Assembly (NCBI RefSeq): GCF_016862635.1
Contig: NZ_BONI01000004.1
Coordinates: forward strand, 1-64,000
Reading direction: 5' to 3'
Origin: Catellatospora coxensis
GTDB lineage: Bacteria > Actinomycetota > Actinomycetes > Mycobacteriales > Micromonosporaceae
DNA length: 64,000 nt
The position numbers and the translations under genes are program-made. Under the pieces are notes generated by a model. It saw only the letters and a list, made by a program, of their open reading frames with translations. It made no database searches and had not been told where the DNA came from. This document shows, one piece after another, positions 1 to 64,000 of this stretch. The first letter of the stretch is position 1. Each line of letters begins with the position of its first letter.

Positions 1-625
1 CGAGCAGGGGGCCGGTGGCCGAGCCGGTGCGGATCTGGATGGTGCCGCCGTTTCCGCCGGAGGAGACGCGTGCGGTGAAGCCGGTCTTGCCGGTGGGATT
101 GACGCCGGAGAATCCGATCCAGTCGCCGTTCTCGATGTAGCCGACGCGGTTGCCGCCGTGGGCGTTGGCGTCGGCGACGATCTGCACGCCGAACTGCGAG
201 GTGTACGACTCCGCCTCGACGCGAGTGGCCGGTGGGGCGGTGCCGGTCAGGGCGAAGCTGTCGACGTCGAACAGGCTGCCGGTGCCGGTGAAGACGAGGT
301 ACAGCGGTCCGGAGCCGGTGGTGATGGTGGTGGTGATGTCGGTGTAGTTGCCCCAGCCGCCGGTGTTGGCGACGGTGGCGGTGCCGAGCAGGGCGCCGGT
401 GGCCGAGCCGGTGCGGATCTGGATGGTGCCGCCGTTTCCGCCGGAGGAGACGCGTGCGGTGAAGCCCGTCTTGCCTGCGGGGCTGGCGCCGGAGAACCCG
501 ATCCAGTCGCCGTTCTCGATGTAGCCGACGCGGTTGCCGCCGTGCGCGTTGGCGTCGGCGACGATCTGCACGCCGGATTGGGAGGTGTAGGCCTCCGCCT
601 CGACGCGGCCGGTCGCGGGCGGGGT
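1..625. repeat. Tandem near-identical CBM6-coding repeats, 384-bp period
   Basis: Bases from position 1 onward match bases from 385 onward at almost every position for about 240 bp (for example the stretches 3-88 and 387-474). The repeats encode the duplicated carbohydrate-binding modules of the GH20 enzyme. The second copy is cut by the window edge. Such high DNA identity suggests recent duplication or ongoing gene conversion. Confidence 0.85.
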
Positions 626-2206
626 CACCCAGGGGACCTGCGGCGAGCGGTAGAAGTTGATGCCCTGGGCCGTCCACCGCGGGCCCTGCGCGCCCAGGCG
701 GGTCTTGAACGTGTCCCAGTTGCGGGCCGACTGCGGCGACCAGGCCAGCTCGGCGAGGGCGGGCAGGCGGGGGAAGGCCATGAACTCGATGTCGGCGAGT
801 TTGGTGATGGTCTCGGACCACAGCGGGGCTTCCACGCCGAGGATGGCGCCGGCCGGTACGCCGGGCAGCAGCGTGGCGGGGTCCCAGTTGTAGGCGGTCT
901 GCACCTCGATCAGCCCGGCCCAGGTGAGGCCGAGCGGGGTCTGGTTGGTGTACTTCATGTCGAGGTAGGCCTTGTTGGCCGGCGACATCACGACCTTGGC
1001 GCCCTTGCTGACCGCGGCGCTCAGGTCGGCGTCGGAGGTGCTGGTGCCCCAGTACTGGGCGATCCGGCCGGGGGAGTGGTCGGCCTGGCCGACCTGGTGC
1101 CAGCCCATGACGGTCTTGCCGAGGGCGCCGACGTACGGCTGGACCCGGTTCATGAAGGTGCGGTAGTCCGCGTCGGAGGTGCTGTTGGCCTCGTCGCCGC
1201 CGAGGTGCAGGTAGGGGCCAGGGGTCAGCGCGGCGAGTTCGGCGAGGACCTGCTGCACGAAGGTGTAGGTGACCTCCTTGCCGACGCACAGCGAGCTGAA
1301 CCCGACGCTGGTGCCGGTGTACAGCGGCGGGGCCGTGTCGTTGCAGTTGAGTTCGGCGTAGGAGGCCTGGGCGGCATTGACGTGCCCCGGCATGTCGATC
1401 TCCGGCACGATGGTGATGTGGCGGGCGGCGGCGTAGTTGACGAGGTCGGTGTACTGCGCCTTGGTGTAGTAACCGCCGGCGCCGCCGCCGACCTGGGTGC
1501 TGCCGCCGACGGTCGCCAGGCGCGGCCAGGCGTCGATGACGATGCGCCAGCCCTGGTCGTCGGACAGGTGCAGGTGCAGGGTGTTTATCTTGTACTGGCT
1601 GATCTCGTCGAGGTAGCGCTTGACGACGTCCACGCCGAAGAAGTGCCGTGACACGTCGAGCATCGCCCCGCGGTAGCCGTAGCGCGGATAGTCGATGATC
1701 CGCCCGCCGGCGACCTCCCACGGTCCGGGCTGGACGGTGCGCGCCTCGACGGCGGCGGGCAGCAGTTGCCGCAGGGTCTGCGCGCCGTGGAACAGCCCGG
1801 CGGCGGTCTGGGCCCGGATGGTGATCAGCGCCGCGGTCACGTCCAGCTGGTAGCCCTCGCTGCCGACGCTCGGGTCGGCGCCGGACAGCAGCAGCGCGAT
1901 GCCGCTGGTGGGGGTGCCGCTCGTGGTGGTGACGGGCAGCGCGTACCCGGTGGAGGGGCGCAGCAGGTCGGCCAGGTAGGTGCCGACCGTGGTGGCGGCC
2001 GGCGAGCCCGTCGGGGTCTGGATCGTGGCGGCGGCCGGCAGCGTGTAGGTGACGCCCGTGGCGGGCTGCACGGACACCGGTGCGGGCACCACGCTCTGCA
2101 GGCTCAGGGGGGCGGCATGAGCCGCGGGGGCCTGGGCGAGCCCGACGATTCCGGTGGCGGCGGCGACCGCGAAGACGAGTAGAACTTGCCGGACGCGATG
2201 GTGCAC
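1..2206 (-). CDS. Secreted beta-N-acetylhexosaminidase (GH20) with tandem CBM6-like domains, 3' end outside window
   Basis: Hydrolyses terminal N-acetylhexosamine from chitin oligomers or glycoconjugates outside the cell. A GTG start at 2204-2206 follows a GGAGGG ribosome site. Residues 1-32 are a signal peptide ending AAHA. A GH20 N-terminal domain follows to about residue 150, then the catalytic barrel to about 490 with LHLSDDQGW and the catalytic Asp-Glu pair in HLGGDEANS (about D338-E339). From about residue 531 come at least two CBM6-like carbohydrate-binding modules (each opening RVEAE.YTSQ and containing GYIENGDWIGFSG), nearly identical and spaced 384 bp apart. The gene continues past the left edge, so at least 735 residues are present and more CBM copies are possible. 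The substrate preference (chitobiose or other) is inferred from the family. Confidence 0.93.
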   Translation of the reverse strand, partial: MHHRVRQVLLVFAVAAATGIVGLAQAPAAHAAPLSLQSVVPAPVSVQPATGVTYTLPAAATIQTPTGSPAATTVGTYLADLLRPSTGYALPVTTTSGTPTSGIALLLSGADPSVGSEGYQLDVTAALITIRAQTAAGLFHGAQTLRQLLPAAVEARTVQPGPWEVAGGRIIDYPRYGYRGAMLDVSRHFFGVDVVKRYLDEISQYKINTLHLHLSDDQGWRIVIDAWPRLATVGGSTQVGGGAGGYYTKAQYTDLVNYAAARHITIVPEIDMPGHVNAAQASYAELNCNDTAPPLYTGTSVGFSSLCVGKEVTYTFVQQVLAELAALTPGPYLHLGGDEANSTSDADYRTFMNRVQPYVGALGKTVMGWHQVGQADHSPGRIAQYWGTSTSDADLSAAVSKGAKVVMSPANKAYLDMKYTNQTPLGLTWAGLIEVQTAYNWDPATLLPGVPAGAILGVEAPLWSETITKLADIEFMAFPRLPALAELAWSPQSARNWDTFKTRLGAQGPRWTAQGINFYRSPQVPWVTPPATGRVEAEAYTSQSGVQIVADANAHGGNRVGYIENGDWIGFSGASPAGKTGFTARVSSGGNGGTIQIRTGSATGALLGTATVANTGGWGNYTDITTTITTGSGPLYLVFTGTGSLFDVDSFALTGTAPPATRVEAESYTSQFGVQIVADANAHGGNRVGYIENGDWIGFSGVNPTGKTGFTARVSSGGNGGTIQIRTGSATGPLL

Positions 2207-2224
2207 GACACCCTCCAGCGGAAC

Positions 2225-2244
2225 GGTAAAGTTACCTGCCAGTT
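2225..2244 (-). promoter_or_regulatory. Putative operator shared with other secreted-protein genes
   Basis: Reading on the minus strand, the segment is AACTGGCAGGTAACTTTACC, about 20-40 bases upstream of the GH20 start. The core GGTAAAGTTACC (2225-2236) is an inverted repeat. The same layout, ACTG-YAGG-CTTTA/CTTAC, recurs upstream of the three-repeat secreted protein (29943-29967) and the GH19 chitinase (37541-37560). The regulator is unknown. Confidence 0.45.
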
Positions 2245-2345
2245 TGACGGCAGGCTATGTCTGGCGGTCGGCGCTGTCAAGCGACAGCTCCGATGTCTGG
2301 ATCGGGCGGTCGGCGTCGCGGGTCGGCGCGGCGTACATTCGGCGC

Positions 2346-3116
2346 GTGACCGGACCCGACCACACGCGCGTGGAGATCGACGGACGCGCCGCCGACGCGG
2401 ACGCCCTGGCGCTGATCGAGCACCGGGCCTGGGGCCACTTCACCGCGATGCAGGTGCGCGACGGCCGCACCCGCGGCTTGGACCTGCATCTCGCACGCCT
2501 GCAGGCCGCACACCGCGCGACGTACGGTGCCGATCTCGACGGCGCGCTGATCCGCGACCGTATCCGGCACGCACTTGGCGGCGCGCCGGACGCGTCGGTG
2601 CGCGTCTACGGCTACTGGGCCGGGCTCATCGTGACGGTGCGCCAACCTGAGCTCATGCCGTCGCGGCCGCACCAGGTGAGCTCGCAGCACTTCCAGCGAG
2701 CGTTCGCCGCCCTGAAGCACCCGGGCAGCGGGGCGGCGCAGGGCTACTTCCTCGACCGGGCGCTGGCCGCCGGGTTCGACGAAGCCCTGCTGGTGGACGC
2801 GCAGGGGACGATCGCGGAGGGCGCGATCACCAACGTCGGCTTCTGGCGGGCGGGCGAGATCGTCTGGCCCGACGCGCCCGCGCTGCCCGGCATCACCATG
2901 CTCGTGCTGCGCCGTGAACTCGACGCGCAGCAGGTGGCGCAGCGCCAGGCGTCGATCCGCCTCGCGGACCTGCCCGCGTACGACGGGATGTTCCTGTGCA
3001 ACTCGCGCGGCTGGGCGCCCGTGGACCGGGTCGACGACACGCCGGTGCCGGTGCCCGCCGCGATGACGGCCACGATCGCGCGGGCGTACGACGCCGCGGC
3101 GTGGGACGCGATCTGA
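2346..3116 (+). CDS. Class IV aminotransferase (PLP-dependent, BCAT/ADC-lyase fold)
   Basis: A 256-residue protein of the branched-chain aminotransferase/aminodeoxychorismate lyase fold. The expected PLP Schiff-base lysine is K124 in the segment FAALKHPGSG. The family-typical segment GFDEALLVDAQGTIAEGAITNVGFW follows (about residues 140-165), which in relatives contacts the cofactor phosphate. The GTG at 2346 is chosen because upstream in-frame sequence has no coding character and the gene is divergent from the GH20 gene. It stands alone, so the amino-acid or chorismate substrate cannot be inferred. Confidence 0.85.
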   Translation: MTGPDHTRVEIDGRAADADALALIEHRAWGHFTAMQVRDGRTRGLDLHLARLQAAHRATYGADLDGALIRDRIRHALGGAPDASVRVYGYWAGLIVTVRQPELMPSRPHQVSSQHFQRAFAALKHPGSGAAQGYFLDRALAAGFDEALLVDAQGTIAEGAITNVGFWRAGEIVWPDAPALPGITMLVLRRELDAQQVAQRQASIRLADLPAYDGMFLCNSRGWAPVDRVDDTPVPVPAAMTATIARAYDAAAWDAI

Positions 3117-3228
3117 GGAACCCTCGGCTCGGTCCGGTCGTCGGTCCGAGCTGCCTGGGGCCACCCGCCGTCGCCGGTTCGCCTGCTGAGACCGGATGGC
3201 ATGGCTAGCCTGGTCGTGGGAGGTCCGG

Positions 3229-3426
3229 ATGCGCCGTATCGTGCTGCTGGTGGTCCTGGCGTGGCTGGTCGCCGGGGTGATGGCGGGAGCGCGGCGCGAC
3301 TACTTCACGGGCGGCGCGGCGGACTGCGATCACGTCTCGACGATCGCGGCCACGATCCTGGCCGGCCCGTTCAACTACACGGGCGTGGACCCTACCGTCA
3401 GCTGCCAGGGCGCGGGCGGCGGCTGA
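3229..3426 (+). CDS. Small single-pass membrane or secreted protein, unknown function
   Basis: A 65-residue protein. An ATG at 3229 is preceded by GGGAGG with good spacing. A hydrophobic helix at residues 2-20 (RRIVLLVVLAWLVAGVMAG) is followed by a short polar tail with two cysteines (in ADCDH and VSCQG), which could form a disulfide outside the membrane. I do not recognise a family. Good codon bias and the clear ribosome site support a real gene. Confidence 0.55.
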   Translation: MRRIVLLVVLAWLVAGVMAGARRDYFTGGAADCDHVSTIAATILAGPFNYTGVDPTVSCQGAGGG

Positions 3427-3480
3427 CGGCCGCGGGCGGCCGTGCTGACGGGTCGCCCGCCCGCCCCGCCTCGCGGGCGG

Positions 3481-4224
3481 TCAGTGCTCGCGCAGCAGCC
3501 GGCCGCCTCCGCTGACCTGGTCGGAGAAGCCGTGCTCGCGCAGCGCGTGCCACAGCGTGGCCGCGTTGATGGCGATCACGGGTTTGCCCAGCTCGGCTTC
3601 GAGCCGGTCGGCCTGGGCGACGAAGGACAGGTTCGTGCCGACCTGGACCACCGCGTCGACGTCGGGCGCGTCGAGCGAGGCCACGACCTCGTCCAGCCGC
3701 TGCTCCGGCACCCGGGCGATGTCCATCGCGGTGGGGCAGCGCAGCCCGGTGATCGCGGTGACGTCGAAGCCCGCCTCGGTGAAGAACCGGCCGACCTCCC
3801 GGTCGGCGATCGGCTGGTACGGCGAGAAGACCGCGATCCGGCGGCAGCCCAGCTCGGTCAGCGCGGCCCGGCACGCGCTCGCGCCGGTGGTGACCGGCAG
3901 GCCGCTGCGGTCCCGCAGGCGCTGCTCGAAGGCGGCATTGCCGTTGACGCCGCCCCAGAACGTCTCGGCGGACATGCCCATCACGAGCCGGTCGGGTTCG
4001 GCGGTGAGCACGTCGCGCACGGCGGTGTCGATCGACGCGCGGATCTGCGCCAGCAGCGCCTGGAAGTCCTCGTCGCCGCCCATGACGGGGTTGGGGATGT
4101 GCATGGAGCCGGCCCGGTAGGCGATGCCGGTGATCCCGGCGGTCCAGTAGTCGTGCTCGACGACGGTGTTGGTGCTGGGCACGATCACCCCGAAGACCGC
4201 CCGGGGGCCTACGTTGTTGGTCAT
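3481..4224 (-). CDS. Maleate isomerase/arylmalonate decarboxylase-like (Asp/Glu racemase superfamily) protein lacking the usual cysteines
   Basis: A 247-residue protein. The N-terminal segment FGVIVPSTNTVVEHDYW matches the substrate-carboxylate-binding start of maleate cis-trans isomerases. Where relatives carry the first catalytic Cys this protein reads MGMSAETFWGG, and where the second Cys normally precedes TNL it reads VVQVGTNLSF, so both candidate nucleophiles appear replaced (Ser and Gly). The start codon overlaps the stop of the upstream TetR gene by 4 bases (TCAT at 4221-4224 on the plus strand), so the two genes are translationally coupled. Its neighbours, TetR and a bicupin, suggest catabolism of a small organic acid. 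The substrate is unknown. Confidence 0.75.
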   Translation of the reverse strand: MTNNVGPRAVFGVIVPSTNTVVEHDYWTAGITGIAYRAGSMHIPNPVMGGDEDFQALLAQIRASIDTAVRDVLTAEPDRLVMGMSAETFWGGVNGNAAFEQRLRDRSGLPVTTGASACRAALTELGCRRIAVFSPYQPIADREVGRFFTEAGFDVTAITGLRCPTAMDIARVPEQRLDEVVASLDAPDVDAVVQVGTNLSFVAQADRLEAELGKPVIAINAATLWHALREHGFSDQVSGGGRLLREH

Positions 4225-4766
4225 GCGCGGGCCAGCCGGGTGGCGAGCTCGTCGACGGTGCGGTGCGCCCGGGTGCGGGCCGTCGGCCGGTCCAGCAGCA
4301 GGGCGTCGACCAGCAGCGGGGACACGATCGCGGCGACCGCGTCCTCGCGCTGCGCCGCGCCGACGCCGGCGGTGCGCAGCACGTCGTGGAACGGGGCGAG
4401 CAGGTCGCCGACGTAGCGGTGGCGCAGCTGCGCCTCGGCCGCGGCGGTCAGGGCCTGCAGCAGCGCGGCGACGGGCCGGTCGCGCAGGCGGTTGCACAGC
4501 AGGTCGACCTCGGCGTGCAGGTCGTGGGCCAGGTCGCCGGTGCGCTCGGCCGGTCCGAGCGGGGCGACGTCGATGAGGGCGGCGAGCACGTCGTGCGGCG
4601 TCGGCCAGTGCCGGTAGATCGTCGAGCGGGACACCCCGGTCACCGTGTGCAGCCGCTGCGGGGTCAGGGCGGCGGCTCCTTCGGCGAGCAGCAGTTCCAG
4701 CGCCGCGGTCAGCACGACGGTGGTCGTCTCCGTCGCCGGCCCCGCGGGGCGTCCAGTTCGGGTCAT
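4221..4766 (-). CDS. TetR-family transcriptional regulator
   Basis: A 181-residue protein. The N-terminal helix-turn-helix spans about residues 28-50 (LTPQRLHTVTGVSRSTIYRHW), and the C-terminal part is a helical ligand-binding domain. It overlaps the isomerase-like gene by 4 bases and is divergent from the bicupin gene at 4848, with only 81 bases between them. It therefore probably controls both units by binding in that gap. Confidence 0.88.
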   Translation of the reverse strand: MTRTGRPAGPATETTTVVLTAALELLLAEGAAALTPQRLHTVTGVSRSTIYRHWPTPHDVLAALIDVAPLGPAERTGDLAHDLHAEVDLLCNRLRDRPVAALLQALTAAAEAQLRHRYVGDLLAPFHDVLRTAGVGAAQREDAVAAIVSPLLVDALLLDRPTARTRAHRTVDELATRLARA

Positions 4767-4847
4767 GGTCGTAAACGATACACCTTGTCTTGGAAACTGG
4801 TAACCGCTACATTCCGTACTGGAAACAGTCTCGGGAAGGAGACCACG
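4767..4847. promoter_or_regulatory. Divergent promoter/operator region of the TetR and bicupin genes
   Basis: This 81-base gap has lower GC than its surroundings and contains two related elements, TTGGAAACTGG near 4790-4800 and ACTGGAAACAGT near 4818-4829. Repeated TGGAAAC half-sites in a divergent TetR gap are the expected form of an autoregulatory operator. The assignment is inferred from position. Confidence 0.4.
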
Positions 4848-5741
4848 GTGCGGCCTCACGTAGAACTCATCGACGAACGCGACCTGATCTGGCACATGGC
4901 CGAGTTCCAGCACGCGCACGGCTCCGCCGAGCAGCGCAACCTCAGCTACGACGAGGAGGACGGTTCGGCGTCGCTGAAGGTCAGGTTCACCGGCGACTGG
5001 TCCCGGCCGGCCGGGATCCACCGCGCCGACACCGAGTGGTACGTCCTGTCGGGGCAGGTGACCATCGGGGACACCGTGCTCGGGCCCGAGGGCTACTGGA
5101 CCGCGCCCGCGGGCGTGCTGACCCCGCCGGTCACCGCCGCCGCGGGCACCGAGATCCTGCTGTTCCGCGAGTACGGCGACTGGGGCTTCGAACCCGCGGA
5201 CAGCTCGCTCGACACGGTCCGCCCCGACCAGGAACTCATCGTCCTGGACACCGCGCAGATGCCGTGGATCGACGTCAAGGACGGCAGCCCGATGCGCTTC
5301 GACCTGGGCGGCACGCCCGTGCCCGGGCTCTACATCAAACTCCTGCACCGCGACGTGAAGACCGGCTTCTACACCCGCCTCATCAAGGCCAAGCCGGGCT
5401 GGCGCGAGGTGCCGCTGGCTCACCACCCGTGCAGCGAGGAGGCGTACTGCCTGGACGGCGGGTTCGACTACAACTTCGGCAAGATGTGGCCCGGCGCCTA
5501 CTTCTGGCGCCCGCCGCTGGTCCGCCACGGCGACTTCACCGCCGACGCGGAGACCGGCTGCACCTGGATCGTGCGCTCCGACAGCGACCTCGTCGACTGG
5601 TACACCGACAACGCCCGCGTGGTGATGCAGGGCGACGCGACGAACTGGGGCGAGGGTTACCCGCACAGCGCCGCACCCCGCTTCGTCGAGCCGGTGCGCT
5701 CGCGCTCCATCGGACGGTGGGTCGACCCCAGCTACCAGTGA
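4848..5741 (+). CDS. Two-domain cupin protein
   Basis: A 297-residue protein. Two cupin-like halves are visible: residues about 20-120 (with RADTEWYVLSGQVTIGD) and about 150-260 (with HHPCSEEAYCLDGGFDYNFG), and His and Glu residues in both could bind a metal. The GTG start at 4848 follows AAGGAG. It is divergent from the TetR/isomerase-like pair and probably belongs to the same pathway, for example ring-cleavage dioxygenase or isomerase chemistry. The reaction is not identifiable from sequence. Confidence 0.7.
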   Translation: MRPHVELIDERDLIWHMAEFQHAHGSAEQRNLSYDEEDGSASLKVRFTGDWSRPAGIHRADTEWYVLSGQVTIGDTVLGPEGYWTAPAGVLTPPVTAAAGTEILLFREYGDWGFEPADSSLDTVRPDQELIVLDTAQMPWIDVKDGSPMRFDLGGTPVPGLYIKLLHRDVKTGFYTRLIKAKPGWREVPLAHHPCSEEAYCLDGGFDYNFGKMWPGAYFWRPPLVRHGDFTADAETGCTWIVRSDSDLVDWYTDNARVVMQGDATNWGEGYPHSAAPRFVEPVRSRSIGRWVDPSYQ

Positions 5742-5768
5742 TCGCAGCCGCCCGGGTGGCGCCGCGGT

Positions 5769-5805
5769 GATCATAGAACGGCTCTTGACGATCCGTTCTA
5801 TGATC
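5769..5805. promoter_or_regulatory. 13-bp inverted repeat operator before the HAD gene
   Basis: Perfect arms GATCATAGAACGG (5769-5781) and CCGTTCTATGATC (5793-5805) flank an 11-base spacer containing TTGACG. The size and the position 34 bases before the gene start suit a dimeric repressor site over a promoter. No T-run follows and it is not downstream-adjacent to a stop in a way that demands a terminator, although a terminator role for the bicupin gene cannot be excluded. Confidence 0.5.
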
Positions 5806-5838
5806 CACTGTCGGCGCGACCCGAGCGGAGGCACGTAA

Positions 5839-6495
5839 GTGATCGATGCGGTGTTCTTCGACGTCGGCGGAACGATCCTCGACGAGTCGCGGGAGTTCCA
5901 CACCTGGGCGGACTGGCTCGGCGTGCCGCGGCACACGCTGTCGGCCGTGCTCGGCGCGGTGATCGCCCGGGGCCTGGACTATCAGGAGACGTTCCGGACG
6001 TTCCGGCCCGACTTCGACATCGTCGCCGAACGCGAGCGGCGAGCGGCCGCCGGCGAGCACGAGTCGTTCGGCGAAGAGGACCTCTACCCGGACGCGCGGT
6101 CGTGCCTGGCCGCCTTGAAGGACCAGGGCCTGCTCGTGGGCCTGGCGGGCAACCAGCCGGCTGACGCCGAGACGATCCTGCGCGGCCTTGACCTGCCCGT
6201 GGACGTGATCGGCACGTCGGAGGGCTGGGGCGCGGCCAAACCGTCACCGGCCTTCTTCGAGCACGTCGTGCGCGCAGGCGGCGGAGACCCGTCGACGATC
6301 CTCTACGTCGGCGACCGGCCCGACAACGATGTGCGCCCGGCCCTGGCCGTCGGGATGAAGACCTGCCTGATCCGGCGCGGCCCGTGGGGGCACATCCTCG
6401 ACCTGCCCGCCGTGGCCGAGCAGTCCCTGTTCCGCGTCGATGCACTGGACGAGCTCCCGGGCCTGGTCGCGAAGCACAACGCGGCGCACGGCTAG
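5839..6495 (+). CDS. HAD-superfamily hydrolase
   Basis: A 218-residue protein. Motif I is FFDVGGTILDE with nucleophile D8. The second acidic position of the classical DxD is Gly, a variant common in DVGGT-type HAD proteins. The motif III lysine lies in GAAKPSPAFFE and motif IV in YVGDRPDND. The helical cap lies between residues 20 and 90. GTG at 5839 follows GAGCGGAGG. It is probably a small-molecule phosphatase. It sits behind the inverted repeat at 5769 and appears to be a single-gene unit. Confidence 0.85.
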   Translation: MIDAVFFDVGGTILDESREFHTWADWLGVPRHTLSAVLGAVIARGLDYQETFRTFRPDFDIVAERERRAAAGEHESFGEEDLYPDARSCLAALKDQGLLVGLAGNQPADAETILRGLDLPVDVIGTSEGWGAAKPSPAFFEHVVRAGGGDPSTILYVGDRPDNDVRPALAVGMKTCLIRRGPWGHILDLPAVAEQSLFRVDALDELPGLVAKHNAAHG

Positions 6496-6516
6496 GCCGG
6501 CGGCGGTGCGCCGAAA

Positions 6517-7344
6517 GTGGGACCGGCCGGATGCGCGGTAACCGGGATCGGTGTGCGCTCGTTGCGATCACACGTGACCCCTGAAATCGGACAGCCCCTG
6601 AGCGGTCGTTACGCCGTCCCGGACGTGCCGGCGTTCCTCGACGAGTGCGACACGGTCGAGCTGAAGGCCGTGCTGACCGAGGCGGAGGGCCGCCGGGCCG
6701 CCCGCTCGCTGGGTTTCGACCTGGCCGACGCGTCCACCAGGCACGTCTACTACCTGGACACGCCCGCGCTGGCGCTGGAGGCGGCCGGGGTGATCGTCCG
6801 CATCCGCCGCAACGGCGACGCCGGAGCCGACACCACGGTGCGTATCCGCCCCGCCGATCCGGCCGCGCTCGATCCGGAACTGCGCCGCCGCAAGGGCTTC
6901 AACGTGGAACTGGACATGGCCGCCCACGGTTTCGTCTGCTCGGCGTCGCTGAAGACCAGGCTCGCCGGGGCGACCGTGGCGGCGGCCGTGTCCGGGCGTA
7001 CGCCACCGGGCGGGCTGTTCACGCCGCGGCAGCGGCGGCTGTTCCAGGCGTACGCACCGTGCGGGGTGGGCCTGGACGGGCTGTCGCTGTTCGGCCCCGT
7101 GCGGGTGCAGCGGCTGGCCGGCACCGCACGGGGCTGGCAGCAGCCGCTGGCGTTGCAGCTGTGGGAGTTCCCGGCCGAGCCGGTCCTGGAACTGTCGAGC
7201 AAGGTCGCCGCCTCGGACGCGGCGACGGCCGTGGCGCGGTGGCCGTCGTTCCTGGACCTGCACCGGGTGATCCCGAGGCTGTTCCGGCACACGAAGTCGC
7301 AGACCGCGCTGCGCGTGTCGGCCCCGCGGCCCGCGTACGGCTGA
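6517..7344 (+). CDS. CYTH-domain protein
   Basis: About 275 residues (256 if it starts at the GTG at 6574, which also looks plausible because no start has a clear ribosome site). The CYTH (CyaB/thiamine-triphosphatase tunnel fold) signature is visible as TVELKAVL near residue 45, RIRRNG and TTVRIRP near 90-110, and an acidic C-terminal strand. The first Glu of the usual ExExK is replaced (TVELK keeps only the second Glu and the Lys), so triphosphatase activity is uncertain. No CHAD domain is attached. Confidence 0.65.
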   Translation: MGPAGCAVTGIGVRSLRSHVTPEIGQPLSGRYAVPDVPAFLDECDTVELKAVLTEAEGRRAARSLGFDLADASTRHVYYLDTPALALEAAGVIVRIRRNGDAGADTTVRIRPADPAALDPELRRRKGFNVELDMAAHGFVCSASLKTRLAGATVAAAVSGRTPPGGLFTPRQRRLFQAYAPCGVGLDGLSLFGPVRVQRLAGTARGWQQPLALQLWEFPAEPVLELSSKVAASDAATAVARWPSFLDLHRVIPRLFRHTKSQTALRVSAPRPAYG

Positions 7345-7515
7345 GCGGCGACGGCCGGGCGGGGTGCCGACCTCGGTGGGCTGCACGACGCCCTGAACCT
7401 CGCCCCGGCCGCCCGGCTCGACCTGGACCGTTACGCCGACGGCATGCGTTGCTGGATGCGCGGCAACCTGGACTGGTCGCTGGAGACGGTCCGCTATCGC
7501 GGTCAGGAGAGGTGA
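7345..7515 (+). pseudogene. C-terminal remnant of a class I terpene synthase
   Basis: The frame directly after the CYTH stop reads a segment ending RYADGMRCWMRGNLDWSLET then VRYRGQER and TGA at 7513-7515. This matches the conserved C-terminus of bacterial terpene cyclases (Y..GL..W..GNL.WS..T.RY). No start codon, Asp-rich metal motif or NSE triad is present upstream, where the CYTH gene sits. It is therefore a relic of about 56 codons, overlapping the end of the arginase-like gene by 13 bases. Confidence 0.6.
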
Positions 7516-8426
7516 CGCGTGGGCGGCACAGGCCGCAGCGCGTTGCGGATGCAGCCGACGAAGCGGTCGAGGGTCTCCGGGTGTCCAGCGGCCCGGGCGG
7601 GGTTCAGTTCGCCGATCGAGAGCACCCGGAAGCGAGGATCGCGGCAGACGATGCGCAGTGCCGCGCTGAGCCGGTCGAGTGACGGGCCGCTGTTGCGGCC
7701 GTCGGTGCTCTCGGCCAGTGGCGCATCGGTGAAGTCCAGGACGTCGACGTCCAGGTGCACCGCCAGGGCGGCGGCCGGAAGGCTGTCGAGTGCCCGCTCC
7801 GCCTGCGCCGACGGAGCCGCGGCCAGCCCGGCGCTCGAACACCAGCGCAGGCCCAGGCGCTCGACCTGTTCCCGCTCCCAGTCGGTGGCGGCTGCGTGCT
7901 CGACGCCGAGGAAGTAGAGCCGATCCGGGGTCAGCAGCGGCTGGCGGCTTAGGGCCGACACCAGCGGCTCGGTCGCGTCCGGCAGATCCAGCGCGTGCGC
8001 CAGGCCCATCCAGTCCAGGGCGCCGTCGGTGGTGCTCTGCGGTGTGTTGAGATCGAAGTGCCGGTCGACGTACAGCAGGCCGGCGTCGGAATCGTGGGCC
8101 GTCAGCGCGCTCATGACGCCCAGGGCGATCGTGCAGTTGCCGCCGAGGACCAGCACGTCCGCGTCCGCCGCCAGCGCGTCCGTCACCTGATCGGCGACGG
8201 CGACGACGGACTGCACCACCGCCGAGAGGTTCTGGGCGAAGGGGTCGCCGCGGTCCGGCGACCAGACCTGCACCGGACCGTCACCGGCATCACGGACCTG
8301 GCGGCCGGCCGCCCGCAACCGGTCGATCAGGCCGAGGTCGCGCAGCACCCGCGCGGCCGCCTCCTGGCCGGGCGCGTAGCTTCCCGCGCTGGTCGGCGCT
8401 CCCACCACAACAAGATCCCGCGGCAT
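7503..8426 (-). CDS. Arginase/agmatinase-fold (ureohydrolase) protein
   Basis: A 307-residue protein of the binuclear-metal ureohydrolase fold. Visible ligand motifs are GGNCT (normally GGDH, so the first His is Cys), DRHFD (D-x-H-x-D retained) and HLDVDVLD (both Asp retained). ESTDG follows as in arginases. ATG at 8424-8426 is preceded by GGATGA. GGNC variants occur in actinobacterial members of unknown substrate, so hydrolysis of arginine or agmatine should not be assumed. Confidence 0.75.
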   Translation of the reverse strand: MPRDLVVVGAPTSAGSYAPGQEAAARVLRDLGLIDRLRAAGRQVRDAGDGPVQVWSPDRGDPFAQNLSAVVQSVVAVADQVTDALAADADVLVLGGNCTIALGVMSALTAHDSDAGLLYVDRHFDLNTPQSTTDGALDWMGLAHALDLPDATEPLVSALSRQPLLTPDRLYFLGVEHAAATDWEREQVERLGLRWCSSAGLAAAPSAQAERALDSLPAAALAVHLDVDVLDFTDAPLAESTDGRNSGPSLDRLSAALRIVCRDPRFRVLSIGELNPARAAGHPETLDRFVGCIRNALRPVPPTRHLS

Positions 8427-8558
8427 CGCTTCATCCTCCTGGCCTGGCTCGACCAGCGCGAGCCGCCACGCCCCTGCGGCAGGGCACCCCGAGCCCTCGC
8501 GCATGATCAGCCGAAAGTGGGGCAGACGGCCAGGTCGGTGACCGGGCAGAATGCGCCG

Positions 8559-9017
8559 GTGCCCTCCGTCTCCGTACGCCGCGTGAAGCGCCTCACCCCG
8601 CTGCCCGCCCTCGGCCCGCTCTACCTCGTCCTCGTAGTGATCTGCGGCGCGCTGGTCCTGGAAGCGCTCATCGCCGGCCGCTACGCCGAGCCGAGGCTGA
8701 TCCCGCTGCTGATCATCTTCGGCGCCGCGTACGGGGGGATGCGCCAGGGCCTCTACCTGGTGGGCGAGCAGCTCGTGCTGCGGCACGGGCTGGGCAGTTC
8801 GGTGGTCGCCTTGAACCGGGTGCGCGAGTTCACCCTGCGTCCGGAGCCCGGCAAGGCCGGTAAGCGGCTGCTCTGGGTGGAGCTGCTGGACGGCACCCAG
8901 GTCCCCACGGGCGTCGGCGTCAGCCGCAACCTGTTCAGCCCCGTGGTCAGGATGCCGTTCGAGAAGCTGGTCGCGCTGGTGGAGCAGCTCGACACGCACC
9001 GCAGACAGGCGAGCTGA
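8559..9017 (+). CDS. Membrane protein with bacterial PH-like domain
   Basis: About 152 residues from the GTG at 8559; a GTG at 8538 in the same frame is an alternative. Two membrane helices (about residues 17-40 and 46-65) are followed by a compact basic domain typical of bacterial PH (YdbT-like) proteins: GLYLVGEQLVLRHGLG, then REFTLRP and LLWVELLDG. The function is unknown. A strong hairpin lies 15 bases beyond the stop. Confidence 0.65.
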   Translation: MPSVSVRRVKRLTPLPALGPLYLVLVVICGALVLEALIAGRYAEPRLIPLLIIFGAAYGGMRQGLYLVGEQLVLRHGLGSSVVALNRVREFTLRPEPGKAGKRLLWVELLDGTQVPTGVGVSRNLFSPVVRMPFEKLVALVEQLDTHRRQAS

Positions 9018-9031
9018 AGCTCTGACGTAAA

Positions 9032-9070
9032 CGAACCGGGCCGGACGCGACGCGCGTCCGGCCCGGTTCG
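9032..9070 (+). terminator. Strong GC-rich hairpin terminator
   Basis: Perfect 18-bp arms CGAACCGGGCCGGACGCG (9032-9049) and its complement (9053-9070) enclose a 3-base loop, 15 bases after the PH-domain gene. There is no long T-run, as is usual for actinobacterial terminators. Confidence 0.8.
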
Positions 9071-9273
9071 CTGCGTCCGGTGGGGAACCGCCCGCATGCC
9101 CGGAAGCAAATCTTAGATGACAATCTATGAAGATATCTTTCCATCTGAACGCATCGTTGGTTGAATAGCTTCGCTCGACCGCCAGTGGTACGAGAGGGGC
9201 ACGGCATGTCCATCGATGTTCGTTCCTGCCGGTGCCTCGGTTCCGCTCCACCGACCGAGGAAGGACGGAAGGA
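9071..9273 (+). promoter_or_regulatory. AT-rich promoter region of the secreted phosphoesterase gene
   Basis: This 203-base gap drops sharply in GC between 9108 and 9170. It contains repeated ATCT/AGAT-type half-sites (AATCTTAGATG, CAATCTATGAAG, ATATCTTTCC). The low-GC block and repeated short elements suggest an activator or repressor site. No gene is visible here. Confidence 0.35.
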
Positions 9274-10617
9274 ATGAGGATCACCAAGATCACCCGTGGG
9301 CTCGGCGCCACCCTCGCCGCGCTCATGGTCACGGTCTTGCCCGGCCCCGCGGCGCCGGCGCAGGCGCTGGCCGCGGAGACCTTCACCATCGTGATGCTGC
9401 CGGACACCCAGTACGCCTCCGAGTACTGGCCGGAGGTGTTCCGGGCGCAGATGCAGTGGGTGGCCGCCCAGCGGACCGCCCGGAACATCAAGTACGTGCT
9501 GCACGTCGGCGACGTCGTCGACAACGTCGGCCAGGTCGCCCAGTGGAACAACAGCAAGAGCGCGATGGGCCTGCCCACCGACGACGTGCCGTACATCATC
9601 GGGCCGGGCAACCACGACCTGGACTCGACCACCACCCGCGCGGCGACGACCTACAACAGCCACTACCCGCGGAGCACCTTCACCGCGCTGCCGTCGTTCG
9701 GCGGAACCTACCCCGCCACCGCGAACGACAACACCTACCACACGTTCAGCGCCGGTGGTGTGGACTGGCTGGTCGTCGCGATGAAGTACGCGCCCAGCGC
9801 CGCCGAGATCACCTGGGCGAACTCGGTGGTGGCCGCCCACCCGAACCACAACTCCATCCTGGTCACCCACGCCTACCAGAACGGCGTCACCAAGGACAGC
9901 AACGGCAACAACCTGTGGACCAACCTGGTCAGCAAGCAGAAGAACTTCCGGTTCACCTTTTCCGGCCACTACGTCAACGCCGGGGTGATCACCCAGGCCG
10001 GCGTGAACGGCAACACCGTCCACCAGATCCAGGCCGACTACCAGAACTCCTCCCAGCGCGACCCCAACAGCTTCCTGCGCATCATGACGGTCGACCCGAA
10101 CACCAAGACCCTCGACGTCAAGACGTACTCGCCGTTCCTCAACACCTACAAGACCGACGCGGCGAACCAGTTCGTCCTCAGCAACATCAACCTGATCCCA
10201 CCCGCGTGGAACACCGTCGTCGACAACACGACCGCGGACCGGTTCACCGCGAGCGCGAACTGGGGAACGTCGACCTACTCGACGCAGCGGTACGGCGCGG
10301 ATTACCGCTTCGCTGACCCCCTGTCCGTCAGCGATCCCGCCTGGTACAAGGTGAACATCCCGGAGACGGGCACCTACCAGGTCGCGGTCTGGTATTCGGC
10401 CAACGCCGGCTACAACGACGCGACGCCATACATCGTGGTGACGCCGAGCGGCAACCAGACCGTCCACGTCAACCAGCGCGCCAACGGCGGCAAATGGGTG
10501 TCCCTGGGCAACTTCACCCTGTCGGCCGGTGACGAGAACAAGGTGGGCGTGAGCCGGTGGACGGCGGGGACGGGATACGTCATCGCCGACGCCGTGAAGG
10601 TCACCCGCATCAGCTGA
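9274..10617 (+). CDS. Secreted metallophosphoesterase with C-terminal golvesin-like domain
   Basis: A 447-residue exported enzyme. The signal peptide covers residues about 1-33 (ending AQALA). Calcineurin-type metal motifs are clear: MLPDTQY, HVGDVVDN, GPGNHDLD and SGHYVNAG. Residues about 310-447 are a golvesin/xanthan-lyase-type beta-sandwich (VVDNTTADRFTASANWGTST to GYVIADAVKVTR). That domain is almost the same as the C-terminus of the phosphodiester glycosidase at 12703-14250. ATG at 9274 follows GGAAGGA. It probably acts on extracellular phosphoesters or cell-surface glycans. Confidence 0.9.
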   Translation: MRITKITRGLGATLAALMVTVLPGPAAPAQALAAETFTIVMLPDTQYASEYWPEVFRAQMQWVAAQRTARNIKYVLHVGDVVDNVGQVAQWNNSKSAMGLPTDDVPYIIGPGNHDLDSTTTRAATTYNSHYPRSTFTALPSFGGTYPATANDNTYHTFSAGGVDWLVVAMKYAPSAAEITWANSVVAAHPNHNSILVTHAYQNGVTKDSNGNNLWTNLVSKQKNFRFTFSGHYVNAGVITQAGVNGNTVHQIQADYQNSSQRDPNSFLRIMTVDPNTKTLDVKTYSPFLNTYKTDAANQFVLSNINLIPPAWNTVVDNTTADRFTASANWGTSTYSTQRYGADYRFADPLSVSDPAWYKVNIPETGTYQVAVWYSANAGYNDATPYIVVTPSGNQTVHVNQRANGGKWVSLGNFTLSAGDENKVGVSRWTAGTGYVIADAVKVTRIS

Positions 10618-10632
10618 ACCGAGCGCAGTCCC

Positions 10633-10668
10633 GGGCGGAGGTGCGGCCGTCGCGCCGTACCTCCGCCC
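10633..10668 (+). terminator. Hairpin terminator after the phosphoesterase gene
   Basis: Arms GGGCGGAGGT (10633-10642) and ACCTCCGCCC (10659-10668) with a partly paired GC-rich loop lie 15 bases after the stop. It may only partly separate this gene from the NicO gene starting 44 bases later. Confidence 0.65.
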
Positions 10669-10712
10669 TCCCGCCGACCGCGTGCGCCACCAACCGCCAC
10701 GGAGTGTGTCTC

Positions 10713-11990
10713 GTGATCCCCGCTCTCCTGCTCGGCGCGGCCCTGGCCGCCCACCCGCTGACCCCGTTCTCGGTCGACCAGCGCGTCGAGGTGACGCTGC
10801 GTCCGGACCGCGTCGACGTCGTCGCCGTGCTGGAGGTCGGTGAGGTGGCGGCGAAGCAGCTCACGCCCGATTGCGCCGCGTTCGCCACCGCCCTCGAAGC
10901 GCGCGCCGGATCGGCGCCTCTGCAGTGGACCGTCCAATCCAGCGAGCTGAAGCGGCTCGGCGCGGCCGGCGTCGAAACCATCCGGCTCACCTGCCGGCTC
11001 TCGGCCGCGACCGAGGTCGGCGCCTCGGCGACCGTCGCGGTGGCGAACGGGTACCTGACGGACCGGGTCGGCGCCAACCAGATCGTCATGGCAGGTGACG
11101 GCGTCGCCATGCCGGCGAGCCTGCCGCCGTACGAGCGCTCGGCGGAACTGACCCTGCAAGCCGACGCCGACGCGAGCCCGCCGGTGGTTGCCGCCGCGCC
11201 GCAGAAGGGCTGGCTGGAGCGCGGCGAGGCCTGGCTGGCCGGTGTGCTCGGCGACCCGTCCCCAGGCGTGCTGCTGCTGGCCGTGCTGATGGCGGCGCTG
11301 CTCGGCGCGGCGCACGCGGCCCTTCCCGGGCACGGCAAGACCGTGATGGCCCTGTACATGGCCGGACGGCAGGGGCGGCGGCGGGACGCGGTCATCGTCG
11401 GCGGCACCGTCACCCTCACCCACACCGCCGGTGTGCTGGTCCTCGGCATCGCCACCACCGCTTTCGCCGGCCTGGCCGCCGAGTCCGTGCTCCAGTGGCT
11501 CGGCGTGGCCAGCGGCGTCCTGATCACCGCCGTCGGAGCGGGCATTCTCGTCAACGCCCTGCGCCACCGGCACGCCCATCACCACCACGGCTCGCATCAC
11601 CACCACGACGGCCATGACCACGGCCACGACCATGACCACGAACATGGCCACAGCCACAGCCACAGCCACAGCCACGGCCACCATCACCACGGCGGGCGGC
11701 GCGGCAGCCTCGCCGCCCTCGGTATCGCGGGCGGCCTCGTGCCCAGTCCCACGGCACTGGTCGTGCTGCTCGGCGCGGCCGCGCTCGGTCGTCTCTGGTT
11801 CGGCATCGTCCTGATCGTCGTCTACGGCCTGGGCATGGCCGGGATGCTGACCGCCGCGGGGCTGTTGCTGCTGCGGGTGCGCGACCGCTGGGCCTGGCTC
11901 GCCCGGCTCACCGTGCCTGCGGAGGCGACCGGCTCCGTGATCATCGTCGTGGGGTTCGGCCTGGCCGCCCGAGCCGCGTTCGCCTTCTGA
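10713..11990 (+). CDS. NicO-family nickel/cobalt (HoxN/RcnA-like) exporter
   Basis: A 425-residue polytopic membrane protein. A periplasm-facing N-terminal domain (to about residue 165) precedes about six membrane helices. The family metal motifs are visible as HAALPGHGKT and TLTHTAGV. A long cytoplasmic loop at about residues 283-323 is extremely His/Asp rich and is expected to bind Ni, Co or another divalent metal. GTG at 10713 follows GGAG by 8 bases. The lipoprotein starting 65 bases downstream is likely co-transcribed. The export direction is inferred from RcnA-type relatives. Confidence 0.85.
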   Translation: MIPALLLGAALAAHPLTPFSVDQRVEVTLRPDRVDVVAVLEVGEVAAKQLTPDCAAFATALEARAGSAPLQWTVQSSELKRLGAAGVETIRLTCRLSAATEVGASATVAVANGYLTDRVGANQIVMAGDGVAMPASLPPYERSAELTLQADADASPPVVAAAPQKGWLERGEAWLAGVLGDPSPGVLLLAVLMAALLGAAHAALPGHGKTVMALYMAGRQGRRRDAVIVGGTVTLTHTAGVLVLGIATTAFAGLAAESVLQWLGVASGVLITAVGAGILVNALRHRHAHHHHGSHHHHDGHDHGHDHDHEHGHSHSHSHSHGHHHHGGRRGSLAALGIAGGLVPSPTALVVLLGAAALGRLWFGIVLIVVYGLGMAGMLTAAGLLLLRVRDRWAWLARLTVPAEATGSVIIVVGFGLAARAAFAF

Positions 11991-12055
11991 GCATGCCGCG
12001 CTCCGACTCGAACCCCACCCCGCCCGGCGCGCCGGGCGGCCAGAAAGGACCTGCC

Positions 12056-12637
12056 ATGCGACCCGAAACCGTACGTCTGCTCGGCATCGCGGCCACGGCT
12101 CTCGCCCTGGTGGGAGTCACCGCCTGCGGCCAGCTGGCACCGACCGCGTCGCCGCTGCCACCCGGCGCGACCGCGTCCGCGGGCACCGCCGCGTCGGCAG
12201 GCCCGGTGCCAACGGCCGAAGCAGGAGCCTCCGCCGGACCGACCGCGCCCACCGGGTCAGCCGCGCCCGGCGCGACGCCCGCCTCGAAAAGCGCCCCCGC
12301 CTGCGATGCCGTGCTGAAGGCCCGGCAGACCGCCCTCGCCGCGATCGCTCCGGTGGCCGCGGTCCTCGCTCAGCCCGGACGGCCCCACGAAACGCTCGCC
12401 AAGGCGACCAACGACCTGAACACGGCCTACACCGCGATGCACGTCGGTGTGGCCGGCGCCGCCGAACTCACCGCCGACCCGCAGCTCAAGGCGAAGATCT
12501 CCGCGTACCAGCTGGCAGTGGAGCAGGCCATCGTCGCCGTCGAGGGATCCGACGGCGAACAGGCGAAGCTGGCCGCCGTGATCGAGCTGCCCGCGACCCG
12601 CAGCGCCGAGAGAGCAGTCGTGGCCGCCTGCTCCTGA
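12056..12637 (+). CDS. Lipoprotein of unknown function
   Basis: A 193-residue protein. The signal peptide ends in a lipobox, VGVTACG, giving a lipid-anchored Cys at about residue 25. A low-complexity Ala/Ser/Pro/Thr linker (about 28-80) leads to a helical C-terminal domain with a Cys at each end (PACDAV and VAACS). It lies 65 bases after the NicO exporter, so a role in metal handling is possible but not shown. ATG at 12056 follows AAAGGA. Confidence 0.75.
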   Translation: MRPETVRLLGIAATALALVGVTACGQLAPTASPLPPGATASAGTAASAGPVPTAEAGASAGPTAPTGSAAPGATPASKSAPACDAVLKARQTALAAIAPVAAVLAQPGRPHETLAKATNDLNTAYTAMHVGVAGAAELTADPQLKAKISAYQLAVEQAIVAVEGSDGEQAKLAAVIELPATRSAERAVVAACS

Positions 12638-12702
12638 GCAGCACGCGGCATACCGCGAATTCCCCTGCCAGCGAACCAGAACCCCTCCGACCGGGAGCCG
12701 CC

Positions 12703-14250
12703 ATGCGCCGACCAGCCGTAACCGTCCTGCTCTCCGCCCTGCTCGCCCTCACCGGCCTGGGCGCGCCAGCCGCCCCCGCCGTCGCGGTCCCCGCCGTGGC
12801 GGACGCCGGCACCCTGGCCGTCACGTCCCTCGCACCCGGCCTCACCCTGACCAACACCTCGATCAGCGGGCCCAACCAGGTCAACATCCTGACCGCCGAC
12901 CTCAACGAACCCACGCTCAAACCCAGGTACCTCAGCCCCGGCACTGTCGGGGCGACCGCCGCGCTGACCACGCAGGCCAACCGGGTCGGGGCGATAGCCG
13001 GCGTCAACGGCGACTTCTTCGACATCGGCGCGACCGGCGCACCCCGCGGCGTGGGCATCGACAACGGCTCGCTGCTGCACGGCCCGGCCTCGGGCTGGAA
13101 CAACGTCGCGGCGCTGTACGCCAACGGGGCGGGCAGCCGCGGCGGCCTGGCCCAGATCTTCCTCGACGCGACGGTCACCCTGCCCGGCGGCGCGCGGCTC
13201 ACCGCCACGAACCTGAACTCGCCCGACATCGCGGCCAACGGCATCGGCGTCTACAACCCGCTCTGGGGCGACGAACCGCGCAGCCAGGTCCTCGACGGCG
13301 CGACCCGCTCCCGCGAGATCGAGGTCACCGCCGGCAAGGTGAGCAAGGTGAGCACCACCCCCGGCGGCAAGGTCGCCAACGGCACCGTCGCCGTGCTCGG
13401 CGTGAACACCGGCGCCGACGCCCTGGCCGGCCTCGCGGTCGGCGACACGGTGACGGTGAACTACGCGCCGCGCGGCGGCGACGGCGCGGCGCAGGTCGCG
13501 ATCGGCGGAAACCTGGTGCTGGTCAAGGACGGCGTCGCCACCACGGTCGCGCACCCGAAGAACCCGCGTACCGCGGTCGGTTTCTCCGCCGACGGCCTGA
13601 AGATGTGGCTGGTCGTGGTCGACGGCCGGTCCACGGCGAGCGTCGGCATGACCTATGTGGAACTGGCCAACTACATGAAGTCGCTGGGCGCCGACGACGC
13701 GATCAACCTCGACGGCGGCGGTTCGAGCACCCTGGTCGCCCGGATGCCCGGCGCCACCTCCGTGTCCGTGCGCAACACCCCGTCCGACGGCGCGCAGCGC
13801 CCGGTTCCCAACGGCATCGGCTTCGTCTCCACGGCGCAGGCGTGGACCACGACCGTGGACAACACCACCGCGGGCCGGTTCACGGCGAGCGCCAACTGGG
13901 GCACCTCGACGTACTCCAGCGAGCGGTTCGGGGCCGACTACCGGTTCGCCGATCCGGTGCTGGCCAGCGACTCCGCCTGGTACAAGGTCAACATCCCGCA
14001 GACCGCGGCGTACGAGGTCTCCGTCTGGTACCCGGCCAACGCCGGCTACAACGACTCGACGCCGTACATCGTGGCGACCACCAGCGGCAACCAGACGGTG
14101 CGGGTGAATCAGCGCGTCAACGGCGGCCGGTGGGTCTCGCTCGGCGTGTTCAACCTGGCCGCCGGCGACGCCAACGTCGTCGGGGTCAGCCGCTGGACCG
14201 CCGGCACCGGCTACGTCATCGCCGACGCGGTGCGGATCACCCGCGCCTGA
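12703..14250 (+). CDS. Secreted phosphodiester glycosidase (NAGPA-type) with C-terminal golvesin-like domain
   Basis: A 515-residue exported protein. The signal peptide covers about residues 1-29. The NAGPA-type catalytic domain (residues about 60-380) shows GVNGDFFD, the segment RTAVGF and the hallmark NLDGGGSST. In relatives this fold uncovers N-acetylglucosamine phosphodiesters or processes polysaccharides such as exopolysaccharide and teichoic acid. Residues about 382-515 are a golvesin-like beta domain nearly the same as that of the phosphoesterase at 9274. A sugar phosphodiester substrate shared by the two enzymes is a reasonable inference. Confidence 0.88.
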   Translation: MRRPAVTVLLSALLALTGLGAPAAPAVAVPAVADAGTLAVTSLAPGLTLTNTSISGPNQVNILTADLNEPTLKPRYLSPGTVGATAALTTQANRVGAIAGVNGDFFDIGATGAPRGVGIDNGSLLHGPASGWNNVAALYANGAGSRGGLAQIFLDATVTLPGGARLTATNLNSPDIAANGIGVYNPLWGDEPRSQVLDGATRSREIEVTAGKVSKVSTTPGGKVANGTVAVLGVNTGADALAGLAVGDTVTVNYAPRGGDGAAQVAIGGNLVLVKDGVATTVAHPKNPRTAVGFSADGLKMWLVVVDGRSTASVGMTYVELANYMKSLGADDAINLDGGGSSTLVARMPGATSVSVRNTPSDGAQRPVPNGIGFVSTAQAWTTTVDNTTAGRFTASANWGTSTYSSERFGADYRFADPVLASDSAWYKVNIPQTAAYEVSVWYPANAGYNDSTPYIVATTSGNQTVRVNQRVNGGRWVSLGVFNLAAGDANVVGVSRWTAGTGYVIADAVRITRA

Positions 14251-14264
14251 CCGCCGCCGGCGGG

Positions 14265-14298
14265 TGAGCGGAGCATCCCGGTCAGGATGCTCCGCTCA
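14265..14298. terminator. Bidirectional hairpin terminator
   Basis: Perfect 14-bp arms TGAGCGGAGCATCC (14265-14278) and GGATGCTCCGCTCA (14285-14298) lie between two convergent genes. They overlap the last codons of the sigma-factor gene. Confidence 0.8.
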
Positions 14299-15505
14299 GC
14301 TGGTCGCGGCGTCGCACGAGGTACGCCGCCTCGGCGCTGTTGCCGGCCAGCTCGACGGCCCGGTCGTACGCCGCCTGGGCCTGCTCGCTCCGGCCCAGGC
14401 GGCGCAGCAGCTCGGCGCGCGTGGCATGGAAGGCGTGGTAGCCCGCCAGCGGCAGCTGGTCGATCTCGGCGAGGGCGACCTGGGGCCCGTCGAGTTCGGC
14501 GACCGCGACGGCCCGGTTGAGCCGCACGATCGGCGACGGGTCACGGCGGGCAAGCTGGTCGTAGAGCGCGACGATCTGCGACCAGTCGGTGTCGCGGATG
14601 TCGGGGACATCGGTGTGGACGGCGTTGATCGCGGCGAGGATCTGGTAGCGCCCCGGCGCCTGCCCGGTGGCCAGGCGAGCGCGGACCAGGGCGTGCCCCT
14701 CGGCGATCAGCCCGCGATCCCAGGCGCCGCGGTCCTGCTCGCCCAGGGTGACGAGGTCACCGGTCGCCGACACCCGCGCGGCCCGGCGGGCCTCGGTCAG
14801 CAGCATCAGCGCCAGCAGCCCGGTGGCCTCGCCGTCGTCCGGCATCAGCTCGCGGACCAGCCGGGTCAGCCGGATCGCCTCGGCGGTCAGGTCGGCGCGG
14901 ACCGGCTCCGTCGCGGAGTTCGAGGTGAGGTAGCCCTCGTTGAAGATCAGGTAGAGGACGGCGAGGACCCCGCTGATCCGGCCCGGGATGTCCTCGCGCA
15001 ACGGCACGCCGAACGGGATCCGCGCCGCCTTGATCTTCGACTTCGCGCGGGTGATCCGCCGGCCCATGGCGCCCTCCTCCACCAGGAACGCGCGGGCGAT
15101 CTCGGGCACGGTGAGCCCGCCGACCATCCGCAGGGTCAGCGCGACCCGCGCCTCCACGGCCAGCGCCGGGTGGCAGCAGGTGAAGACGAGGCGCAGCCGG
15201 CCGTCGTCGATGGCGCCGAGCGGTTCGGGCGGGTCGAACAGCATCAGCGCCTCCCGGTGCTTCTCCTCGCGCCTGACCTCGCGCCGGAGCCGGTCGACGG
15301 CCCTGCGGTAGGCGGTGGTGGTCAGCCACGCGCCCGGGTTCGGCGGGACGCCGTCGACCGGCCAGCGTTCGACGGCGGACGCGAACGCCTCGGCGGCCAT
15401 CTCCTCGGCGACGTCGAGGTCCCCGAGACGCCTGGTCAGGGTCGCGACCAGCCGGGCCCACTCCGCGTGGTGGACCCGGGTGATCACTTCGCCGACGTCG
15501 GTCAT
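14282..15505 (-). CDS. ECF42-group RNA polymerase sigma factor with C-terminal TPR-like extension
   Basis: A 407-residue protein. Sigma2 and sigma4-like regions occupy about residues 10-175 (ending at the HTH MVGGLTVPEIARAFLVEEGA). They are followed by a long conserved helical DUF6596/TPR-like extension characteristic of ECF42 (with GVLAVLYLIFNEGYLTS and RLNRAVAVAELDGP). ECF42 factors pair with DGPF/YCII proteins rather than an anti-sigma factor. Exactly such a gene lies upstream with a 4-base overlap, so the two are translationally coupled. Confidence 0.93.
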   Translation of the reverse strand: MTDVGEVITRVHHAEWARLVATLTRRLGDLDVAEEMAAEAFASAVERWPVDGVPPNPGAWLTTTAYRRAVDRLRREVRREEKHREALMLFDPPEPLGAIDDGRLRLVFTCCHPALAVEARVALTLRMVGGLTVPEIARAFLVEEGAMGRRITRAKSKIKAARIPFGVPLREDIPGRISGVLAVLYLIFNEGYLTSNSATEPVRADLTAEAIRLTRLVRELMPDDGEATGLLALMLLTEARRAARVSATGDLVTLGEQDRGAWDRGLIAEGHALVRARLATGQAPGRYQILAAINAVHTDVPDIRDTDWSQIVALYDQLARRDPSPIVRLNRAVAVAELDGPQVALAEIDQLPLAGYHAFHATRAELLRRLGRSEQAQAAYDRAVELAGNSAEAAYLVRRRDQLSGAS

Positions 15506-15834
15506 TCGCTGAGGAACGGCCGGAGCTCGACCCTGCGGTTGCAGCTCTTCGAGCCCTGGGCGGCGAGCCGCAGCGCCACGTCGAGGTGCGGCGCCTCGAC
15601 GATCCAGAAGCCGATGATGTGCTCCTTCGACTCCAGGTAGGGCCCGTCGGTGAACACCGGCTCCCCGTCGCGGCCGTCGACGACGGTCGCCGAACCGGGC
15701 GAGGCGAGGCCGCCGGCGAACACCCAGTTGCCGTCCGCCTGGAGCTTCTCGTTGAAGACGTCGATCGCGGCCATCTCCTCCGCGGTGGCCCGGCCGCCCT
15801 TCTCATCGAGCACGGACATCAGGTACTGCGCCAT
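15502..15834 (-). CDS. YCII-related DGPF-domain protein
   Basis: A 110-residue protein. The motif VFTDGPYLESKEHIIGFW is the DGPF/YCII signature, and conserved His and Asp residues line a putative pocket. ATG at 15832-15834 is preferred over an in-frame ATG 9 bases upstream because GGAG lies 9 bases before it. It is translationally coupled to the ECF42 sigma gene. In characterised cases DGPF genes are targets of their cognate ECF42. Confidence 0.88.
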   Translation of the reverse strand: MAQYLMSVLDEKGGRATAEEMAAIDVFNEKLQADGNWVFAGGLASPGSATVVDGRDGEPVFTDGPYLESKEHIIGFWIVEAPHLDVALRLAAQGSKSCNRRVELRPFLSE

Positions 15835-16037
15835 CGGGATCATCTCCTGTGGTCGGGTGGCCGCCCCTCGGGCCGCCTTCAACCCTGCTACGAACGGGGC
15901 CGCCTGAGTCGGACACGCGCCATGAGATTTTTCTCCGAGGAGTTTCGGGCTTGTCGCAACCACCGGCGAGCGTCCCGCAGTCCGCAGTTCATCTTCCACC
16001 GCGAGGCCGATCGCCGCACGGGTGAGAGTGGGCGATG

Positions 16038-17018
16038 TCAGAGGGAGGCGGTGGCCGTCAGGGCGTCGCCCAGCGGGGTGCGCCGGTAGAGCACGGAGCG
16101 GCCGGAGCGGGTGCGGTCGACCAGGCCCGCACGCAGCAGCACCGCCAGGTGGTCGCCGACCGCGCCGGGTGCGAAGCCCAGCGAGCGCGCGAGCTGCGTG
16201 GTGCTGGCCGGCTCGGACAGCGCCTCCAGCAGCCGCGCCCGAGCCTTGCCGACCAGCGCGGCGAGGGCCTCGGCCGGTGGCGGATCGGGTTCCCACAGCG
16301 CGGCCACGCCGCGTGCGGCGTAGATGATCGAGGGGTGCCAGGGCTGCTCGCTGTGGGCGGCCACGGCCGGCCAGATGAACACCGACGGCACCAGCAGCAG
16401 GCCCCGGCCTGCCACGTCGACGCGGGCATCCAGCAGCCGCGGGATCTCGATGCCGCCGTCGCGCCAGCGTACGCGCGGCAGCCCGTCGAACGCGGCCGCC
16501 CAGCCGGAGCGGCCGAGGTCGGCCGACCGCTGCAGCACGTCGCGTTCGCAGATCACCCGCAGCCGGAGCCAGTCGGCGGCCAGCAGGTCGTACCACGCCC
16601 GTTCCAGCAGGTCGGCGAGCAGTCCGGTGACATCGGCGTCGTGCAGGACCGCCAGCGCGGCCGGATCGTGGCAGTCCCGCCGGGCTAGGCAGTCCCGGAT
16701 GTCCCGGCGGGCCAGGGCGAGCGGGGTGGCCCGTACGGCGGCGAGGTCGTCGTCGATGGTCTGGGCCAGTCCTGCCGGGGGCGGGGCGAGGAAGCCCGGT
16801 CCGCGGTGGGGGGAGTGCAGGGCCACCACGGCCCGCATCGCCGGGTCGGCGGCCAGTCGCTCGTACGCGGGCCGCAGCCGGGCCGCCCAGCCGGGCGGGA
16901 GCCGCTGCTCGCGGGACAGCCCGGCCAGGATGCGGATCAGGCTGTCCAGCTCGAACAGCGGGGAGATCGCGAACCGGCTGTGCAACAGGTCGTCGGCGGT
17001 GACCTCGAACCGGAGCAT
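16038..17018 (-). CDS. ArsR-type winged-helix regulator with DUF5937-like N-terminus
   Basis: A 326-residue protein. The N-terminal part is a large helical/beta domain of the DUF5937 type (RFAISPLFELDSLI to VPSVFIWP). The C-terminal winged helix spans about residues 258-320 (LLEALSEPASTTQLARSLGF, then GAVGDHLAVLLRAGLV). It is divergent from an MFS exporter gene with a 65-base gap, and very probably controls it. Confidence 0.85.
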   Translation of the reverse strand: MLRFEVTADDLLHSRFAISPLFELDSLIRILAGLSREQRLPPGWAARLRPAYERLAADPAMRAVVALHSPHRGPGFLAPPPAGLAQTIDDDLAAVRATPLALARRDIRDCLARRDCHDPAALAVLHDADVTGLLADLLERAWYDLLAADWLRLRVICERDVLQRSADLGRSGWAAAFDGLPRVRWRDGGIEIPRLLDARVDVAGRGLLLVPSVFIWPAVAAHSEQPWHPSIIYAARGVAALWEPDPPPAEALAALVGKARARLLEALSEPASTTQLARSLGFAPGAVGDHLAVLLRAGLVDRTRSGRSVLYRRTPLGDALTATASL

Positions 17019-17083
17019 GGCCCGACCTTACGTCGTCGGACGAAACATTCGCCGGTCGGCCGCCGGTCCGCGACGCTCGGCAC
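17019..17083. promoter_or_regulatory. Divergent promoter between the ArsR-type regulator and the MFS gene
   Basis: A 65-base gap containing TTACGTCGTCGGACG and the AT-rich core GAAACATTC. It must carry both promoters and the likely operator of the regulator. No clear dyad beyond short ACGTCGT/CGACG elements is visible. Confidence 0.35.
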
Positions 17084-18337
17084 GTGATCGAGACGAAGCA
17101 GGCGACGTACCGGGACGTGCTGTCCGAGCCGGTGTTCCGCACCCTGTTCCTGACCCGGACGCTGTCCATCGCGGCCGGGTCGCTGCGCATCCTGGCCCTG
17201 TCCGTGCTCGTCTTCGACCGCACCGGCTCGCCCGTGCTGACCGCGCTGACGTTCGCGATCGGGTTCGTGCCGCAGGTCGTCGGCGGGACGCTGCTCGCGG
17301 CGCTGGCCGACCGGCTGCGGCCAAGGCCGCTGATCGTCACCGGGTTCCTGCTCGACGCGGCGGCCGCGGTGACGCTGGCGCTGCTGCCGCTGCCGGTCGG
17401 CGCGAGCCTGGGCCTGCTCGCGGCGGTGGCCGTGTTCGGGCCGGTGTTCACCGGGGCGTCCAACCGGCTGATCGCCGAGCAGCTGACCGGCGACGCGTAC
17501 GTGCTGGGCCGCGCCCTGTCCAGCGTGGCCGGCGGAGGCGCCCAGCTGCTCGGGCTCGCCTTCGGCGGCGCGGTCGTCGCCGCGCTCTCACCCGGCTGGG
17601 CGCTGCTCGCGGCGGCCGCGGGCGGCCTGGTCTCGGCGATCTGGGTGCGGCTGCGGCTGCCCGACTTCGCGGCGCCGCCCGCTGCGGAGGGCTCGGCGGT
17701 GGGGCGGAGCTGGCAGGTCACCGCCCTGCTGCTGCGGGATCGTCCGGTGCGCCGCCTGCTGCTGGTGCAATGGCTGCCGCCGGCGTTCATCGTCGGGGCG
17801 GAGGCGCTGGTCGTGCCGTATGCGGCCGAGCGCGGCCACGGGTCCGCCGCGGCGGGCCTGATCCTGGCGTGCGCGCCGCTCGGCATGGTCGCCGGCAACC
17901 TCGTCTACAGCCGCCTGCTCCGGCCCGCGACGCGGGAACGGCTGGTCGCCGCAGTGATCAGCGGTCTGAGCGGGCCGCTGGTGCTGCTGGCACTGCCGGT
18001 GCCGACGGCCGTCGCGATGGCCGTCATGTTCCTGGCCGGGGCGGCCTTCTGCTACTCGCTGGGCGTGCAGCGCCCGTTCCTGGACGTGCTGTCGCCGGAG
18101 CTGCGCGGGCAGGCGTTCGCGCTGCAGTTCACCGGGCTGATGACGATGCAGGGCGTCGGGCCGGTGCTGCTCGGCCTGCTCGCCGAGCGCACCTCGACCG
18201 GCGCGGCGATGGTCGTCGCAGGGGTCGGTGCGGCGGCGCTCGGCTGCTGGTGGTCGCTCACATCCGGAATCACGCCTCGCCAGGGAGCCAAAGCGATCGA
18301 TCGAGATGTATTGCTAACAAATGTTTCGATGGGTTGA
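17084..18337 (+). CDS. MFS transporter (drug-exporter-like)
   Basis: A 417-residue protein with 12 predicted hydrophobic segments and the typical loop LLAALADRLRPRPLIV after the second pair of helices. It belongs to the MFS_3/enterobactin-exporter-like group, so drug or metabolite efflux is likely. The last 20 residues (GAKAIDRDVLLTNVSMG) read through DNA with lower GC, as if the original 3' end was replaced, which fits the decayed IS element beginning about 110 bases further on. GTG at 17084. Confidence 0.85.
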   Translation: MIETKQATYRDVLSEPVFRTLFLTRTLSIAAGSLRILALSVLVFDRTGSPVLTALTFAIGFVPQVVGGTLLAALADRLRPRPLIVTGFLLDAAAAVTLALLPLPVGASLGLLAAVAVFGPVFTGASNRLIAEQLTGDAYVLGRALSSVAGGGAQLLGLAFGGAVVAALSPGWALLAAAAGGLVSAIWVRLRLPDFAAPPAAEGSAVGRSWQVTALLLRDRPVRRLLLVQWLPPAFIVGAEALVVPYAAERGHGSAAAGLILACAPLGMVAGNLVYSRLLRPATRERLVAAVISGLSGPLVLLALPVPTAVAMAVMFLAGAAFCYSLGVQRPFLDVLSPELRGQAFALQFTGLMTMQGVGPVLLGLLAERTSTGAAMVVAGVGAAALGCWWSLTSGITPRQGAKAIDRDVLLTNVSMG

Positions 18338-18494
18338 ATCACGGGCGGGTAGGCGATCGTCGCGCCTCGAATGATGTGATCATGCAAAAGTCCGGACGTG
18401 TCCGCGCTCTCGCCTGCACCGTTGCTGATTACATAGTCGGATATCAGCACTCCCGGCCTTTCGGTCGGGAAGGGTCTTTCCGTTGCCTCGGCGG
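18338..18494. other. Low-GC junction between MFS gene and IS element
   Basis: 157 bases without a gene. Base composition is lower in GC than the flanks. The stretch probably contains the right end of the IS element, including the hairpin at 18451-18470. Confidence 0.35.
18451..18470 (-). repeat. Candidate IS end hairpin / omega-RNA stem
   Basis: TCCCGGCCTTTCGGTCGGGA forms a 7-8 bp stem (one mismatch) with a 4-base loop, downstream of tnpB on its own strand. IS200/IS605 elements end in subterminal hairpins, and the TnpB guide RNA is transcribed from this side. The assignment rests on position only. Confidence 0.35.
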
Positions 18495-19672
18495 TCACCG
18501 CTTCGGCCCGGCGAAGATCCCCGTTTCTGTCCGCTGGTGCGGGATTTTGCCACCTGCCCGCCCACCCGGCCGCTTGCGCGGTCGGGTGGTGGCGCGGGTC
18601 TGACGGTCGGCTCCACAGGGGTTCGACGCTTGCGCGTCCTGGTCTCCGGCCACTCCGGTACCAGTAGAGACTGCCGCCGCCAGGGCGGCGAGGTTACGGG
18701 CCGCATTCGCGTCACGGTCCATCACCAGGGGGACTGTTCGCAGGCGAACACCCGGACGTGCAGCGGCAGCTTGGCTTTCACCGCACCGCAGTCCGAGCAT
18801 GTCTTCGACGACGGGAACCAGCGGTCGGCCTTCACCGTCACACCGCTGGCCCACTCGCCCTTGTACGTCAGTTGCCGCCGGATCTGCCCGAACCCGGCGT
18901 CGGCGACCTTGCGGGCCAGGCGCCGGTTGGCCAGCATCCCGGCGACGTTGAGGTCCTCGACCACCACGGTGGCGTACTGCGCCCGGATCTGGGTGGTGAG
19001 TTGGTGCAGGGCGTCGGTGCGCAGGTTCGCCACCCGGTGGTGGACCCGGTTGCGTTCGGCGTCGGCCTTGACCCACCGCCGCGACGCGGTACGCCGGTCC
19101 GGTCCCCGACGGCGCGACACCCGCCGCGACAACCGACGCAGCCTCGCCAGAGCGTTGTCGTAATGCCCGGGGTTCGGCACGTAGGTGATCTTCCCGGTGT
19201 TGTCGGCCAGCACCGCCAGATGCTTCACCCCGAGATCGACCCCCACGACCGTGTCCGGCTGCCGGGCCGGGGTGCGCGCATCGCGGATGACCTCGACCTG
19301 GAACGACACGAACCAGCGCCCGCGCGTGTAGGTGACGGTCGCGGACAGGATCCGGGCGGTCCCCGCGGCCAGGCGGCGGTGGAGTTTGCGGGTGTTCTCG
19401 TGGGTGCGGATCGTGCCCAACCGCGGCAACGTCACATGCCTGCGGTCCGGCTCGACCCGGATCGAGCCGGTCGTGAACCGGCACGACAACCTCGCCCCAC
19501 GCTTGGACTTACGCCGAGGCCTGCCCATCCGGCGGCCCGCACGAACACCTTGCTTCGACTTGCTGTAGTTGTCGAACGCCGCCGCCGCGTTGGCCAGCCC
19601 GGTGCTGTACGCCTCTTTCGAGTTGTCGGTCCACCATCTGGCGAACCGTGGGTCGTCGTCGACCGACGGCAC
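18495..19672 (-). pseudogene. tnpB: IS200/IS605-family TnpB (OrfB), frameshifted and N-terminally truncated
   Basis: RNA-guided nuclease of an IS1341-type element with no tnpA nearby. The first frame runs from 19672 to a stop at 18722. It contains RuvC-I VVGVDLGVKH, RuvC-II VVVEDLNVAGML and the first Cys pair of the zinc ribbon (KTCSDCG). The second frame resumes with VMDRDANAARN (RuvC-III Asp) and a tail to 18495. The switch lies at the G5 run 18728-18732: one missing base destroys the expected fourth zinc Cys codon. The usual 70-80 N-terminal residues are absent because the gene begins inside another truncated gene. It is non-functional unless the frameshift is a sequencing error. Confidence 0.85.
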
Positions 19673-19772
19673 ACCGATGTCGGCGTCGTTCTACAGCTAC
19701 CCGAACACGCACTTCAGCCAGGCGCAGAAGACGCAGATCCTCAACGGCCCGTACGGCTCCTTCCTGTCGTGA
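19657..19772 (+). pseudogene. 3' remnant of an unidentified gene cut by the IS element
   Basis: The plus frame immediately right of tnpB reads a coding-like tail, SASFYSYPNTHFSQAQ then KTQILNGPYGSFLS and TGA at 19770-19772, with good codon bias, but no start or upstream domain. The S-Y-P-N-THFS-Q pattern resembles tails of secreted metalloproteases, though this is only a guess. A terminator follows 19 bases later, as expected for a true gene end. Confidence 0.45.
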
Positions 19773-19790
19773 GGGACCTCGCGCGTTAAT

Positions 19791-19832
19791 AAGGGCACCT
19801 TCTACATCGCATAGCGATGTGAAGGTGCCCTT
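19791..19832. terminator. Long nested-palindrome terminator
   Basis: Outer arms AAGGGCACCTTC (19791-19802) and GAAGGTGCCCTT (19821-19832) enclose an inner stem ACATCGC/GCGATGT around ATA, with one unpaired T. The whole 42 bases form an almost continuous hairpin between two convergent units. Confidence 0.85.
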
Positions 19833-19853
19833 CCTTTGCTCGAAGCGGGGTGG

Positions 19854-20516
19854 TCAGCCCACGGGCACGGCTGTCGGTGCGGGGGTGGCCCGGCGTGCGG
19901 GGCGGCGGGAGCGGCGGATGAACCACTCGGCGACCGCCAGGTTGATCAGCCAGCCGGCGGCCATGGCGGCGAAGCGGCCCAGCATGTCCGGCTGGTTCCC
20001 GGCCAGCAGCCAGGGCACGTGGGTGAACGCCTGGGTGCCGGCGGCCAGCCCGATCGCGTAGCCGCGCATCATCCAGGCCCGGTGGGCGGTGAAGTCGCGC
20101 CGCCGTACGGCGAGGAAGCCGAGCACGATGGACAGCGCCATGGCGCTGCCGAACACCAGCCGCAGCAGCATCACCCCGAGGCCGTCGATCGGCGGCACGT
20201 CGTAGGCGACCGCCATCCAGAGCCCGGACAGCGCGGCGACCAGGCCGCAGGGGATGAGCACCCGCCCGGCGATCCGGTGCCGGCCCGGCCGCCGCCGGCG
20301 CAGCACCGCGTCGAACTGGAACGCGCCGACCAGGCAGTACACCGTGGCGCCGACGATGTGCAGCACCACCGGAACCGGGCTGGCGAAGAACCGGGCGTTG
20401 CCGTCGTCGATCGGGGCGCCGGCGGCGAGTTCGGTCACCCGGAACGCCCCGGCCACGACCGGGATCAGGCTCAGGGCGACCAGGGAGTACGGGACGAGGC
20501 GAGCGCGAATGGTCAC
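19854..20516 (-). CDS. DUF2306 membrane protein
   Basis: A 220-residue protein with about six membrane helices. Conserved DUF2306 features include HIVGATVYCLVGAFQF in helix 2, HRIAGRVLIPCGL, and DFTAHRAWMMRGYAIGLAAGTQ in the later helices, where a conserved His is followed by the RAWM segment. The function of the family is unknown; some members resemble cytochrome b561-type folds. It sits 66 bases downstream of the response-regulator gene on the same strand and may be co-transcribed with that system. Confidence 0.8.
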   Translation of the reverse strand: MTIRARLVPYSLVALSLIPVVAGAFRVTELAAGAPIDDGNARFFASPVPVVLHIVGATVYCLVGAFQFDAVLRRRRPGRHRIAGRVLIPCGLVAALSGLWMAVAYDVPPIDGLGVMLLRLVFGSAMALSIVLGFLAVRRRDFTAHRAWMMRGYAIGLAAGTQAFTHVPWLLAGNQPDMLGRFAAMAAGWLINLAVAEWFIRRSRRPARRATPAPTAVPVG

Positions 20517-20582
20517 GGGTCGATGGTGCGGCCGTGCCGGGCCCGGATCATCGACCTTCAGGCTCGCGAATGGAGGTCCGGG

Positions 20583-21251
20583 TCATCCTTTGGTACTACG
20601 ACCCGCCCGGCCCGTCTCGTACGCCCAGATCGCCGCCTCCACCCGGTTGCGCACCCCGATCTTGGTCATCAGGCTGCCGACGTGCGTCTTCACCGTGCTG
20701 AGGCTGATGAACAGGTCGGCGGCGATCTCGGTGTTGGTGCGCCCGGCGGCCAGCTCCCGCAGCACCTGCTCCTCCCGGTCGGTCAGCGGCTCCAGCGGCT
20801 GGCGGCGCGGGTGCGCGGGGTCGTGCCGGGCGAACGCGCTCAGCAGCCGCGTGGTGACGCTCGGGGCGATCAGCGCGTCGCCCCGAGCGGCGGCGTGCAC
20901 CGCCTGGCTGAGCAGCGCGGGCCCGGCGTCCTTGAGCAGGAACCCGCGGGCGCCGGCCCGCAGCGCGCCGTAGACGTACTCGTCGAGGTCGAACGTGGTG
21001 ATGACGACGACCGCCGTCGGCTGGGCGACTCCGGGCCCGGCGAGCTGGCGGGTCGCGGCGATCCCGTCCAGCACCGGCATTCGCACGTCGAGCAGGCACA
21101 CGTCGGGGCGCAGCCGCTCGGCCAGGCGCACCGCCTCCAGCCCGTCGGCGGCGGTGGCGACCACGTCGATGCCGGGCTGCGCGTCGAGGATCATCGCCAG
21201 CCCGGTGCGTACCAGCTCCTGGTCGTCGGCGACCAGCACCCGGACGCTCAT
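20583..21251 (-). CDS. NarL/FixJ-family response regulator
   Basis: A 222-residue protein. Receiver domain residues 3-120 have acidic pocket D9-D10, phospho-acceptor D55 (CLLDVRMP), a conserved Thr (VITTFD) and Lys (FLLKDAG). A LuxR-type HTH follows at about 150-215 (LTDREEQVLRELAAGRTNTE). The start overlaps the histidine kinase stop by 4 bases, so they form a coupled two-component pair. Confidence 0.95.
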   Translation of the reverse strand: MSVRVLVADDQELVRTGLAMILDAQPGIDVVATAADGLEAVRLAERLRPDVCLLDVRMPVLDGIAATRQLAGPGVAQPTAVVVITTFDLDEYVYGALRAGARGFLLKDAGPALLSQAVHAAARGDALIAPSVTTRLLSAFARHDPAHPRRQPLEPLTDREEQVLRELAAGRTNTEIAADLFISLSTVKTHVGSLMTKIGVRNRVEAAIWAYETGRAGRSTKG

Positions 21252-22366
21252 CGGGCGGGCCCGGCCAGGGGAAGTTCGACCGCCACGGTCCAACCGCCGG
21301 CCGGATCGGGCCCGGCCCGCAGCACACCGTCCAGCAGCCGCGCCCGCTCGTCCATGCCGGTCAACCCGTACCCCCTGCCGGTGTCCTTCGCGGGTGCGCC
21401 GTCGTCGCCGACCCGCAGCCGCACCATGTCGTCGTCCACGCTGACCCGGACCTCGACCCGGGTCGCCTGCCGAGCGTGCCGCTGCGCGTTGGTCACCGAC
21501 TCCTGCGCCATCCGGAACAGCGCGCCGCCCAGTGCCGCGGGCAGCGATGCCAGATCGCCGTCCACGCGCACCTCGACGGGCAGGCCGGAGCCGGCGGAGC
21601 GGGCCAGCCCGTGCAGGTCACCGGCGCCCTGGTCCGGCGTGTACTCGGCTGGTTCGCCTTCCCGGAGCAGGCGCACCATGGTGCGCATCTCCGCCAGCGC
21701 CCGGGACGCCTCCGCCTCGATCACCCGCAGCGCCTCGATCGCCGCCTCGGGCCTGGCCGGCGCGATCGCCAGCCCGGCCTGGGCCCGGATCGCCATCGCC
21801 GACACATGGTGCGCGACCGTGTCGTGCAGGTCGCGCGCCAGCCGCTCCCGCTCCAGCAGCCGCACCTGGTCCAGCTCGCGGGCGCGGGCCCGCACCCGGT
21901 AGCGCCGCGCCAGCCCGGCCGCGGCCACCGCGGACACGACAGCCAGGCCGCCGAGCGAGTCGGCGGCACCGGTGCTCCCGGTCAGCGCCGACAGCCCCAG
22001 GCTACCGAGCACCGCGACCGTCGCGAGCACGATCTCGCGCCCCGAACCCCACCGCGCCACCGAGTACGGCAGCAGCAGCAGGTAGATCATCGTGTACGTC
22101 TCGGGCACGGAGTCCCGGGTGACCAGCGGCACTAGCGCGCCCACGCCGAAGGACAGCAGCACCATCGCCAGCGGCCACCGGCGACGCCACACCAGCGTCA
22201 CGGTGAAACCAGCGCTGAGCAGCAGCGAAGCGATCGGAAGCGCGGGCCGCAACAGGCCCTCGACCGCGGTGAGCACGATGAGCGCGGCGATGAGCAGGTA
22301 GTCGCGCCGGCCGTGGCGCGGGACGGGCGCGGGACGCGGCTCGCGCCAGAAGGACAGTCCGAGCAC
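21248..22366 (-). CDS. NarL-type sensor histidine kinase (HisKA_3)
   Basis: A 372-residue membrane kinase. Five or six hydrophobic segments lie in residues about 20-150, with almost no extracellular loop, so it senses the membrane or a lipophilic signal. HisKA_3 has the phospho-acceptor H181 in LARDLHDTVAHHVSAMAI. The HATPase_c part has an N-box near QESVTNAQRHA and a G-box GYGLTGMDERARLL. GTG at 22364-22366 is chosen for position. The partner is the response regulator with the 4-base overlap. Confidence 0.92.
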   Translation of the reverse strand: MLGLSFWREPRPAPVPRHGRRDYLLIAALIVLTAVEGLLRPALPIASLLLSAGFTVTLVWRRRWPLAMVLLSFGVGALVPLVTRDSVPETYTMIYLLLLPYSVARWGSGREIVLATVAVLGSLGLSALTGSTGAADSLGGLAVVSAVAAAGLARRYRVRARARELDQVRLLERERLARDLHDTVAHHVSAMAIRAQAGLAIAPARPEAAIEALRVIEAEASRALAEMRTMVRLLREGEPAEYTPDQGAGDLHGLARSAGSGLPVEVRVDGDLASLPAALGGALFRMAQESVTNAQRHARQATRVEVRVSVDDDMVRLRVGDDGAPAKDTGRGYGLTGMDERARLLDGVLRAGPDPAGGWTVAVELPLAGPAR

Positions 22367-22447
22367 GACCCGATGGTACGGGCCGGCGCGGCACGATCCG
22401 TTGGCCCGAACGGCTTCCGCCGTCGCCACGAGGCGGTCTAATGCGCG

Positions 22448-24082
22448 ATGATCTCCGCCATGAGCGAGTTCGACTTCTGCCCGTGGCTGTTCGCCGACGA
22501 CGCCACCCAGGACGAACGCGACGCGCAACTGGCCTTCCAGCGCGGCCTGGCCGGGCTGCGGTCCGCGGGCGACAGGTCCTTCGTGTCCCCGCTCGCCGCC
22601 ATCCATCAGGCCGATCTGACGGTCGGCGCGCACTCCTACCTCGCCGCGCACGTCTACCTCACCGGAGAGGTCCAGCTCGGCGACAACACCAGCCTGAACC
22701 CGTACGCGGTCGTACGCGGCCCGGTGCGCCTCGGCTCCGGGGTGCGCATCGGCGCGCACGCCTCCCTGGTCGGCTTCAACCACTCCGCCGAACCCGACGC
22801 GCCCGTATACCAGCAGCCCATCGTGGCCAAGGGCATCGTCGTCGGCGACGACGTGTGGATCGGCTCGAACGCGATCGTCCTCGACGGCGTCACCATCGGC
22901 GCGCACAGCATCATCGGCGCGGGCGCGGTCGTCACCAAGGACGTCCCCGCCTGGTCGGTGATGGTCGGCAACCCGGCCCGCCGCATCCGCGACCGGCGGG
23001 ACCAGGCCCGTCCCGACAGTCTGGCGGCGAAGCTGACCGACTTCGCGGCACAGGCCCGGGAGCAGGCATCGCGGCTGCTGGACCGCTGCTGGACGGGCGA
23101 CACGTTCACCGACCAGCCCGCTGCCGCGCCCACCGTGCGCGCGGTCTGCGACGCGGTCGAGATCGCCGACCTGCTGCTGAACGCGCCACCGCCGCAGCTC
23201 GGCCGGGACGATCTGGTCCGCCGGCTCACCGCGCTGCAGGACCCGGCCACCGGACTCGTCCCCGAGCTGGGCGAGACACGCCCGCTGAGGCTGGACAGCG
23301 GCTCGGCGTACCACGTGCTGTCCGTCGGGTATGCCCTTGACCTGCTCGGCGCGCGCCTGCCGCACCCGGTCGAAGCCGTGCGTATGGACCCGGCCCGGCT
23401 CGTGGCGGAACTGGACGGCCTGCCGTGGGCGCGGCAGGCCTGGAGCGCTGGAGCCTGGGTGGACATCCTCGCCACCGGCCTGCACTGGAACCGCCGGCTG
23501 TGCGACCCGCGGGAGCCGGTCGAGACGCTGTTCGGCTGGCTGCTGACCCGGCAGGACGCGTTCTCCGGGCTGTGGGGCGGTCCGAGCGCGCAGGAGGGCC
23601 GGCGGCAGCCGGTCAACGGCTACTACCGGCTGACCCGGGGCACGTTCGCGCAGTTCGGGCTGCCGGTGCCGCGTCCGGAGCAGACGATCGACACGGTGCT
23701 GGCCCATGCCCGCGACGACCGGTTCTTCGGCGACGGCCGCGGCACCGCCTGCGACGTGCTCGACGTGATCCACCCGCTGTGGCTGTGCGGGCGGCAGACC
23801 CGGCACCGGCGGGCCGAGGTGCAGGCCTGGGCGCGCGACCGGCTCGCCGCGACGCTCACCCGCTGGCACCCCGACGCGGGGTTCGCCTTCAGCCCGGCGC
23901 CCACCACCGGCACCGAACACGTGCCCGGCCTCCAGGGCACGGAGATGTGGCTGGCGATCATCTGGTTGCTCGCGGACGTGCTGGGGGAGAGCGGAGCCCT
24001 GGGCTACCGCCCGCGCGGGGTCCACCGGCCCGAAGCCGCGCCCGACCTGGAGCGCGGGAGCGGTGTCGGTGCCGTGGCCTAG
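22448..24082 (+). CDS. Left-handed beta-helix acyltransferase fused to an alpha-helical C-terminal domain
   Basis: 544 residues (540 if the ATG at 22460 is used). The N-terminal domain (about 50-185) shows hexapeptide repeats of a left-handed beta-helix acetyltransferase (LGDNTSLNPYAVVRG, GIVVGDDVWIGSNAIVLDG, IIGAGAVVTKDV, MVGNPARRIR). The remainder (about 250-520) is an alpha-helical, Trp/His-rich domain with short repeats reminiscent of alpha/alpha toroid enzymes (terpenoid-cyclase or glycan-lyase-like). I do not recognise a characterised fusion. It ends 9 bases before the AlkZ-like gene, so the two form one unit. Confidence 0.7.
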   Translation: MISAMSEFDFCPWLFADDATQDERDAQLAFQRGLAGLRSAGDRSFVSPLAAIHQADLTVGAHSYLAAHVYLTGEVQLGDNTSLNPYAVVRGPVRLGSGVRIGAHASLVGFNHSAEPDAPVYQQPIVAKGIVVGDDVWIGSNAIVLDGVTIGAHSIIGAGAVVTKDVPAWSVMVGNPARRIRDRRDQARPDSLAAKLTDFAAQAREQASRLLDRCWTGDTFTDQPAAAPTVRAVCDAVEIADLLLNAPPPQLGRDDLVRRLTALQDPATGLVPELGETRPLRLDSGSAYHVLSVGYALDLLGARLPHPVEAVRMDPARLVAELDGLPWARQAWSAGAWVDILATGLHWNRRLCDPREPVETLFGWLLTRQDAFSGLWGGPSAQEGRRQPVNGYYRLTRGTFAQFGLPVPRPEQTIDTVLAHARDDRFFGDGRGTACDVLDVIHPLWLCGRQTRHRRAEVQAWARDRLAATLTRWHPDAGFAFSPAPTTGTEHVPGLQGTEMWLAIIWLLADVLGESGALGYRPRGVHRPEAAPDLERGSGVGAVA

Positions 24083-24091
24083 GCTCGGCGG

Positions 24092-25210
24092 GTGCGGATC
24101 CACGAGCTCACCCGCGCCGAGGCCCGCGCCGTCGCCGTACGCGCCCAGCTGCTCGACCGGCCCCGGCCGCAATCACTGCTCGACGTCGTACGGCAGCTGA
24201 CGCTGCTGCAGGCGGACCAGACCGCGGCCGTCGCGCCGAACGCGGACCTGGTGCTGTGGTCGCGGCTCGGCTCGGCGTACCGGCCCGCCGATCTGGAGGC
24301 CGCGGTGGGCGACCAGGCCCTGCTGGAGTTGCAGGGGATGATCCGGCCCGCGGAGGACCTGGCGCTGTTCCGCGCGGACATGGCCGACTGGCCCGGCCGC
24401 GGCGAGCTGCTGGACTGGCAGGAGTACCGGCGCGACTGGGTCGAGGCCAACCGGGGCTGCCGGCTGGACATCATGCGGCGGCTGCGCTCCGACGGCCCGC
24501 TGCCGGCGCGGGAGCTGCCGGACACGTGCGAGCTGCGGTGGCCGTCGAGCGGCTGGAGCAACGACCGCAACGTGCTCAAGATGCTGGAGCTGATGGAGGC
24601 GCGCGGCGAGGTCGCGGTGGCGGGGCGCGACGGCCGCGAGCGCCTGTGGGACCTGGCCGAGCGCATCTTCCCCGACGATGAGGTGGTCCCGGCCGGTGAG
24701 GCCGCGCGGATCCGGGCGCAGCGGCGGCTGCGTGCGCTGGGGGTCGCCCGTGCCCGCGGCGCGCAGCAGCCCGCCGAGCCGGTCGACGTCGCCGAGGCCG
24801 GTGAGCCCGCGGTGGTCGAGGGTCTGCGGGGCCGCTGGCGGGTCGATCCGGCGCAGCTGGCGGCGGTCCGGGAGCGGCCCCTGGCGGGCCGGGCCGTGCT
24901 GCTGTCGCCGCTGGACCGGCTGGTGTTCGACCGCAAGCGCATGGCCGAGCTGTTCGAGTTCGAGTACCAGCTGGAGATGTACAAGCCCGCCGCCAAGCGC
25001 CGGTGGGGCTACTGGGCGATGCCGATCCTGTACGGCGACCGGCTGGTCGGCAAGCTCGACGCCACCGCCGACCGGCGGGCCGGGGTGCTGCGGGTGGACG
25101 CGGTCCACCGGGATGTGCCGTTCACGAAGGCGATGACGGCGGCGGTCGACCGGGAGATCGCGGACCTGGCGGCCTGGTTGCGGCTGAACCTGGATCTGCC
25201 GGGTGACTGA
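24092..25210 (+). CDS. Winged-helix AlkZ/YcaQ-like DNA glycosylase-family protein
   Basis: A 372-residue protein of the HTH_42 family. The N-terminal segment LTLLQADQTAAVAPNADLVLWSRLG corresponds to the catalytic QxD/QxQ loop of AlkZ and YcaQ, reading Q-A-D. The C-terminal signature LSPLDRLVFDRKR...FEYQLEMYKP and RWGYWAMPILYGDRLVGKLD is typical. Relatives unhook interstrand crosslinks and protect producers from DNA-alkylating natural products. The GTG start at 24092 lies 7 bases after a TAGGCT -10-like box, so a leaderless transcript is possible besides read-through from the upstream gene. Confidence 0.82.
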   Translation: MRIHELTRAEARAVAVRAQLLDRPRPQSLLDVVRQLTLLQADQTAAVAPNADLVLWSRLGSAYRPADLEAAVGDQALLELQGMIRPAEDLALFRADMADWPGRGELLDWQEYRRDWVEANRGCRLDIMRRLRSDGPLPARELPDTCELRWPSSGWSNDRNVLKMLELMEARGEVAVAGRDGRERLWDLAERIFPDDEVVPAGEAARIRAQRRLRALGVARARGAQQPAEPVDVAEAGEPAVVEGLRGRWRVDPAQLAAVRERPLAGRAVLLSPLDRLVFDRKRMAELFEFEYQLEMYKPAAKRRWGYWAMPILYGDRLVGKLDATADRRAGVLRVDAVHRDVPFTKAMTAAVDREIADLAAWLRLNLDLPGD

Positions 25211-25221
25211 CGGCAGACAGC

Positions 25222-25259
25222 GGCCGGCGGTCGCTCACCCCCGTTAGCGACCGCCGGCC
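25222..25259 (+). terminator. Intrinsic terminator
   Basis: Perfect 14-bp arms GGCCGGCGGTCGCT (25222-25235) and AGCGACCGCCGGCC (25246-25259) are followed by TTTC, 11 bases after the AlkZ-like stop. Confidence 0.88.
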
Positions 25260-25270
25260 TTTCACTGTCC

Positions 25271-25306
25271 GGGTGAACGCCGTCCCCCAACGGCATCTGT
25301 TCACCC
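25271..25306. repeat. Nested two-stem hairpin in the intergenic region
   Basis: Outer arms GGGTGAAC (25271-25278) and GTTCACCC (25299-25306) enclose inner arms GCCGT (25279-25283) and ACGGC (25290-25294), with ATCT bulged. The role is unknown. It lies beyond the terminator and about 350 bases ahead of the next gene, so it could be a structured leader or a transcription-factor site. Confidence 0.4.
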
Positions 25307-25652
25307 ATCCCCCTGTGCACTTCGCTCGGCGCCACCAACCGGAAACGGATTCCCGGCCGGGCCGGCCCGCTGGGACCCTGGGGCCTTCATCGAGCGTCGC
25401 GCCACTGGTGCAAACGTTATGCCGCCTGACCTGCGGTCGTCCAGGGTGCGGCCAAGATTTTTTCACGCAATGTAGTCACAGCTCTACGGTGAGTGTCCTT
25501 ACGGAGCCCGTGACCGCCCCCTGTTGACGGCACAGGAGTGACCGGTGGGCCCATTGATACGCGCGTTGCCCGCGTGGCGTGGGGTTAGCCCCCGCGCAGA
25601 CCCGGGGGTCGGCCGCATGGTTCGGTGCGGCCGGTTCCACAAGGCTCGTGAC
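25307..25652. other. Intergenic region before the membrane protein gene
   Basis: About 350 bases with no convincing gene. An AT-rich stretch at 25455-25510 (AAGATTTTTTCACGC, then ATGTAGTCACAG) is the best place for the promoter of the downstream gene. If the annotated start is right, its leader would be about 150 bases. Confidence 0.3.
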
Positions 25653-26684
25653 GTGGAACATTCCAGGAGCATCCTCACCTCGGCCGTCGGTGCGATGCGC
25701 GGCTGGCACCGCCCGCTGACCGCCAACGCCGCTGCCATGTTCGCCCTGGCCCTGGCGAGCGCCGTCGGCGTGTTCGCCGACGACCGCCTGCTGCTGGGCG
25801 AATCGGTGTGGCTCAAGCCGCTGAAGTTCGGCTTCGCCATGGGCGTGTACGGCCTGACCCTGGCCTGGCTGATCAGCAGGCTGCGCAGGGGCCGGCGGCT
25901 CGCCTGGTGGCTGGGCGCCGTCTTCGCGGTCGCCGGGCTGCTCGACGTCGGCGCCGTCGTCTACGCCGCCGCCCACGGCACCGTCAGCCACTTCAACGCC
26001 AACGCCGAGCCGGTCGCCCGGACCGTGCGCACGGTGTTCGACTTCGGCGTCCTGCCGCTTCTGCTGACCACGCTGGTCATCGCGGTCCTGGTGCTGATCC
26101 AGCGCACCGGCGACCGCGCGCTGACGATCGCGCTGCGGGCAGGGCTGGGGCTCGCCGTCGCCGGCATGGTCGTGGCCGTCTGGCTCAGCAACTCCGCCGG
26201 ACCGCGTACGATCGCCGACGCCAACGGCCACCCGGTGGCCATGACCGGCGGCCACGGCATCGGCGACCCCGACGGCAACGGCATGGCCGTCACCCACTGG
26301 AGCACGACCGGCGGCGACCTGCGCGTGCCGCACTTCGTCGGGCTGCACGGCATCCAGGTCCTGCTGCTCGTCGCGGCCGTCCTGGGCCTGCTCGCGGCTC
26401 GCCACGGCCGGCTGCGCGACGAGCGGGTCCGCGCCCGGCTCACGGGCGTCGCCGCCCTCGGCTACACGGGTGTGTTCGCCGTGCTCACCTGGCAGGCCGC
26501 GCGAGGGCAGTCGGTGGTCCACCCCGACGGGCAGACATCACTGGCCTTCGTGGGGCTGGCGATGCTCGTCGTGGCGGCAGTCGTGCTGGTGGTCGTGAAC
26601 TCCCCGCGTGACGCTCGCCGGGTTGCGTCAGGCGGGCACCACGACGGCTTCGCGCAGCAGCCGGCGTACCAGCACGAGTTGTGA
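25653..26684 (+). CDS. Polytopic membrane protein, unknown function
   Basis: About 343 residues from the GTG at 25653. Earlier in-frame starts would add a basic, poorly conserved-looking leader. Seven hydrophobic segments are separated by short loops, with a Gly/His/Asp-rich extracellular stretch around residues 190-225 (GHPVAMTGGHGIGDPDGNG). The last 57 bases overlap the 3' end of the convergent JmjC gene. I do not recognise the family. Confidence 0.6.
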   Translation: MEHSRSILTSAVGAMRGWHRPLTANAAAMFALALASAVGVFADDRLLLGESVWLKPLKFGFAMGVYGLTLAWLISRLRRGRRLAWWLGAVFAVAGLLDVGAVVYAAAHGTVSHFNANAEPVARTVRTVFDFGVLPLLLTTLVIAVLVLIQRTGDRALTIALRAGLGLAVAGMVVAVWLSNSAGPRTIADANGHPVAMTGGHGIGDPDGNGMAVTHWSTTGGDLRVPHFVGLHGIQVLLLVAAVLGLLAARHGRLRDERVRARLTGVAALGYTGVFAVLTWQAARGQSVVHPDGQTSLAFVGLAMLVVAAVVLVVVNSPRDARRVASGGHHDGFAQQPAYQHEL

Positions 26685-27845
26685 CTGCTCGTCGAGGCCG
26701 GGCAGGTCGCCGACGCGGACCGCGGCCCCGGACAGCAGCGCCTTCACGGCCGGATCGCACTCGGCCGGGTAGCCGACCGTACGGTCGTCCAGCTCGATAC
26801 GGCCCTGCCCGATGGCCAGGCGCAGGCCGGGGCGGGGGCGCACCCGGCTGTCGGCGGTGAGCGCGTCGGCGAACGCGGCCTGCGCCACGGGGCGGATCGG
26901 ACCCGGCCGGTGCGCGGTCCACTGCCCGGGCCGCAGCCGGCGCGCGACATCGTCGGCGTCGGCCTTCGCGACCGCGTCCTGTAGCGCCGACACGGTGGCG
27001 GACAGGTGCGGGGCGAGCGCGACCGGGTCGGACAAGTCCAGGCCGATGGGCAGCCCGGCCCGCAACTGCGGATCTTCGGCGGCGAGGCCGAGCAGCGCCT
27101 CGACGATGCTGTAGCGGGTCGGCCGGCGCAGCCCGAGGGTGAGGTGCAGGCTGGTGCGGTCCACCGCTGCCGCGGCGTGCAGCCAGCCGCGCGGGAGATA
27201 CAGCAGCTCACCCTCTTCCAGCACGTGGTCGAGGTACGGGGCCCCGGTGGCCGAGGCCGCGACCTCGTCGGCGCGGCCGCCCCAGGGCTGGCGCTCCAGC
27301 GGGTCCGGGTGCACCGGCTCGTGCACCTGCCAGCGTTTGACACCGGCAACCTGCAGCACGAACACGTCGTGGGTGTCGTAGTGGGTGGCGAAGCCCTGGT
27401 TCCCGGCGGGGGTCAGATAGGCGTTGGCCTGCACCGCGCAGCCCAGCTCGCGGGACAGGTCGAGGCAGAACGACTGCAGCGGCGGCCAGACCCGGTGCAG
27501 CCCCTGAAAGATCAGGGTGGCGCCGGCGGCCAGCTGTTCGAGCACCCTGTCGTCCCGGATCTGGTCGGACACCTCGGCGCCCAGTCCTGCCCCACCGGTG
27601 AAGGACTTGGCGGGCACCACGCTGCCGGCCTTGGCGATACGCAGGAACGGGGTGCGCAGGCCGCGTTCGCTCAGCAGTTCGTCGACGGCGGCCAGGTCCA
27701 GCAGATCGTCGTGGCGGCCGGTCCGGCGCAGCAGCGGCTGCCGCCCCCAGTGCGTGCGCTCGAACTCGGCCGGGTCGCCCACGCAGCGGCGCAGCGCCGA
27801 CCTGTCGGGGTCGGGAGCTGCGCCGCCGTCGAGCAGATCAGGCAC
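26628..27845 (-). CDS. JmjC-domain (cupin) Fe(II)/2-oxoglutarate oxygenase
   Basis: A 405-residue protein. The JmjC/cupin core spans about residues 105-245. The iron ligands are visible as H155-Y-D157 (ATHYDTHDVF) and a distal His at about 223 (GWLHAA), with SLHLTLGL on the following strand. The C-terminal part (about 250-405) is a helical/winged region as in ROX-type ribosomal oxygenases. The GTG start overlaps the stop of a 68-residue acidic peptide gene by 8 bases, so oxygenase and peptide are translationally coupled. The peptide is therefore a candidate substrate. JmjC relatives hydroxylate Asp, Asn, His or Arg residues in proteins. Confidence 0.85.
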   Translation of the reverse strand: MPDLLDGGAAPDPDRSALRRCVGDPAEFERTHWGRQPLLRRTGRHDDLLDLAAVDELLSERGLRTPFLRIAKAGSVVPAKSFTGGAGLGAEVSDQIRDDRVLEQLAAGATLIFQGLHRVWPPLQSFCLDLSRELGCAVQANAYLTPAGNQGFATHYDTHDVFVLQVAGVKRWQVHEPVHPDPLERQPWGGRADEVAASATGAPYLDHVLEEGELLYLPRGWLHAAAAVDRTSLHLTLGLRRPTRYSIVEALLGLAAEDPQLRAGLPIGLDLSDPVALAPHLSATVSALQDAVAKADADDVARRLRPGQWTAHRPGPIRPVAQAAFADALTADSRVRPRPGLRLAIGQGRIELDDRTVGYPAECDPAVKALLSGAAVRVGDLPGLDEQSQLVLVRRLLREAVVVPA

Positions 27846-28044
27846 CGCTGTCGGCTCCGCCGTCGTCCTCGGCCGAGTCGACCGCGTCGTCGGCGCCGGC
27901 GTCGAGCGGACCCTCCACGTCTGCGCCGCCGTCGGCTCCGCCGTCGTGCTCGTTCGGGTCGGCCTGCCGGCCCGCTCCGGCGTCGGCCGGACCTTCGGTG
28001 CCGGGTGTGCCCGTGGTCGTCAGGTCGTCGTCGTTGATGCTCAT
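27838..28044 (-). CDS. 68-residue Asp/Gly/Ala-rich acidic peptide, putative substrate or precursor of the JmjC oxygenase
   Basis: ATG at 28042-28044 follows GGGAGGA by a good distance. The peptide starts MSINDDDLTTTGTPGTEGPA and then consists of degenerate repeats built from GGAD/GAD units (DGGADGGAD, DAGADDA, DGGADSGA). It contains about 15 Asp and 4 Glu, one Arg and no Lys, and no Cys or aromatic residues. There is no signal peptide. The stop lies inside the start of the JmjC gene. This architecture resembles ribosomal-peptide precursors placed directly before their modifying enzyme, with a conventional-looking leader and a repetitive acidic core. No known peptide class is recognised. Confidence 0.65.
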   Translation of the reverse strand: MSINDDDLTTTGTPGTEGPADAGAGRQADPNEHDGGADGGADVEGPLDAGADDAVDSAEDDGGADSGA

Positions 28045-28157
28045 GCCGTTCCTCCCGGTGCTGTGCTGCTCACAGCGTGATCTTCTCCAGATCCCGGCCG
28101 GCCTAAACTTCGGCCGATGCCGCCGCGCCGCGGCGGGAGGTCACAGTCGTGTGCTGC

Positions 28158-28559
28158 TCACCGTGCTGTGGCTCGCGGCAGGTCCGGCGGTGACGGGTCG
28201 TCGGCGGGCGTCCATGGTGCCACCGGTTCGTCGAGGTCGGGGACCTCCCCGGTCAGCAGTTCCAGCACGCCGGTGACCGCCAGCACCCGGCGGACCAGGC
28301 CGGTGGCTCCGACGACACGGAAGCCGACACCCGAACCGTGCGCCCGCTCCCGGGCGGTCAGCAGGACGTGCAGCCCGGTCGAATCCATGAACGCGACCTG
28401 GGAGAGGTCGACGACGACCTTCCTGACGCCCGGCTCGCCGATCGTCGCGGACAGGGAGTCCAGCAGTTCGTCACGGACCGTCAGATCGATCTCGCCGGAC
28501 ACGGCCACGAGCGCTTCGCCCGGGTCGTCGCCGTGCAGGTCGACGTCGGCGGCACCCAC
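28158..28559 (-). CDS. STAS-domain anti-sigma-factor antagonist
   Basis: A 133-residue protein. The STAS fold is clear: VSGEIDLTVRDELLD, VVVDLSQVAFMDSTGLHVLL with the phosphorylatable Ser in the D-S-T-G motif, and a C-terminal helix. GTG at 28557-28559 follows GGAGGA by 8 bases and lies just after the stop of the upstream HTH gene. Its partner anti-sigma kinase is not in the window. It lies 113 bases before the acidic peptide gene on the same strand. Confidence 0.88.
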   Translation of the reverse strand: MGAADVDLHGDDPGEALVAVSGEIDLTVRDELLDSLSATIGEPGVRKVVVDLSQVAFMDSTGLHVLLTARERAHGSGVGFRVVGATGLVRRVLAVTGVLELLTGEVPDLDEPVAPWTPADDPSPPDLPRATAR

Positions 28560-28560
28560 G

Positions 28561-28884
28561 TCAACTCTCCTCCACCTCTGAGGGCACCGGCTCCAGCCCG
28601 GTCGCCGCCGCGACCTTGGCGACGTCCTGCGGCCCGTACGCCGTGCGCACACCCGAAACCGACATCCCCGCCGCCGAAGCCAGCTCGCCCAGCGTGTACG
28701 GGTGTGGATACACGAACTGGCGACCGTAGGCCAGCAGCAGGCGGATCTCCTCCTCGGCCCGCATCCGCCGTGCGTGCGCGTCCGCCAGCGCCGACAGCAC
28801 CGCGTCGCTGCCGGCGGCGACGAGCGGGTCCGGAACCGCTGCCAGCACGGTCTTCACATCAGCGGTCACCCTACGCGTACTCAC
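28561..28884 (-). CDS. Small HTH protein upstream of the STAS gene
   Basis: About 107 residues from the GTG at 28882-28884; the start is uncertain as no ribosome site is visible. A helical region (DAVLSALADAHARRMRAEEE) is followed by a helix-turn-helix-like segment (TLGELASAAGMSVSGVRTAY). Its stop is separated by 1 base from the STAS start, so they are co-translated. It is probably a regulator of the downstream unit. Confidence 0.65.
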   Translation of the reverse strand: MSTRRVTADVKTVLAAVPDPLVAAGSDAVLSALADAHARRMRAEEEIRLLLAYGRQFVYPHPYTLGELASAAGMSVSGVRTAYGPQDVAKVAAATGLEPVPSEVEES

Positions 28885-29009
28885 CTGACGAGATTCGCAC
28901 GAACCTACGATCACCGCAAGATGAGATGATCATCGGACTTCGGGTCGGTCATCGGTGAAGCTGTTGGGCGGCAACGACTTGTGCGTATCGAGACGCCCGT
29001 GATCGGCGG

Positions 29010-29048
29010 CCGGCTCCGCATCGCCGCATACGGGCGGTGCGGAGCCGG
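29010..29048. terminator. Hairpin terminator after the three-repeat secreted protein gene
   Basis: Arms CCGGCTCCGCA (29010-29020) and TGCGGAGCCGG (29038-29048) lie 18 bases downstream of the stop of the minus-strand secreted protein gene. Confidence 0.7.
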
Positions 29049-29065
29049 AGGCGTATCGGGCTTGC

Positions 29066-29932
29066 TCAGGCGCGTGCCAGCAGCACCTGGGCCGTGGAGC
29101 CGGCGGGGGAGTTGTAGTGCTTGACGGTCAACCAGAACTCGCGCTCGGCGCTGCCGTCGGTGTTGATGCGCTGCAGGTACCACGTGCGCTCGATGCTGAA
29201 GTAGCGGATGTCCTGGTTCGGGCTCAGGGTCACCACGTGCGCGGCGGTGAGCGGGTTGGCGTTGTTCCAGCGCCAGGTCTTGCTGCTCATCGGCGTCATC
29301 GTGCCGGTGGACCAGGAGGCGGTGGAGGCGAGCGGGGTGACCCGCAAAGTGACCTGGCAGGTGATGGCGCCGACGTTGGTGACCCTGATTCCGTGGCGGC
29401 GTTCGTCCTCGTTGGCGCTGACCTGGATCTGCTCCACTTCGTACTGGCAGGGGCTGGCCGCGGTGGCGCCGCTGGGGATCAGCGCGACGGAGATGGCGGT
29501 GGTCGCGGGCGCGGCGTCGTAGTAGTACCAGGTGCCGGCCGGTTCACCGGGGGCGGCGGACATGGTCGGCGTGGTGCCGCTGGTGCTGTTCCAGGCGAGC
29601 GTGATGTCGGCGTTGCAGGTGATGGCGCCGACGTTCTTGACGGTGAACCAGTATTCGATCTCGCTGATGCCGCTGTTGAGGCGCTGCGCGTACCAGTCGC
29701 GGACGACCTCGAATTCGCAGGTCGAGGCGGCGGTCGCGCCCTGCGGCGACAGGCCGATCTGGTAGGCGTTGCCGGTGCCGGCGTTGTTCCAGTACCAGGT
29801 CTTGGAACTGCCCGCGGCCATGGTGCCGGTGTTGAAGGTGTACTGGCCGGCCGCCGCGTGAGCCGGGCTCGGCAGCATGAGGACGGAGCCCAGCAGGCAT
29901 AGCGCGGCCAGGCCGCGAAGGAATCGACGCAT
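29066..29932 (-). CDS. Secreted protein made of three tandem repeats of an unrecognised domain
   Basis: A 288-residue protein. A signal peptide (residues 1-27, ending AHA) is followed by three units of about 85 residues. Units 1 and 3 both open STGTM/NTGTM...SSKTW.WNNA, and units 1 and 2 share ATAAS.C.(F/Y)EV and VTNVGAITC-type strands. Each has a Trp-Tyr-x-QR or equivalent mid-strand and a closing VK.V/VTNV strand. The pattern looks like a beta-sandwich adhesion or carbohydrate-binding fold. No catalytic motif is visible. A shared promoter motif (29943-29967) links it to the chitin enzymes. Confidence 0.75.
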   Translation of the reverse strand: MRRFLRGLAALCLLGSVLMLPSPAHAAAGQYTFNTGTMAAGSSKTWYWNNAGTGNAYQIGLSPQGATAASTCEFEVVRDWYAQRLNSGISEIEYWFTVKNVGAITCNADITLAWNSTSGTTPTMSAAPGEPAGTWYYYDAAPATTAISVALIPSGATAASPCQYEVEQIQVSANEDERRHGIRVTNVGAITCQVTLRVTPLASTASWSTGTMTPMSSKTWRWNNANPLTAAHVVTLSPNQDIRYFSIERTWYLQRINTDGSAEREFWLTVKHYNSPAGSTAQVLLARA

Positions 29933-29942
29933 GGAACTGAGT

Positions 29943-29970
29943 TAAACGGTAAGCAATCCTAACAGTCAAT
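29943..29970 (-). promoter_or_regulatory. Putative operator shared with chitinase and GH20 genes
   Basis: On the minus strand the sequence is GACTGTTAGGATTGCTTACC followed by GTTTAA, ending about 10 bases before the start of the secreted protein. The first 11 bases (GACTGTTAGGA) are identical to those upstream of the GH19 chitinase. Position and AT content suit an operator overlapping the promoter. Confidence 0.5.
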
Positions 29971-29985
29971 CGCCCGACCGCTCGA

Positions 29986-30408
29986 TCAATCCGACTGGGC
30001 GGTCACCCGGTAGTTGATCTCGACCTGGTCGTGGGAGTAGATCGGCGTCCGGAACGCCAGCCGCAGCCAGCGGTGCTCGCCTCCGCGCGGGTCGTCGGCG
30101 ACCTCGATGCGTTCGTCGCACGCGCCGACGTGCACCGCGCCGATGTTGCCCGTGCTGCGGAACCGGCGCACGCTCAGCTCCACCGACAGCCTCGACGGCG
30201 GCTGCGGGTACGGCAGGCTGTCGGGCAGGAACACCGCGAACTCCTGGAGGTCCTCCAGGCGCACCGCGCCACGGAAACCCGCACGTCGGGCCAGGCAGAG
30301 GTGTCCGCTGTAGACGGTTGTCCGTACGGGCCGGCCGGCCGTGGGGTCGACGCCGTCGAAGAACAGGCGCGGGCCGGGCACGATGGCGCGCAGCTCCAGG
30401 AAGTCCAC
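29986..30408 (-). CDS. Conserved hypothetical protein
   Basis: A 140-residue soluble protein, predicted mostly beta strands (LRLAFRTPIYSHDQVEINYRV near the C-terminus). The N-terminus MDFLELRAIVPGPRLFFDG has no signal peptide. It lies 9 bases downstream of the winged-helix gene and is likely part of that operon. No family is recognised. Confidence 0.6.
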   Translation of the reverse strand: MDFLELRAIVPGPRLFFDGVDPTAGRPVRTTVYSGHLCLARRAGFRGAVRLEDLQEFAVFLPDSLPYPQPPSRLSVELSVRRFRSTGNIGAVHVGACDERIEVADDPRGGEHRWLRLAFRTPIYSHDQVEINYRVTAQSD

Positions 30409-30417
30409 GCCGGAAGA

Positions 30418-31017
30418 CTATCGGGAGATGCCCAGCGACGCGACGAGGTCCTCGTGCAGCTCGAACCAGACGCGGTGGCACGAGTCGACCTCCATGCCGG
30501 TGACCCAGGCCGGATCGTCGGAGGCGTGCGCCAGCGCCTCGGCGAACCGGCGGTGGTATCCGCCGAACCGGGTCAGCCGCTCGGTCAGCCGCCGTTCGAG
30601 CGGGTGCAGCCGTTGCGCGAGCCCGGCGAGCTGCCCGATCAGGTCACCGGGCACCGCCTTCGCGGGGCTGTCCATGGATTCGAGCTGCCAGGCCGTGAAC
30701 GTCCGGGTCGCCTGCGAGTTGAGCGGGAGGAAGTCGTCGTGCATCGCGGCGACGGCGTCGCGGGCGTCGTGGGCGTCGAGCTCCTCGCGCAGTTCGGCCT
30801 CGTTGCGGCGGCGGCCGGCCTCGGTGAGCGACCAGCCGGTCAGCCCGGCGAACGAGGCGCGGGTGACCCGCCCGTACGCCTCGGCGTCGAGCAGTTCCTC
30901 ATGGGTCTGCGCGGCGTCGAGACCGAACCGGGCGGCCACGGCGTCGGTCCGGGCGAACCCCTTGAGCCGTACGGCATGCAGCACCAGGAGGCCGGCGGGC
31001 GACGTACGGGCCGTCAA
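30418..31017 (-). CDS. Winged-helix-like regulatory protein coupled to a phosphohistidine domain
   Basis: A 199-residue protein if the TTG at 31015-31017 is the start. This TTG overlaps the upstream stop as TTGA, the same coupling style used by the rest of the operon. Residues about 5-75 look like a winged helix (VLHAVRLKGFARTDAVAARF, then GLTGWSLTEAGRRR). The rest is helical with conserved Trp and His residues (SCHRVWFELHEDL). It is probably a sensor or transcription factor acting with the adjacent phosphohistidine domain. Confidence 0.65.
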   Translation of the reverse strand: MTARTSPAGLLVLHAVRLKGFARTDAVAARFGLDAAQTHEELLDAEAYGRVTRASFAGLTGWSLTEAGRRRNEAELREELDAHDARDAVAAMHDDFLPLNSQATRTFTAWQLESMDSPAKAVPGDLIGQLAGLAQRLHPLERRLTERLTRFGGYHRRFAEALAHASDDPAWVTGMEVDSCHRVWFELHEDLVASLGISR

Positions 31018-31355
31018 CGCGTCGCCCCGGTGACGGTGCCGAGGGAGCCGTCGACGACGACCGGTGCCCCGTCCTCCAGCAGCGACAAAGCCTCGGCGGC
31101 GCCGACGACGGCGGGGATGCGGCACTCGCGGGCGACGATCGCGGCGTGACTGAGCAGCCCGCCGGTCTCGGTGACGATGGCGGCGGCGAGGTGGAACAGG
31201 GGTGTCCAGGCCGGGTCGGTGGTCCGGCAGACGAGCACGTCGCCGGGCCGCAGGCGGCCGAAGTCGTCGACGGAGCGCACCAGCCTCGCCGGTCCCACCG
31301 TCCGGCCGGGGCTGGCGGGCACGCCGGTGACCCCGCCGGGCTCCACGGCGGTCAC
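31014..31355 (-). CDS. Stand-alone PEP-utilizing enzyme mobile (phosphohistidine) domain
   Basis: A 113-residue protein that is entirely the swivelling His domain of PEP synthase/PPDK/rifampicin phosphotransferase. The catalytic His is about H70 in TGGLLSHAAIVAREC, followed by IPAVVG and the DG-turn VVVDGSLGTV. No ATP-grasp domain or PEP-binding barrel is present in the window. Start and stop overlap neighbouring HTH genes by 4 bases on each side, so a regulatory phosphotransfer role is more likely than metabolism. Confidence 0.85.
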   Translation of the reverse strand: MTAVEPGGVTGVPASPGRTVGPARLVRSVDDFGRLRPGDVLVCRTTDPAWTPLFHLAAAIVTETGGLLSHAAIVARECRIPAVVGAAEALSLLEDGAPVVVDGSLGTVTGATR

Positions 31356-31744
31356 GAGCCGTCCTCGCCGAGCCGGGTCAGCACCCGCTCGTGGCGCTGC
31401 TGGGCCGCCTGGGCGCTGCGCAGGCCGAGCGCTTCGGCGATCTGTGCCCACGTCAGCCCCTCGGCGCGGGCGGTGAACAGCACTCCGGCCTCCAGCTGGT
31501 CCAGCTCGCTGCGGGCCGCGGACAGCAGCGTGATCGCGGCCAGCAGGTCCTCGGGCAGTTCGAGCGCGCCGCGGTCGGTGCCCACGCGCCACAGCGCCTG
31601 GCGGACCAGCGTGACGGCGTCGTGCGGCTGCCCGGCAGCCAGCCAGGGCAGCCGGGGAAGGTCCTGCCCGCCGCGAGCGGTGAGCCGATGCCGGGCCCGG
31701 CTCTCGGCCTCGGCATCGGCCTGGTCAGCTGATGATCGACTCAC
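31352..31744 (-). CDS. HTH protein, first gene of the phosphohistidine operon
   Basis: About 130 residues from the GTG at 31742-31744. The C-terminal helix-turn-helix LTWAQIAEALGLRSAQAAQQ resembles that of the small regulator at 62614-62988 (SWAQIGAALGMTRQSAWEAH). It overlaps the phosphohistidine-domain gene by 4 bases. An inverted repeat at 31760-31790 lies directly upstream and is a likely target. Confidence 0.7.
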   Translation of the reverse strand: MSRSSADQADAEAESRARHRLTARGGQDLPRLPWLAAGQPHDAVTLVRQALWRVGTDRGALELPEDLLAAITLLSAARSELDQLEAGVLFTARAEGLTWAQIAEALGLRSAQAAQQRHERVLTRLGEDGS

Positions 31745-31759
31745 TCGGCCAGCTTCGCC

Positions 31760-31790
31760 TTCAACAGAGTGTTTGTCAACAACCTGTTGA
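31760..31790. promoter_or_regulatory. TCAACA/TGTTGA operator upstream of the phosphohistidine operon
   Basis: TCAACA (31776-31781) and TGTTGA (31785-31790) form a perfect dyad with a 3-base spacer, and another TTCAACA occurs at 31760-31766. The site sits between two divergent genes, in an unusually AT-rich patch for this genome. Confidence 0.5.
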
Positions 31791-31859
31791 AATGGTGCTG
31801 CCCGATCGGTGAGGCACAGCGGGAACACGCAACACGCCCGCGGCTCGTATTCTCCAGGC

Positions 31860-32651
31860 ATGCATGAGCTCGCCGCGTACGTTCGAGACCTGCCGATGTG
31901 GGCGGCGGCGTTGCTGTTCCTCGCCGAGAACGTGCTGATCCTGCTGGCCGGGGTCGGGCTCGGTACGGCCGTGCTGCGGCTGGCCGGCGCGGCGCGGCTG
32001 CTGCCCGACACAGGACGGGCCGAGCCGCTGCAGCTGTGGCTGGCCGCCGGTGCGGTCATGCTCAACACCGGGGTCACGCTCGCCGGCTGGAAACTGTGGA
32101 TCCTCGGTGTGATCCGGCTCGACCTCGACACGACCTGGTGGATCGCCGTCGACCTGCTGGCGCTGCTGCTCATCATGGACTTCGCGTCGTATGTGGGCCA
32201 TGCCCTGGCCCACCGGCCGCGGCTCTACCCGCTCGGGCACCGGCTGCACCACCGGTTCGTCGACGCCCGGCCCATCACCCTGTTCGCCCTGCACCCGGGC
32301 GAGGTGGTCGCCTTCGGGGCGCTGTGGCTGCTGGTGCTCGCCGCGGCGCCGTTCAGCGTGTGGGCGCTGGTGGGCTACACCGTGGTGAACCTGGTCTTCG
32401 GCGTGTTCGGACACCTCGGCGTGGAGCCGCTGCCGGCGCGCTGGCGTCGTTCCCGCTTCTTCGCGATCGTGGCCACGCCGACCATGCACACCATGCACCA
32501 CCTCAACCCGGCCCGTAACCTCGGCTTCTACACGACGCTGTGGGACCGGTTGTTCCGGACCCTGGACGACGACTACGACCGCTGCCGGACCGGCCACGCC
32601 CAACTGCCGGCGCTCGCCTCGGCAGCCGAGCCGGCACCGCGCCTTTCGTAG
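31860..32651 (+). CDS. Sterol desaturase/fatty acid hydroxylase-family membrane protein
   Basis: A 263-residue di-iron membrane oxygenase. Four hydrophobic segments precede the His boxes HALAH, HRLHHRF and HTMHHLN (plus the His in FGHLGVEPL), which match the FA_hydroxylase pattern. The ATG at 31860 is in frame. It probably hydroxylates or desaturates a lipid or carotenoid. It is divergent from the phosphohistidine operon and has no obvious lipid-pathway neighbours. Confidence 0.85.
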   Translation: MHELAAYVRDLPMWAAALLFLAENVLILLAGVGLGTAVLRLAGAARLLPDTGRAEPLQLWLAAGAVMLNTGVTLAGWKLWILGVIRLDLDTTWWIAVDLLALLLIMDFASYVGHALAHRPRLYPLGHRLHHRFVDARPITLFALHPGEVVAFGALWLLVLAAAPFSVWALVGYTVVNLVFGVFGHLGVEPLPARWRRSRFFAIVATPTMHTMHHLNPARNLGFYTTLWDRLFRTLDDDYDRCRTGHAQLPALASAAEPAPRLS

Positions 32652-32667
32652 CCGCGCGGTTCCATGG

Positions 32668-33264
32668 TCAGGAGAACACCAGCCCGGCCGCGATGAGGGT
32701 CATCGTCGCCGCGATCACCCCGTCCAGCACCCGCCACGTGATCGGCCTGGCCAGCACCGGCGCCAGGCGGCGCGCGCCCGTGCCGAGCGCGGCGAACCAG
32801 ACGACGCTGGCCGCGGCCGCTCCGGCGGCGAACAGCCACCGGCTCGGGTCGCGTACGGCGAGGCCGCCGAGCAGCAGCACGGTGTCGAGGTACACGTGCG
32901 GGTTGAGGAACGTGAACGCCAGGCAGGTCAGCAGTGTGGCCCGCAGCGGCGTGGCGGCCCCGTCCCGTGGGTCGAGGCGGCCGGGCCGCAGCGCGCGCCG
33001 GGCCGCCAGCACGGCGTACCCGAGCAGGAACGCGGCCCCGCCCCACCGGATCGCCACGAGCAGGCCGGGACGGTCGGCGACCAGCGAACCGAGCCCGCCG
33101 ACCCCGGCGGCGATCAGCAGCGCGTCGGCGGCCGCGCAGGTCACCACGACCGGCAGCACGTGCTCGCGGCGCAGCCCCTGGCGCAGCACGAAGGCGTTCT
33201 GGCCGCCGATCGCGACGATCAGCGCCAGCGAGGATGTGAACCCGGCGAGCAGAGAGGTGATCAT
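32668..33264 (-). CDS. lysE: LysE-family amino acid exporter (ArgO/LysE type)
   Basis: A 198-residue protein with six membrane helices and the LysE signature SSLALIVAIGGQNAFVLRQGL and FLNPHVYLDTVLLLG. It exports basic amino acids (Lys/Arg) when internal levels are high. It is divergent from a LysG/ArgP-type LysR regulator, the usual partner. Confidence 0.92.
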   Translation of the reverse strand: MITSLLAGFTSSLALIVAIGGQNAFVLRQGLRREHVLPVVVTCAAADALLIAAGVGGLGSLVADRPGLLVAIRWGGAAFLLGYAVLAARRALRPGRLDPRDGAATPLRATLLTCLAFTFLNPHVYLDTVLLLGGLAVRDPSRWLFAAGAAAASVVWFAALGTGARRLAPVLARPITWRVLDGVIAATMTLIAAGLVFS

Positions 33265-33300
33265 GTTTCCGACGGTACGGCCGGTGCCGTCCTCACTCCA

Positions 33301-33326
33301 GCTAATGTTTCTTACGAAGCATTAGC
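33301..33326. promoter_or_regulatory. LysG/ArgP-type operator dyad
   Basis: GCTAATG (33301-33307) and CATTAGC (33320-33326) form a perfect 7-bp inverted repeat with a 12-base spacer in the 71-base gap between lysE and the LysR gene. This is the geometry of a LysR-type T-N11-A site. Confidence 0.65.
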
Positions 33327-33335
33327 ATCGCTTAT

Positions 33336-34223
33336 GTGAGCCTGGACTCGGCACAGCTGGAGACGTTCGCCGCCGTCGTACGCGAGGGCAGCTTCGACGC
33401 CGCCGCGCGGGTGCTCAACGTGACCCCGTCCGCGGTCAGCCAGCGGATCAAGGCGCTGGAGCAGGCCGCCGGGCAGGTCCTCGTGCGCCGGTCCAAGCCG
33501 TGCCAGGCCACCGAAGCCGGGGAGCCGCTGCTGCGGCTGGCCGGGCAGATCGCGCTGCTGGAGCGCGAGGCGCTCGCCACCGCCCGGGGCGGCCGCGGCG
33601 GCGACTGGACCAGGGCCGCCATCGTCGTCAACGCCGACTCCCTGGCCACCTGGTTCATGCCCGCGCTGGCCGCGGTGCCGGCCGAGCTGCGACTGCTGTT
33701 CGACATTTACACCGACGACCAGGAGCACACCGCCGAACTGCTGCGCAGCGGCGCCGTGATGGCGGCGGTAACCGCGCAGAACGTGCCCGTGCAGGGTTGC
33801 CGGTCGCAGCGGCTCGGCGCTATGCGATACCGGGCTGTCGCCGCGCCGGCGATGTTCGGCACGTGGTTCGCCGACGGGGTCACCCCGGCGGCGCTCGCGG
33901 ACGCGCCGATGGTCGTGCTCAACCGCAAGGACCGGCTGCAGCACCGGTTCCTGCGTACGCTCACCCGCCGCGACCTGGACCCGCCGATCCACTACGTGCC
34001 GTCGGTGACCGCGTTCGACGAGGCCATCCGGCTCGGCCTGGGCTGGGGCATGGTGCCCGACCTGGTCGCCGACGCGGACCTGGCCGAGGACCGCTACCGC
34101 GAACTGGTGCCGGGCGGCCTGCTGAACGTGCCGCTGTATTGGCAGCACTGGCGGCTGGAGTCGGCCGTCCTCACCGCGCTCACCACGGCCGTCCAGGCGG
34201 CCGCCGCCACCGCCCTGCGCTGA
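33336..34223 (+). CDS. lysG: LysR-family regulator of LysE (LysG/ArgP)
   Basis: A 295-residue protein. The N-terminal HTH (LETFAAVVREGSFDAAARVL, VTPSAVSQRIKALE) and the C-terminal effector domain match the ArgP/LysG subgroup that senses Lys/Arg and activates export. It is divergent from lysE. GTG start. Confidence 0.92.
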   Translation: MSLDSAQLETFAAVVREGSFDAAARVLNVTPSAVSQRIKALEQAAGQVLVRRSKPCQATEAGEPLLRLAGQIALLEREALATARGGRGGDWTRAAIVVNADSLATWFMPALAAVPAELRLLFDIYTDDQEHTAELLRSGAVMAAVTAQNVPVQGCRSQRLGAMRYRAVAAPAMFGTWFADGVTPAALADAPMVVLNRKDRLQHRFLRTLTRRDLDPPIHYVPSVTAFDEAIRLGLGWGMVPDLVADADLAEDRYRELVPGGLLNVPLYWQHWRLESAVLTALTTAVQAAAATALR

Positions 34224-34300
34224 CGTCCACAGGACGGCCGCCGTCGCCCGGCGACCGTATGCTGGTGCATCCTCCAAGCTCCTTCCCCTCCAGGAGAACG

Positions 34301-34948
34301 ATGTCGGACAAGCAGATGATTAAGCACCCGTGGGGCATCAGCGTTTACGGCGCGGCCAGTGTGAAGAAGGCGCCGGACCTGGTGCGCATCAGGCTGCGGG
34401 CTGTGCGGGTGGAGAAGGACCCGCAGGCGGCTTTCATACTGATCAATGAGGAGGTACGTGCGATCCGGGAGGTGTTGCGCCGCTACGGTGTGCCGGACTC
34501 GGCAGTCGACAGCTCGCGCCTCGACCTCAAGAGCGAGTGGGACTGGAACGGCGGCAAGAAGCGCTTCGAGGGCTACCGCTGCCAGGCCTCGTTCTCGGTG
34601 TCGTCCCCGAACCTCGACTCGGTGCAGGCGCTGCTCGTCGACCTGGTGGGCGCCGGGGCCTCCGAGATCGACGCGGTCGAGTTCGACGTCAGCGCCAAGA
34701 AGCAGCTGCGTGACGAGGCCAGGGAGCAGGCGGTCGAGGCGGCACGCGCGAAGGCGGCGCGATACGCCGCGGCGGCAGGCGTGCAGGTCGGTCCGCTGAT
34801 GCACCTGGAGGACGTGGACCCGGAAGCGCCGGGGCAGGAGCGCTACCGCGGCCATGGCGCGGCGGCCGACGCGGCGGACGAGTCACTGGCACCCGGCCAC
34901 GTGGTCGTCTCCGCCGCGGTGATCCTGGGCTTCGCCATCGCGCCGTGA
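34301..34948 (+). CDS. SIMPL-domain (DUF541) protein
   Basis: A 215-residue protein of the SIMPL/BP26 fold. Visible features are GISVYGAASVKKAPDLVRIRL at the N-terminus, a central FEGYRCQASFSV strand, and AREQAVEAARAKAARYAAAAGV near residue 150. No signal peptide is seen, unlike periplasmic homologues. ATG at 34301 follows AGGAGA. The family function is poorly known. Confidence 0.82.
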   Translation: MSDKQMIKHPWGISVYGAASVKKAPDLVRIRLRAVRVEKDPQAAFILINEEVRAIREVLRRYGVPDSAVDSSRLDLKSEWDWNGGKKRFEGYRCQASFSVSSPNLDSVQALLVDLVGAGASEIDAVEFDVSAKKQLRDEAREQAVEAARAKAARYAAAAGVQVGPLMHLEDVDPEAPGQERYRGHGAAADAADESLAPGHVVVSAAVILGFAIAP

Positions 34949-34971
34949 CACCCGCGCGCGGATCGGCCCGA

Positions 34972-35262
34972 TCAGTGGTCTCCGGCTGACGCGTCGTCGA
35001 AGCGGTCGGCGAGGGCGAGGAACTCGTCGCCCCAGCCGCTGGACAGCGCCACCTCCTGGATCGGGCCGGTCGGGGCGAACAGCACCGACAGCGCGAACGG
35101 CACCGAGCCTTCGGCCCGAACGCGGACGATCAGTCCGTCGATCTCGGCGAGCGCGGCGTCGGCGTCCATGAAGGATGACCACGAGAAGTCGTTGTCCGGT
35201 CGGGCTAGCCGTTCCCGCACCTCACCCAGCACGATCACGAGCGCTGCGACGTCGACACCCAT
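34972..35262 (-). CDS. Conserved hypothetical protein
   Basis: A 96-residue small acidic soluble protein (MGVDVAALVIVLGEVRERLA at the start, then ALAEIDGLIVRVRAEG). It is convergent with the SIMPL gene. No family or motif is recognised. Confidence 0.6.
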   Translation of the reverse strand: MGVDVAALVIVLGEVRERLARPDNDFSWSSFMDADAALAEIDGLIVRVRAEGSVPFALSVLFAPTGPIQEVALSSGWGDEFLALADRFDDASAGDH

Positions 35263-35785
35263 CCGCCGAGTGTGCGCGACGTGTCAAGGTCGTTGACCGG
35301 GTGCTCCACATGACCACGGGGGCTGGGAGCGAGCACCTGCGGACTCGCACTCGTGGTCGTGGCTGTTGTCCGGGTGGTGGAGGTGCTGTAGACCCACGCA
35401 GGGGTGCCCGAAGGATCGACATGATCGATCTTCGGCTACCCGGCCGCACGCGGGGCGGTTCGCCGCATTCGCGAATATCGCGAAGGCTTGGGCCTTCACG
35501 GAAACGTTCGTGGGCCGCTGCGTGAGTTTTTCCCTTGGCCGGCGCACGCGCGCTGGCTCTGCGGTGGATTCCTGCTGCTCGGGGTGATCATGCCGGCCGT
35601 TGGGCGCTACTGGCCGTCTTGACATGGGCCGATGCCGGAACGAGCGGCGCCCCAGGATGGTCCCGCCCGCGCGTGAACGGCGTCGAGGGCGTCCACGCCG
35701 AGGCTGTCGCAGCACGGGCCGTTCGACCAGGGCGGCGTCGGACGTGGACTCTAGGATGGTGGGCGACGACGGCGAGGAGGCCGCC
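35263..35785. other. Long intergenic region with palindromes
   Basis: 523 bases between divergently oriented genes with no convincing reading frame and reduced codon-position bias. It holds a long imperfect hairpin at 35402-35442 (CCGAAGGATCGA / TCGATCTTCGG, extending to GGGT/ACCC) and a perfect dyad TTCGCGA-ATA-TCGCGAA at 35468-35484. Fragments of decayed coding sequence are possible but I could not identify a parent gene. Confidence 0.45.
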
Positions 35786-36352
35786 ATGGGCAAGATCGTG
35801 ATGATGATGTCGGTGTCCGTCGACGGCTTCTTCGCCGATCCGGACGGCGGGCTCGACTGGCACCTGATCGACGAGGAGCTGCACTACCACTTCAACGCGC
35901 TGCTCGCCCCGATGGGCGCGTTCTTCGACGGCCGCGTCACCTACCAGCTGATGGCCGACTACTGGCCGACCGCGGACCAGGACCCGGGCAGCGCGGGGCC
36001 GATGGCGGAGTTCGCGGGGATCTGGCGCGACATGCCGAAGTACGTCTTCTCCCGGACCCTTGACCAGGCCGGCTGGAACACCACCGTGCTGCGGGAGGTT
36101 GTGCCGGACGAGATTCGCAAGATCGCCGAGCAGGTCGGCGGGGACGTCGCGCTCGGCGGGGCCGCGCTCGGGGCGGCGTTCCTCGAACAGGACCTCGTCG
36201 ACGAGATCCGGCTCTACGTGCACCCGGTCGTGCTGGGCCGGGGCCGCCCGCTGTTCCAGCCTGCGGACCACCGGCACGACCTGCGCCTCAAGCGCACCCG
36301 CACCTTCGGCAGCGGGGTCGTCCTGCTGCACTACGAGCGCCGGGACGGCTGA
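35786..36352 (+). CDS. Dihydrofolate reductase-like (RibD C-terminal family) protein
   Basis: A 188-residue protein. The N-terminal MSVSVDGFFADPDGGLDWHL and the C-terminal VDEIRLYVHPVVLGRGRPLF are the hallmarks of the RibD_C/YwjB family, with the Gly-rich NADPH-binding strand GGDVALGGAALGAAFLEQ. It probably acts as an NADPH-dependent reductase of unknown substrate. ATG follows GAGGAGG. A terminator follows immediately. Confidence 0.88.
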   Translation: MGKIVMMMSVSVDGFFADPDGGLDWHLIDEELHYHFNALLAPMGAFFDGRVTYQLMADYWPTADQDPGSAGPMAEFAGIWRDMPKYVFSRTLDQAGWNTTVLREVVPDEIRKIAEQVGGDVALGGAALGAAFLEQDLVDEIRLYVHPVVLGRGRPLFQPADHRHDLRLKRTRTFGSGVVLLHYERRDG

Positions 36353-36353
36353 C

Positions 36354-36380
36354 GGGCGGCGCCCCGACGAGGCGCCGCCC
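36354..36380. terminator. Bidirectional hairpin terminator
   Basis: Arms GGGCGGCGCC (36354-36363) and GGCGCCGCCC (36371-36380) between the convergent reductase-like and chitinase genes. Confidence 0.8.
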
Positions 36381-36387
36381 GCTGCGC

Positions 36388-37461
36388 TCAGCAGTACAGG
36401 TTGGCACCGGCGGTGGTGCCGAGGATCCCCACGAACTGCTGGTACTTGGTGACCCGGCTCTGGACCTGGGCCGGGTTGCCGCCGTTGCACTCGATGGAAC
36501 CGTTGATGCTGCGGATCGTCTCGCCGAAGCCCGCGCCGTTGACCATGGCGTTGTGCGCGGTCATCGTGCCGGGTCCGTTCTGGGTCATCCAGTACCACAG
36601 GCCGGTGCGCCAGGCGACCGACGCGTCCTGCTGCACCAGCCACGGGTTGGTCAGCAGCGGCAGGCCGAGCGCGTCGCCGGCGGCCTTGTAGTTGAAGTTC
36701 CAGCTCAGCTGGATCGGGCCGCGGCCGTAGTAGGCGGCCTGCCCGGCCGGGCAGCCGTAGGGCTGGCCCGCGTCGCAGTAGTGCGGGTAGTTGGCCGTGT
36801 TCTGCTCCACGATGTGGACCAAGCCGCCGGTCTCGTGGCTGACGTTGGCCAGGAACGCGGCGGCCTCCTGGCGGCGCACGGTGTCGCTGCCGGTGGTGGC
36901 GAACGACGGGAAGGCGCTCAGCGCGGCGACCAGGCCCTGGTAGGTGTAGAAGGAGTTGCGGCCCGGGAACATCTGGTTGAAGGCCGCCTCGGAGACGACG
37001 AAGCCGCCCGGGCTGGTCGGCGGGGTCGACGGGGGCGTGCCGCTGCAGGTGTACGGGTCCCAGTACCAGGTGCTGATCGTCGGGTCGTAGCCCGGGTTGT
37101 CGTGCTCGGCGATGTAGTACAGCCCGTTGGTGTAGCGCACGATGCTGCCGGTGGTGTACCAGGTGCCCGCGGCCCAGTTGGGGTGGCTGCACGTGCCGCC
37201 GGGCGGGGGCGTGGTGCCGCCGGTGCAGGTGCCCTGGTCGGACCAGACCTCGGCGACGCCGGGCGTCTCGTTCTGGGTCCACCAGCGGGCCAGCCAGTTG
37301 CGGCCGTTGTGCGAGGCGGTCATGCCTCCGGTGTAGACGGACGACGACTGCCACGCGGCCACGCAGTTCGCGGCGGACGCGGACGACGAGGGCAGGATGA
37401 CGGCGAGCGCGGCGACGACCGCCAGCACTCCGGCCAGCGCCAGGGAACGTTGTCGTGGCAT
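36388..37461 (-). CDS. Secreted GH19 chitinase with two CBM5/12-type chitin-binding modules
   Basis: A 357-residue exported enzyme. The signal peptide covers residues 1-30. Two short chitin-binding modules lie at about 33-80 (CVAAWQSSSVYTGG, ARWWTQNETPG) and 88-138 (TWYTTGSIVRYTNG), joined by Pro/Gly/Thr linkers. The GH19 lysozyme-like domain occupies about 153-357, with the acid catalyst Glu in NVSHETGG and substrate-cleft segments YYGRGPIQLSWNFNY and GFGETIRSING. ATG at 37459-37461. It is predicted to hydrolyse chitin in the environment, functionally complementing the GH20 enzyme at the left edge. Confidence 0.95.
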   Translation of the reverse strand: MPRQRSLALAGVLAVVAALAVILPSSSASAANCVAAWQSSSVYTGGMTASHNGRNWLARWWTQNETPGVAEVWSDQGTCTGGTTPPPGGTCSHPNWAAGTWYTTGSIVRYTNGLYYIAEHDNPGYDPTISTWYWDPYTCSGTPPSTPPTSPGGFVVSEAAFNQMFPGRNSFYTYQGLVAALSAFPSFATTGSDTVRRQEAAAFLANVSHETGGLVHIVEQNTANYPHYCDAGQPYGCPAGQAAYYGRGPIQLSWNFNYKAAGDALGLPLLTNPWLVQQDASVAWRTGLWYWMTQNGPGTMTAHNAMVNGAGFGETIRSINGSIECNGGNPAQVQSRVTKYQQFVGILGTTAGANLYC

Positions 37462-37540
37462 GGGGACTCCTCTCCGCGGCGCAGCGCCGGCGGCTCGTGC
37501 GGGACCTGGGGGCGAGCGCTCGCGACGAAGAGTATCAATA

Positions 37541-37560
37541 AATAAAGCTTCCTAACAGTC
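37541..37560 (-). promoter_or_regulatory. Putative operator of the chitinase gene
   Basis: On the minus strand it reads GACTGTTAGGAAGCTTTATT, about 80 bases before the chitinase start. It shares GACTGTTAGGA with the site upstream of the three-repeat secreted protein and the ACTG-AGG-CTTTA pattern with the GH20 upstream site. It differs from the DasR consensus (TGGTCTAGACCA). Confidence 0.5.
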
Positions 37561-38008
37561 GCCGGTCATGCCGTGTTGAGCGGCTGCAGAAGGGCGCGGC
37601 GTCGTGGCTCGTTCGGCCTCGGTGGGGGCCTGGTCGCGTTCCGGATCGAGCCGCGTAGTCGGGACTCGAATATTTCGACAGAACGATGACCTCGTTCGGA
37701 TTCGTCATCGGGAAGCTTCGTCGCGCATCGCGGTTGTCGACGGGGCGCCTGCCGGGCGCGCCGCCCGAGGGCGGCGGGTATATCGGTTGCGTAACGATCG
37801 GCTGGCCCGGTCGCGAATGCGTCAGATCTTCGCATTGCCGCGTGGCGGCCGCATTCCCTGTGCTGGGAACGGTGGACCGCCGTAGGCCACTTATGGAAAT
37901 CGATGGAAGCGCCTTGGTGTCGCTGGTCCGCGCACCGTGACTGACCGGATTTCCTTCAAGATCATCGCTATATTCCCGGAGATTCTCGTGAATTCCGAAG
38001 GATGTGTG
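37561..38008. other. AT-richer leader region before the RHS toxin gene
   Basis: 448 bases with no convincing gene and markedly lower GC than the rest of the window (for example 37660-37700 and 37925-38005). It must hold the RHS promoter and probably a long untranslated leader. Base composition differs from the flanking genes, suggesting that this region and the toxin gene arrived by transfer. Confidence 0.4.
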
Positions 38009-41000
38009 ATGTCATCTCGTCACCGAACCGCGCCATGGGGCGGCAGCGGATTGCCGCGCCGTCGAATGGGAGCGGTCGTAGCCGTGCTTGTCGGGCTGCT
38101 GGCCCCGATGCAGGCATTGCCCGCCCAGGCGGCCGGGCGTCAGGAGCCCCCAGCCGTGCATCGTCAGGCCCAGCCGGCGCGGGCCGCGCAGCTCAAGGCG
38201 CAGACGCCTCGCCGTGATCCCACCGCTGACCTGCGGATGGGCCGGCCCGATGTGGTGTCTTGGCCCACTATGGCAACGGCTGATATCGATGCGGCGGCGG
38301 CCCCGGCGAAGGTGGGTGGCCTAATGCTGGACGTCGCGGAAGCCGCGGCGGTTCCCGGCGCCGGTCTGCGGTCGGCGCAGTCGACGCCGAGCCGAGTGCG
38401 CGTGCAGGTGCTCGACCGGGCGACATCGGCCCGCACGGGGGTCGACGGTCCCGTGATCGCCGTGCAGCGGGCGGACGGCGCGACCACCGCCGGCCGGATC
38501 CGGCTGGCGCTGGGCTATGCGGCGTTCGCGCACGCTGCGGGCGGTGACTTCGGAGCCAGGCTGCGCCTGGTTGCCTTGCCGTCGTGCGCCATGGTGGAGC
38601 CCGATCGTGACGACTGCCGCAGGTGGACAGCCGTTGCCTCGGTCAACGATGCCAGGAGCCAGACGGTCAGCGCGGACATCGACGCCGCGCAGGGTTTCGC
38701 CGCGTACGCGCTGACCTCGCAGGAGGCTTCGGCGCAGGGCGACTACCGGGCGACGGCGCTGGCGCCGTCCTCGTCCTGGTCGACCGCGCTCTCCTCGGGC
38801 GGGTTCTCATGGAAGTATCCGATGCGGGTGCCGGGCACGCCCGGCGGCCTGAACCCGACGCTGGAGCTCGCGTACTCGTCGCAGGACGTCGACGGGCGCA
38901 ACTCGGCCACCAACAACCAGGGTTCGTGGATCGGTGAGGGCTTCACCTACGAACCCGGCTACATCGAGCGGAAGTACAAGCCGTGTTCCGAGGACGGCCA
39001 TGACGAGTCGTCGGATCAGTGCTGGGCGTTCCAGAACGGCACGGTCTCGTTGGCGGGGCACTCGGGCAGCCTGGTGAAGATCGACGACGACACGTGGAAG
39101 CTGTCCACCGACGACGGTTCCAAGGTCGAGCGGGTGACCGGTGCGGTCAACGGCGACAACGACGGCGAGTACTGGACGATCACCACGGTCGACGGCATGC
39201 GATACTTTTTCGGCAAGAACCGCCTGCCCGGCTGGACGGCGGGCAAAGAGGAGACCGAGTCGGTCTGGTCGGTGCCGGTCTACGGTGACGACTCCGGTGA
39301 GCCCTGCAACCGGTCGTCGGGCTTCGCCGACTCGTACTGTGACCAGGCCTGGCGCTGGAACCTCGACTATGTCGTGGACACTCGTGGGAACGTGATCTCG
39401 TACTTCTACGACCGGGAGACCAACCACTTCGCGCGCGGGGGGCGTACCGACGTCGACGGCACCGCCTACGACCGCGGCGGTTACCTCTCCCGCATCGACT
39501 ACGGTCAGCGTGACAACGAGGTGTACAGCACGAACGCCCCGGCTCGGGTCGTGTTCTCCGCCGCGGAGCGGTGCATCCCTGGCGGTGGCGTCGACTGCGA
39601 CCCGCAGGATCTGAACGCGGACACCGCGGCGTCGTGGCCGGACGTTCCGCAGGATCTGCTGTGCGCCGCCGGCGTCCACTGCGATCAGAACCAGACCTCT
39701 GCCACCTATTTCACGCGAAAGCGCCTCGCCAAGGTGCAGACGGAGATCCGCGGGGCGTCCGGCTGGGCGCCGGTGGAGTCGTGGACCCTGGAGCACGAGT
39801 TCAAGGTCAATGACGACAACTCCCGCACGCTGTGGTTGAAGAAGATCGGCCACACCGGGCACCAGGGCGCGACGCCGCAGTCCCTGCCCGCGGTGGAGCT
39901 GGACGGCATCCAGCTGGCAAACCGCATCGACCGAGACGACGACGACTTCGGTCCCCTGATCAGGTACCGGTTGGCGAGTGTCAAGACCGATAGCGGCGCG
40001 CAGATCACCGTGAACTACCAGGCGCCGGACTGCACGAAGGAAGCCGTCCCGTCGGCGGGGAACTCGACGGGACGCTGCTACCCGGTGATCTGGAACCCCC
40101 TGGGCGGCGGTGAGGAGGACGAGGTCACCGACTGGTTCCACAAGTACGTGGTGCACGACGTCGTCGTCGACGACCTGGTCGGCGGCAACGACGACATGGT
40201 CACTTCGTACGAGTACGTCGGCGCTCCGGCGTGGCGCAAGACCGAACCTGACGGCATCACCAAGACTGAGGATCTGACCTGGTCGGACTGGCGTGGTTAC
40301 GCCCAGGTGATCGCGCGCACCGGTGACGGGCAGTCCATGCCCGGTCGCACCGACCACTACTTCCTGCGAGGGATGAGCGCCGGCAAGAAGGCCGACGGGA
40401 CCTCGCCCGCGGTGACCGTCGCCGACTCGACCGGTGCCCAGTACACCGACCGTGACGAGTGGTCGGGCCACGAGCTGGAGACGATCGCTTACAACGGGAG
40501 TCAGGTGGTCTCCAAGACGATCAACCAGCCTTGGTCGCACACGACCCGGACCCAGACCGAGACCTGGGGCACGGTCAGGGCGAACCTGGTCGGCACCGGG
40601 ACGGTGCGCGAGCTGACCGCGCTCGCCGACGATGCGCAGGGCCAGCCGCGCTGGCGGGAGACCCAGACGGTCACCCGGCGCGACACCACCTGGGGCCGGG
40701 TCTACGAGGTTGACGACCTCGGCGAGGTCGGCCAGGGCAAGGACGGGGACGACCGGTGCACCCGGACGACGTACGCGGACAATCCGGATGCCTGGCTGTA
40801 CGGCCTCGTGTCGCGGGTGTGGTCGGTCTCCGTGAAGTGTTCGGTCACCGACCCCCTTCTGTCCCAGCAGCTGATCAGCGACAGCCGTACCAGTTACGAC
40901 CTGCTCGCCTGGAACGCGAAGCCGACCAAGGGCGTGTCGACGCGAACCGAGACCCTGGACCGGGTCGACGGCACCGAGGTGAAGTACCTGACGGAGTCGG

Positions 41001-44000
41001 AGACCACGGTCCTGGACGGCTACGGGCGGATGACGTCGGCCAAGGACGCGCTGGGCTATTCCAACGGACTGGAGTACACCAGCACCAACGGCCTCACCAC
41101 CCAGACCCGTACGATCAACAAGCTCGGTCACGCCATTACCACGACGATCGACCCGGCATTCGGCGTGCCGACGCGCGTCGTGGACAACGACGGCAAGCGC
41201 ACCGACCTCGCGTACGACGCTCTGGGCCGGATGACCGCGGTCTGGCTGCCCAACCGTGACCGGGATCAGGGGGCGACCCCGAACGTGAAGTTCGGCTACC
41301 GCATCCGCACCGACGGCACCACGGTGGTCACCACCGAGCAGATCAACAACGACGGCAGCTACCGGCCCACGTACGAGCTCTTCGACGGCATGCTGCGGCT
41401 GCGGCAGGCCCAGCAGCCCGGACCCGGCGAATCCTGGCAGGTGACCGACACCTTCTACGACGGCAGGGGCAACGCGTTCAAGAGCAACGAGCCCTACCTC
41501 GCCCTGGGGGCGGCGGGAGACGTGCCGCTGGTGACCCCGGAGGGCGCTGTCAACGGCCAGCACACGCTTACCTATGACGGCAACGGCCGCCAGGTCGCCG
41601 ACACCTTCTCGGTCGCCGGCGACGTCCGCTGGGTCACCACGACGTCGTACGAGGGCGATCGCACGCACGTCGACCCCCCGGTCGGCGGTGTGCCGACGAC
41701 CTCGGTGACCGACGGCCGCGGCAACGTGACGGAGCTGCACCAGTACCAGGGCAGCGGCCCGTCGGGTCCGGCTGACGTCACCCACTACACTTTCACGCCG
41801 GCCGGCTCGCTGAAGACGGTGACCGACCCGCTGGGCAACGTGTGGACGTACCACTACAACCTGCGCCAGCTCAAGGAGTCGGTCGACGATCCGGATTCCG
41901 GCACCCGCACGTTCACGTACGATGCCGTCGGGCAGGTCACGTCGACGACCGACGCGAACCAGGCCAAGACGTCGTACCGGTACGACAAGATCGGCCGTAA
42001 GACCGAGATGTGGCAGGGAGACCTGGACAGCGGCACCAAGTTGGCGGCTTGGGTGTACGACAGCGCGGGCAACACGGGCCAGCTCTACTACAGCCAGCGC
42101 ATCGTCGCCGGTGCGAGCTATTTCACGATCAACATGACACGGGACGCGCTCGGGCGGCCGACCAAGGTTCGCCACAGCTTCCCGGCCGGCGGCTCCGGTG
42201 GTGTCGGATCCCTGCTGGGCAAGAGTTATGACATCACGACCGCCTACAACACCGACGGGACCGTGCAGTCGGTCGGCATGCCGGCCGCCGGTGGGCTGGC
42301 CGCGGAGGCGGTCGCCTCCACCTATGACACGCTTCAGCGCCCCGTCACCCTGACGGGGCTGAGCAGCTACGTCACCGCATCGCTCTACGGCAACCAGGGC
42401 GAGCTGCTGCAGGCGGAGCTGTTCACCGGTGGAACCGGGAAGAAGGCGTGGCTGAGCTGGGAGTACGAGCGAGGCACCGGTCGGGTGGTGAGGTCGAAGC
42501 TCGACCGGCAAGGCGTCGCCGGTCCGGACATGGACGCCAGGTACGGCTACGACGACTCCGGCAACATCCTGTCGATCGCCGACGCTCCGGAGAGCGGCGC
42601 CCGCGACGTCCAGTGCTTCGGCTACGACTACCTGCGCCGGCTGACTGAGGCCTGGGCCACCGGCAGTGGCACGAAGACGTGTGCCGACGGCGTCGGCCAG
42701 ACCGGTGTGGGCGGTCCTGCGCCGTACCACCACAGCTGGACCTTCGACAAGGTCGGCAACCGGGACACCGAGACGATCCACTCGCTCACCGGGGGCGCCG
42801 ATACCGAGCGCGACTACACGTATCCCGACCAGGGCACTGGCCCGAACCAGCCGCACGCGCTGCTGGCTGTGGCCGAGACCGGTCCGGCGGGGAACCGGAC
42901 CTACCAGTACGACTATGACAATGCCGGCAACGTGGTGTGCCGTCCCGGCGGCACCGCGACCAATAATTGCGGTTCCGGCACCCAGTCGGGACACCAGACG
43001 CTGACCTGGGATGCGGAAGGCCGGCTGGCCACCAGCACCCCGGCCGGCGGCCAGCCCACCAGCTACGTGTACGACGCGGACGGCAACCGCATCGCACGCA
43101 AGGAGCCGAATGGGGCGACCACCATCTACCTGCCCGGTATGGAACTGGCCCAGACCGGCACGGTGGTATCGGGCACCAGGACGTATGTGTTCGGCGGCCG
43201 CAATGTGGCGATCCGCACCACGTCAGGAGTGTCCTTCCAGGCAGGTGACCATCACGGCACCAGCTCCTGCGCCATCGACGCCAACACCGGAGCCCTCACC
43301 TGGCGGCGCGTCACTCCGTACGGCGCCAGCCGGGGTGCCGCGCCGACGGCCTGGCCCGATCAGAAGGGATTTGTCGGCGGCACGCAGGACCCGACCGGCC
43401 TGACCCACCTGGGCGCCCGGGAGTACGACCCCCTCATCGGTCGGTTCGTCTCCCCGGACCCGATCATGGATCTTGAGGATCCACAGCAGTGGCAGGCCTA
43501 TGGCTACTCGAACAACACGCCGGTCACGATGAGCGATCCCACTGGCCTGCTCGGCTCGGCCAGCTGCAAGCCGGGGGAGGTCGGTGGTCCGGGGGCGTGC
43601 ACCGGCACCGAGAACACCTCGGGGGGTGGCAAGCAGTGCGCGAGTGTCAAGGAGTGTGAGAAGGAGATCGCCGACCAGTCGACCGACCCTTGCGTCAAGG
43701 CGCCGGACTCCGGATATTGCAAGGCGCTGAAGCTGACGATCGACGAGATCCGCCGGAACTCGGTGGATAAGCGTGTGCAGTCCCTGCACACCGTGATGAC
43801 CGGGGCGTGCATGGTGGAGTTCTTCGTGTGCCTGATCTACCCGACCGCGAAGGACGTCGAGCTGGCCTACCTGGAGTGGTACGAGTTGGTCAAGGCGGGC
43901 GGCGTCTGGGACCACAAGCCCCAGATGAAAGCGCTGTTCGGCAACAAGATGTACAGCGAGATGGCCGGCACCGGGGGAATGAAGGCGAACTTCGACATCT

Positions 44001-44275
44001 TCTCCAACATCCACTACGGTTACGTGGGCAAGGTCGCGGGCTTCAGCGATGAAGCGGTGCAGTTCGTCAACAAGTACATGCCCGACACGCCGATGACGGG
44101 CAAGCGGGAGAATGGCGACCTGATCTCGACTCAGATCGGCATCGACCTGCAGGCGAGGTACAAGCCGGAGCAGATCACGACCGCGCTGCTCCATCAGGCG
44201 ATCATGTCCAGAGTCAACGAATACCTCACCACACCGCTGCGTGACAACGAGAAGCGAAAGATCGTGTCGAAATGA
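38009..44275 (+). CDS. Secreted RHS-repeat polymorphic toxin with Ntox44-like C-terminal domain
   Basis: A 2,088-residue protein. ATG at 38009 is preferred because GAAGGA lies 6 bases upstream. The signal peptide covers about residues 1-46 (ending AQA). Long RHS/YD-repeat regions (SYFYDRETN, TYDALGR-type units such as LAYDALGRMTAVW and RYDKIGRKTE) build the encapsulating shell. The core terminus GRFVSPDPIMD lies near residue 1811 followed by DPTGLLG. The last 240 residues are the toxin: EWYELVKAGGVWDHK near 1960 and NIHYGYVGKVAGFS near 2000 match the polymorphic toxin type 44 family, a predicted RNase. The downstream gene overlaps by 4 bases and is the candidate immunity gene. Confidence 0.9.
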   Translation: MSSRHRTAPWGGSGLPRRRMGAVVAVLVGLLAPMQALPAQAAGRQEPPAVHRQAQPARAAQLKAQTPRRDPTADLRMGRPDVVSWPTMATADIDAAAAPAKVGGLMLDVAEAAAVPGAGLRSAQSTPSRVRVQVLDRATSARTGVDGPVIAVQRADGATTAGRIRLALGYAAFAHAAGGDFGARLRLVALPSCAMVEPDRDDCRRWTAVASVNDARSQTVSADIDAAQGFAAYALTSQEASAQGDYRATALAPSSSWSTALSSGGFSWKYPMRVPGTPGGLNPTLELAYSSQDVDGRNSATNNQGSWIGEGFTYEPGYIERKYKPCSEDGHDESSDQCWAFQNGTVSLAGHSGSLVKIDDDTWKLSTDDGSKVERVTGAVNGDNDGEYWTITTVDGMRYFFGKNRLPGWTAGKEETESVWSVPVYGDDSGEPCNRSSGFADSYCDQAWRWNLDYVVDTRGNVISYFYDRETNHFARGGRTDVDGTAYDRGGYLSRIDYGQRDNEVYSTNAPARVVFSAAERCIPGGGVDCDPQDLNADTAASWPDVPQDLLCAAGVHCDQNQTSATYFTRKRLAKVQTEIRGASGWAPVESWTLEHEFKVNDDNSRTLWLKKIGHTGHQGATPQSLPAVELDGIQLANRIDRDDDDFGPLIRYRLASVKTDSGAQITVNYQAPDCTKEAVPSAGNSTGRCYPVIWNPLGGGEEDEVTDWFHKYVVHDVVVDDLVGGNDDMVTSYEYVGAPAWRKTEPDGITKTEDLTWSDWRGYAQVIARTGDGQSMPGRTDHYFLRGMSAGKKADGTSPAVTVADSTGAQYTDRDEWSGHELETIAYNGSQVVSKTINQPWSHTTRTQTETWGTVRANLVGTGTVRELTALADDAQGQPRWRETQTVTRRDTTWGRVYEVDDLGEVGQGKDGDDRCTRTTYADNPDAWLYGLVSRVWSVSVKCSVTDPLLSQQLISDSRTSYDLLAWNAKPTKGVSTRTETLDRVDGTEVKYLTESETTVLDGYGRMTSAKDALGYSNGLEYTSTNGLTTQTRTINKLGHAITTTIDPAFGVPTRVVDNDGKRTDLAYDALGRMTAVWLPNRDRDQGATPNVKFGYRIRTDGTTVVTTEQINNDGSYRPTYELFDGMLRLRQAQQPGPGESWQVTDTFYDGRGNAFKSNEPYLALGAAGDVPLVTPEGAVNGQHTLTYDGNGRQVADTFSVAGDVRWVTTTSYEGDRTHVDPPVGGVPTTSVTDGRGNVTELHQYQGSGPSGPADVTHYTFTPAGSLKTVTDPLGNVWTYHYNLRQLKESVDDPDSGTRTFTYDAVGQVTSTTDANQAKTSYRYDKIGRKTEMWQGDLDSGTKLAAWVYDSAGNTGQLYYSQRIVAGASYFTINMTRDALGRPTKVRHSFPAGGSGGVGSLLGKSYDITTAYNTDGTVQSVGMPAAGGLAAEAVASTYDTLQRPVTLTGLSSYVTASLYGNQGELLQAELFTGGTGKKAWLSWEYERGTGRVVRSKLDRQGVAGPDMDARYGYDDSGNILSIADAPESGARDVQCFGYDYLRRLTEAWATGSGTKTCADGVGQTGVGGPAPYHHSWTFDKVGNRDTETIHSLTGGADTERDYTYPDQGTGPNQPHALLAVAETGPAGNRTYQYDYDNAGNVVCRPGGTATNNCGSGTQSGHQTLTWDAEGRLATSTPAGGQPTSYVYDADGNRIARKEPNGATTIYLPGMELAQTGTVVSGTRTYVFGGRNVAIRTTSGVSFQAGDHHGTSSCAIDANTGALTWRRVTPYGASRGAAPTAWPDQKGFVGGTQDPTGLTHLGAREYDPLIGRFVSPDPIMDLEDPQQWQAYGYSNNTPVTMSDPTGLLGSASCKPGEVGGPGACTGTENTSGGGKQCASVKECEKEIADQSTDPCVKAPDSGYCKALKLTIDEIRRNSVDKRVQSLHTVMTGACMVEFFVCLIYPTAKDVELAYLEWYELVKAGGVWDHKPQMKALFGNKMYSEMAGTGGMKANFDIFSNIHYGYVGKVAGFSDEAVQFVNKYMPDTPMTGKRENGDLISTQIGIDLQARYKPEQITTALLHQAIMSRVNEYLTTPLRDNEKRKIVSK

Positions 44276-44871
44276 GCGGCAACACCTCCGCTACGGCGCC
44301 GGGCCGGTTGCGGGCTCGGCCCCGGCTGTTCTGGGCGCTGCTGGCAGTCTGTGTCGTGCTCGTCGCAGGCACGGTGGCGGTGACGGCGCTGCGATCCGGC
44401 CAGCGTCCGGAGACTGCGCCGAGGACGCTGGCCGAACTCGCCGAGACGGTGGTGCACGAGGGCGCGCCGGGCCAGTGGCAGCAGCGCCGGGCTGACGGCG
44501 ATGCCGTCTTGTCCTACCTCCTGTCGGTCCGTCCCGGCGGCGGCGAGTCGAACGTGTCGGTGGACCGCTTCGACAGTCCGCTGTGGGCCAGATACGACTA
44601 CTCGACGATCTTTCCGATCGGGGGTGACGGCGACCCTGTCACATACCGGATCGATCCGGAGTCCGCCCTGGCGGCGGATGAGGGCGAGATTGTCTGTGTC
44701 GAATGGCCAGACGACGACCCGGTCTGGCCGCAATCCTGCGGCAGCTGGCGGTACATAGCCCGCTACGGTCAGTACATCGTGCGGGTGCGGCTGGACCGCA
44801 GCGGGCTGTCTAAGGAGTCGTTCGTGCGCATCGCGCAGGGCGTGGACAGCCGGCTGAACGCCGCGCTCTGA
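44272..44871 (+). CDS. Membrane-anchored protein coupled to the RHS toxin (candidate immunity)
   Basis: A 199-residue protein. It has a cytoplasmic N-terminus of about 17 residues, one membrane helix at about 18-40 (FWALLAVCVVLVAGTVAVTA), then an extracytoplasmic acidic domain of about 155 residues with two Cys (EIVCVEWPDDD and PQSCGSW). Start ATG overlaps the toxin stop as ATGA, so it is co-translated with the toxin. I recognise no immunity family. An outward-facing immunity protein would fit a toxin that is secreted by a signal peptide. Alternatively it aids toxin display. Confidence 0.7.
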   Translation: MSGNTSATAPGRLRARPRLFWALLAVCVVLVAGTVAVTALRSGQRPETAPRTLAELAETVVHEGAPGQWQQRRADGDAVLSYLLSVRPGGGESNVSVDRFDSPLWARYDYSTIFPIGGDGDPVTYRIDPESALAADEGEIVCVEWPDDDPVWPQSCGSWRYIARYGQYIVRVRLDRSGLSKESFVRIAQGVDSRLNAAL

Positions 44872-44989
44872 GGTGAGCGACGCCGGGGCCGGCGGCGAAG
44901 ATCCGCCGTCGGCCCCAGCGTCGCTGCTGGACGGCTGCCCGAGGCCCGGGCCGGAGACCGCCGAGGAAGGCCCGTCCAGGTCCGATGGG

Positions 44990-46216
44990 TCAGCGACCGG
45001 CCTGCGCCATCACCGCGAGCGGGTTGGCCAGCAGTTCGGCGAAGGCCAGCTCGGCCGCGCCGAGCAGGGTGGTGTCGTCGCCGAGCGCCGCGGTGGCCAG
45101 CCGCACCCGCTCACGTGACACGGGCAGCACGTTGCGTTCGATCCGGCTGCGGATCTGCGGCTCGGCCCCGGGGTACACGTCGCCCATGATGCCGCCGAAG
45201 ACGACCACACCCGGGTTGAACAGGTTGATCAGGTTCGCGACGCCGATGCCGAGCCAATCGCCGACGTGCCGCACGGCGGCCCGTGCCGCGGGGTCGCCGC
45301 GCTCGGCGTCGGCGACGACCGCCCGCACCGCGTCGCGTCCGATCAGCTCGGCCGGGCGTCCCGCCTCGTCGAGCAGTGCCCGCTCGCCGACCTCGGCCTC
45401 CAGGCAGCCGCGCGCGCCACACGAGCAGGGCCGCCCGTCGTGCGGGTTGACCAGCATGTGGCCGACCTCGCAGCCGTATCCGGACTCGCCGTCGAGCACC
45501 TCGCCGCCGACGATGATGCCGCCACCGACCCCGACGTCGCCGTGCAGGTAGACGAGGTTCTGCACGCCGACTCCGGCGCCGCGCTCGTGTTCGGCCAGCG
45601 CGCCCAGGTGGGCCTCGTTGCCGACGGCCACGGGCAGGCCCAGGCCGAGCTGCTCGCCGAGTTCGGTGCCGAACGCCTGGTCGACCCAGCCCAGGTGGGG
45701 GCCGTAGCGGACCATGCCGTCGCCGGGGCGGATCATCCCGCAGTACGACGCGCCGACGCCGACGCAGGCCGCGCCCGGCGGTGCGGTGCGGTGCAGTTCC
45801 CGGCCGAACCCGGCGAGCACGCCCACCACGGCGTCGAGGTCGGGGCCGGACCGCGAGCGGGGTGCGACGCGGCGTTCCTGGATCGTGCCGCCCAGTGCCA
45901 CCCGGGCGGCGACCAGCCGATCCACCGCGACGTCGAAGGCCAGCACGTACACCTGCTGCGCCGCGGGGGTGACGACCAGCGACGGGCGGCCGGACCGGCC
46001 CTCGCCCGCGGGCCGGCGCTCGTGCACCAGGCCGGCCGCGCCGAGCTTGGTGGTCAGTCCCATGATGGTGCTGCGATTGAGGTTCATCCGCTCGGCCAGG
46101 GCCGCGCGCGACAGCGGCCCGTCGCGGTGCACGTGCCGCAGGAGCGCGCCGAGGTTCGGCTGCGCAGCCTCCTCGGCAGCGAGGTCGGCCCGCAGCGTCG
46201 CAGGACTGGTCGGCAT
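44990..46216 (-). CDS. ROK-family transcriptional repressor (NagC/XylR type)
   Basis: A 408-residue protein. The N-terminal winged HTH (LSRAALAERMNLNRSTIMGL) is followed by the ROK sugar-kinase-like domain with HGDVGVGGGIIVGGE and the zinc/sugar-binding motif EVGHMLVNPHDGRPCSCGARGCLE. It probably senses a sugar. It is divergent from the GDSL esterase gene (183-base gap), which may be a target. Confidence 0.92.
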   Translation of the reverse strand: MPTSPATLRADLAAEEAAQPNLGALLRHVHRDGPLSRAALAERMNLNRSTIMGLTTKLGAAGLVHERRPAGEGRSGRPSLVVTPAAQQVYVLAFDVAVDRLVAARVALGGTIQERRVAPRSRSGPDLDAVVGVLAGFGRELHRTAPPGAACVGVGASYCGMIRPGDGMVRYGPHLGWVDQAFGTELGEQLGLGLPVAVGNEAHLGALAEHERGAGVGVQNLVYLHGDVGVGGGIIVGGEVLDGESGYGCEVGHMLVNPHDGRPCSCGARGCLEAEVGERALLDEAGRPAELIGRDAVRAVVADAERGDPAARAAVRHVGDWLGIGVANLINLFNPGVVVFGGIMGDVYPGAEPQIRSRIERNVLPVSRERVRLATAALGDDTTLLGAAELAFAELLANPLAVMAQAGR

Positions 46217-46302
46217 CGGTGAGCACCTTGTGGGCTGGTGACGTTGAAGGATCAACGATACGGGACGGGACCTGCCGCCGCCCAGCCGCCGTTGCGCGGG
46301 CA

Positions 46303-46330
46303 TTGACATTCCCATCGATCGCCGTAAAAC
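46303..46330 (+). promoter_or_regulatory. Promoter of the GDSL esterase gene
   Basis: TTGACA (46303-46308), a 16-base spacer, and TAAAAC (46325-46330) resemble a housekeeping promoter, about 70 bases upstream of the start. The rest of the 183-base gap to the ROK gene holds no coding sequence. Confidence 0.5.
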
Positions 46331-46384
46331 TCACGCATTGACGATGTTGTTTGCGTGGACGGCGTCACGCGAGCCCCTACCTGA

Positions 46385-47512
<1,128 letters not shown>

Positions 47513-47514
47513 CC

Positions 47515-47600
47515 AGATCGCGACGATCTTGCGCGGCCGGTGGGTGCGACACGCCCTTTTCGGACGTATCCCCAACAGCTCGCGCAAGATCGTCGCGATC
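47515..47600. repeat. Nested-palindrome intergenic element, copy 1
   Basis: Arms of 19 bp (47516-47534 and 47582-47600) are perfect complements. Each arm itself contains a smaller dyad of the type AAGATCG-CGA/TCG-CGATCTT. The segment GGCCGGTGGGTGCGACACGCC follows the left arm, and the same segment (two changes) follows the left arm of the element at 61376. It is located 3 bases after the GDSL stop and probably also acts as a terminator. Confidence 0.8.
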
Positions 47601-47632
47601 ATCGACGCGTTCGGGTCGGTGGCGGTGGGGGG

Positions 47633-48232
47633 TCAGGGGCGGGCTGTCAGGCCGGTCAGGACCAGGTCGGCGAGTTCGCGGGCGATCTGGTCGGCTGACT
47701 GGGGGCCGTCGGGGCGGTACCAGGTGTGCAGTGTCGTGGTCACTCCGAAGATCGACCAGGAGACCAGTTCCGGCGAGGCGACCGCGGCGAACACCCCGGC
47801 CGCCTGCGCGTCGCGGATCAGCCCGCGCACCGCCTCCTGGTAACGCCGCCAGTCGGCCTGCAGCCGCTGGGTGCGGTCGCTGTCCATGTGCGCCAGCTCG
47901 CGGGACACCGCCGCCGACTCCGTCATCATCGCCGCGGTGCCGACCACGATGTCGTCGATGATCGCCCGCAGCGTCCACTCCGGATCCCGGCCCTGCGCCA
48001 GGATCTTCTCCAGCGCGGCCAGCCGCTGCCCGAACACCGCCCGGTACAGCTCGACGAGGAGGTCCTCCTTGGCCCCGAAGTAGTGGTACAGACCGCCCTT
48101 GGTCACCCCGGCCCGGTCCACGACCTGCTGCACCGAGGTCGCGTCGTACCCCTGCTCGGCGAACAGCGCGCCCGCGGCGGCCAGGATGCGCTCGCGCACC
48201 CCGGCCCCGCCGTCGGCTTTAGAACGCCCCAT
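47633..48232 (-). CDS. TetR-family regulator of the acyl-CoA dehydrogenase unit
   Basis: A 199-residue protein. The HTH region [20 protein letters not shown] and [18 protein letters not shown] is typical of AcrR/FadR-like TetR regulators. Its start overlaps the acyl-CoA dehydrogenase 3' end by 14 bases, giving a coupled operon. The likely operators are the ACCGACCGGTCGGT dyads at 50107-50157. Confidence 0.9.
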
Positions 48233-50033
48233 CCGGGATCTCCATCAGCGCGTTGTCGGTCGCCTCCAGCACCCGGCGGCGCGCGGACAGCTCCGGCAGC
48301 ACGGTACGCGCGAAGAACCGCGCCACCGCGAGCTTGCCCTGGTAGAAGCCCACGTCGTCACCGGACGCGCCGTCCAGGGCGGCCAGCGCCACCGCCGCCT
48401 GCCGGACCAGCAGCCAGCCGATGAGCAGGTCACCGACGCTCATCAGCAGGCGCGTGGTGTTCTGGCCGACCTTGTACACCTCGGTGACGTCGTCGCCCGC
48501 CGCCCGCTGCCAGCCGAACATGGTCGCCACCATGCCGCGCACGTCGGCGATCGCCTCCCGCAGCGACTCGCACTCCAGCTTCAGCTCATCGGTGGACTCG
48601 TTCGCGTCGCAGAACTCCTCCATCTCGCCGATGAGCAGGTCCAGCGCCACCGAGCGGTCTCGCACGATCTTGCGGAAGAAGAAGTCCTGGCCCTGGATCG
48701 CGGTGGTGCCCTCGTACAGGGTGTCGATCTTCGTGTCCCGGATGTACTGCTCCATCGGGTAGTCCTGCAGGTAACCCGAACCGCCCAGGGTCTGCAGCGA
48801 CAGGGCCAGCATCTCGTAGGAGCGCTCCGAGCCGACGCCCTTGACGATCGGCAGCAGCAGGTCGTTGACGTTCGCGCCCTGCGGGTGGTCGCGGTCCAGC
48901 CAGCCGGCGGTGTACAGGTAGGTGGCGCGCAGGCCCTCGGCGTACGCCTTCTGCAGCATCAGGATGCGCCGCACGTCGGGGTGCCGGTCGATGGTGACGC
49001 GCGGAGCGGTCTTGTCCGCCGCCCGGGTCAGGTCGGGGCCCTGCACGCGCTGGCGGGCGTAGTCGAGGGCGTTGAGGTAACCGGTCGACAGGGTCGCGAT
49101 CGCCTTCACACCGACCTGCATACGGGCCGACTCGATGACCTTGAACATCTGCGCGATGCCGTCGTGCACCTCGCCGACCAGCCAGCCCTTCGCCGGCGTC
49201 CCGTGCTGGCCGAAGGTCAGCTCGCAGGTGCTGGACACCTTCAGGCCCATCTTCTTCTCGACGTTGGTCGCGTACACGCCGTTGCGCTCGCCCAGCTCGC
49301 CGGAGGAGTGGTCGAAGTGGAACTTCGGCACCAGGAACATCGACAGGCCCTTGGTGCCCGGCCCGCCCGCCCCCGGGGTGTCCACCGGCCGGGCCAGCAC
49401 GAAGTGCATGATGTTGTCGCTCAGGTCGTGCTCGCCCGAGGTGATGAAGCGCTTGACGCCCTCGATGTGCCACGAGCCGTCGGCCTGCGGCACGGCCCGG
49501 GTGCGGCCCGCGCCCACGTCGGAGCCCGCGTCGGGCTCGGTCAGCACCATCGTCGCGCCCCACTGGCGCTCGATCATGATCTCGGCGATGCGCTGCTGCG
49601 GCGCGGTGCCCATGCTGTGCAGCAGGCCGCCGAAGCCGGGGCCGCCGCCGTACATGTACACCGGTGCCTGCGCGCCCTGGACCAGCTCGATCAGCGCCCA
49701 CCACAGGGCGCGCGGGGCGACCACGCCGCCGGCTTCGGCGGGCATGTCCAGCCGCCACCACTCGGCGTCCATCCATGCCCGGTACGAGCGGCGGAAGCCG
49801 TCCGGCATGGTCACCGAGTACGTCTGCGGGTCGTAGACCGGAGGAGTGCGGTCCACCTCGGCGTACGACGCCGCGATCGGCCCGACCGACAGCCGCTCCA
49901 CCTCGGCGAGCATGTGCTCGACGGTGTCGGCGTCCAGCTCGGCGAAGCGCCCCGTGCCCAGCCTGTCGCCGAGGCCGAATACCTCGAACAGGTTGAACCG
50001 CAGGTCACGAAGGTTGCTCCGGTAGTGGCTCAT
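48219..50033 (-). CDS. Acyl-CoA dehydrogenase (long-chain type with C-terminal extension)
   Basis: A 604-residue FAD flavoenzyme for beta-oxidation or related alpha,beta-dehydrogenation. It has N-terminal (DUF-type), middle ([13 protein letters not shown]) and C-terminal helical domains. The catalytic base Glu is in [16 protein letters not shown]. The length and C-terminal extension resemble FadE5/VLCAD-type enzymes. ATG at 50031-50033 follows GAGAGGG. It is co-transcribed with the TetR gene and divergent from an SDR. Confidence 0.93.
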
Positions 50034-50106
50034 GCCCACCCTCTCGCCGTGGCGGACCAGCCGCCGTCCAGGGTGCCCATCCAAGCGCGGCCCGGCCCGC
50101 CCGTCA

Positions 50107-50157
50107 ATACCGACCGGTTGGTATGTAGCTTCTCACCAACCCTACCGACCGGTCGGT
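50107..50157. promoter_or_regulatory. Two TetR-type palindromic operators in a divergent promoter
   Basis: A near-perfect 18-base palindrome (50107-50124, ATACCGACCGGTTGGTAT) and a perfect 14-base palindrome ACCGACCGGTCGGT (50144-50157) lie between the acyl-CoA dehydrogenase and SDR genes. Both carry the same CCGACCGG core, so one dimeric regulator, most likely the TetR at 47633, controls both directions. Confidence 0.75.
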
Positions 50158-50217
50158 CGGATCGCTAAGGTATGCGCACATCGACTGCAACATCAAGGAA
50201 TGACAAGGGGCGAAGCT

Positions 50218-50988
50218 GTGCGCACAGGTCTGGAAGGTCGTACCGCGCTGGTCACCGGCGCCTCCCGCGGCATCGGCAAGGCCACCGCGGCCGCCCTGGC
50301 CGCCGAGGGCTGCAACGTCGTGCTGACCTCCCGGCGGCAGGACGCGCTGGACGCGGTCGCCGAGGAGTTCCGCGCGGCGTACCCGAAGGTCGGCTTCCTG
50401 GCCAAGGCCGCGCACGTGGGGGAGAAGGACCAGGCTGACGCCTGCGTCGCCGCCGCCGTGGCCGAGTTCGGCTCCGTCGACGTGCTGGTCAACAACGCCG
50501 GCACCAACCCGTACTTCGGCCCCATGGTCGACCTCGACGTCTCCCGTGCCGAGAAGACCGTGCAGGTCAACCAGATGTCCATCGTGCTGTGGACGCAGGC
50601 CGTCTGGCACGCCTCGATGGCCGCGGGCGGCGGCACGATCGTCAACATCGCCTCCGTCGGCGGCCTGGTCACCGAGCCCGGCATCGGCTACTACAACGCG
50701 ACCAAGGCCGCCGTCATCCACCTGACCCGCCAGTTCGCCGCCGAACTGGCCCCCAAGGTGCGGGTCAACGGCATCGCGCCCGGCATCGTACGCACCAAAC
50801 TCGCCCAGGCCCTGTGGGAGAACAACGAAGAGCTGATCAACCAGCACACCCCGCTCGGCCGCATCGGCGAACCCGACGACATCGCCAGCGCCGTCGTCTT
50901 CCTCGCCGGCCAGACCTCGTCCTGGATGACCGGCCAGACCCTCGTCGTCGACGGCGGCTCCCTCATCCGCCACTCCTTCGCCGCCTGA
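50218..50988 (+). CDS. Short-chain dehydrogenase/reductase
   Basis: A 256-residue protein. The Rossmann motif is TGASRGIG at the N-terminus, NNAG near residue 90, and the catalytic Ser (NIASVGG) and Tyr-Lys (YYNATKAA). The C-terminus ASAVVFLAGQTSSWMTGQTL with VDGG is typical of FabG-like enzymes. GTG at 50218 follows AGGGG by 7 bases. ATG at 50200 is in frame but has its ribosome site too close. It shares a controlled promoter with the acyl-CoA dehydrogenase, so it probably acts in the same lipid pathway. Confidence 0.92.
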   Translation: MRTGLEGRTALVTGASRGIGKATAAALAAEGCNVVLTSRRQDALDAVAEEFRAAYPKVGFLAKAAHVGEKDQADACVAAAVAEFGSVDVLVNNAGTNPYFGPMVDLDVSRAEKTVQVNQMSIVLWTQAVWHASMAAGGGTIVNIASVGGLVTEPGIGYYNATKAAVIHLTRQFAAELAPKVRVNGIAPGIVRTKLAQALWENNEELINQHTPLGRIGEPDDIASAVVFLAGQTSSWMTGQTLVVDGGSLIRHSFAA

Positions 50989-51016
50989 CCGACCCGGCTC
51001 CCCTCTCCCCCCGCGC

Positions 51017-51051
51017 CTCCCGCCTGCCGCACGGCCGTCGGGGGCGGGAGG
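51017..51051 (+). terminator. Hairpin terminator after the SDR gene
   Basis: Arms CCTCCCGCC (51017-51025) and GGCGGGAGG (51043-51051), with a partly self-complementary loop, 28 bases after the SDR stop. Confidence 0.65.
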
Positions 51052-51089
51052 TGGGAGCGGGCTGGGGGCGGGGTGGGTAGCCTGTGGGG

Positions 51090-51653
51090 ATGGCGGCGCA
51101 GTGGTGGGTGCTCAACGCGGGGTATGTCGGTGATCGGGTGGCCAGCACCGTGGCGCTGCTGCGGGACGGGGACACCACCGTGGTGGTCGATCCGGGCATG
51201 GTCGCCGACCGGCAGCAGATCCTCGGGCCGATGGCCGACCTCGGCGTCGATCCCGATGACGTCACCGACGTGATCTTCAGCCATCACCATCCGGATCACA
51301 CGATCAACGCGGCGCTGTTCCGCAACGCCCGCTACCACGACCACTGGGCCTACTACGTGGACGACCAGTGGGTCAGCCGGGACGCCGAGGGCTTCGCGCT
51401 GTCCGACGCGATCAGGCTGATCCGTACGCCCGGACACACCGCCGAGGACATCACCACCCTCGTCGACACCGCCGACGGCCTGGTCGCGCTCACCCACGCG
51501 TGGTGGCATGCCGAGGGGCCGCCGGAGGATCCGTTCGCGACCGACGGCGCGGCACTGGCGGCATCCCGCGCACGAGTGCTCGCCCTCAACCCGGTCCTGA
51601 TCGTGCCCGGTCACGGACCCGCATTCGCGCCCGACCCCACCACTCCGCGCTGA
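51090..51653 (+). CDS. Metallo-beta-lactamase-fold hydrolase
   Basis: A 187-residue protein. The zinc motif SHHHPDH is near residue 60, a later His is in RTPGHTAEDIT, and the final His is in VPGHGPAF. It is shorter than glyoxalase II and resembles MBLAC1-like hydrolases. An in-frame GTG lies 6 bases upstream. The box TAGCCT ends 6 bases before the GTG, so the mRNA may be leaderless. The substrate is unknown. Confidence 0.85.
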   Translation: MAAQWWVLNAGYVGDRVASTVALLRDGDTTVVVDPGMVADRQQILGPMADLGVDPDDVTDVIFSHHHPDHTINAALFRNARYHDHWAYYVDDQWVSRDAEGFALSDAIRLIRTPGHTAEDITTLVDTADGLVALTHAWWHAEGPPEDPFATDGAALAASRARVLALNPVLIVPGHGPAFAPDPTTPR

Positions 51654-51699
51654 CCTCCGGAGCTCAGGCCGGCTTGTCCGGCACCGATACCTTCCGGGT

Positions 51700-52194
51700 A
51701 TGGCAACGGATCATCCACCGGCGAAGGCGGGCCGCTGGAAGGTAAGGCTCGTCGTGCTGCTCGTTCTGGGACTGTGCACCGGTGCGGTGCTGACCGTCGT
51801 GCCGCAGCCCGTCGGGGAACTGGGGCCGTCGTGGCGCGCGGCGCAGGGCGACGGCGTCGCGGGGAGATTCGTCGCGACGAACACGTACAAGGTGGGCCGC
51901 CACACCCATATCTGGGAGGGGACGTTCACGAGCGATGACGGGACGGTCGTCCACTTCGGGGTCGAGCTGGACAACGCCCCGCCGGACATGCGGGTGGGCG
52001 ACGAAGTGCCCGCATTGGACACCGGCGCGCTCGGCGTCGTGTACGTGCCCAGCGGGTCCGGCCCGTTCCTCATCAATCTGATCTGCCTGAGCATGGCCAT
52101 GTGCCCGCTGCTGGCAACCGGGATCGGCATGGCCGTGGGCGGGCTACGGCGACGTCTTCGACGACGCGTTCCCGCCCACGGTGTCCAACGCTGA
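51700..52194 (+). CDS. Membrane protein with extracytoplasmic loop, unknown function
   Basis: A 164-residue protein. It has two hydrophobic helices, at about 15-37 and 125-147, around a loop of about 85 residues predicted as beta strands (HTHIWEGTFTSDDGTVVHFG). The C-terminus is strongly basic (GGLRRRLRRRVP). A DUF3592-like topology (loop between two helices) is suggested but not certain. It converges on the CBS-domain gene. Confidence 0.65.
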   Translation: MATDHPPAKAGRWKVRLVVLLVLGLCTGAVLTVVPQPVGELGPSWRAAQGDGVAGRFVATNTYKVGRHTHIWEGTFTSDDGTVVHFGVELDNAPPDMRVGDEVPALDTGALGVVYVPSGSGPFLINLICLSMAMCPLLATGIGMAVGGLRRRLRRRVPAHGVQR

Positions 52195-52221
52195 TCGAGG
52201 CCAGCCGTGCAAGATCGGTCG

Positions 52222-52278
52222 ACTTGCCCGGCACCTGGGCGTACTCGCACTCAAGATACGCACAGGTGCCAGGCAAGT
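52222..52278. terminator. Long inverted-repeat terminator between convergent genes
   Basis: Arms of 22 bases (52222-52243 and 52257-52278) pair at 20 of 22 positions around a 13-base loop, 28 bases beyond the membrane protein stop and just before the end of the convergent CBS-domain gene. Confidence 0.75.
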
Positions 52279-52285
52279 TCGATGA

Positions 52286-53575
52286 TCAAGCTGCTTGGTG
52301 GCGGTCGTTGTTGCGGGTCAGGCGCAGGCGGATCTGGGCGATGCTCAGGCCGTCGATCTCGGTGACCTCGGCGGTGAAGCCGGGGGCCTTGACCGTCTCA
52401 CCGGTCTTGGTGGGGATGTGGCCGAGCTTGTCCAGCACCAGGCCGGCGACCGTGGTGTAGTCCATCTCGCCCAGCCGGTTCAGGTCGATGCCCAGGTCCG
52501 GCAGGTCGTGCAGCGGGAACGAGCCCGGCACCAGGAAAACGTCGTCGGCCTCGCGTACCACGGAGACCACGTCGCGGTCGGTCTCGTCGTAGATCTCGCC
52601 GACGACCTCCTCGACGAGGTCCTCCATCGTGATGATGCCGTCGATGGAGCCGTGCTCGTCCACCACCAGGGCGAACTGCTCGCGCTGGTTGCGCAGCTGG
52701 CGCATGGCGTCAGACACCGACAGCGTCTCCGGCAGGAAGATCGCCGTACGGGCGCGCTCGCCGACCGGGCCGCCGTCGCCGAGCAGGTCGCGCAGGTGCA
52801 CCACGCCGACTACCGAGTCGAGGTCGCCGTCGCCGACGACCGGGGCCCGGCTGTGGCCGGTCTCGGCCAGCACGGCCAGGCCCTCCTCGGCGGACATGTC
52901 CGCAGGCAGGGTGACGACCTCGCGGCGCGGGATCAGGATGTCGCGGATGTCCCGCTCGCTGATCTCGAACGCCCCGGAGATGATCTCCCGCTGCTCGGCG
53001 GTGAAGCTGCGCTGCGCCACGACCAGGTCGCGGATCTCCTCGGCGGAGATCTCCTCGCGCCCGGCGCGTGGGTCGACCCCGGCGATCCGGACGATCATGT
53101 CGGTGGACTTGCCCAGCAGCCACACGAACGGCCGTGACGCACTGGCCATCCAGTCCAGCGGCCGGGCCGCGACCAGCGCCCAGCCCTCGGCGCGCTGCAT
53201 GGCGATGCGCTTGGGGGCGAGTTCGCCGAGCACCAGGGTGAGGAAGGTGAGGACCAGGGTGACCACGATGATCGCGGCGGTCTCGGCGGCCGAGCCGAGG
53301 AAGCCCAGCACCGGCACCAGCGGCTGGGCCAGTGACGTCGCCGCGAAGGCCGAGGCCAGGAAGCCGGCCAGGGTGATGCCGATCTGGATGGTGGCGAGGA
53401 ACCGGTTCGGGTCCCGGGACAGGCGTGCCAGCACCCTGCCGCCGGAGGAGGAGCGCTCGAGCCGCTGGATCTGCGACTCGCGCAGCGAGATGAGAGCCAT
53501 CTCGCTGCCGGAAAGCGCTCCGTTGATCAACATCAGGACAAGCACCAGCAGAACCTGGGTGCCGTAGCCGCCCAC
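52286..53575 (-). CDS. CNNM/HlyC-CorC-family CBS-domain membrane protein
   Basis: A 429-residue protein. The DUF21 membrane domain (about 1-180) contains NGALSGSEMALISLRESQIQ and GELAPKRIAMQRAE. A CBS pair (about 205-330) follows with VVTLPADMSAEEGLAVLAET and EQFALVVDEHGSIDG. The C-terminal CorC_HlyC domain lies at about 345-425. Relatives handle Mg2+/Co2+ efflux or bind nucleotides through the CBS pair. GTG start follows GAGGAG. Confidence 0.9.
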   Translation of the reverse strand: MGGYGTQVLLVLVLMLINGALSGSEMALISLRESQIQRLERSSSGGRVLARLSRDPNRFLATIQIGITLAGFLASAFAATSLAQPLVPVLGFLGSAAETAAIIVVTLVLTFLTLVLGELAPKRIAMQRAEGWALVAARPLDWMASASRPFVWLLGKSTDMIVRIAGVDPRAGREEISAEEIRDLVVAQRSFTAEQREIISGAFEISERDIRDILIPRREVVTLPADMSAEEGLAVLAETGHSRAPVVGDGDLDSVVGVVHLRDLLGDGGPVGERARTAIFLPETLSVSDAMRQLRNQREQFALVVDEHGSIDGIITMEDLVEEVVGEIYDETDRDVVSVVREADDVFLVPGSFPLHDLPDLGIDLNRLGEMDYTTVAGLVLDKLGHIPTKTGETVKAPGFTAEVTEIDGLSIAQIRLRLTRNNDRHQAA

Positions 53576-53653
53576 GGGCAGTCACTCCTCGACATGTTCA
53601 AGACAGAACCCACACCGTAGCGGGTCGGTCCGAACGTTGCGCACAGGGCGGCA

Positions 53654-53704
53654 CGAACAAAGCTCCGTTCATGCTGGAAAACGGCATGAACGGAGCTTTG
53701 TTCG
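53654..53704. terminator. Very long perfect hairpin between minus-strand genes
   Basis: Arms of 21 bases (53654-53674 and 53684-53704) are perfectly complementary around a 9-base loop. The hairpin directly follows the 3' end of gnd (8 bases after the stop at 53713) and should terminate it. Its length and perfection are far above ordinary need. Confidence 0.85.
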
Positions 53705-53712
53705 CGAACGCG

Positions 53713-55140
53713 TCAGTCCTGCTTGACCTCGGACTTGTCGCCCGACCACAGGGTGTGGAAGGTGCCCTCGGCGTCGACGCGCTGGTAGGTGTGCGCGCCG
53801 AACAGGTCCCGCAGGCCCTGGGTGAGCGCGGCGGGCAGGCGCTCGCGGCGCAGGCCGTCGTAGTACGCCAGGGACGAGGAGAACACCGGGGCGGGGATGC
53901 CCAGCTGCGCGGCGGTGGCCACCACGCGGCGCCAGGCCGGCACGGCCGCCCCGATCGCCTCGGTGAACTCCGGCGCGAACAGCAGGTTCGCGGGCGGGTT
54001 CTCGCCGCGGTACGCCTCGGTGATGGTGCGCAGCAGCGCGGCCCGGATGATGCAGCCGCCCCGCCACAGCGACGCGATCGCCGCCAGGTCGAGGTCCCAG
54101 CCGTACTCCTTGGCCGCCGACACCAGCATGTCCAGGCCCTGGGCGTAGCTGACCAGCTTGGACGCGTACAGCGCCTGGCGGACGTCCTCGACGAACGTGT
54201 CCGGCAGGTCCACCTTGACCTCGTGGCCCGCCAGCAGCTGCTGCGCGGTCGGGCGCTGGGCCGACTGCGACGACAGGGCGCGGGCGAACACCGACTCGCC
54301 GATGCCGGTCACCGGCGAGCCCAGCTCCAGGGCCGCCATGACGGTCCAGCCGCCGGTGCCCTTCATGCCCGCGGCGTCGACGACGACGTCGATGAACGGC
54401 TTGCCGGTCTTCGCGTCGACGTGGCCGAGCACCTCGGCCGTGATCTCGATGAGGAAGGAGGACAGGTCGCCCTTGTTCCACTCGGCGAAGATCTTCGCCT
54501 GCTCGGCCGGCTCCAGGCCCGCGCCGGAGCGCAGCAGGTCGTACGCCTCGCCGATGACCTGCATGTCGGCGTACTCGATGCCGTTGTGGACCATCTTCAC
54601 GAAGTGGCCGGCGCCGTCGGTGCCGATCCAGGAGCAGCACGGCTCGCCGTCCACGTGCGCGGAGATCTTCTCCAGCATGGGCCCGAGCGACTCGTACGAC
54701 TTCTTCGACCCGCCCGGCATGATCGACGGGCCCTTGAGCGCGCCCTCCTCGCCGCCGGACACGCCGACGCCGACGAAGTGCAGACCCTTCTCGGCGAGCG
54801 CGGCCTCGCGGCGGCGGGTGTCGGTGTAGTGCGAGTTGCCCGCGTCGATGACGATGTCGTCCTTGTCGAGCAGCGGCACCAGCTCGGCGATCACGTCGTC
54901 GACCGGCTTGCCGGCCTTGACCATGATCAGTACGCGGCGCGGCTTCTCCAGCGCGCCGACCAGCTCGGCCATCGTCTCGGTGGGGACGAAGTCGCCCTCG
55001 CCGCCGTGCTCGGCGATCAGCGCGTCGGTGCGGGCGCGGCTGCGGTTGTGCACCGCCACGGTGTAGCCGTTGCGGGCCAGGTTGCGGGCGAGGTTGGCGC
55101 CCATCACCGCCAGCCCGGTGACACCGATCTGTGCTGCCAT
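53713..55140 (-). CDS. gnd: 6-phosphogluconate dehydrogenase, decarboxylating (NADP-dependent)
   Basis: A 475-residue cytosolic enzyme of the oxidative pentose phosphate pathway producing ribulose-5-phosphate, CO2 and NADPH. The Rossmann start IGVTGLAVMGANLARN, the 6PGDH signature IVIDAGNSHYTDTRRRE, substrate/catalytic segment FVGVGVSGGEEGA, and the Lys-His region GHFVKMVHNGIEYADMQ are all intact. NRSRART near residue 32 fits NADP preference. ATG at 55138-55140 follows CAGGAG. Confidence 0.97.
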   Translation of the reverse strand: MAAQIGVTGLAVMGANLARNLARNGYTVAVHNRSRARTDALIAEHGGEGDFVPTETMAELVGALEKPRRVLIMVKAGKPVDDVIAELVPLLDKDDIVIDAGNSHYTDTRRREAALAEKGLHFVGVGVSGGEEGALKGPSIMPGGSKKSYESLGPMLEKISAHVDGEPCCSWIGTDGAGHFVKMVHNGIEYADMQVIGEAYDLLRSGAGLEPAEQAKIFAEWNKGDLSSFLIEITAEVLGHVDAKTGKPFIDVVVDAAGMKGTGGWTVMAALELGSPVTGIGESVFARALSSQSAQRPTAQQLLAGHEVKVDLPDTFVEDVRQALYASKLVSYAQGLDMLVSAAKEYGWDLDLAAIASLWRGGCIIRAALLRTITEAYRGENPPANLLFAPEFTEAIGAAVPAWRRVVATAAQLGIPAPVFSSSLAYYDGLRRERLPAALTQGLRDLFGAHTYQRVDAEGTFHTLWSGDKSEVKQD

Positions 55141-55341
55141 GGTGTGACTCCTGGTCGTGAAAGCTCGATGTTTGCGGCCGCCCCGGTGCGTCCCTTCCAT
55201 CTCATACCCCATCACGCCGGGCACGGGTTCGCACGCCCGGGGGCGGCGGTGTCCTAGTGATCGAGAACGAGCGCCCGGGTCCGGGTTCCGCGGCCTCCAT
55301 CCTCTCCCGAAGACCCGGCCCGGCGAGCGCGTATGGCGCTC

Positions 55342-56346
55342 TCAGAGCCGGATGCGGGCGGCCACCGGCAGATGGTCGCTGCCGGTGCGGGGCAGTGACC
55401 AGACCCGGGTGACCGTCGAGCCGCGGGCCAGCACGTGGTCGATGCGGGACAGCGGCGCGGGCGCGGGCCAGCTGAACGCGAAGTCGGAGCGGTCCGAGGC
55501 CAGCTGCGAGGTGACCGGGTTCAGGCCGCGGTCGTCCAGGGTGCCGTTGAGGTCGCCGAGCAGGAGCACCCTGTCCTGCGGTTCGGCGGCCAGCGCCGCG
55601 CCGAGCTTCTCGGCACTGCCGTCGCGCCGGGTCGAGCCGAAGCCGTGCTTCCAGCCCAGGCGCAGCGAGGGCAGGTGGGCGACGTACACGGCGAGGTCGC
55701 CCTGGGGCAGCCGCACCGTGGCGCGCATGCCGCGGCTCCAGTCGTCGACGATGGCGCGGGGCCGGATCTCGACCACCCGTACCTCGGTGACCGGGAACTT
55801 CGACCACAGCCCGACCGTGCCCTGCACCGCGGCGTGCGGGTAGGCGGCGGCCAGCGCGGCGGCGTACTCGCCCATGGCCTGCTCGGTGACCTCCTCGAGC
55901 GCGATCAGGTCGGGGGAGGCCGCCAGCAGGGATCGGACGGTGCCGGCCGGGTCGGGGTTCTCGTCGCTGACGTTGTGCTGCACCACGGTCAGGTCGTACG
56001 GCTGCTCGGGGTCCGGGCCGAGCACCCCGGCGAACAGGCCGAGCCAGGCGGCCACGGGCAGCGGCAGGGTGATCAGGGCGAGCGTCGAGCGGCGCAGCAG
56101 CGCGGCCCCCAGCAGCGGCGGGACGGCCAGGCCCAGCCAGGGCAGGAACGACTCCAGCAGGCTGCCCAGGTGCCCGAGCGTGTTCGGCACGGCCGAGTGC
56201 AGCGCCAGCAGGCAGGCGACGAGCACGGACAGCGCCGCCGTGACCAGCCCCGGCGTGCGGCCGGCGGGCACCCGGGAGCCCTGGCGGGGGAAGGGCGGCC
56301 GTCGGTATGTCGTGACGCCCGTAGCCGGCGCCGTCATGGTGTCCAC
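55342..56346 (-). CDS. Membrane-anchored endonuclease/exonuclease/phosphatase-family protein
   Basis: A 334-residue protein. Three membrane helices (about residues 32-105) precede an extracytoplasmic EEP domain with VVQHNVSDENPD (Asn), LIALEEVTEQ (Glu), LLLGDLNGTLD (Asp/Asn) and TGSDHLPVAA (catalytic Asp-His). Such proteins are often phosphodiesterases acting on lipid or nucleotide phosphodiesters outside the membrane. It lies 5 bases downstream of sthA on the same strand. Confidence 0.87.
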   Translation of the reverse strand: MDTMTAPATGVTTYRRPPFPRQGSRVPAGRTPGLVTAALSVLVACLLALHSAVPNTLGHLGSLLESFLPWLGLAVPPLLGAALLRRSTLALITLPLPVAAWLGLFAGVLGPDPEQPYDLTVVQHNVSDENPDPAGTVRSLLAASPDLIALEEVTEQAMGEYAAALAAAYPHAAVQGTVGLWSKFPVTEVRVVEIRPRAIVDDWSRGMRATVRLPQGDLAVYVAHLPSLRLGWKHGFGSTRRDGSAEKLGAALAAEPQDRVLLLGDLNGTLDDRGLNPVTSQLASDRSDFAFSWPAPAPLSRIDHVLARGSTVTRVWSLPRTGSDHLPVAARIRL

Positions 56347-56351
56347 CAGGG

Positions 56352-57755
56352 TCAGTCTCGCAGGTGGGCGATGTGGCGCATCTTGTTGGTCGCGTCCAGC
56401 GCCGCGACCTTGTACGACTCGGCCAGCGTGGGGTAGTTGAACACCGCCTCGACCAGGTAGTCGACGGTGCCGCCGCAGCCCATCACGGACTGCCCGATGT
56501 GGAGCAGCTCGGTCGCACCGGTGCCGAACACGTGCACGCCCAGCAGCTTGCGGTCCTCCGACGACACCAGGATCTTCAGCATGCCGTGGGTGTCGCCGAT
56601 GATCTGCCCGCGGGCCAGCTCGCGGTAGCGGGACACGCCCACCTCGAACGGCACCCGCTGGTCGGTCAGCTCGTCCTCGGTGCGGCCCACGTAGCTGATC
56701 TCGGGGATGGTGTAGATGCCGATGGGCTGCAGGTCCGACATCGGGCCCAGCGGCTGCCCGCAGGCGTGGTGGGCGGCCAGGCGCCCCTGCTCCATCGAGG
56801 TCGCGGCCAGCGCGGGGAAGCCGATGATGTCGCCGACCGCGTAGATGTGCGGCACGGCGGTGCGGAAGTGCTCGTCGACGGTGATGCGGCCGCGCTCGTC
56901 GGCCGACAGGCCGGCGGCCTCCAGCCCGAGCGAGTCGCCCATGCCCTGCCGCCCGGCCGAGTACATGACGGTGTCGGCGGCGATGGTCTTGCCGCTCTCC
57001 AGGACCGCGATCGCGCCCTTGGGGTGCTTCTCGACGGCGGCGACGGCCTCGCTGAACCGGAACGTGACGGCCAGGTCGCGCAGGTGGTACTTCAGCGCCT
57101 CGACGACCTCCAGGTCGCAGAAGTCGAGCATGCGGCTGCGCCGCTCGACGACGGTGACCTTGGTGCCCAGCGCGGCGAACATCGAGGCGTACTCGATGCC
57201 GATGACGCCCGCGCCGACCACGACCATGGAGCGCGGCACCCGGTCGAGTTTGAGGATGCCGTCGGAGTCGATGATGGTCAGGTCGTCGAACTCGACGGTG
57301 GCCGGGCGGGCCGGGCGGCTGCCCGCGGCGATGACGATGTTGTCCGCGGTGATCGAGAAGTCGCGGCCGCGTTCGCCGGTGACGTGCACGGTGTGCGGGT
57401 CGGTGAACCGGGCCGTGCCGGCGTGCAGCCGTACGCCGTTGCGGGCGAGCTGGCCGCGTACCACGTCGACCTCGCGGCTGATGACGTGTTCGGTGCGGGC
57501 GGTCAGGTCGGCGACGGTGATGTCCTCCTTGAGCCGGTAGCTCTGCCCGTAGAGCTCGCGCTGGCTCAGGCCGGTGAGGTAGACGACGGCCTCGCGCAGG
57601 GTCTTCGACGGGATGGTGCCGGTGTTGACGCTGACCCCGCCGATCATGTCCCCGCGTTCCACCATGGCGACCCGCCGGCCCAGCTTGGCGGCCGCGATGG
57701 CGGCCTTCTGCCCGCCGGGACCGGATCCGATGACGAGGACGTCCACATCACGCAT
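56352..57755 (-). CDS. sthA: Soluble pyridine nucleotide transhydrogenase (Si-specific)
   Basis: A 467-residue flavoprotein of the disulfide-reductase family. FAD motif [19 protein letters not shown], second dinucleotide motif [19 protein letters not shown]. The redox CxxxxC of lipoamide dehydrogenases is replaced by [16 protein letters not shown], the hallmark of SthA. It equilibrates NADPH and NADH, which suits its position near gnd. ATG start. Confidence 0.93.
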
Positions 57756-57864
57756 GCCGCATACCTTGACACGTTCACGTTAACGGCGGGCACCCGCCGA
57801 ACGGCGATCGTCGCGCCCCTCGACAGGGAGCACCCGTGGACCAGGACATTGGTATGGTCGCCGC

Positions 57865-59220
57865 GTGCGCAGGAGTGTGTCGACGGTCGTGCTCGACCAG
57901 TTCCACCACCCGACGCAGGTGATCGTCGGGGGGTTCGCGGCCGCTGCGCTGGCCGGCACGGGCTTGCTGTCGCTGCCGATCGCCACCGAGTCGGGCGAGC
58001 CGGCCCGGTTCCTCGACGCGCTGTTCACGGCCACCTCGGCGGTGTGCCTGACCGGCCTGATCCTCGTCGACAGCGAGACGCACTGGTCGGTGGCGGGCGA
58101 ACTCATCATCATGCTGCTGATCCAGGCGGGTGGCCTGGGCATCATGACCATGGCGACGCTGTTCGCGGTCGCGCTGTCGGGCCGGATGGGCCTGCGGGCG
58201 CGCATGCTGGTGCAGGCCGAGACCCGGACGCTGCAGATGACCGACCTGCGCCGGGTGGTTCGCAACGTGGTGGTGCTGAGCCTGGTCAGTGAGGCGATCC
58301 TCGCGGCGGTGCTCGCGGGCCGGTTCATGCTCGCCTACGGCGAGTCGTTCGGCCGGTCGGTCTACCTGGGCCTGTTCCATTCGATCTCGGCGTTCAACAA
58401 CGCCGGGTTCGCGCTGTGGCCCGACAGCGTGGTCAGGTTCAACACCGATCCGTGGATCTGCCTGACCCTGGCGGTCGGTGTGATCGTCGGCGGGCTGGGC
58501 TTCCCGGTGCTGTTCGAGCTGCGCCACTCGTGGCGGCGGCCGAAGCGCTGGTCGGTGCTGACCCGCCTCACGCTCACCCTCAGCGCCGTGCTGCTGGTCG
58601 GCGGCACGGTGCTGCTGCTGGCCACCGAGGGCCGCAACCCGCGCACGCTGGGCGACATGTCCGGCGCGGACCAGCTGCTCAACGCGTTCTTCGCCGCGGT
58701 GATGCCGCGCAGCGGCGGGTTCAACTCCATCGACATCGCGGCTATGTACCCGTCGAGCTGGCTGGCGTACGACGCTCTGATGTTCATCGGCGGCGGCAGC
58801 GCGGGCACCGCGGGCGGCATCAAGGTCACCACGTTCGGGCTGCTGGCGTACGTGATCTGGGCGGAGCTGCGCGGCGAGCCGTCGGTCAACGTGGGCCGCC
58901 GCCGCATCCCGGAGCAGCTGCACCGGCAGGCGCTGACCATCGCGCTGGTCGGCGTGGGCATCGTGGCCGGTTCGACGTACCTGCTGCTGGTGCTCAACCC
59001 GCACCCGCTGGACCAGGTGCTGTTCGAGGTCATCTCGGCCTTCGCGACGGTCGGGGTGTCCACCGGCATCACCGCCGAGCTCAACTCCGTCAGTCACGCG
59101 CTGCTGGCGGTCCTGATGTTCGTGGGCCGGGTCGGCCCGCTGACCCTGGGCACGGCGCTGGCGCTGCGCGCCAAGACCCGCCACTACGAGCTACCCGAGG
59201 AGCGTCCCCTTGTCGGCTGA
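57865..59220 (+). CDS. trkH: TrkH/KtrB-family potassium channel subunit
   Basis: A 451-residue membrane protein with four M1-P-M2 units. Selectivity-filter-type turns are TATSAVCLTGLI, SISAFNNAGFAL, VMPRSGGFNSIDI and FATVGVSTGIT. The segment GGGSAGTAGGIKVTTF is typical of the family. GTG start lies 6 bases after TATGGT (leaderless style). The 3' end overlaps trkA by 11 bases. Confidence 0.95.
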   Translation: MRRSVSTVVLDQFHHPTQVIVGGFAAAALAGTGLLSLPIATESGEPARFLDALFTATSAVCLTGLILVDSETHWSVAGELIIMLLIQAGGLGIMTMATLFAVALSGRMGLRARMLVQAETRTLQMTDLRRVVRNVVVLSLVSEAILAAVLAGRFMLAYGESFGRSVYLGLFHSISAFNNAGFALWPDSVVRFNTDPWICLTLAVGVIVGGLGFPVLFELRHSWRRPKRWSVLTRLTLTLSAVLLVGGTVLLLATEGRNPRTLGDMSGADQLLNAFFAAVMPRSGGFNSIDIAAMYPSSWLAYDALMFIGGGSAGTAGGIKVTTFGLLAYVIWAELRGEPSVNVGRRRIPEQLHRQALTIALVGVGIVAGSTYLLLVLNPHPLDQVLFEVISAFATVGVSTGITAELNSVSHALLAVLMFVGRVGPLTLGTALALRAKTRHYELPEERPLVG

Positions 59221-59875
59221 GAACGGCAACGACCCGGTCGTCGTCATCGGACTGGGCAGGTTCGGCAGCTCGCTGGCCCTGGAGCTGATGCGTCGCGGCA
59301 CCGAGGTGCTCGCCATCGACCACCGGCCCAAGGTCGTGCAGAGCCTGGCGGGGGAGCTCACCCACGTGGTGACCGCCGACGCCACCGACCTGGAGGCGCT
59401 GCGCCAGCTCGGCGTGGCCGAGTTCGGCCGGGCGGTGGTGGCCATCGGCTCCGACCTGGAGGCCAGCATCCTGGCGACGTCGCTGCTGGTGGAGCTGGAG
59501 GTGACCGACATCTGGGCGAAGGCGGTCAGCCGCCAGCACGGCCGCATCCTGGAGCGCATCGGGGCCAAGCACATCGTGCTGCCCGAGCACGACATGGGCG
59601 AGCGGGTGGCGCACCTGGTGTCCGGGCGCATGCTCGACTACATGGAGATCGACTCCAACTTCGCGCTGGTCAAGACCCGGCCCCCGCACGAGTACGTGGG
59701 CGTCGCGCTGGGCGAGACCCGGCTGCGGCGCAAGCACGGGGTCACCATCGTCTGCGTGAAGACGCAGGGCAGCGAGTTCACCTACGCCGACGCGACGACC
59801 GTGCTGCAGTACGGCGACATCATCGTGGTCGCCGGGCCGGTCGACCGGGTGGAGCGCTTCGCCGAACTGCCCTGA
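59210..59875 (+). CDS. trkA: TrkA/KtrA-family RCK regulator of potassium uptake
   Basis: A 221-residue protein. The N-terminal TrkA_N Rossmann domain has VVVIGLGRFGSSLALEL, with Asp in DHRPKVVQ for NAD(H)/nucleotide binding. The C-terminal TrkA_C domain lies at about 135-215. TTG at 59210 is chosen because GAGGAG lies 8 bases before it and no other start fits. It is translationally coupled to trkH. Confidence 0.95.
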   Translation: MSAENGNDPVVVIGLGRFGSSLALELMRRGTEVLAIDHRPKVVQSLAGELTHVVTADATDLEALRQLGVAEFGRAVVAIGSDLEASILATSLLVELEVTDIWAKAVSRQHGRILERIGAKHIVLPEHDMGERVAHLVSGRMLDYMEIDSNFALVKTRPPHEYVGVALGETRLRRKHGVTIVCVKTQGSEFTYADATTVLQYGDIIVVAGPVDRVERFAELP

Positions 59876-59969
59876 CCGCCCGGGGCGTTTTGATCATCCG
59901 GGGACCGGGAACGGGGGAGGATGTAGACAGCGGGCAGTCCGGTGCCCGCTCGGTCCCGGGAGGCAGCCC

Positions 59970-61364
59970 ATGACCGCGGACGTCTCGGTCCCCGCGCCGC
60001 ACCCGCAGCGCGACGACCCGCACGAGCTGCGCCGGGTGATCACCCGGCCGATGCTGATCTTCTTCATCCTGGGCGACATCCTCGGGGCGGGCATCTACTC
60101 GCTGACCGGGCAGGTCGGCGCGGAGGTCGGCGGCGCGATCTGGGCGTCGTTCCTGGTCGCGTTCGTGCTGGCGTTCCTGACCGCGTTCGCGTACATGGAG
60201 CTGGTCACGAAGTATCCGCAGGCCGCCGGCGGCGCGCTGTACTGCGACCGGGCGTACCAGATCAAGTTCTTGAGTTTCCTGGTCACCTTCGCGATCATGG
60301 CGTCTGGGGTGACCTCGGCAAGCTTCGCCGCGACACGGGTCGGCGGCCGCTACTTCAGCGGCCTGACCGGGGTGGAGCACCCGCCCACGATCCTCATCGG
60401 CACGCTGGCGATCCTGCTGGTCGCGGCGGTGAACTTCTGGGGCGTCGCCGAGTCCATCAAAGTCAACATCGCGATCACCTGCGTCGAGCTGGCCGGCCTG
60501 CTGTTCGTCATCGGCGTCGGGGCCAGCGTGCTGGCCCAGGGCTCGGGCGACCCGGCCGCCGCGTTCACCTTCTCCGGGCAGGGCTTCGGCGTCGTCACCG
60601 GCATCATGGCGGGCGCGGCGACCGCCTTCTACGCGTTCCTGGGTTTCGAGGACTCGGTGAACCTCGCCGAGGAGACCAAGGAGCCGTCCCGCGACTTCCC
60701 ACCCGCCATGATCACCGGCCTGCTCGCGGCGGCTGTCGTCTACCTGCTCGTCGCGTTCACCGCGGCCATGGTGGTGCCGCTGGACGTGCTCACCACCTCC
60801 AGCGGCCCGCTCCTGGAGGTCGTCAAGATCGGTGCGCCGGACCTGCCGGTGTCGCAGATCTTCTCCGCCGTGTCGATGGTCGCGGTCTCCAACACCATGC
60901 TGATCAACATGCTGATGGCGTCCCGGCTGCTCTACGGCATGGCCCGCCGCGACGTGCTGCCACGCCCGTTCGCTGTCCTGTCCAACCGGCGCACCCCGTG
61001 GATCGCGATCGCCTTCACCACCGCACTGTCGATCCTGCTCATGGCCACCGTCAGCGACCTGACCGACCTCTCCGACACCACCGTGCTCCTACTGACCGCC
61101 GTCTTCCTCCTGGTCAACATCGCCGCACTGGTCCTCCGCCGCGACCACGTCCCGCACCGCCACTTCCGCGCACCCACCGTCATCCCAGCCCTCGGCGCGA
61201 TCGTCTCCGCGGTGTTCCTGCTCCCGTTCGTCCGCGAAGCCGGCATCTACCTCCTCGCCTTCTGGCTCCTACTCGGCGGCGTCGCCCTCTGGGCGCTGAA
61301 CCGCCTCGTAGTCCGCCGCCTACCACCCCGCGACGGCTCCGCCGCCGCCCCACCCCCGGCCTGA
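59970..61364 (+). CDS. APC-superfamily amino acid permease
   Basis: A 464-residue transporter with 12 membrane helices. The first-helix motif GDILGAGIYSLTGQVG binds the substrate amino-acid backbone in relatives, and GFEDSVNLAEETKEPSRDFPP is the TM6-TM7 signature. ATG at 59970 follows GGGAGG. It ends 12 bases before the palindrome element at 61376, which probably terminates it. Substrate unknown. Confidence 0.92.
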   Translation: MTADVSVPAPHPQRDDPHELRRVITRPMLIFFILGDILGAGIYSLTGQVGAEVGGAIWASFLVAFVLAFLTAFAYMELVTKYPQAAGGALYCDRAYQIKFLSFLVTFAIMASGVTSASFAATRVGGRYFSGLTGVEHPPTILIGTLAILLVAAVNFWGVAESIKVNIAITCVELAGLLFVIGVGASVLAQGSGDPAAAFTFSGQGFGVVTGIMAGAATAFYAFLGFEDSVNLAEETKEPSRDFPPAMITGLLAAAVVYLLVAFTAAMVVPLDVLTTSSGPLLEVVKIGAPDLPVSQIFSAVSMVAVSNTMLINMLMASRLLYGMARRDVLPRPFAVLSNRRTPWIAIAFTTALSILLMATVSDLTDLSDTTVLLLTAVFLLVNIAALVLRRDHVPHRHFRAPTVIPALGAIVSAVFLLPFVREAGIYLLAFWLLLGGVALWALNRLVVRRLPPRDGSAAAPPPA

Positions 61365-61375
61365 CCCCGTCCCGG

Positions 61376-61472
61376 CCCCAAGATCGCGACGATCTTGCGT
61401 GGCCTGTGGGTACGACACGCCATAAACGGGCAAAAGGACAACAGTTCGCGCAAGATCGTCGCGATCTTGGGG
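61376..61472. repeat. Nested-palindrome intergenic element, copy 2
   Basis: Perfect 24-base arms (61376-61399 and 61449-61472) enclose a 49-base loop. Each arm contains the inner dyad AAGATCG...CGATCTT. The left arm and the following GGCCTGTGGGTACGACACGCC repeat the copy at 47515 with two changes. It is located 12 bases after the permease stop. A G-rich stretch continues on the right. Confidence 0.82.
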
Positions 61473-61612
61473 TGGGGTGGGGGGTGGGGGTGGGGCGGCG
61501 GGGTATGCGCAAGTTTTGCTCAAGGGTGGGGTGGTGAGGTTTCGCGCGGGTGTGGGGGGCCGTCACTGTGGGTGCACCATCCGCACCACGACGTTGACGA
61601 CGGGAGCTCGCC

Positions 61613-62269
61613 ATGCGGTCCACCCTCGAGCTGCTGCCCGCCGCCGCGTGCGAGCCGCTCGCCCGGCTCGACCGGTCCCGGCTGGGCGACGCGTTCGAGC
61701 TGGCCTGTCTGGTGCGGGCGACGTCGCTGACGCCGGACGGGGGAGTGCGGGTGGGTCATCCGCGTCGCCCGGCCACGCCGGCCGGGACGGTCGAGTTCAG
61801 CGCCGAGCACGCCGCCCGCCGGATGGGGCAGCTGATGCGGGCGCTGGACCTGCCGTACGCCCACGAGACCGCCGAGGCGGGGCTGCGCCGCCGGTACCTG
61901 CTGCACCGGGTCAGCGTGCCGGGCACGCACCGTGGCGCTTACCTGGAGATCGGCGAGAGCGCCTGGCGGCAGGGGCGGGCGGCGGTGCTGAGCACGGCCC
62001 TGGTCGGCCACTCCGCGCCCGCGCACGCCGAGCGGCTGCGCCTGGCCGGTTCCGCGTGGCGCGGCGTGCTGCTGGCCGCCGGCCGCCACATGCGCAAACA
62101 CATCCTGGGCGTACGCGTCATCGACCAGGACCTGGCCGCGATCCTGGTCCGGGGCGCACACCTGCTCGGGGCGCAGGCCGCCCTGTCCCGCCAGGCCGGC
62201 AGCCTGCTGGTCAGCGTCCCCGCCGGCACCGCCCACCGCGTCCTGCACGGCGCGGGCATCCTGCACTGA
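61613..62269 (+). CDS. WhiA N-terminal-domain-like protein lacking the HTH
   Basis: A 218-residue protein. The order of segments resembles the LAGLIDADG-like N-terminal half of the sporulation regulator WhiA: ELACLVRATSLTPDGG, then VEFSAEHAARRMGQLMRALD, RRRYLLHRVSVPG, and LRLAGSAWRGVLLAAG (compare AEAAWRGAFLAHGSL in WhiA). The WhiA C-terminal HTH is absent. ATG at 61613. This is a tentative reading; the protein is otherwise an actinobacterial hypothetical. Confidence 0.45.
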   Translation: MRSTLELLPAAACEPLARLDRSRLGDAFELACLVRATSLTPDGGVRVGHPRRPATPAGTVEFSAEHAARRMGQLMRALDLPYAHETAEAGLRRRYLLHRVSVPGTHRGAYLEIGESAWRQGRAAVLSTALVGHSAPAHAERLRLAGSAWRGVLLAAGRHMRKHILGVRVIDQDLAAILVRGAHLLGAQAALSRQAGSLLVSVPAGTAHRVLHGAGILH

Positions 62270-62434
62270 GCATCGCGCTCGTCGATTCGGCCCGGCGTCT
62301 CCTGCCGACGTTCGGACGCGGCCAGCCGTGCCCGGGTGGTCCCGCCGCTGGGGAGGGCCAGCTCGGCGGCTGCCGTTCCGGTGCGTAGTCCGATAAGATG
62401 GCTTTGTCGCAGTCGCCGTTGGCGCGGTTCGACC
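62270..62434. other. Intergenic region without visible gene
   Basis: 165 bases between the WhiA-like gene and the palindrome at 62435. Coding bias is weak and no promoter stands out except the AT-richer TCCGATAAGATGGC near 62389. Confidence 0.3.
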
Positions 62435-62502
62435 CTTGATCCGTTTTTGTGGACGCTGGACGTCGCCATGGCAGCACCCAGCGTCCACAAAAACGGATCA
62501 AG
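62435..62502. repeat. 25-bp perfect inverted-repeat element
   Basis: Arms 62435-62459 and 62478-62502 are perfectly complementary over 25 bases, with an 18-base loop containing the palindrome GCCATGGC. Each arm carries a T5/A5 run, unusual in this genome. It probably acts as a terminator or mobile palindrome. It lies 166 bases from the nearest upstream stop, so a classical terminator is not certain. Confidence 0.75.
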
Positions 62503-62589
62503 AGCCCGCGCCCCGGCCCGCCGATGGACGGCGCGACCGGGGTCTGTCGTACGTCGGCTCAGCTGTCGGCATAAAAACGGCAGGCGCGA

Positions 62590-62615
62590 ATTCCGTCAGG
62601 CTAGCCTGACGGAAT
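62590..62615 (+). promoter_or_regulatory. 26-base perfect palindrome overlapping the start codon of a small HTH gene
   Basis: The half-site ATTCCGTCAGGCT (62590-62602) is followed directly by its complement (62603-62615). The last two bases are the A and T of the ATG. A TAGCCT -10-like box at 62602-62607 lies 6 bases before the start, so a leaderless transcript would begin at or near the ATG inside the palindrome. It is a probable autoregulatory operator. Confidence 0.75.
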
Positions 62616-62988
62616 GACCACGCCTGACGAGCTCGAACGCGAGCACACCCTCCAGACGGCCGTCACCCGCTACAACGACCTGCGCATGCGCGAGGCGCTC
62701 GGCGAGGTCGGCCTCACCGTCGAAGAATCGCTTCAGGCACTGGCGCTCGGGGAGCTGATCATCCGCAAGGCCGGATACGGCCGGCAGTTGTCGGTGCGCG
62801 GCGCGCGCAGTGCCGGGGCCTCCTGGGCGCAGATCGGCGCCGCGCTGGGCATGACGCGCCAATCAGCCTGGGAGGCACACACCCGCTGGATCAACTACCA
62901 GGCCGAGCAGTTCCGCACCACCGGCGTCGCAGGTTTCGACGCCGAGCAGGAGGCGCAGGCCCGGGACCTGGCCGGCGACGGCGACTGA
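62614..62988 (+). CDS. Small HTH regulator, probable autorepressor
   Basis: A 124-residue protein. The helical N-terminal part (ELEREHTLQTAVTRYNDLRM) is followed by a helix-turn-helix near residues 65-95 (RSAGASWAQIGAALGMTRQS). The C-terminal tail is acidic. The HTH is of the same unusual type as in the protein at 31352-31744. ATG at 62614 lies within the palindrome described at 62590-62615. The 3' end overlaps an ATG of the next frame (TGATG at 62986-62990). Confidence 0.72.
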   Translation: MTTPDELEREHTLQTAVTRYNDLRMREALGEVGLTVEESLQALALGELIIRKAGYGRQLSVRGARSAGASWAQIGAALGMTRQSAWEAHTRWINYQAEQFRTTGVAGFDAEQEAQARDLAGDGD

Positions 62989-63062
62989 TGCCGGCCCGCC
63001 GGACAGGGTGCGGGAGCGCCGGTCGCGGCGGGCCGCGGCGCGCGTCGGGTAGGTTCTGCGCC

Positions 63063-63986
63063 GTGGTCCGTCTGCGAATGCCGTCGGCCGCCGCGCTGGT
63101 CGTGGCGGTCCTGCTCGGCATGGGCGCGTGCACCGAGCCCACGCCGGAGCCGGTGCACCTGGACATCGCGACCGGCAGCCGCACCGGCGTCTACTACGTC
63201 TTCGGCGAGGCGTACAGGACGATCATCAATCGGGAGCTGCCGCACGTGCGGGCCAACGTGCTGGTGACCACGGCCTCGGCGGAGAACGTACGGCTCGTCG
63301 GCAGCGGCCAGGTGCAGCTCGGTTTCACCCAGGCCGACATCCTGCCCACCACCGGCAACCAGGTGCGCGCCGTGGCACGCGTCTACGACGACCTGCTGCA
63401 CCTGGTGGTACGCGCCGACGGCCCGGTGCGCCGGCTCGCCGACCTGCGCGGCCGTACCGTCTCGGTCGGCGCGCCCGGATCGGGTACCGCGATCACCGCG
63501 AACCGCCTGCTGGACGTCGCCGAACTGTCCGGCGACCAGGTGAAGGTCAGCCAGCTCGGCCTGGACGCGTCGGCGCAGGCGCTGGCCGACGGCGAGATCG
63601 ACGCGTTCTTCTTCTCCGGCGGCCCGCCGGTCAAGGCTGTCGAGCAGCTGGTCGACGCGATGCCGATCCGGCTCGTCGAGCTCGGTGAGTGGACCGAGCC
63701 GCTGCGGGTCCGCTACAGCGAGGTCTACGTCAGCCGCGACATCCCGTCGTCCGTCTACGGGCTGGACCCGATCAGCACCGTCGCCGACCCGAACTACCTC
63801 GTGGTCGGCGCGGACATGCCCGACGACCTGGTGTACGAGCTGACCCGGCTGCTCATGCAGTACCGCGACGAGCTCGGGGTCGCCCACCCGGCGGCGGGGC
63901 GCCTCAACCCGCAGTCGGCCATCGCAACCGCCCCCCTGCCCCTCCACCCGGGCGCAGCCCGCTACTACCAATCAATCAAGCCCTGA
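63063..63986 (+). CDS. TAXI-family TRAP solute-binding lipoprotein
   Basis: About 307 residues from the GTG at 63063, which gives a compact signal peptide and lipobox GMGACTEP. An ATG at 62988 would add a long Arg/Gly leader and is less likely despite overlapping the upstream stop. The TAXI signature is visible in IATGSRTGVYYVFGEAYRTI, TTASAENVRLVGSGQVQLGF, GSGTAITANRLLD and the C-terminal half with PDDLVYELTRLLM. It binds carboxylates such as glutamate in relatives. TAXI permease subunits are not in the window. A TAGGTT box sits 7 bases before the GTG. Confidence 0.85.
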   Translation: MVRLRMPSAAALVVAVLLGMGACTEPTPEPVHLDIATGSRTGVYYVFGEAYRTIINRELPHVRANVLVTTASAENVRLVGSGQVQLGFTQADILPTTGNQVRAVARVYDDLLHLVVRADGPVRRLADLRGRTVSVGAPGSGTAITANRLLDVAELSGDQVKVSQLGLDASAQALADGEIDAFFFSGGPPVKAVEQLVDAMPIRLVELGEWTEPLRVRYSEVYVSRDIPSSVYGLDPISTVADPNYLVVGADMPDDLVYELTRLLMQYRDELGVAHPAAGRLNPQSAIATAPLPLHPGAARYYQSIKP

Positions 63987-64000
63987 CACCCACCCCGGGC

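Follow-up and report, generated by a model that had tools for sequence, protein, structure and literature searches.

The question raised by this locus is whether a short, Asp-rich repeat peptide serves as a substrate dedicated to the JmjC oxygenase encoded directly after it. The locus lies in a stretch of 64,000 nucleotides of Catellatospora coxensis DNA, here called the window. We consider a RiPP-like system to be the probable answer, in which the neighbouring JmjC enzyme would beta-hydroxylate the Asp-rich repeats of a peptide made for that purpose. The results also suggest that these enzyme-modified peptides of actinobacteria are an undescribed family. Among the literature matches listed, as judged by titles and the openings of abstracts and with subscription journals thinly covered, the pairing of JmjC with an Asp-repeat peptide is undescribed; the literature strings DGGADG, EGPADGG, GADGGADGG and GHDGGADG matched one unrelated paper.

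The peptide and the gene that it overlaps

The original prediction was of a 68-residue peptide with its own ribosome-binding site, and this is borne out: GGGAGGA stands before the ATG (Table 1), and purine-rich sites are also found upstream of the peptide reading frames of relatives. The composition is also as described, with 15 Asp, no Lys and no Cys, to which 4 Glu may be added. The presence of repeats stands, and their description as degenerate Gly-Ala-Asp repeats is corrected to a 16-residue leader followed by two degenerate copies of a unit of about 25–27 residues. The leader had been thought to resemble TTTGTPGTEGP; the conserved leader is instead [M..]LxDDD[IM]xT, and the first repeat begins with ‘EGP’. 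The stop codon of the peptide does lie inside the start of the JmjC gene, the coordinates giving an overlap of 8 nt with the GTG, and translation of the two is probably coupled because the genes overlap. The dN/dS of the peptide is 0.04–0.38 (ten pairs, from five genomes of the window's genus) and, on this measure, it is under purifying selection.

Table 1. Positions in the window of the peptide, the oxygenase and the features around them.
Feature	Position	Strand	Basis or remark
JmjC oxygenase, 405 aa, GTG start	26628..27845	(-)	ORF, Pfam, alignment
C-terminal winged-helix domain, about residues 331–405	26631..26855	(-)	RRE-like strand/helix order
Iron-ligand stretch, H155-x-D157 ... H223	27177..27383	(-)	Invariant, 31/31 aligned sequences
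Acidic repeat peptide, precursor-like, 68 aa	27838..28044 (including stop)	(-)	ORF list, alignments, dN/dS
Core repeat 2, residues 44–68	27841..27915	(-)	Alignment
Core repeat 1, residues 17–43	27916..27996	(-)	Alignment
Leader MSINDDDLTTTGTPGT, residues 1–16	27997..28044	(-)	LxDDD[IM]xT-type motif, here INDDDLTT
Ribosome-binding site GGGAGGA, ahead of peptide ATG	28050..28056	(-)	Sequence
Weak candidate stress-sigma-type promoter, GTTTAG ... GGAGAAG	28082..28108	(-)	Presumed consensus
STAS ORF	28158–28652		ORF list
HTH ORF	28561–28914		ORF list; no Pfam match over cut-off

Conservation of the pair

The small reading frame was sought beside JmjC homologues and was found there. The repeat peptide is directly upstream of JmjC at 78 of the 80 best named JmjC loci, the other two being contig edges, which supports the view that peptide and enzyme are a dedicated pair. 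At 854 control places (425 + 429 tested) at least two repeat motifs were found at none and at least one motif at 11, as against 78/78 for both at the JmjC loci. Searching for a leader with an acidic core gave one match besides the peptides in 2.7 Mb. Phylum-wide, an Asp-rich frame lies directly upstream of JmjC at 46 of 50 places, with the leader in 43; the other four comprise two at which no test was possible, one that is ambiguous and one without the peptide. A related JmjC gene without a peptide, in genome G533 (L218), is a boundary case.

In a survey of 150 genomes of the window's family, 54 of the 56 with a peptide match also carry JmjC. One of the two peptide-only genomes (G022) is a false match and the other (G113) has its peptide at a contig end; two genomes of the same genus (G118 and G129) have neither gene. 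A further genome (G115) has both, with the peptide located away from JmjC. The enzyme is common, if patchy, in this family (85/150 genomes), yet the peptides of the window and six relatives have no match over the cut-off in Pfam or NCBIfam, the sole weak Pfam match among the seven being Bacteroid_pep (E 0.34). Synteny around the locus is conserved in the Micromonosporaceae, and the pair persists where the neighbouring genes differ, as in the window. What is kept across genomes is the arrangement by which RiPPs are recognized, a gene-encoded precursor adjoining a putative modifying enzyme.

Leader and core

Peptides near to that of the window have a short leader, LxDDD[IM]xT, and usually 2–4 repeats of the type EGPADGG..PG.HDGGADG. 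The leader motif is present in 108 of 110 peptides, 32 of which had been chosen with a related regular expression. Peptides from other classes of this phylum keep the leader, and JmjC is kept too, but their core consists of another Asp repeat (DADGTDGDATDG...); the core types are DGGADG, DADGTDGDA, TDTDTTD and GTYGPRDA. The number of repeats differs between near relatives (four in L021, two in L024). A conserved leader with a variable repeat number across genomes had been named beforehand as supportive of a precursor-like layout, and this was the outcome; the conserved leader and variable core of RiPPs are found except in clade L185–L188. There is one clade in which the leader of the peptides is lost or altered and the C-terminal helix of the enzyme is also altered. 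This co-change of leader and C-terminus is a single event. The leader is evidently not indispensable, because the clade retains the peptide–JmjC pair without it.

The residues of the core bear on what is modified. Asp, Gly and Ala are all present in 77/77 near peptides and 32/32 distant cores, whereas Asn, Arg, Lys and Ser are each absent from some near peptides and these four and Pro are each absent from some distant cores. Apart from Gly and Ala, no residue other than Asp is universal, which makes it the likeliest target; composition thus supports, by elimination, the residue originally proposed. His is found in 63/77 near peptides and 7/32 distant cores; as a universal target it was rejected, being absent from the other 14 and 25, respectively. 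It counts against Asp that, in some lineages, the enzyme could act on Thr, Ser, Pro or His.

The oxygenase and a proposed mechanism

The JmjC frame matches Pfam JmjC_2 (E 4.5e-29). The H155-x-D157...H223 ligands, said at the outset to be intact, are invariant in all 31 aligned sequences, the window's own enzyme included, and the Fe(II) ligands of a 2OG/Fe(II) oxygenase are, on this alignment, intact. The best structures in Foldseek are NO66, MINA53 and YcfD (PF08007, ROX; E 2.3e-27 to NO66), and the features of the ROX fold family are present: the JmjC_2 domain with its HxD...H core, and a C-terminal winged helix. Identity of the window JmjC to NO66 is 24–25% in the Foldseek list and, unlike NO66, MINA53 and YcfD, it has an acidic repeat peptide of its own encoded beside it and an apparently non-ribosomal substrate. 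The C-terminal 75 residues form strands and then helices, though one strand is additional and the middle helix is short. After ribosomal oxygenases, Foldseek weakly matches this domain to the RRE proteins PbtF (8t19), ThcOx, GodF and NisB (best E 0.12, prob 0.63), and a sequence search with it in the PDB gave a best E of 1.1. That ribosomal oxygenases also have the winged-helix domain counts against the mechanism proposed below; these oxygenases are not known to use a leader.

We propose that the acidic leader is bound by the RRE-like winged helix, as fold and conservation suggest, and that JmjC, with Fe(II), O2 and 2-oxoglutarate, would hydroxylate Asp side chains along the repeats. ROX relatives hydroxylate beta-carbons; because of this, and because the ligands are intact and Asp is the only suitable common residue, hydroxylation would most likely be at the beta-carbon, at several Asp per peptide. 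A Suc_Fer-like protein may serve to maintain the iron enzyme in its reduced state, or may perform a further step. The product would be a strongly anionic peptide rich in Asp and beta-hydroxy-Asp, plausibly a metal-binding stress peptide, which is the weakest step, with composition as the sole basis for metal binding. More doubtful, and offered tentatively, is a phylum-wide, undescribed RiPP-like class of the Actinomycetota: a JmjC enzyme that carries its own leader-binding domain would hydroxylate many Asp in hypervariable cores, usually with a Suc_Fer [2Fe-2S] partner, to give poly-beta-hydroxyaspartyl metal-binding peptides under general-stress control. If true, the ribosomal-oxygenase branch of JmjC proteins (NO66, MINA53, YcfD) would be linked to peptide maturation, a relation of the ribosomal-oxygenase C-terminal winged helix to leader-binding domains would be suggested, and two easily co-expressed genes would provide iterative Asp hydroxylation.

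Alternative explanations

The peptide might be a true precursor on which JmjC modifies another residue or exceeds hydroxylation (by further oxidation or a cross-link), with an unlinked protease removing the leader to release a secreted natural product. There is a precedent for another residue in the JmjC enzyme BipG, reported to hydroxylate ornithine in biphenomycin (PMC12707348); in addition, NO66 and MINA53, to which the enzyme is structurally closest, hydroxylate His, His precedes DGGAD in 131/234 repeat units, and the Suc_Fer gene could serve extra redox steps. The absences of His, Asn, Arg, Lys, Ser and Pro given above speak against any one of these residues, and a secreted product fits poorly with the lack of a protease or exporter as a widely shared neighbour (annotation from one locus). 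We regard this reading as rather unlikely.

It is less probable still that JmjC functions as a ribosomal oxygenase, with a ribosomal protein as its substrate and the peptide as its regulator, decoy inhibitor or chaperone. The closest solved structures are indeed ribosomal oxygenases, and binding of an acidic, Asp-rich peptide at the active site is conceivable. However, the binding sequence of a decoy should be conserved, whereas in these peptides it is mainly the leader that is conserved, the core being wholly different, and the usual 2–4 repeats better fit a multi-site substrate. The patchy occurrence of JmjC (85/150) is unlike that of a housekeeping ribosome modifier, and a non-ribosomal substrate is favoured because the enzyme is genomically paired with the peptide. 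High-GC DNA yields many long open frames, and the synteny in the Micromonosporaceae would accord with shared descent of the locus; yet the persistence of the pair among differing neighbours, the window included, the dN/dS of 0.04–0.38 and the two-repeat control of 0/854 make a chance frame, an untranslated spacer or mere shared descent scarcely credible. A chance frame was rejected on the last two of these and the 78/80 adjacency.

Known systems compared

SmaO and PesHI, the second of which we take to be an MNIO, resemble the proposed enzyme in their chemistry. Both are reported to give beta-hydroxy-Asp on the precursor peptide of a RiPP (SmaO, PMC13097080; PesHI, PMC13060819), the target of PesHI being given as one Asp, Asp21. 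Corallotide is reported to have a large precursor in which a 2OG-Fe(II) oxygenase hydroxylates five repeated motifs; it differs in being a graspetide with Lys isopeptide bonds, in its oxygenase (PF13640) and in its reported restriction to Corallococcus (PMC13097080). BipG/BpmG are JmjC enzymes for a ribosomally made precursor, as is proposed here, BipG being an Orn gamma-hydroxylase of biphenomycin RiPPs; theirs is reported as a multi-enzyme cluster with an MNIO, a radical SAM enzyme and a TldD-type protease, and the target is Orn (PMC12707348, PMC12257519). RRE-containing RiPP enzymes share the conserved leader, the variable core and an RRE-like fold on the enzyme. The portion of their survey available reports that fish and algae have PF08007 JmjC proteins of RRE-like fold and that bacteria have homologues in RiPP-like settings; that text names no JmjC precursor family and does not list LxDDD[IM]xT among the motifs it mentions, the full set of 13 being in its figure (PMC12710340).

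Neighbouring genes and control

A Suc_Fer-like gene is nearby in 23/30 phylum-wide loci, and near JmjC in most sampled lineages outside the window's family; no other widely shared neighbour was found across the loci compared. The HTH and STAS genes had been suggested as regulators, and this is not sustained: tblastn finds them in 3/130 loci (repeats of the same genomes included, and 30 with only 1.5 kb flanks), one being the window's own, and they were rejected as conserved partners. Ten neighbours run through Pfam at one Micromonosporaceae locus gave no peptidase or exporter; a shared protease or exporter missing in this way, with neighbours annotated at one locus, would be unusual for a secreted RiPP. 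A Clp-type ATPase is present about 5 kb away at this locus.

A mobile, phage or defence context was rejected. Plasmid matches to JmjC by tblastn (92 records) are all below 60% identity, PHROGs matches it to three families of unknown function and has no family for the peptide, and PADLOC gave no matches for JmjC, the peptide and one Suc_Fer protein. A scan of 26400–28300 found neither a sigma-70 promoter nor a terminator, and Rfam had no matches over 25400–30000. The candidate stress-sigma-type promoter (Table 1) was recognized by a presumed consensus; GGTTA-N14-18-GGGTA occurs at a comparable place in many relatives.

Conservation of the peptide–JmjC gene pair

The Asp-rich peptide and the JmjC protein constitute a genuine and conserved peptide–enzyme system, and the evidence that the two are linked to each other is strong. 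In the window, the GTG start of the JmjC gene and the stop codon of the peptide overlap by 8 nt on the minus strand, as expected from the original prediction, in which the peptide stop was placed inside the JmjC start. The composition counted there (15 Asp, no Lys, no Cys) was also correct, and the iron ligands it described as intact, H155, D157 and H223, are invariant across 31 aligned sequences. The enzyme is 87% identical to the JmjC proteins of Catellatospora paridis and C. vulcania, which makes Catellatospora the probable genus. A PF08007 search of its own 9.35 Mb genome (G000) returned the window JmjC and, on a different contig, a single weaker JmjC_2 match (G000:C131:8958-9107). No description of such a pairing was found in the literature among the matches listed, and the system is apparently undescribed.

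Coordinates of the gene pair in the window
Feature	Position	Strand	Remarks
Acidic peptide, 68 aa	27838-28044	-	ORF
JmjC protein, 405 aa, GTG start	26628-27845	-	ORF, downstream of peptide

Amongst 150 genomes of the family, 85 have a JmjC match at E <= 1e-20. A peptide match at E <= 0.01 occurs in 56, a lower bound because diverged cores are poorly recovered by this search; 54 of these 56 also have JmjC. As for the two peptide-only genomes, the match in G022 is false and the peptide of G113 sits where its contig ends. Neither gene is seen in G118 or G129, which are of the same genus. One exception is unlinked: G115 carries the peptide at 7.32 Mb and JmjC at 4.88 Mb. Its peptide locus, L226 (G115:C1:7316000-7324000, peptide at 3734-4084), is thus a natural unlinked case, ~2.4 Mb from JmjC.

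The original prediction had proposed a search for the small ORF upstream of JmjC homologues, and the outcome was positive in named genomes and across the phylum. Of 567 JmjC relatives confirmed in named genomes, the best 80 were taken, and the peptide lies directly upstream in 78 of them (start codons followed early by an acidic pair were favoured); in the other two, L126 and L157, the contig edge is ~120 nt upstream. These loci include Micromonospora, Salinispora, Actinoplanes, Asanoa, Dactylosporangium, Pseudonocardia, Saccharopolyspora, Amycolatopsis, Actinokineospora, Modestobacter and a Jiangellaceae MAG. Two or more repeat motifs occur in 78/78 peptide loci versus 0/854 control places, and at least one in 78/78 versus 11/854; a start-weighted count gives 77/78. 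Among five genomes, dN/dS is 0.04-0.38 for the peptide and 0.14-0.22 for JmjC.

Across the phylum, 396 genomes were searched with the JmjC profile (A2), and 58 gave a match (E <= 1e-30). The sample drawn from these comprised 50 places in 49 genomes (30 loci and 20 further upstream regions), leaving out nine of the 58. An Asp-rich ORF lies directly upstream of JmjC in 46 places, of which L206 and L216 were entered by eye; it bears the leader in 43 places, the leader being lost or degenerate in L185-L187. The remaining four are L203 and L207, at contig edges, L188, with an acidic ORF lacking the motif, and L218, with no such ORF. Some distant JmjC matches (e.g. G177:C264, G417:C313, G262:C1) are split in two around profile positions 177-202, as if these sequences carried an insertion there.

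The peptide and its candidate target residue

The peptide consists of a leader, [M..]LxDDD[IM]xT, followed usually by 2-4 units of EGPADGGATPGQHDGGADGSA type. The leader motif is present in 108 of 110 peptides, a figure that is partly circular because a related pattern had served to select the 32 distant ones. Leader and acidic core together gave 88 matches in 2.70 Mb (98 loci, both strands), one of which was not such a peptide. The conserved leader with variable repeat count that was to count as support is indeed seen: by regular expression, 77 distinct peptides have three units (36), four (22), two (16), or six, one and none (one peptide each), and copy number differs between close relatives (four units in L021, two in L024). 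The first Asp of the unit is Asp in 234/234 parsed units, where the expression admitted Asp or Asn; the residue preceding DGGAD is H in 131, Q in 52, R in 21 and others in fewer. Most other classes, among the distant relatives, have DADGTDGDATDG, DAVDGDASDADA, TDTDTTDTDDD, GTDQGV.GGTYGPRDA or TEDDENLDAPGEHSQDTGDEP in place of the near-type unit. L199 (977-1444, reverse strand) and L212 (1332-1511) keep the leader type with wholly different repeats, the fourth and fifth of these, respectively.

The Asp side chain is a known hydroxylation target of JmjC-type enzymes. All 77 near peptides contain D, E, G, A and P; Thr is absent from two, and His is present in 63, Asn in 67, Arg in 58, Lys in 12 and Cys in none. 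All 32 distant cores contain D, A, G and T, with His in seven, Lys in eight, Asn in 11, Glu in 17 and Pro in 27. Asp is the sole known target residue common to all peptides and, by elimination rather than proof, JmjC is likely to hydroxylate the peptide at Asp.

Fold of the JmjC protein

An AlphaFold2 model of JmjC (alignment of 31; mean pLDDT 89.8) finds NO66 as its best Foldseek match (E 2.3e-27, 25% identity), followed by MINA53, YcfD, YxbC and FIH; sequence comparison likewise gives NO66. Folded separately (pLDDT 91.4), the C-terminal 90 residues match the ribosomal oxygenases first and then, weakly, the RiPP leader-binding domain (RRE) of PbtF (8t19, E 0.12). ThcOx, GodF, BmdC and NisB also match weakly; ThcOx, GodF and NisB are RRE-carrying proteins. 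Interspersed among these weak matches are ribosomal proteins and two enzymes, a methyltransferase and a carbamoyl transferase. The last C-terminal helix is altered in L185-L188, the peptides of which have a lost or degenerate leader; since these loci form one clade (support 100/100), the two changes count as one event. It is plausible that the C-terminal domain would bind the leader. A 2025 paper reports that PF08007 JmjC domains of fish and algae are joined to RRE-like folds, and that homologues in bacteria occur in RiPP-like contexts (PMC12710340).

Neighbouring genes and a promoter element

JmjC is the sole ORF common to all 21 loci compared, the peptide being so repetitive that such a comparison does not cover it. 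A Suc_Fer-like gene (PF06999 by Pfam in three examples) follows JmjC as the third gene in 9/21 loci, one of which (L086) is in the window's family. A strict motif places it in 12/74 named loci, all outside Micromonosporaceae, and scanning the JmjC strand for a motif, without control or check of position, gives 23/30 phylum-wide loci; PF06999 has no match in the window's own genome. In Micromonosporaceae loci several further genes are syntenic; of ten neighbours put through Pfam at one such locus, some gave response-regulator, DksA-type zinc-finger, FtsK/SpoIIIE and Clp ATPase matches, and none matched a peptidase or exporter. The upstream HTH and STAS genes, originally proposed as regulators, are found in only 3/130 loci, the window's own included, and are rejected as conserved partners. 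A 288-aa ORF in the window (29066-29932, minus strand) has a signal-peptide-like start and apparent internal repeats, without a Pfam match. A putative CsbD-like (general-stress) gene lies next to both genes in Dactylosporangium, and likewise in four genomes of the window's genus other than its own (L008-L011, L098, L099, L031/L110).

Within 150 nt upstream, G[GT]T[TAG]-N14-18-GGGTA occurs in 53/78 named peptides versus 7/1445 random pieces, and GTT[TA]-N13-18-GGGTA in 46/78 versus 10/1459, counts that are not independent because many sequences are closely related. The GGGTA-type element resembles the SigF/SigB stress-sigma consensus. GGGTA is absent from the four named Catellatospora loci, which have GTTTA in common with the window, and GGARAA further down.
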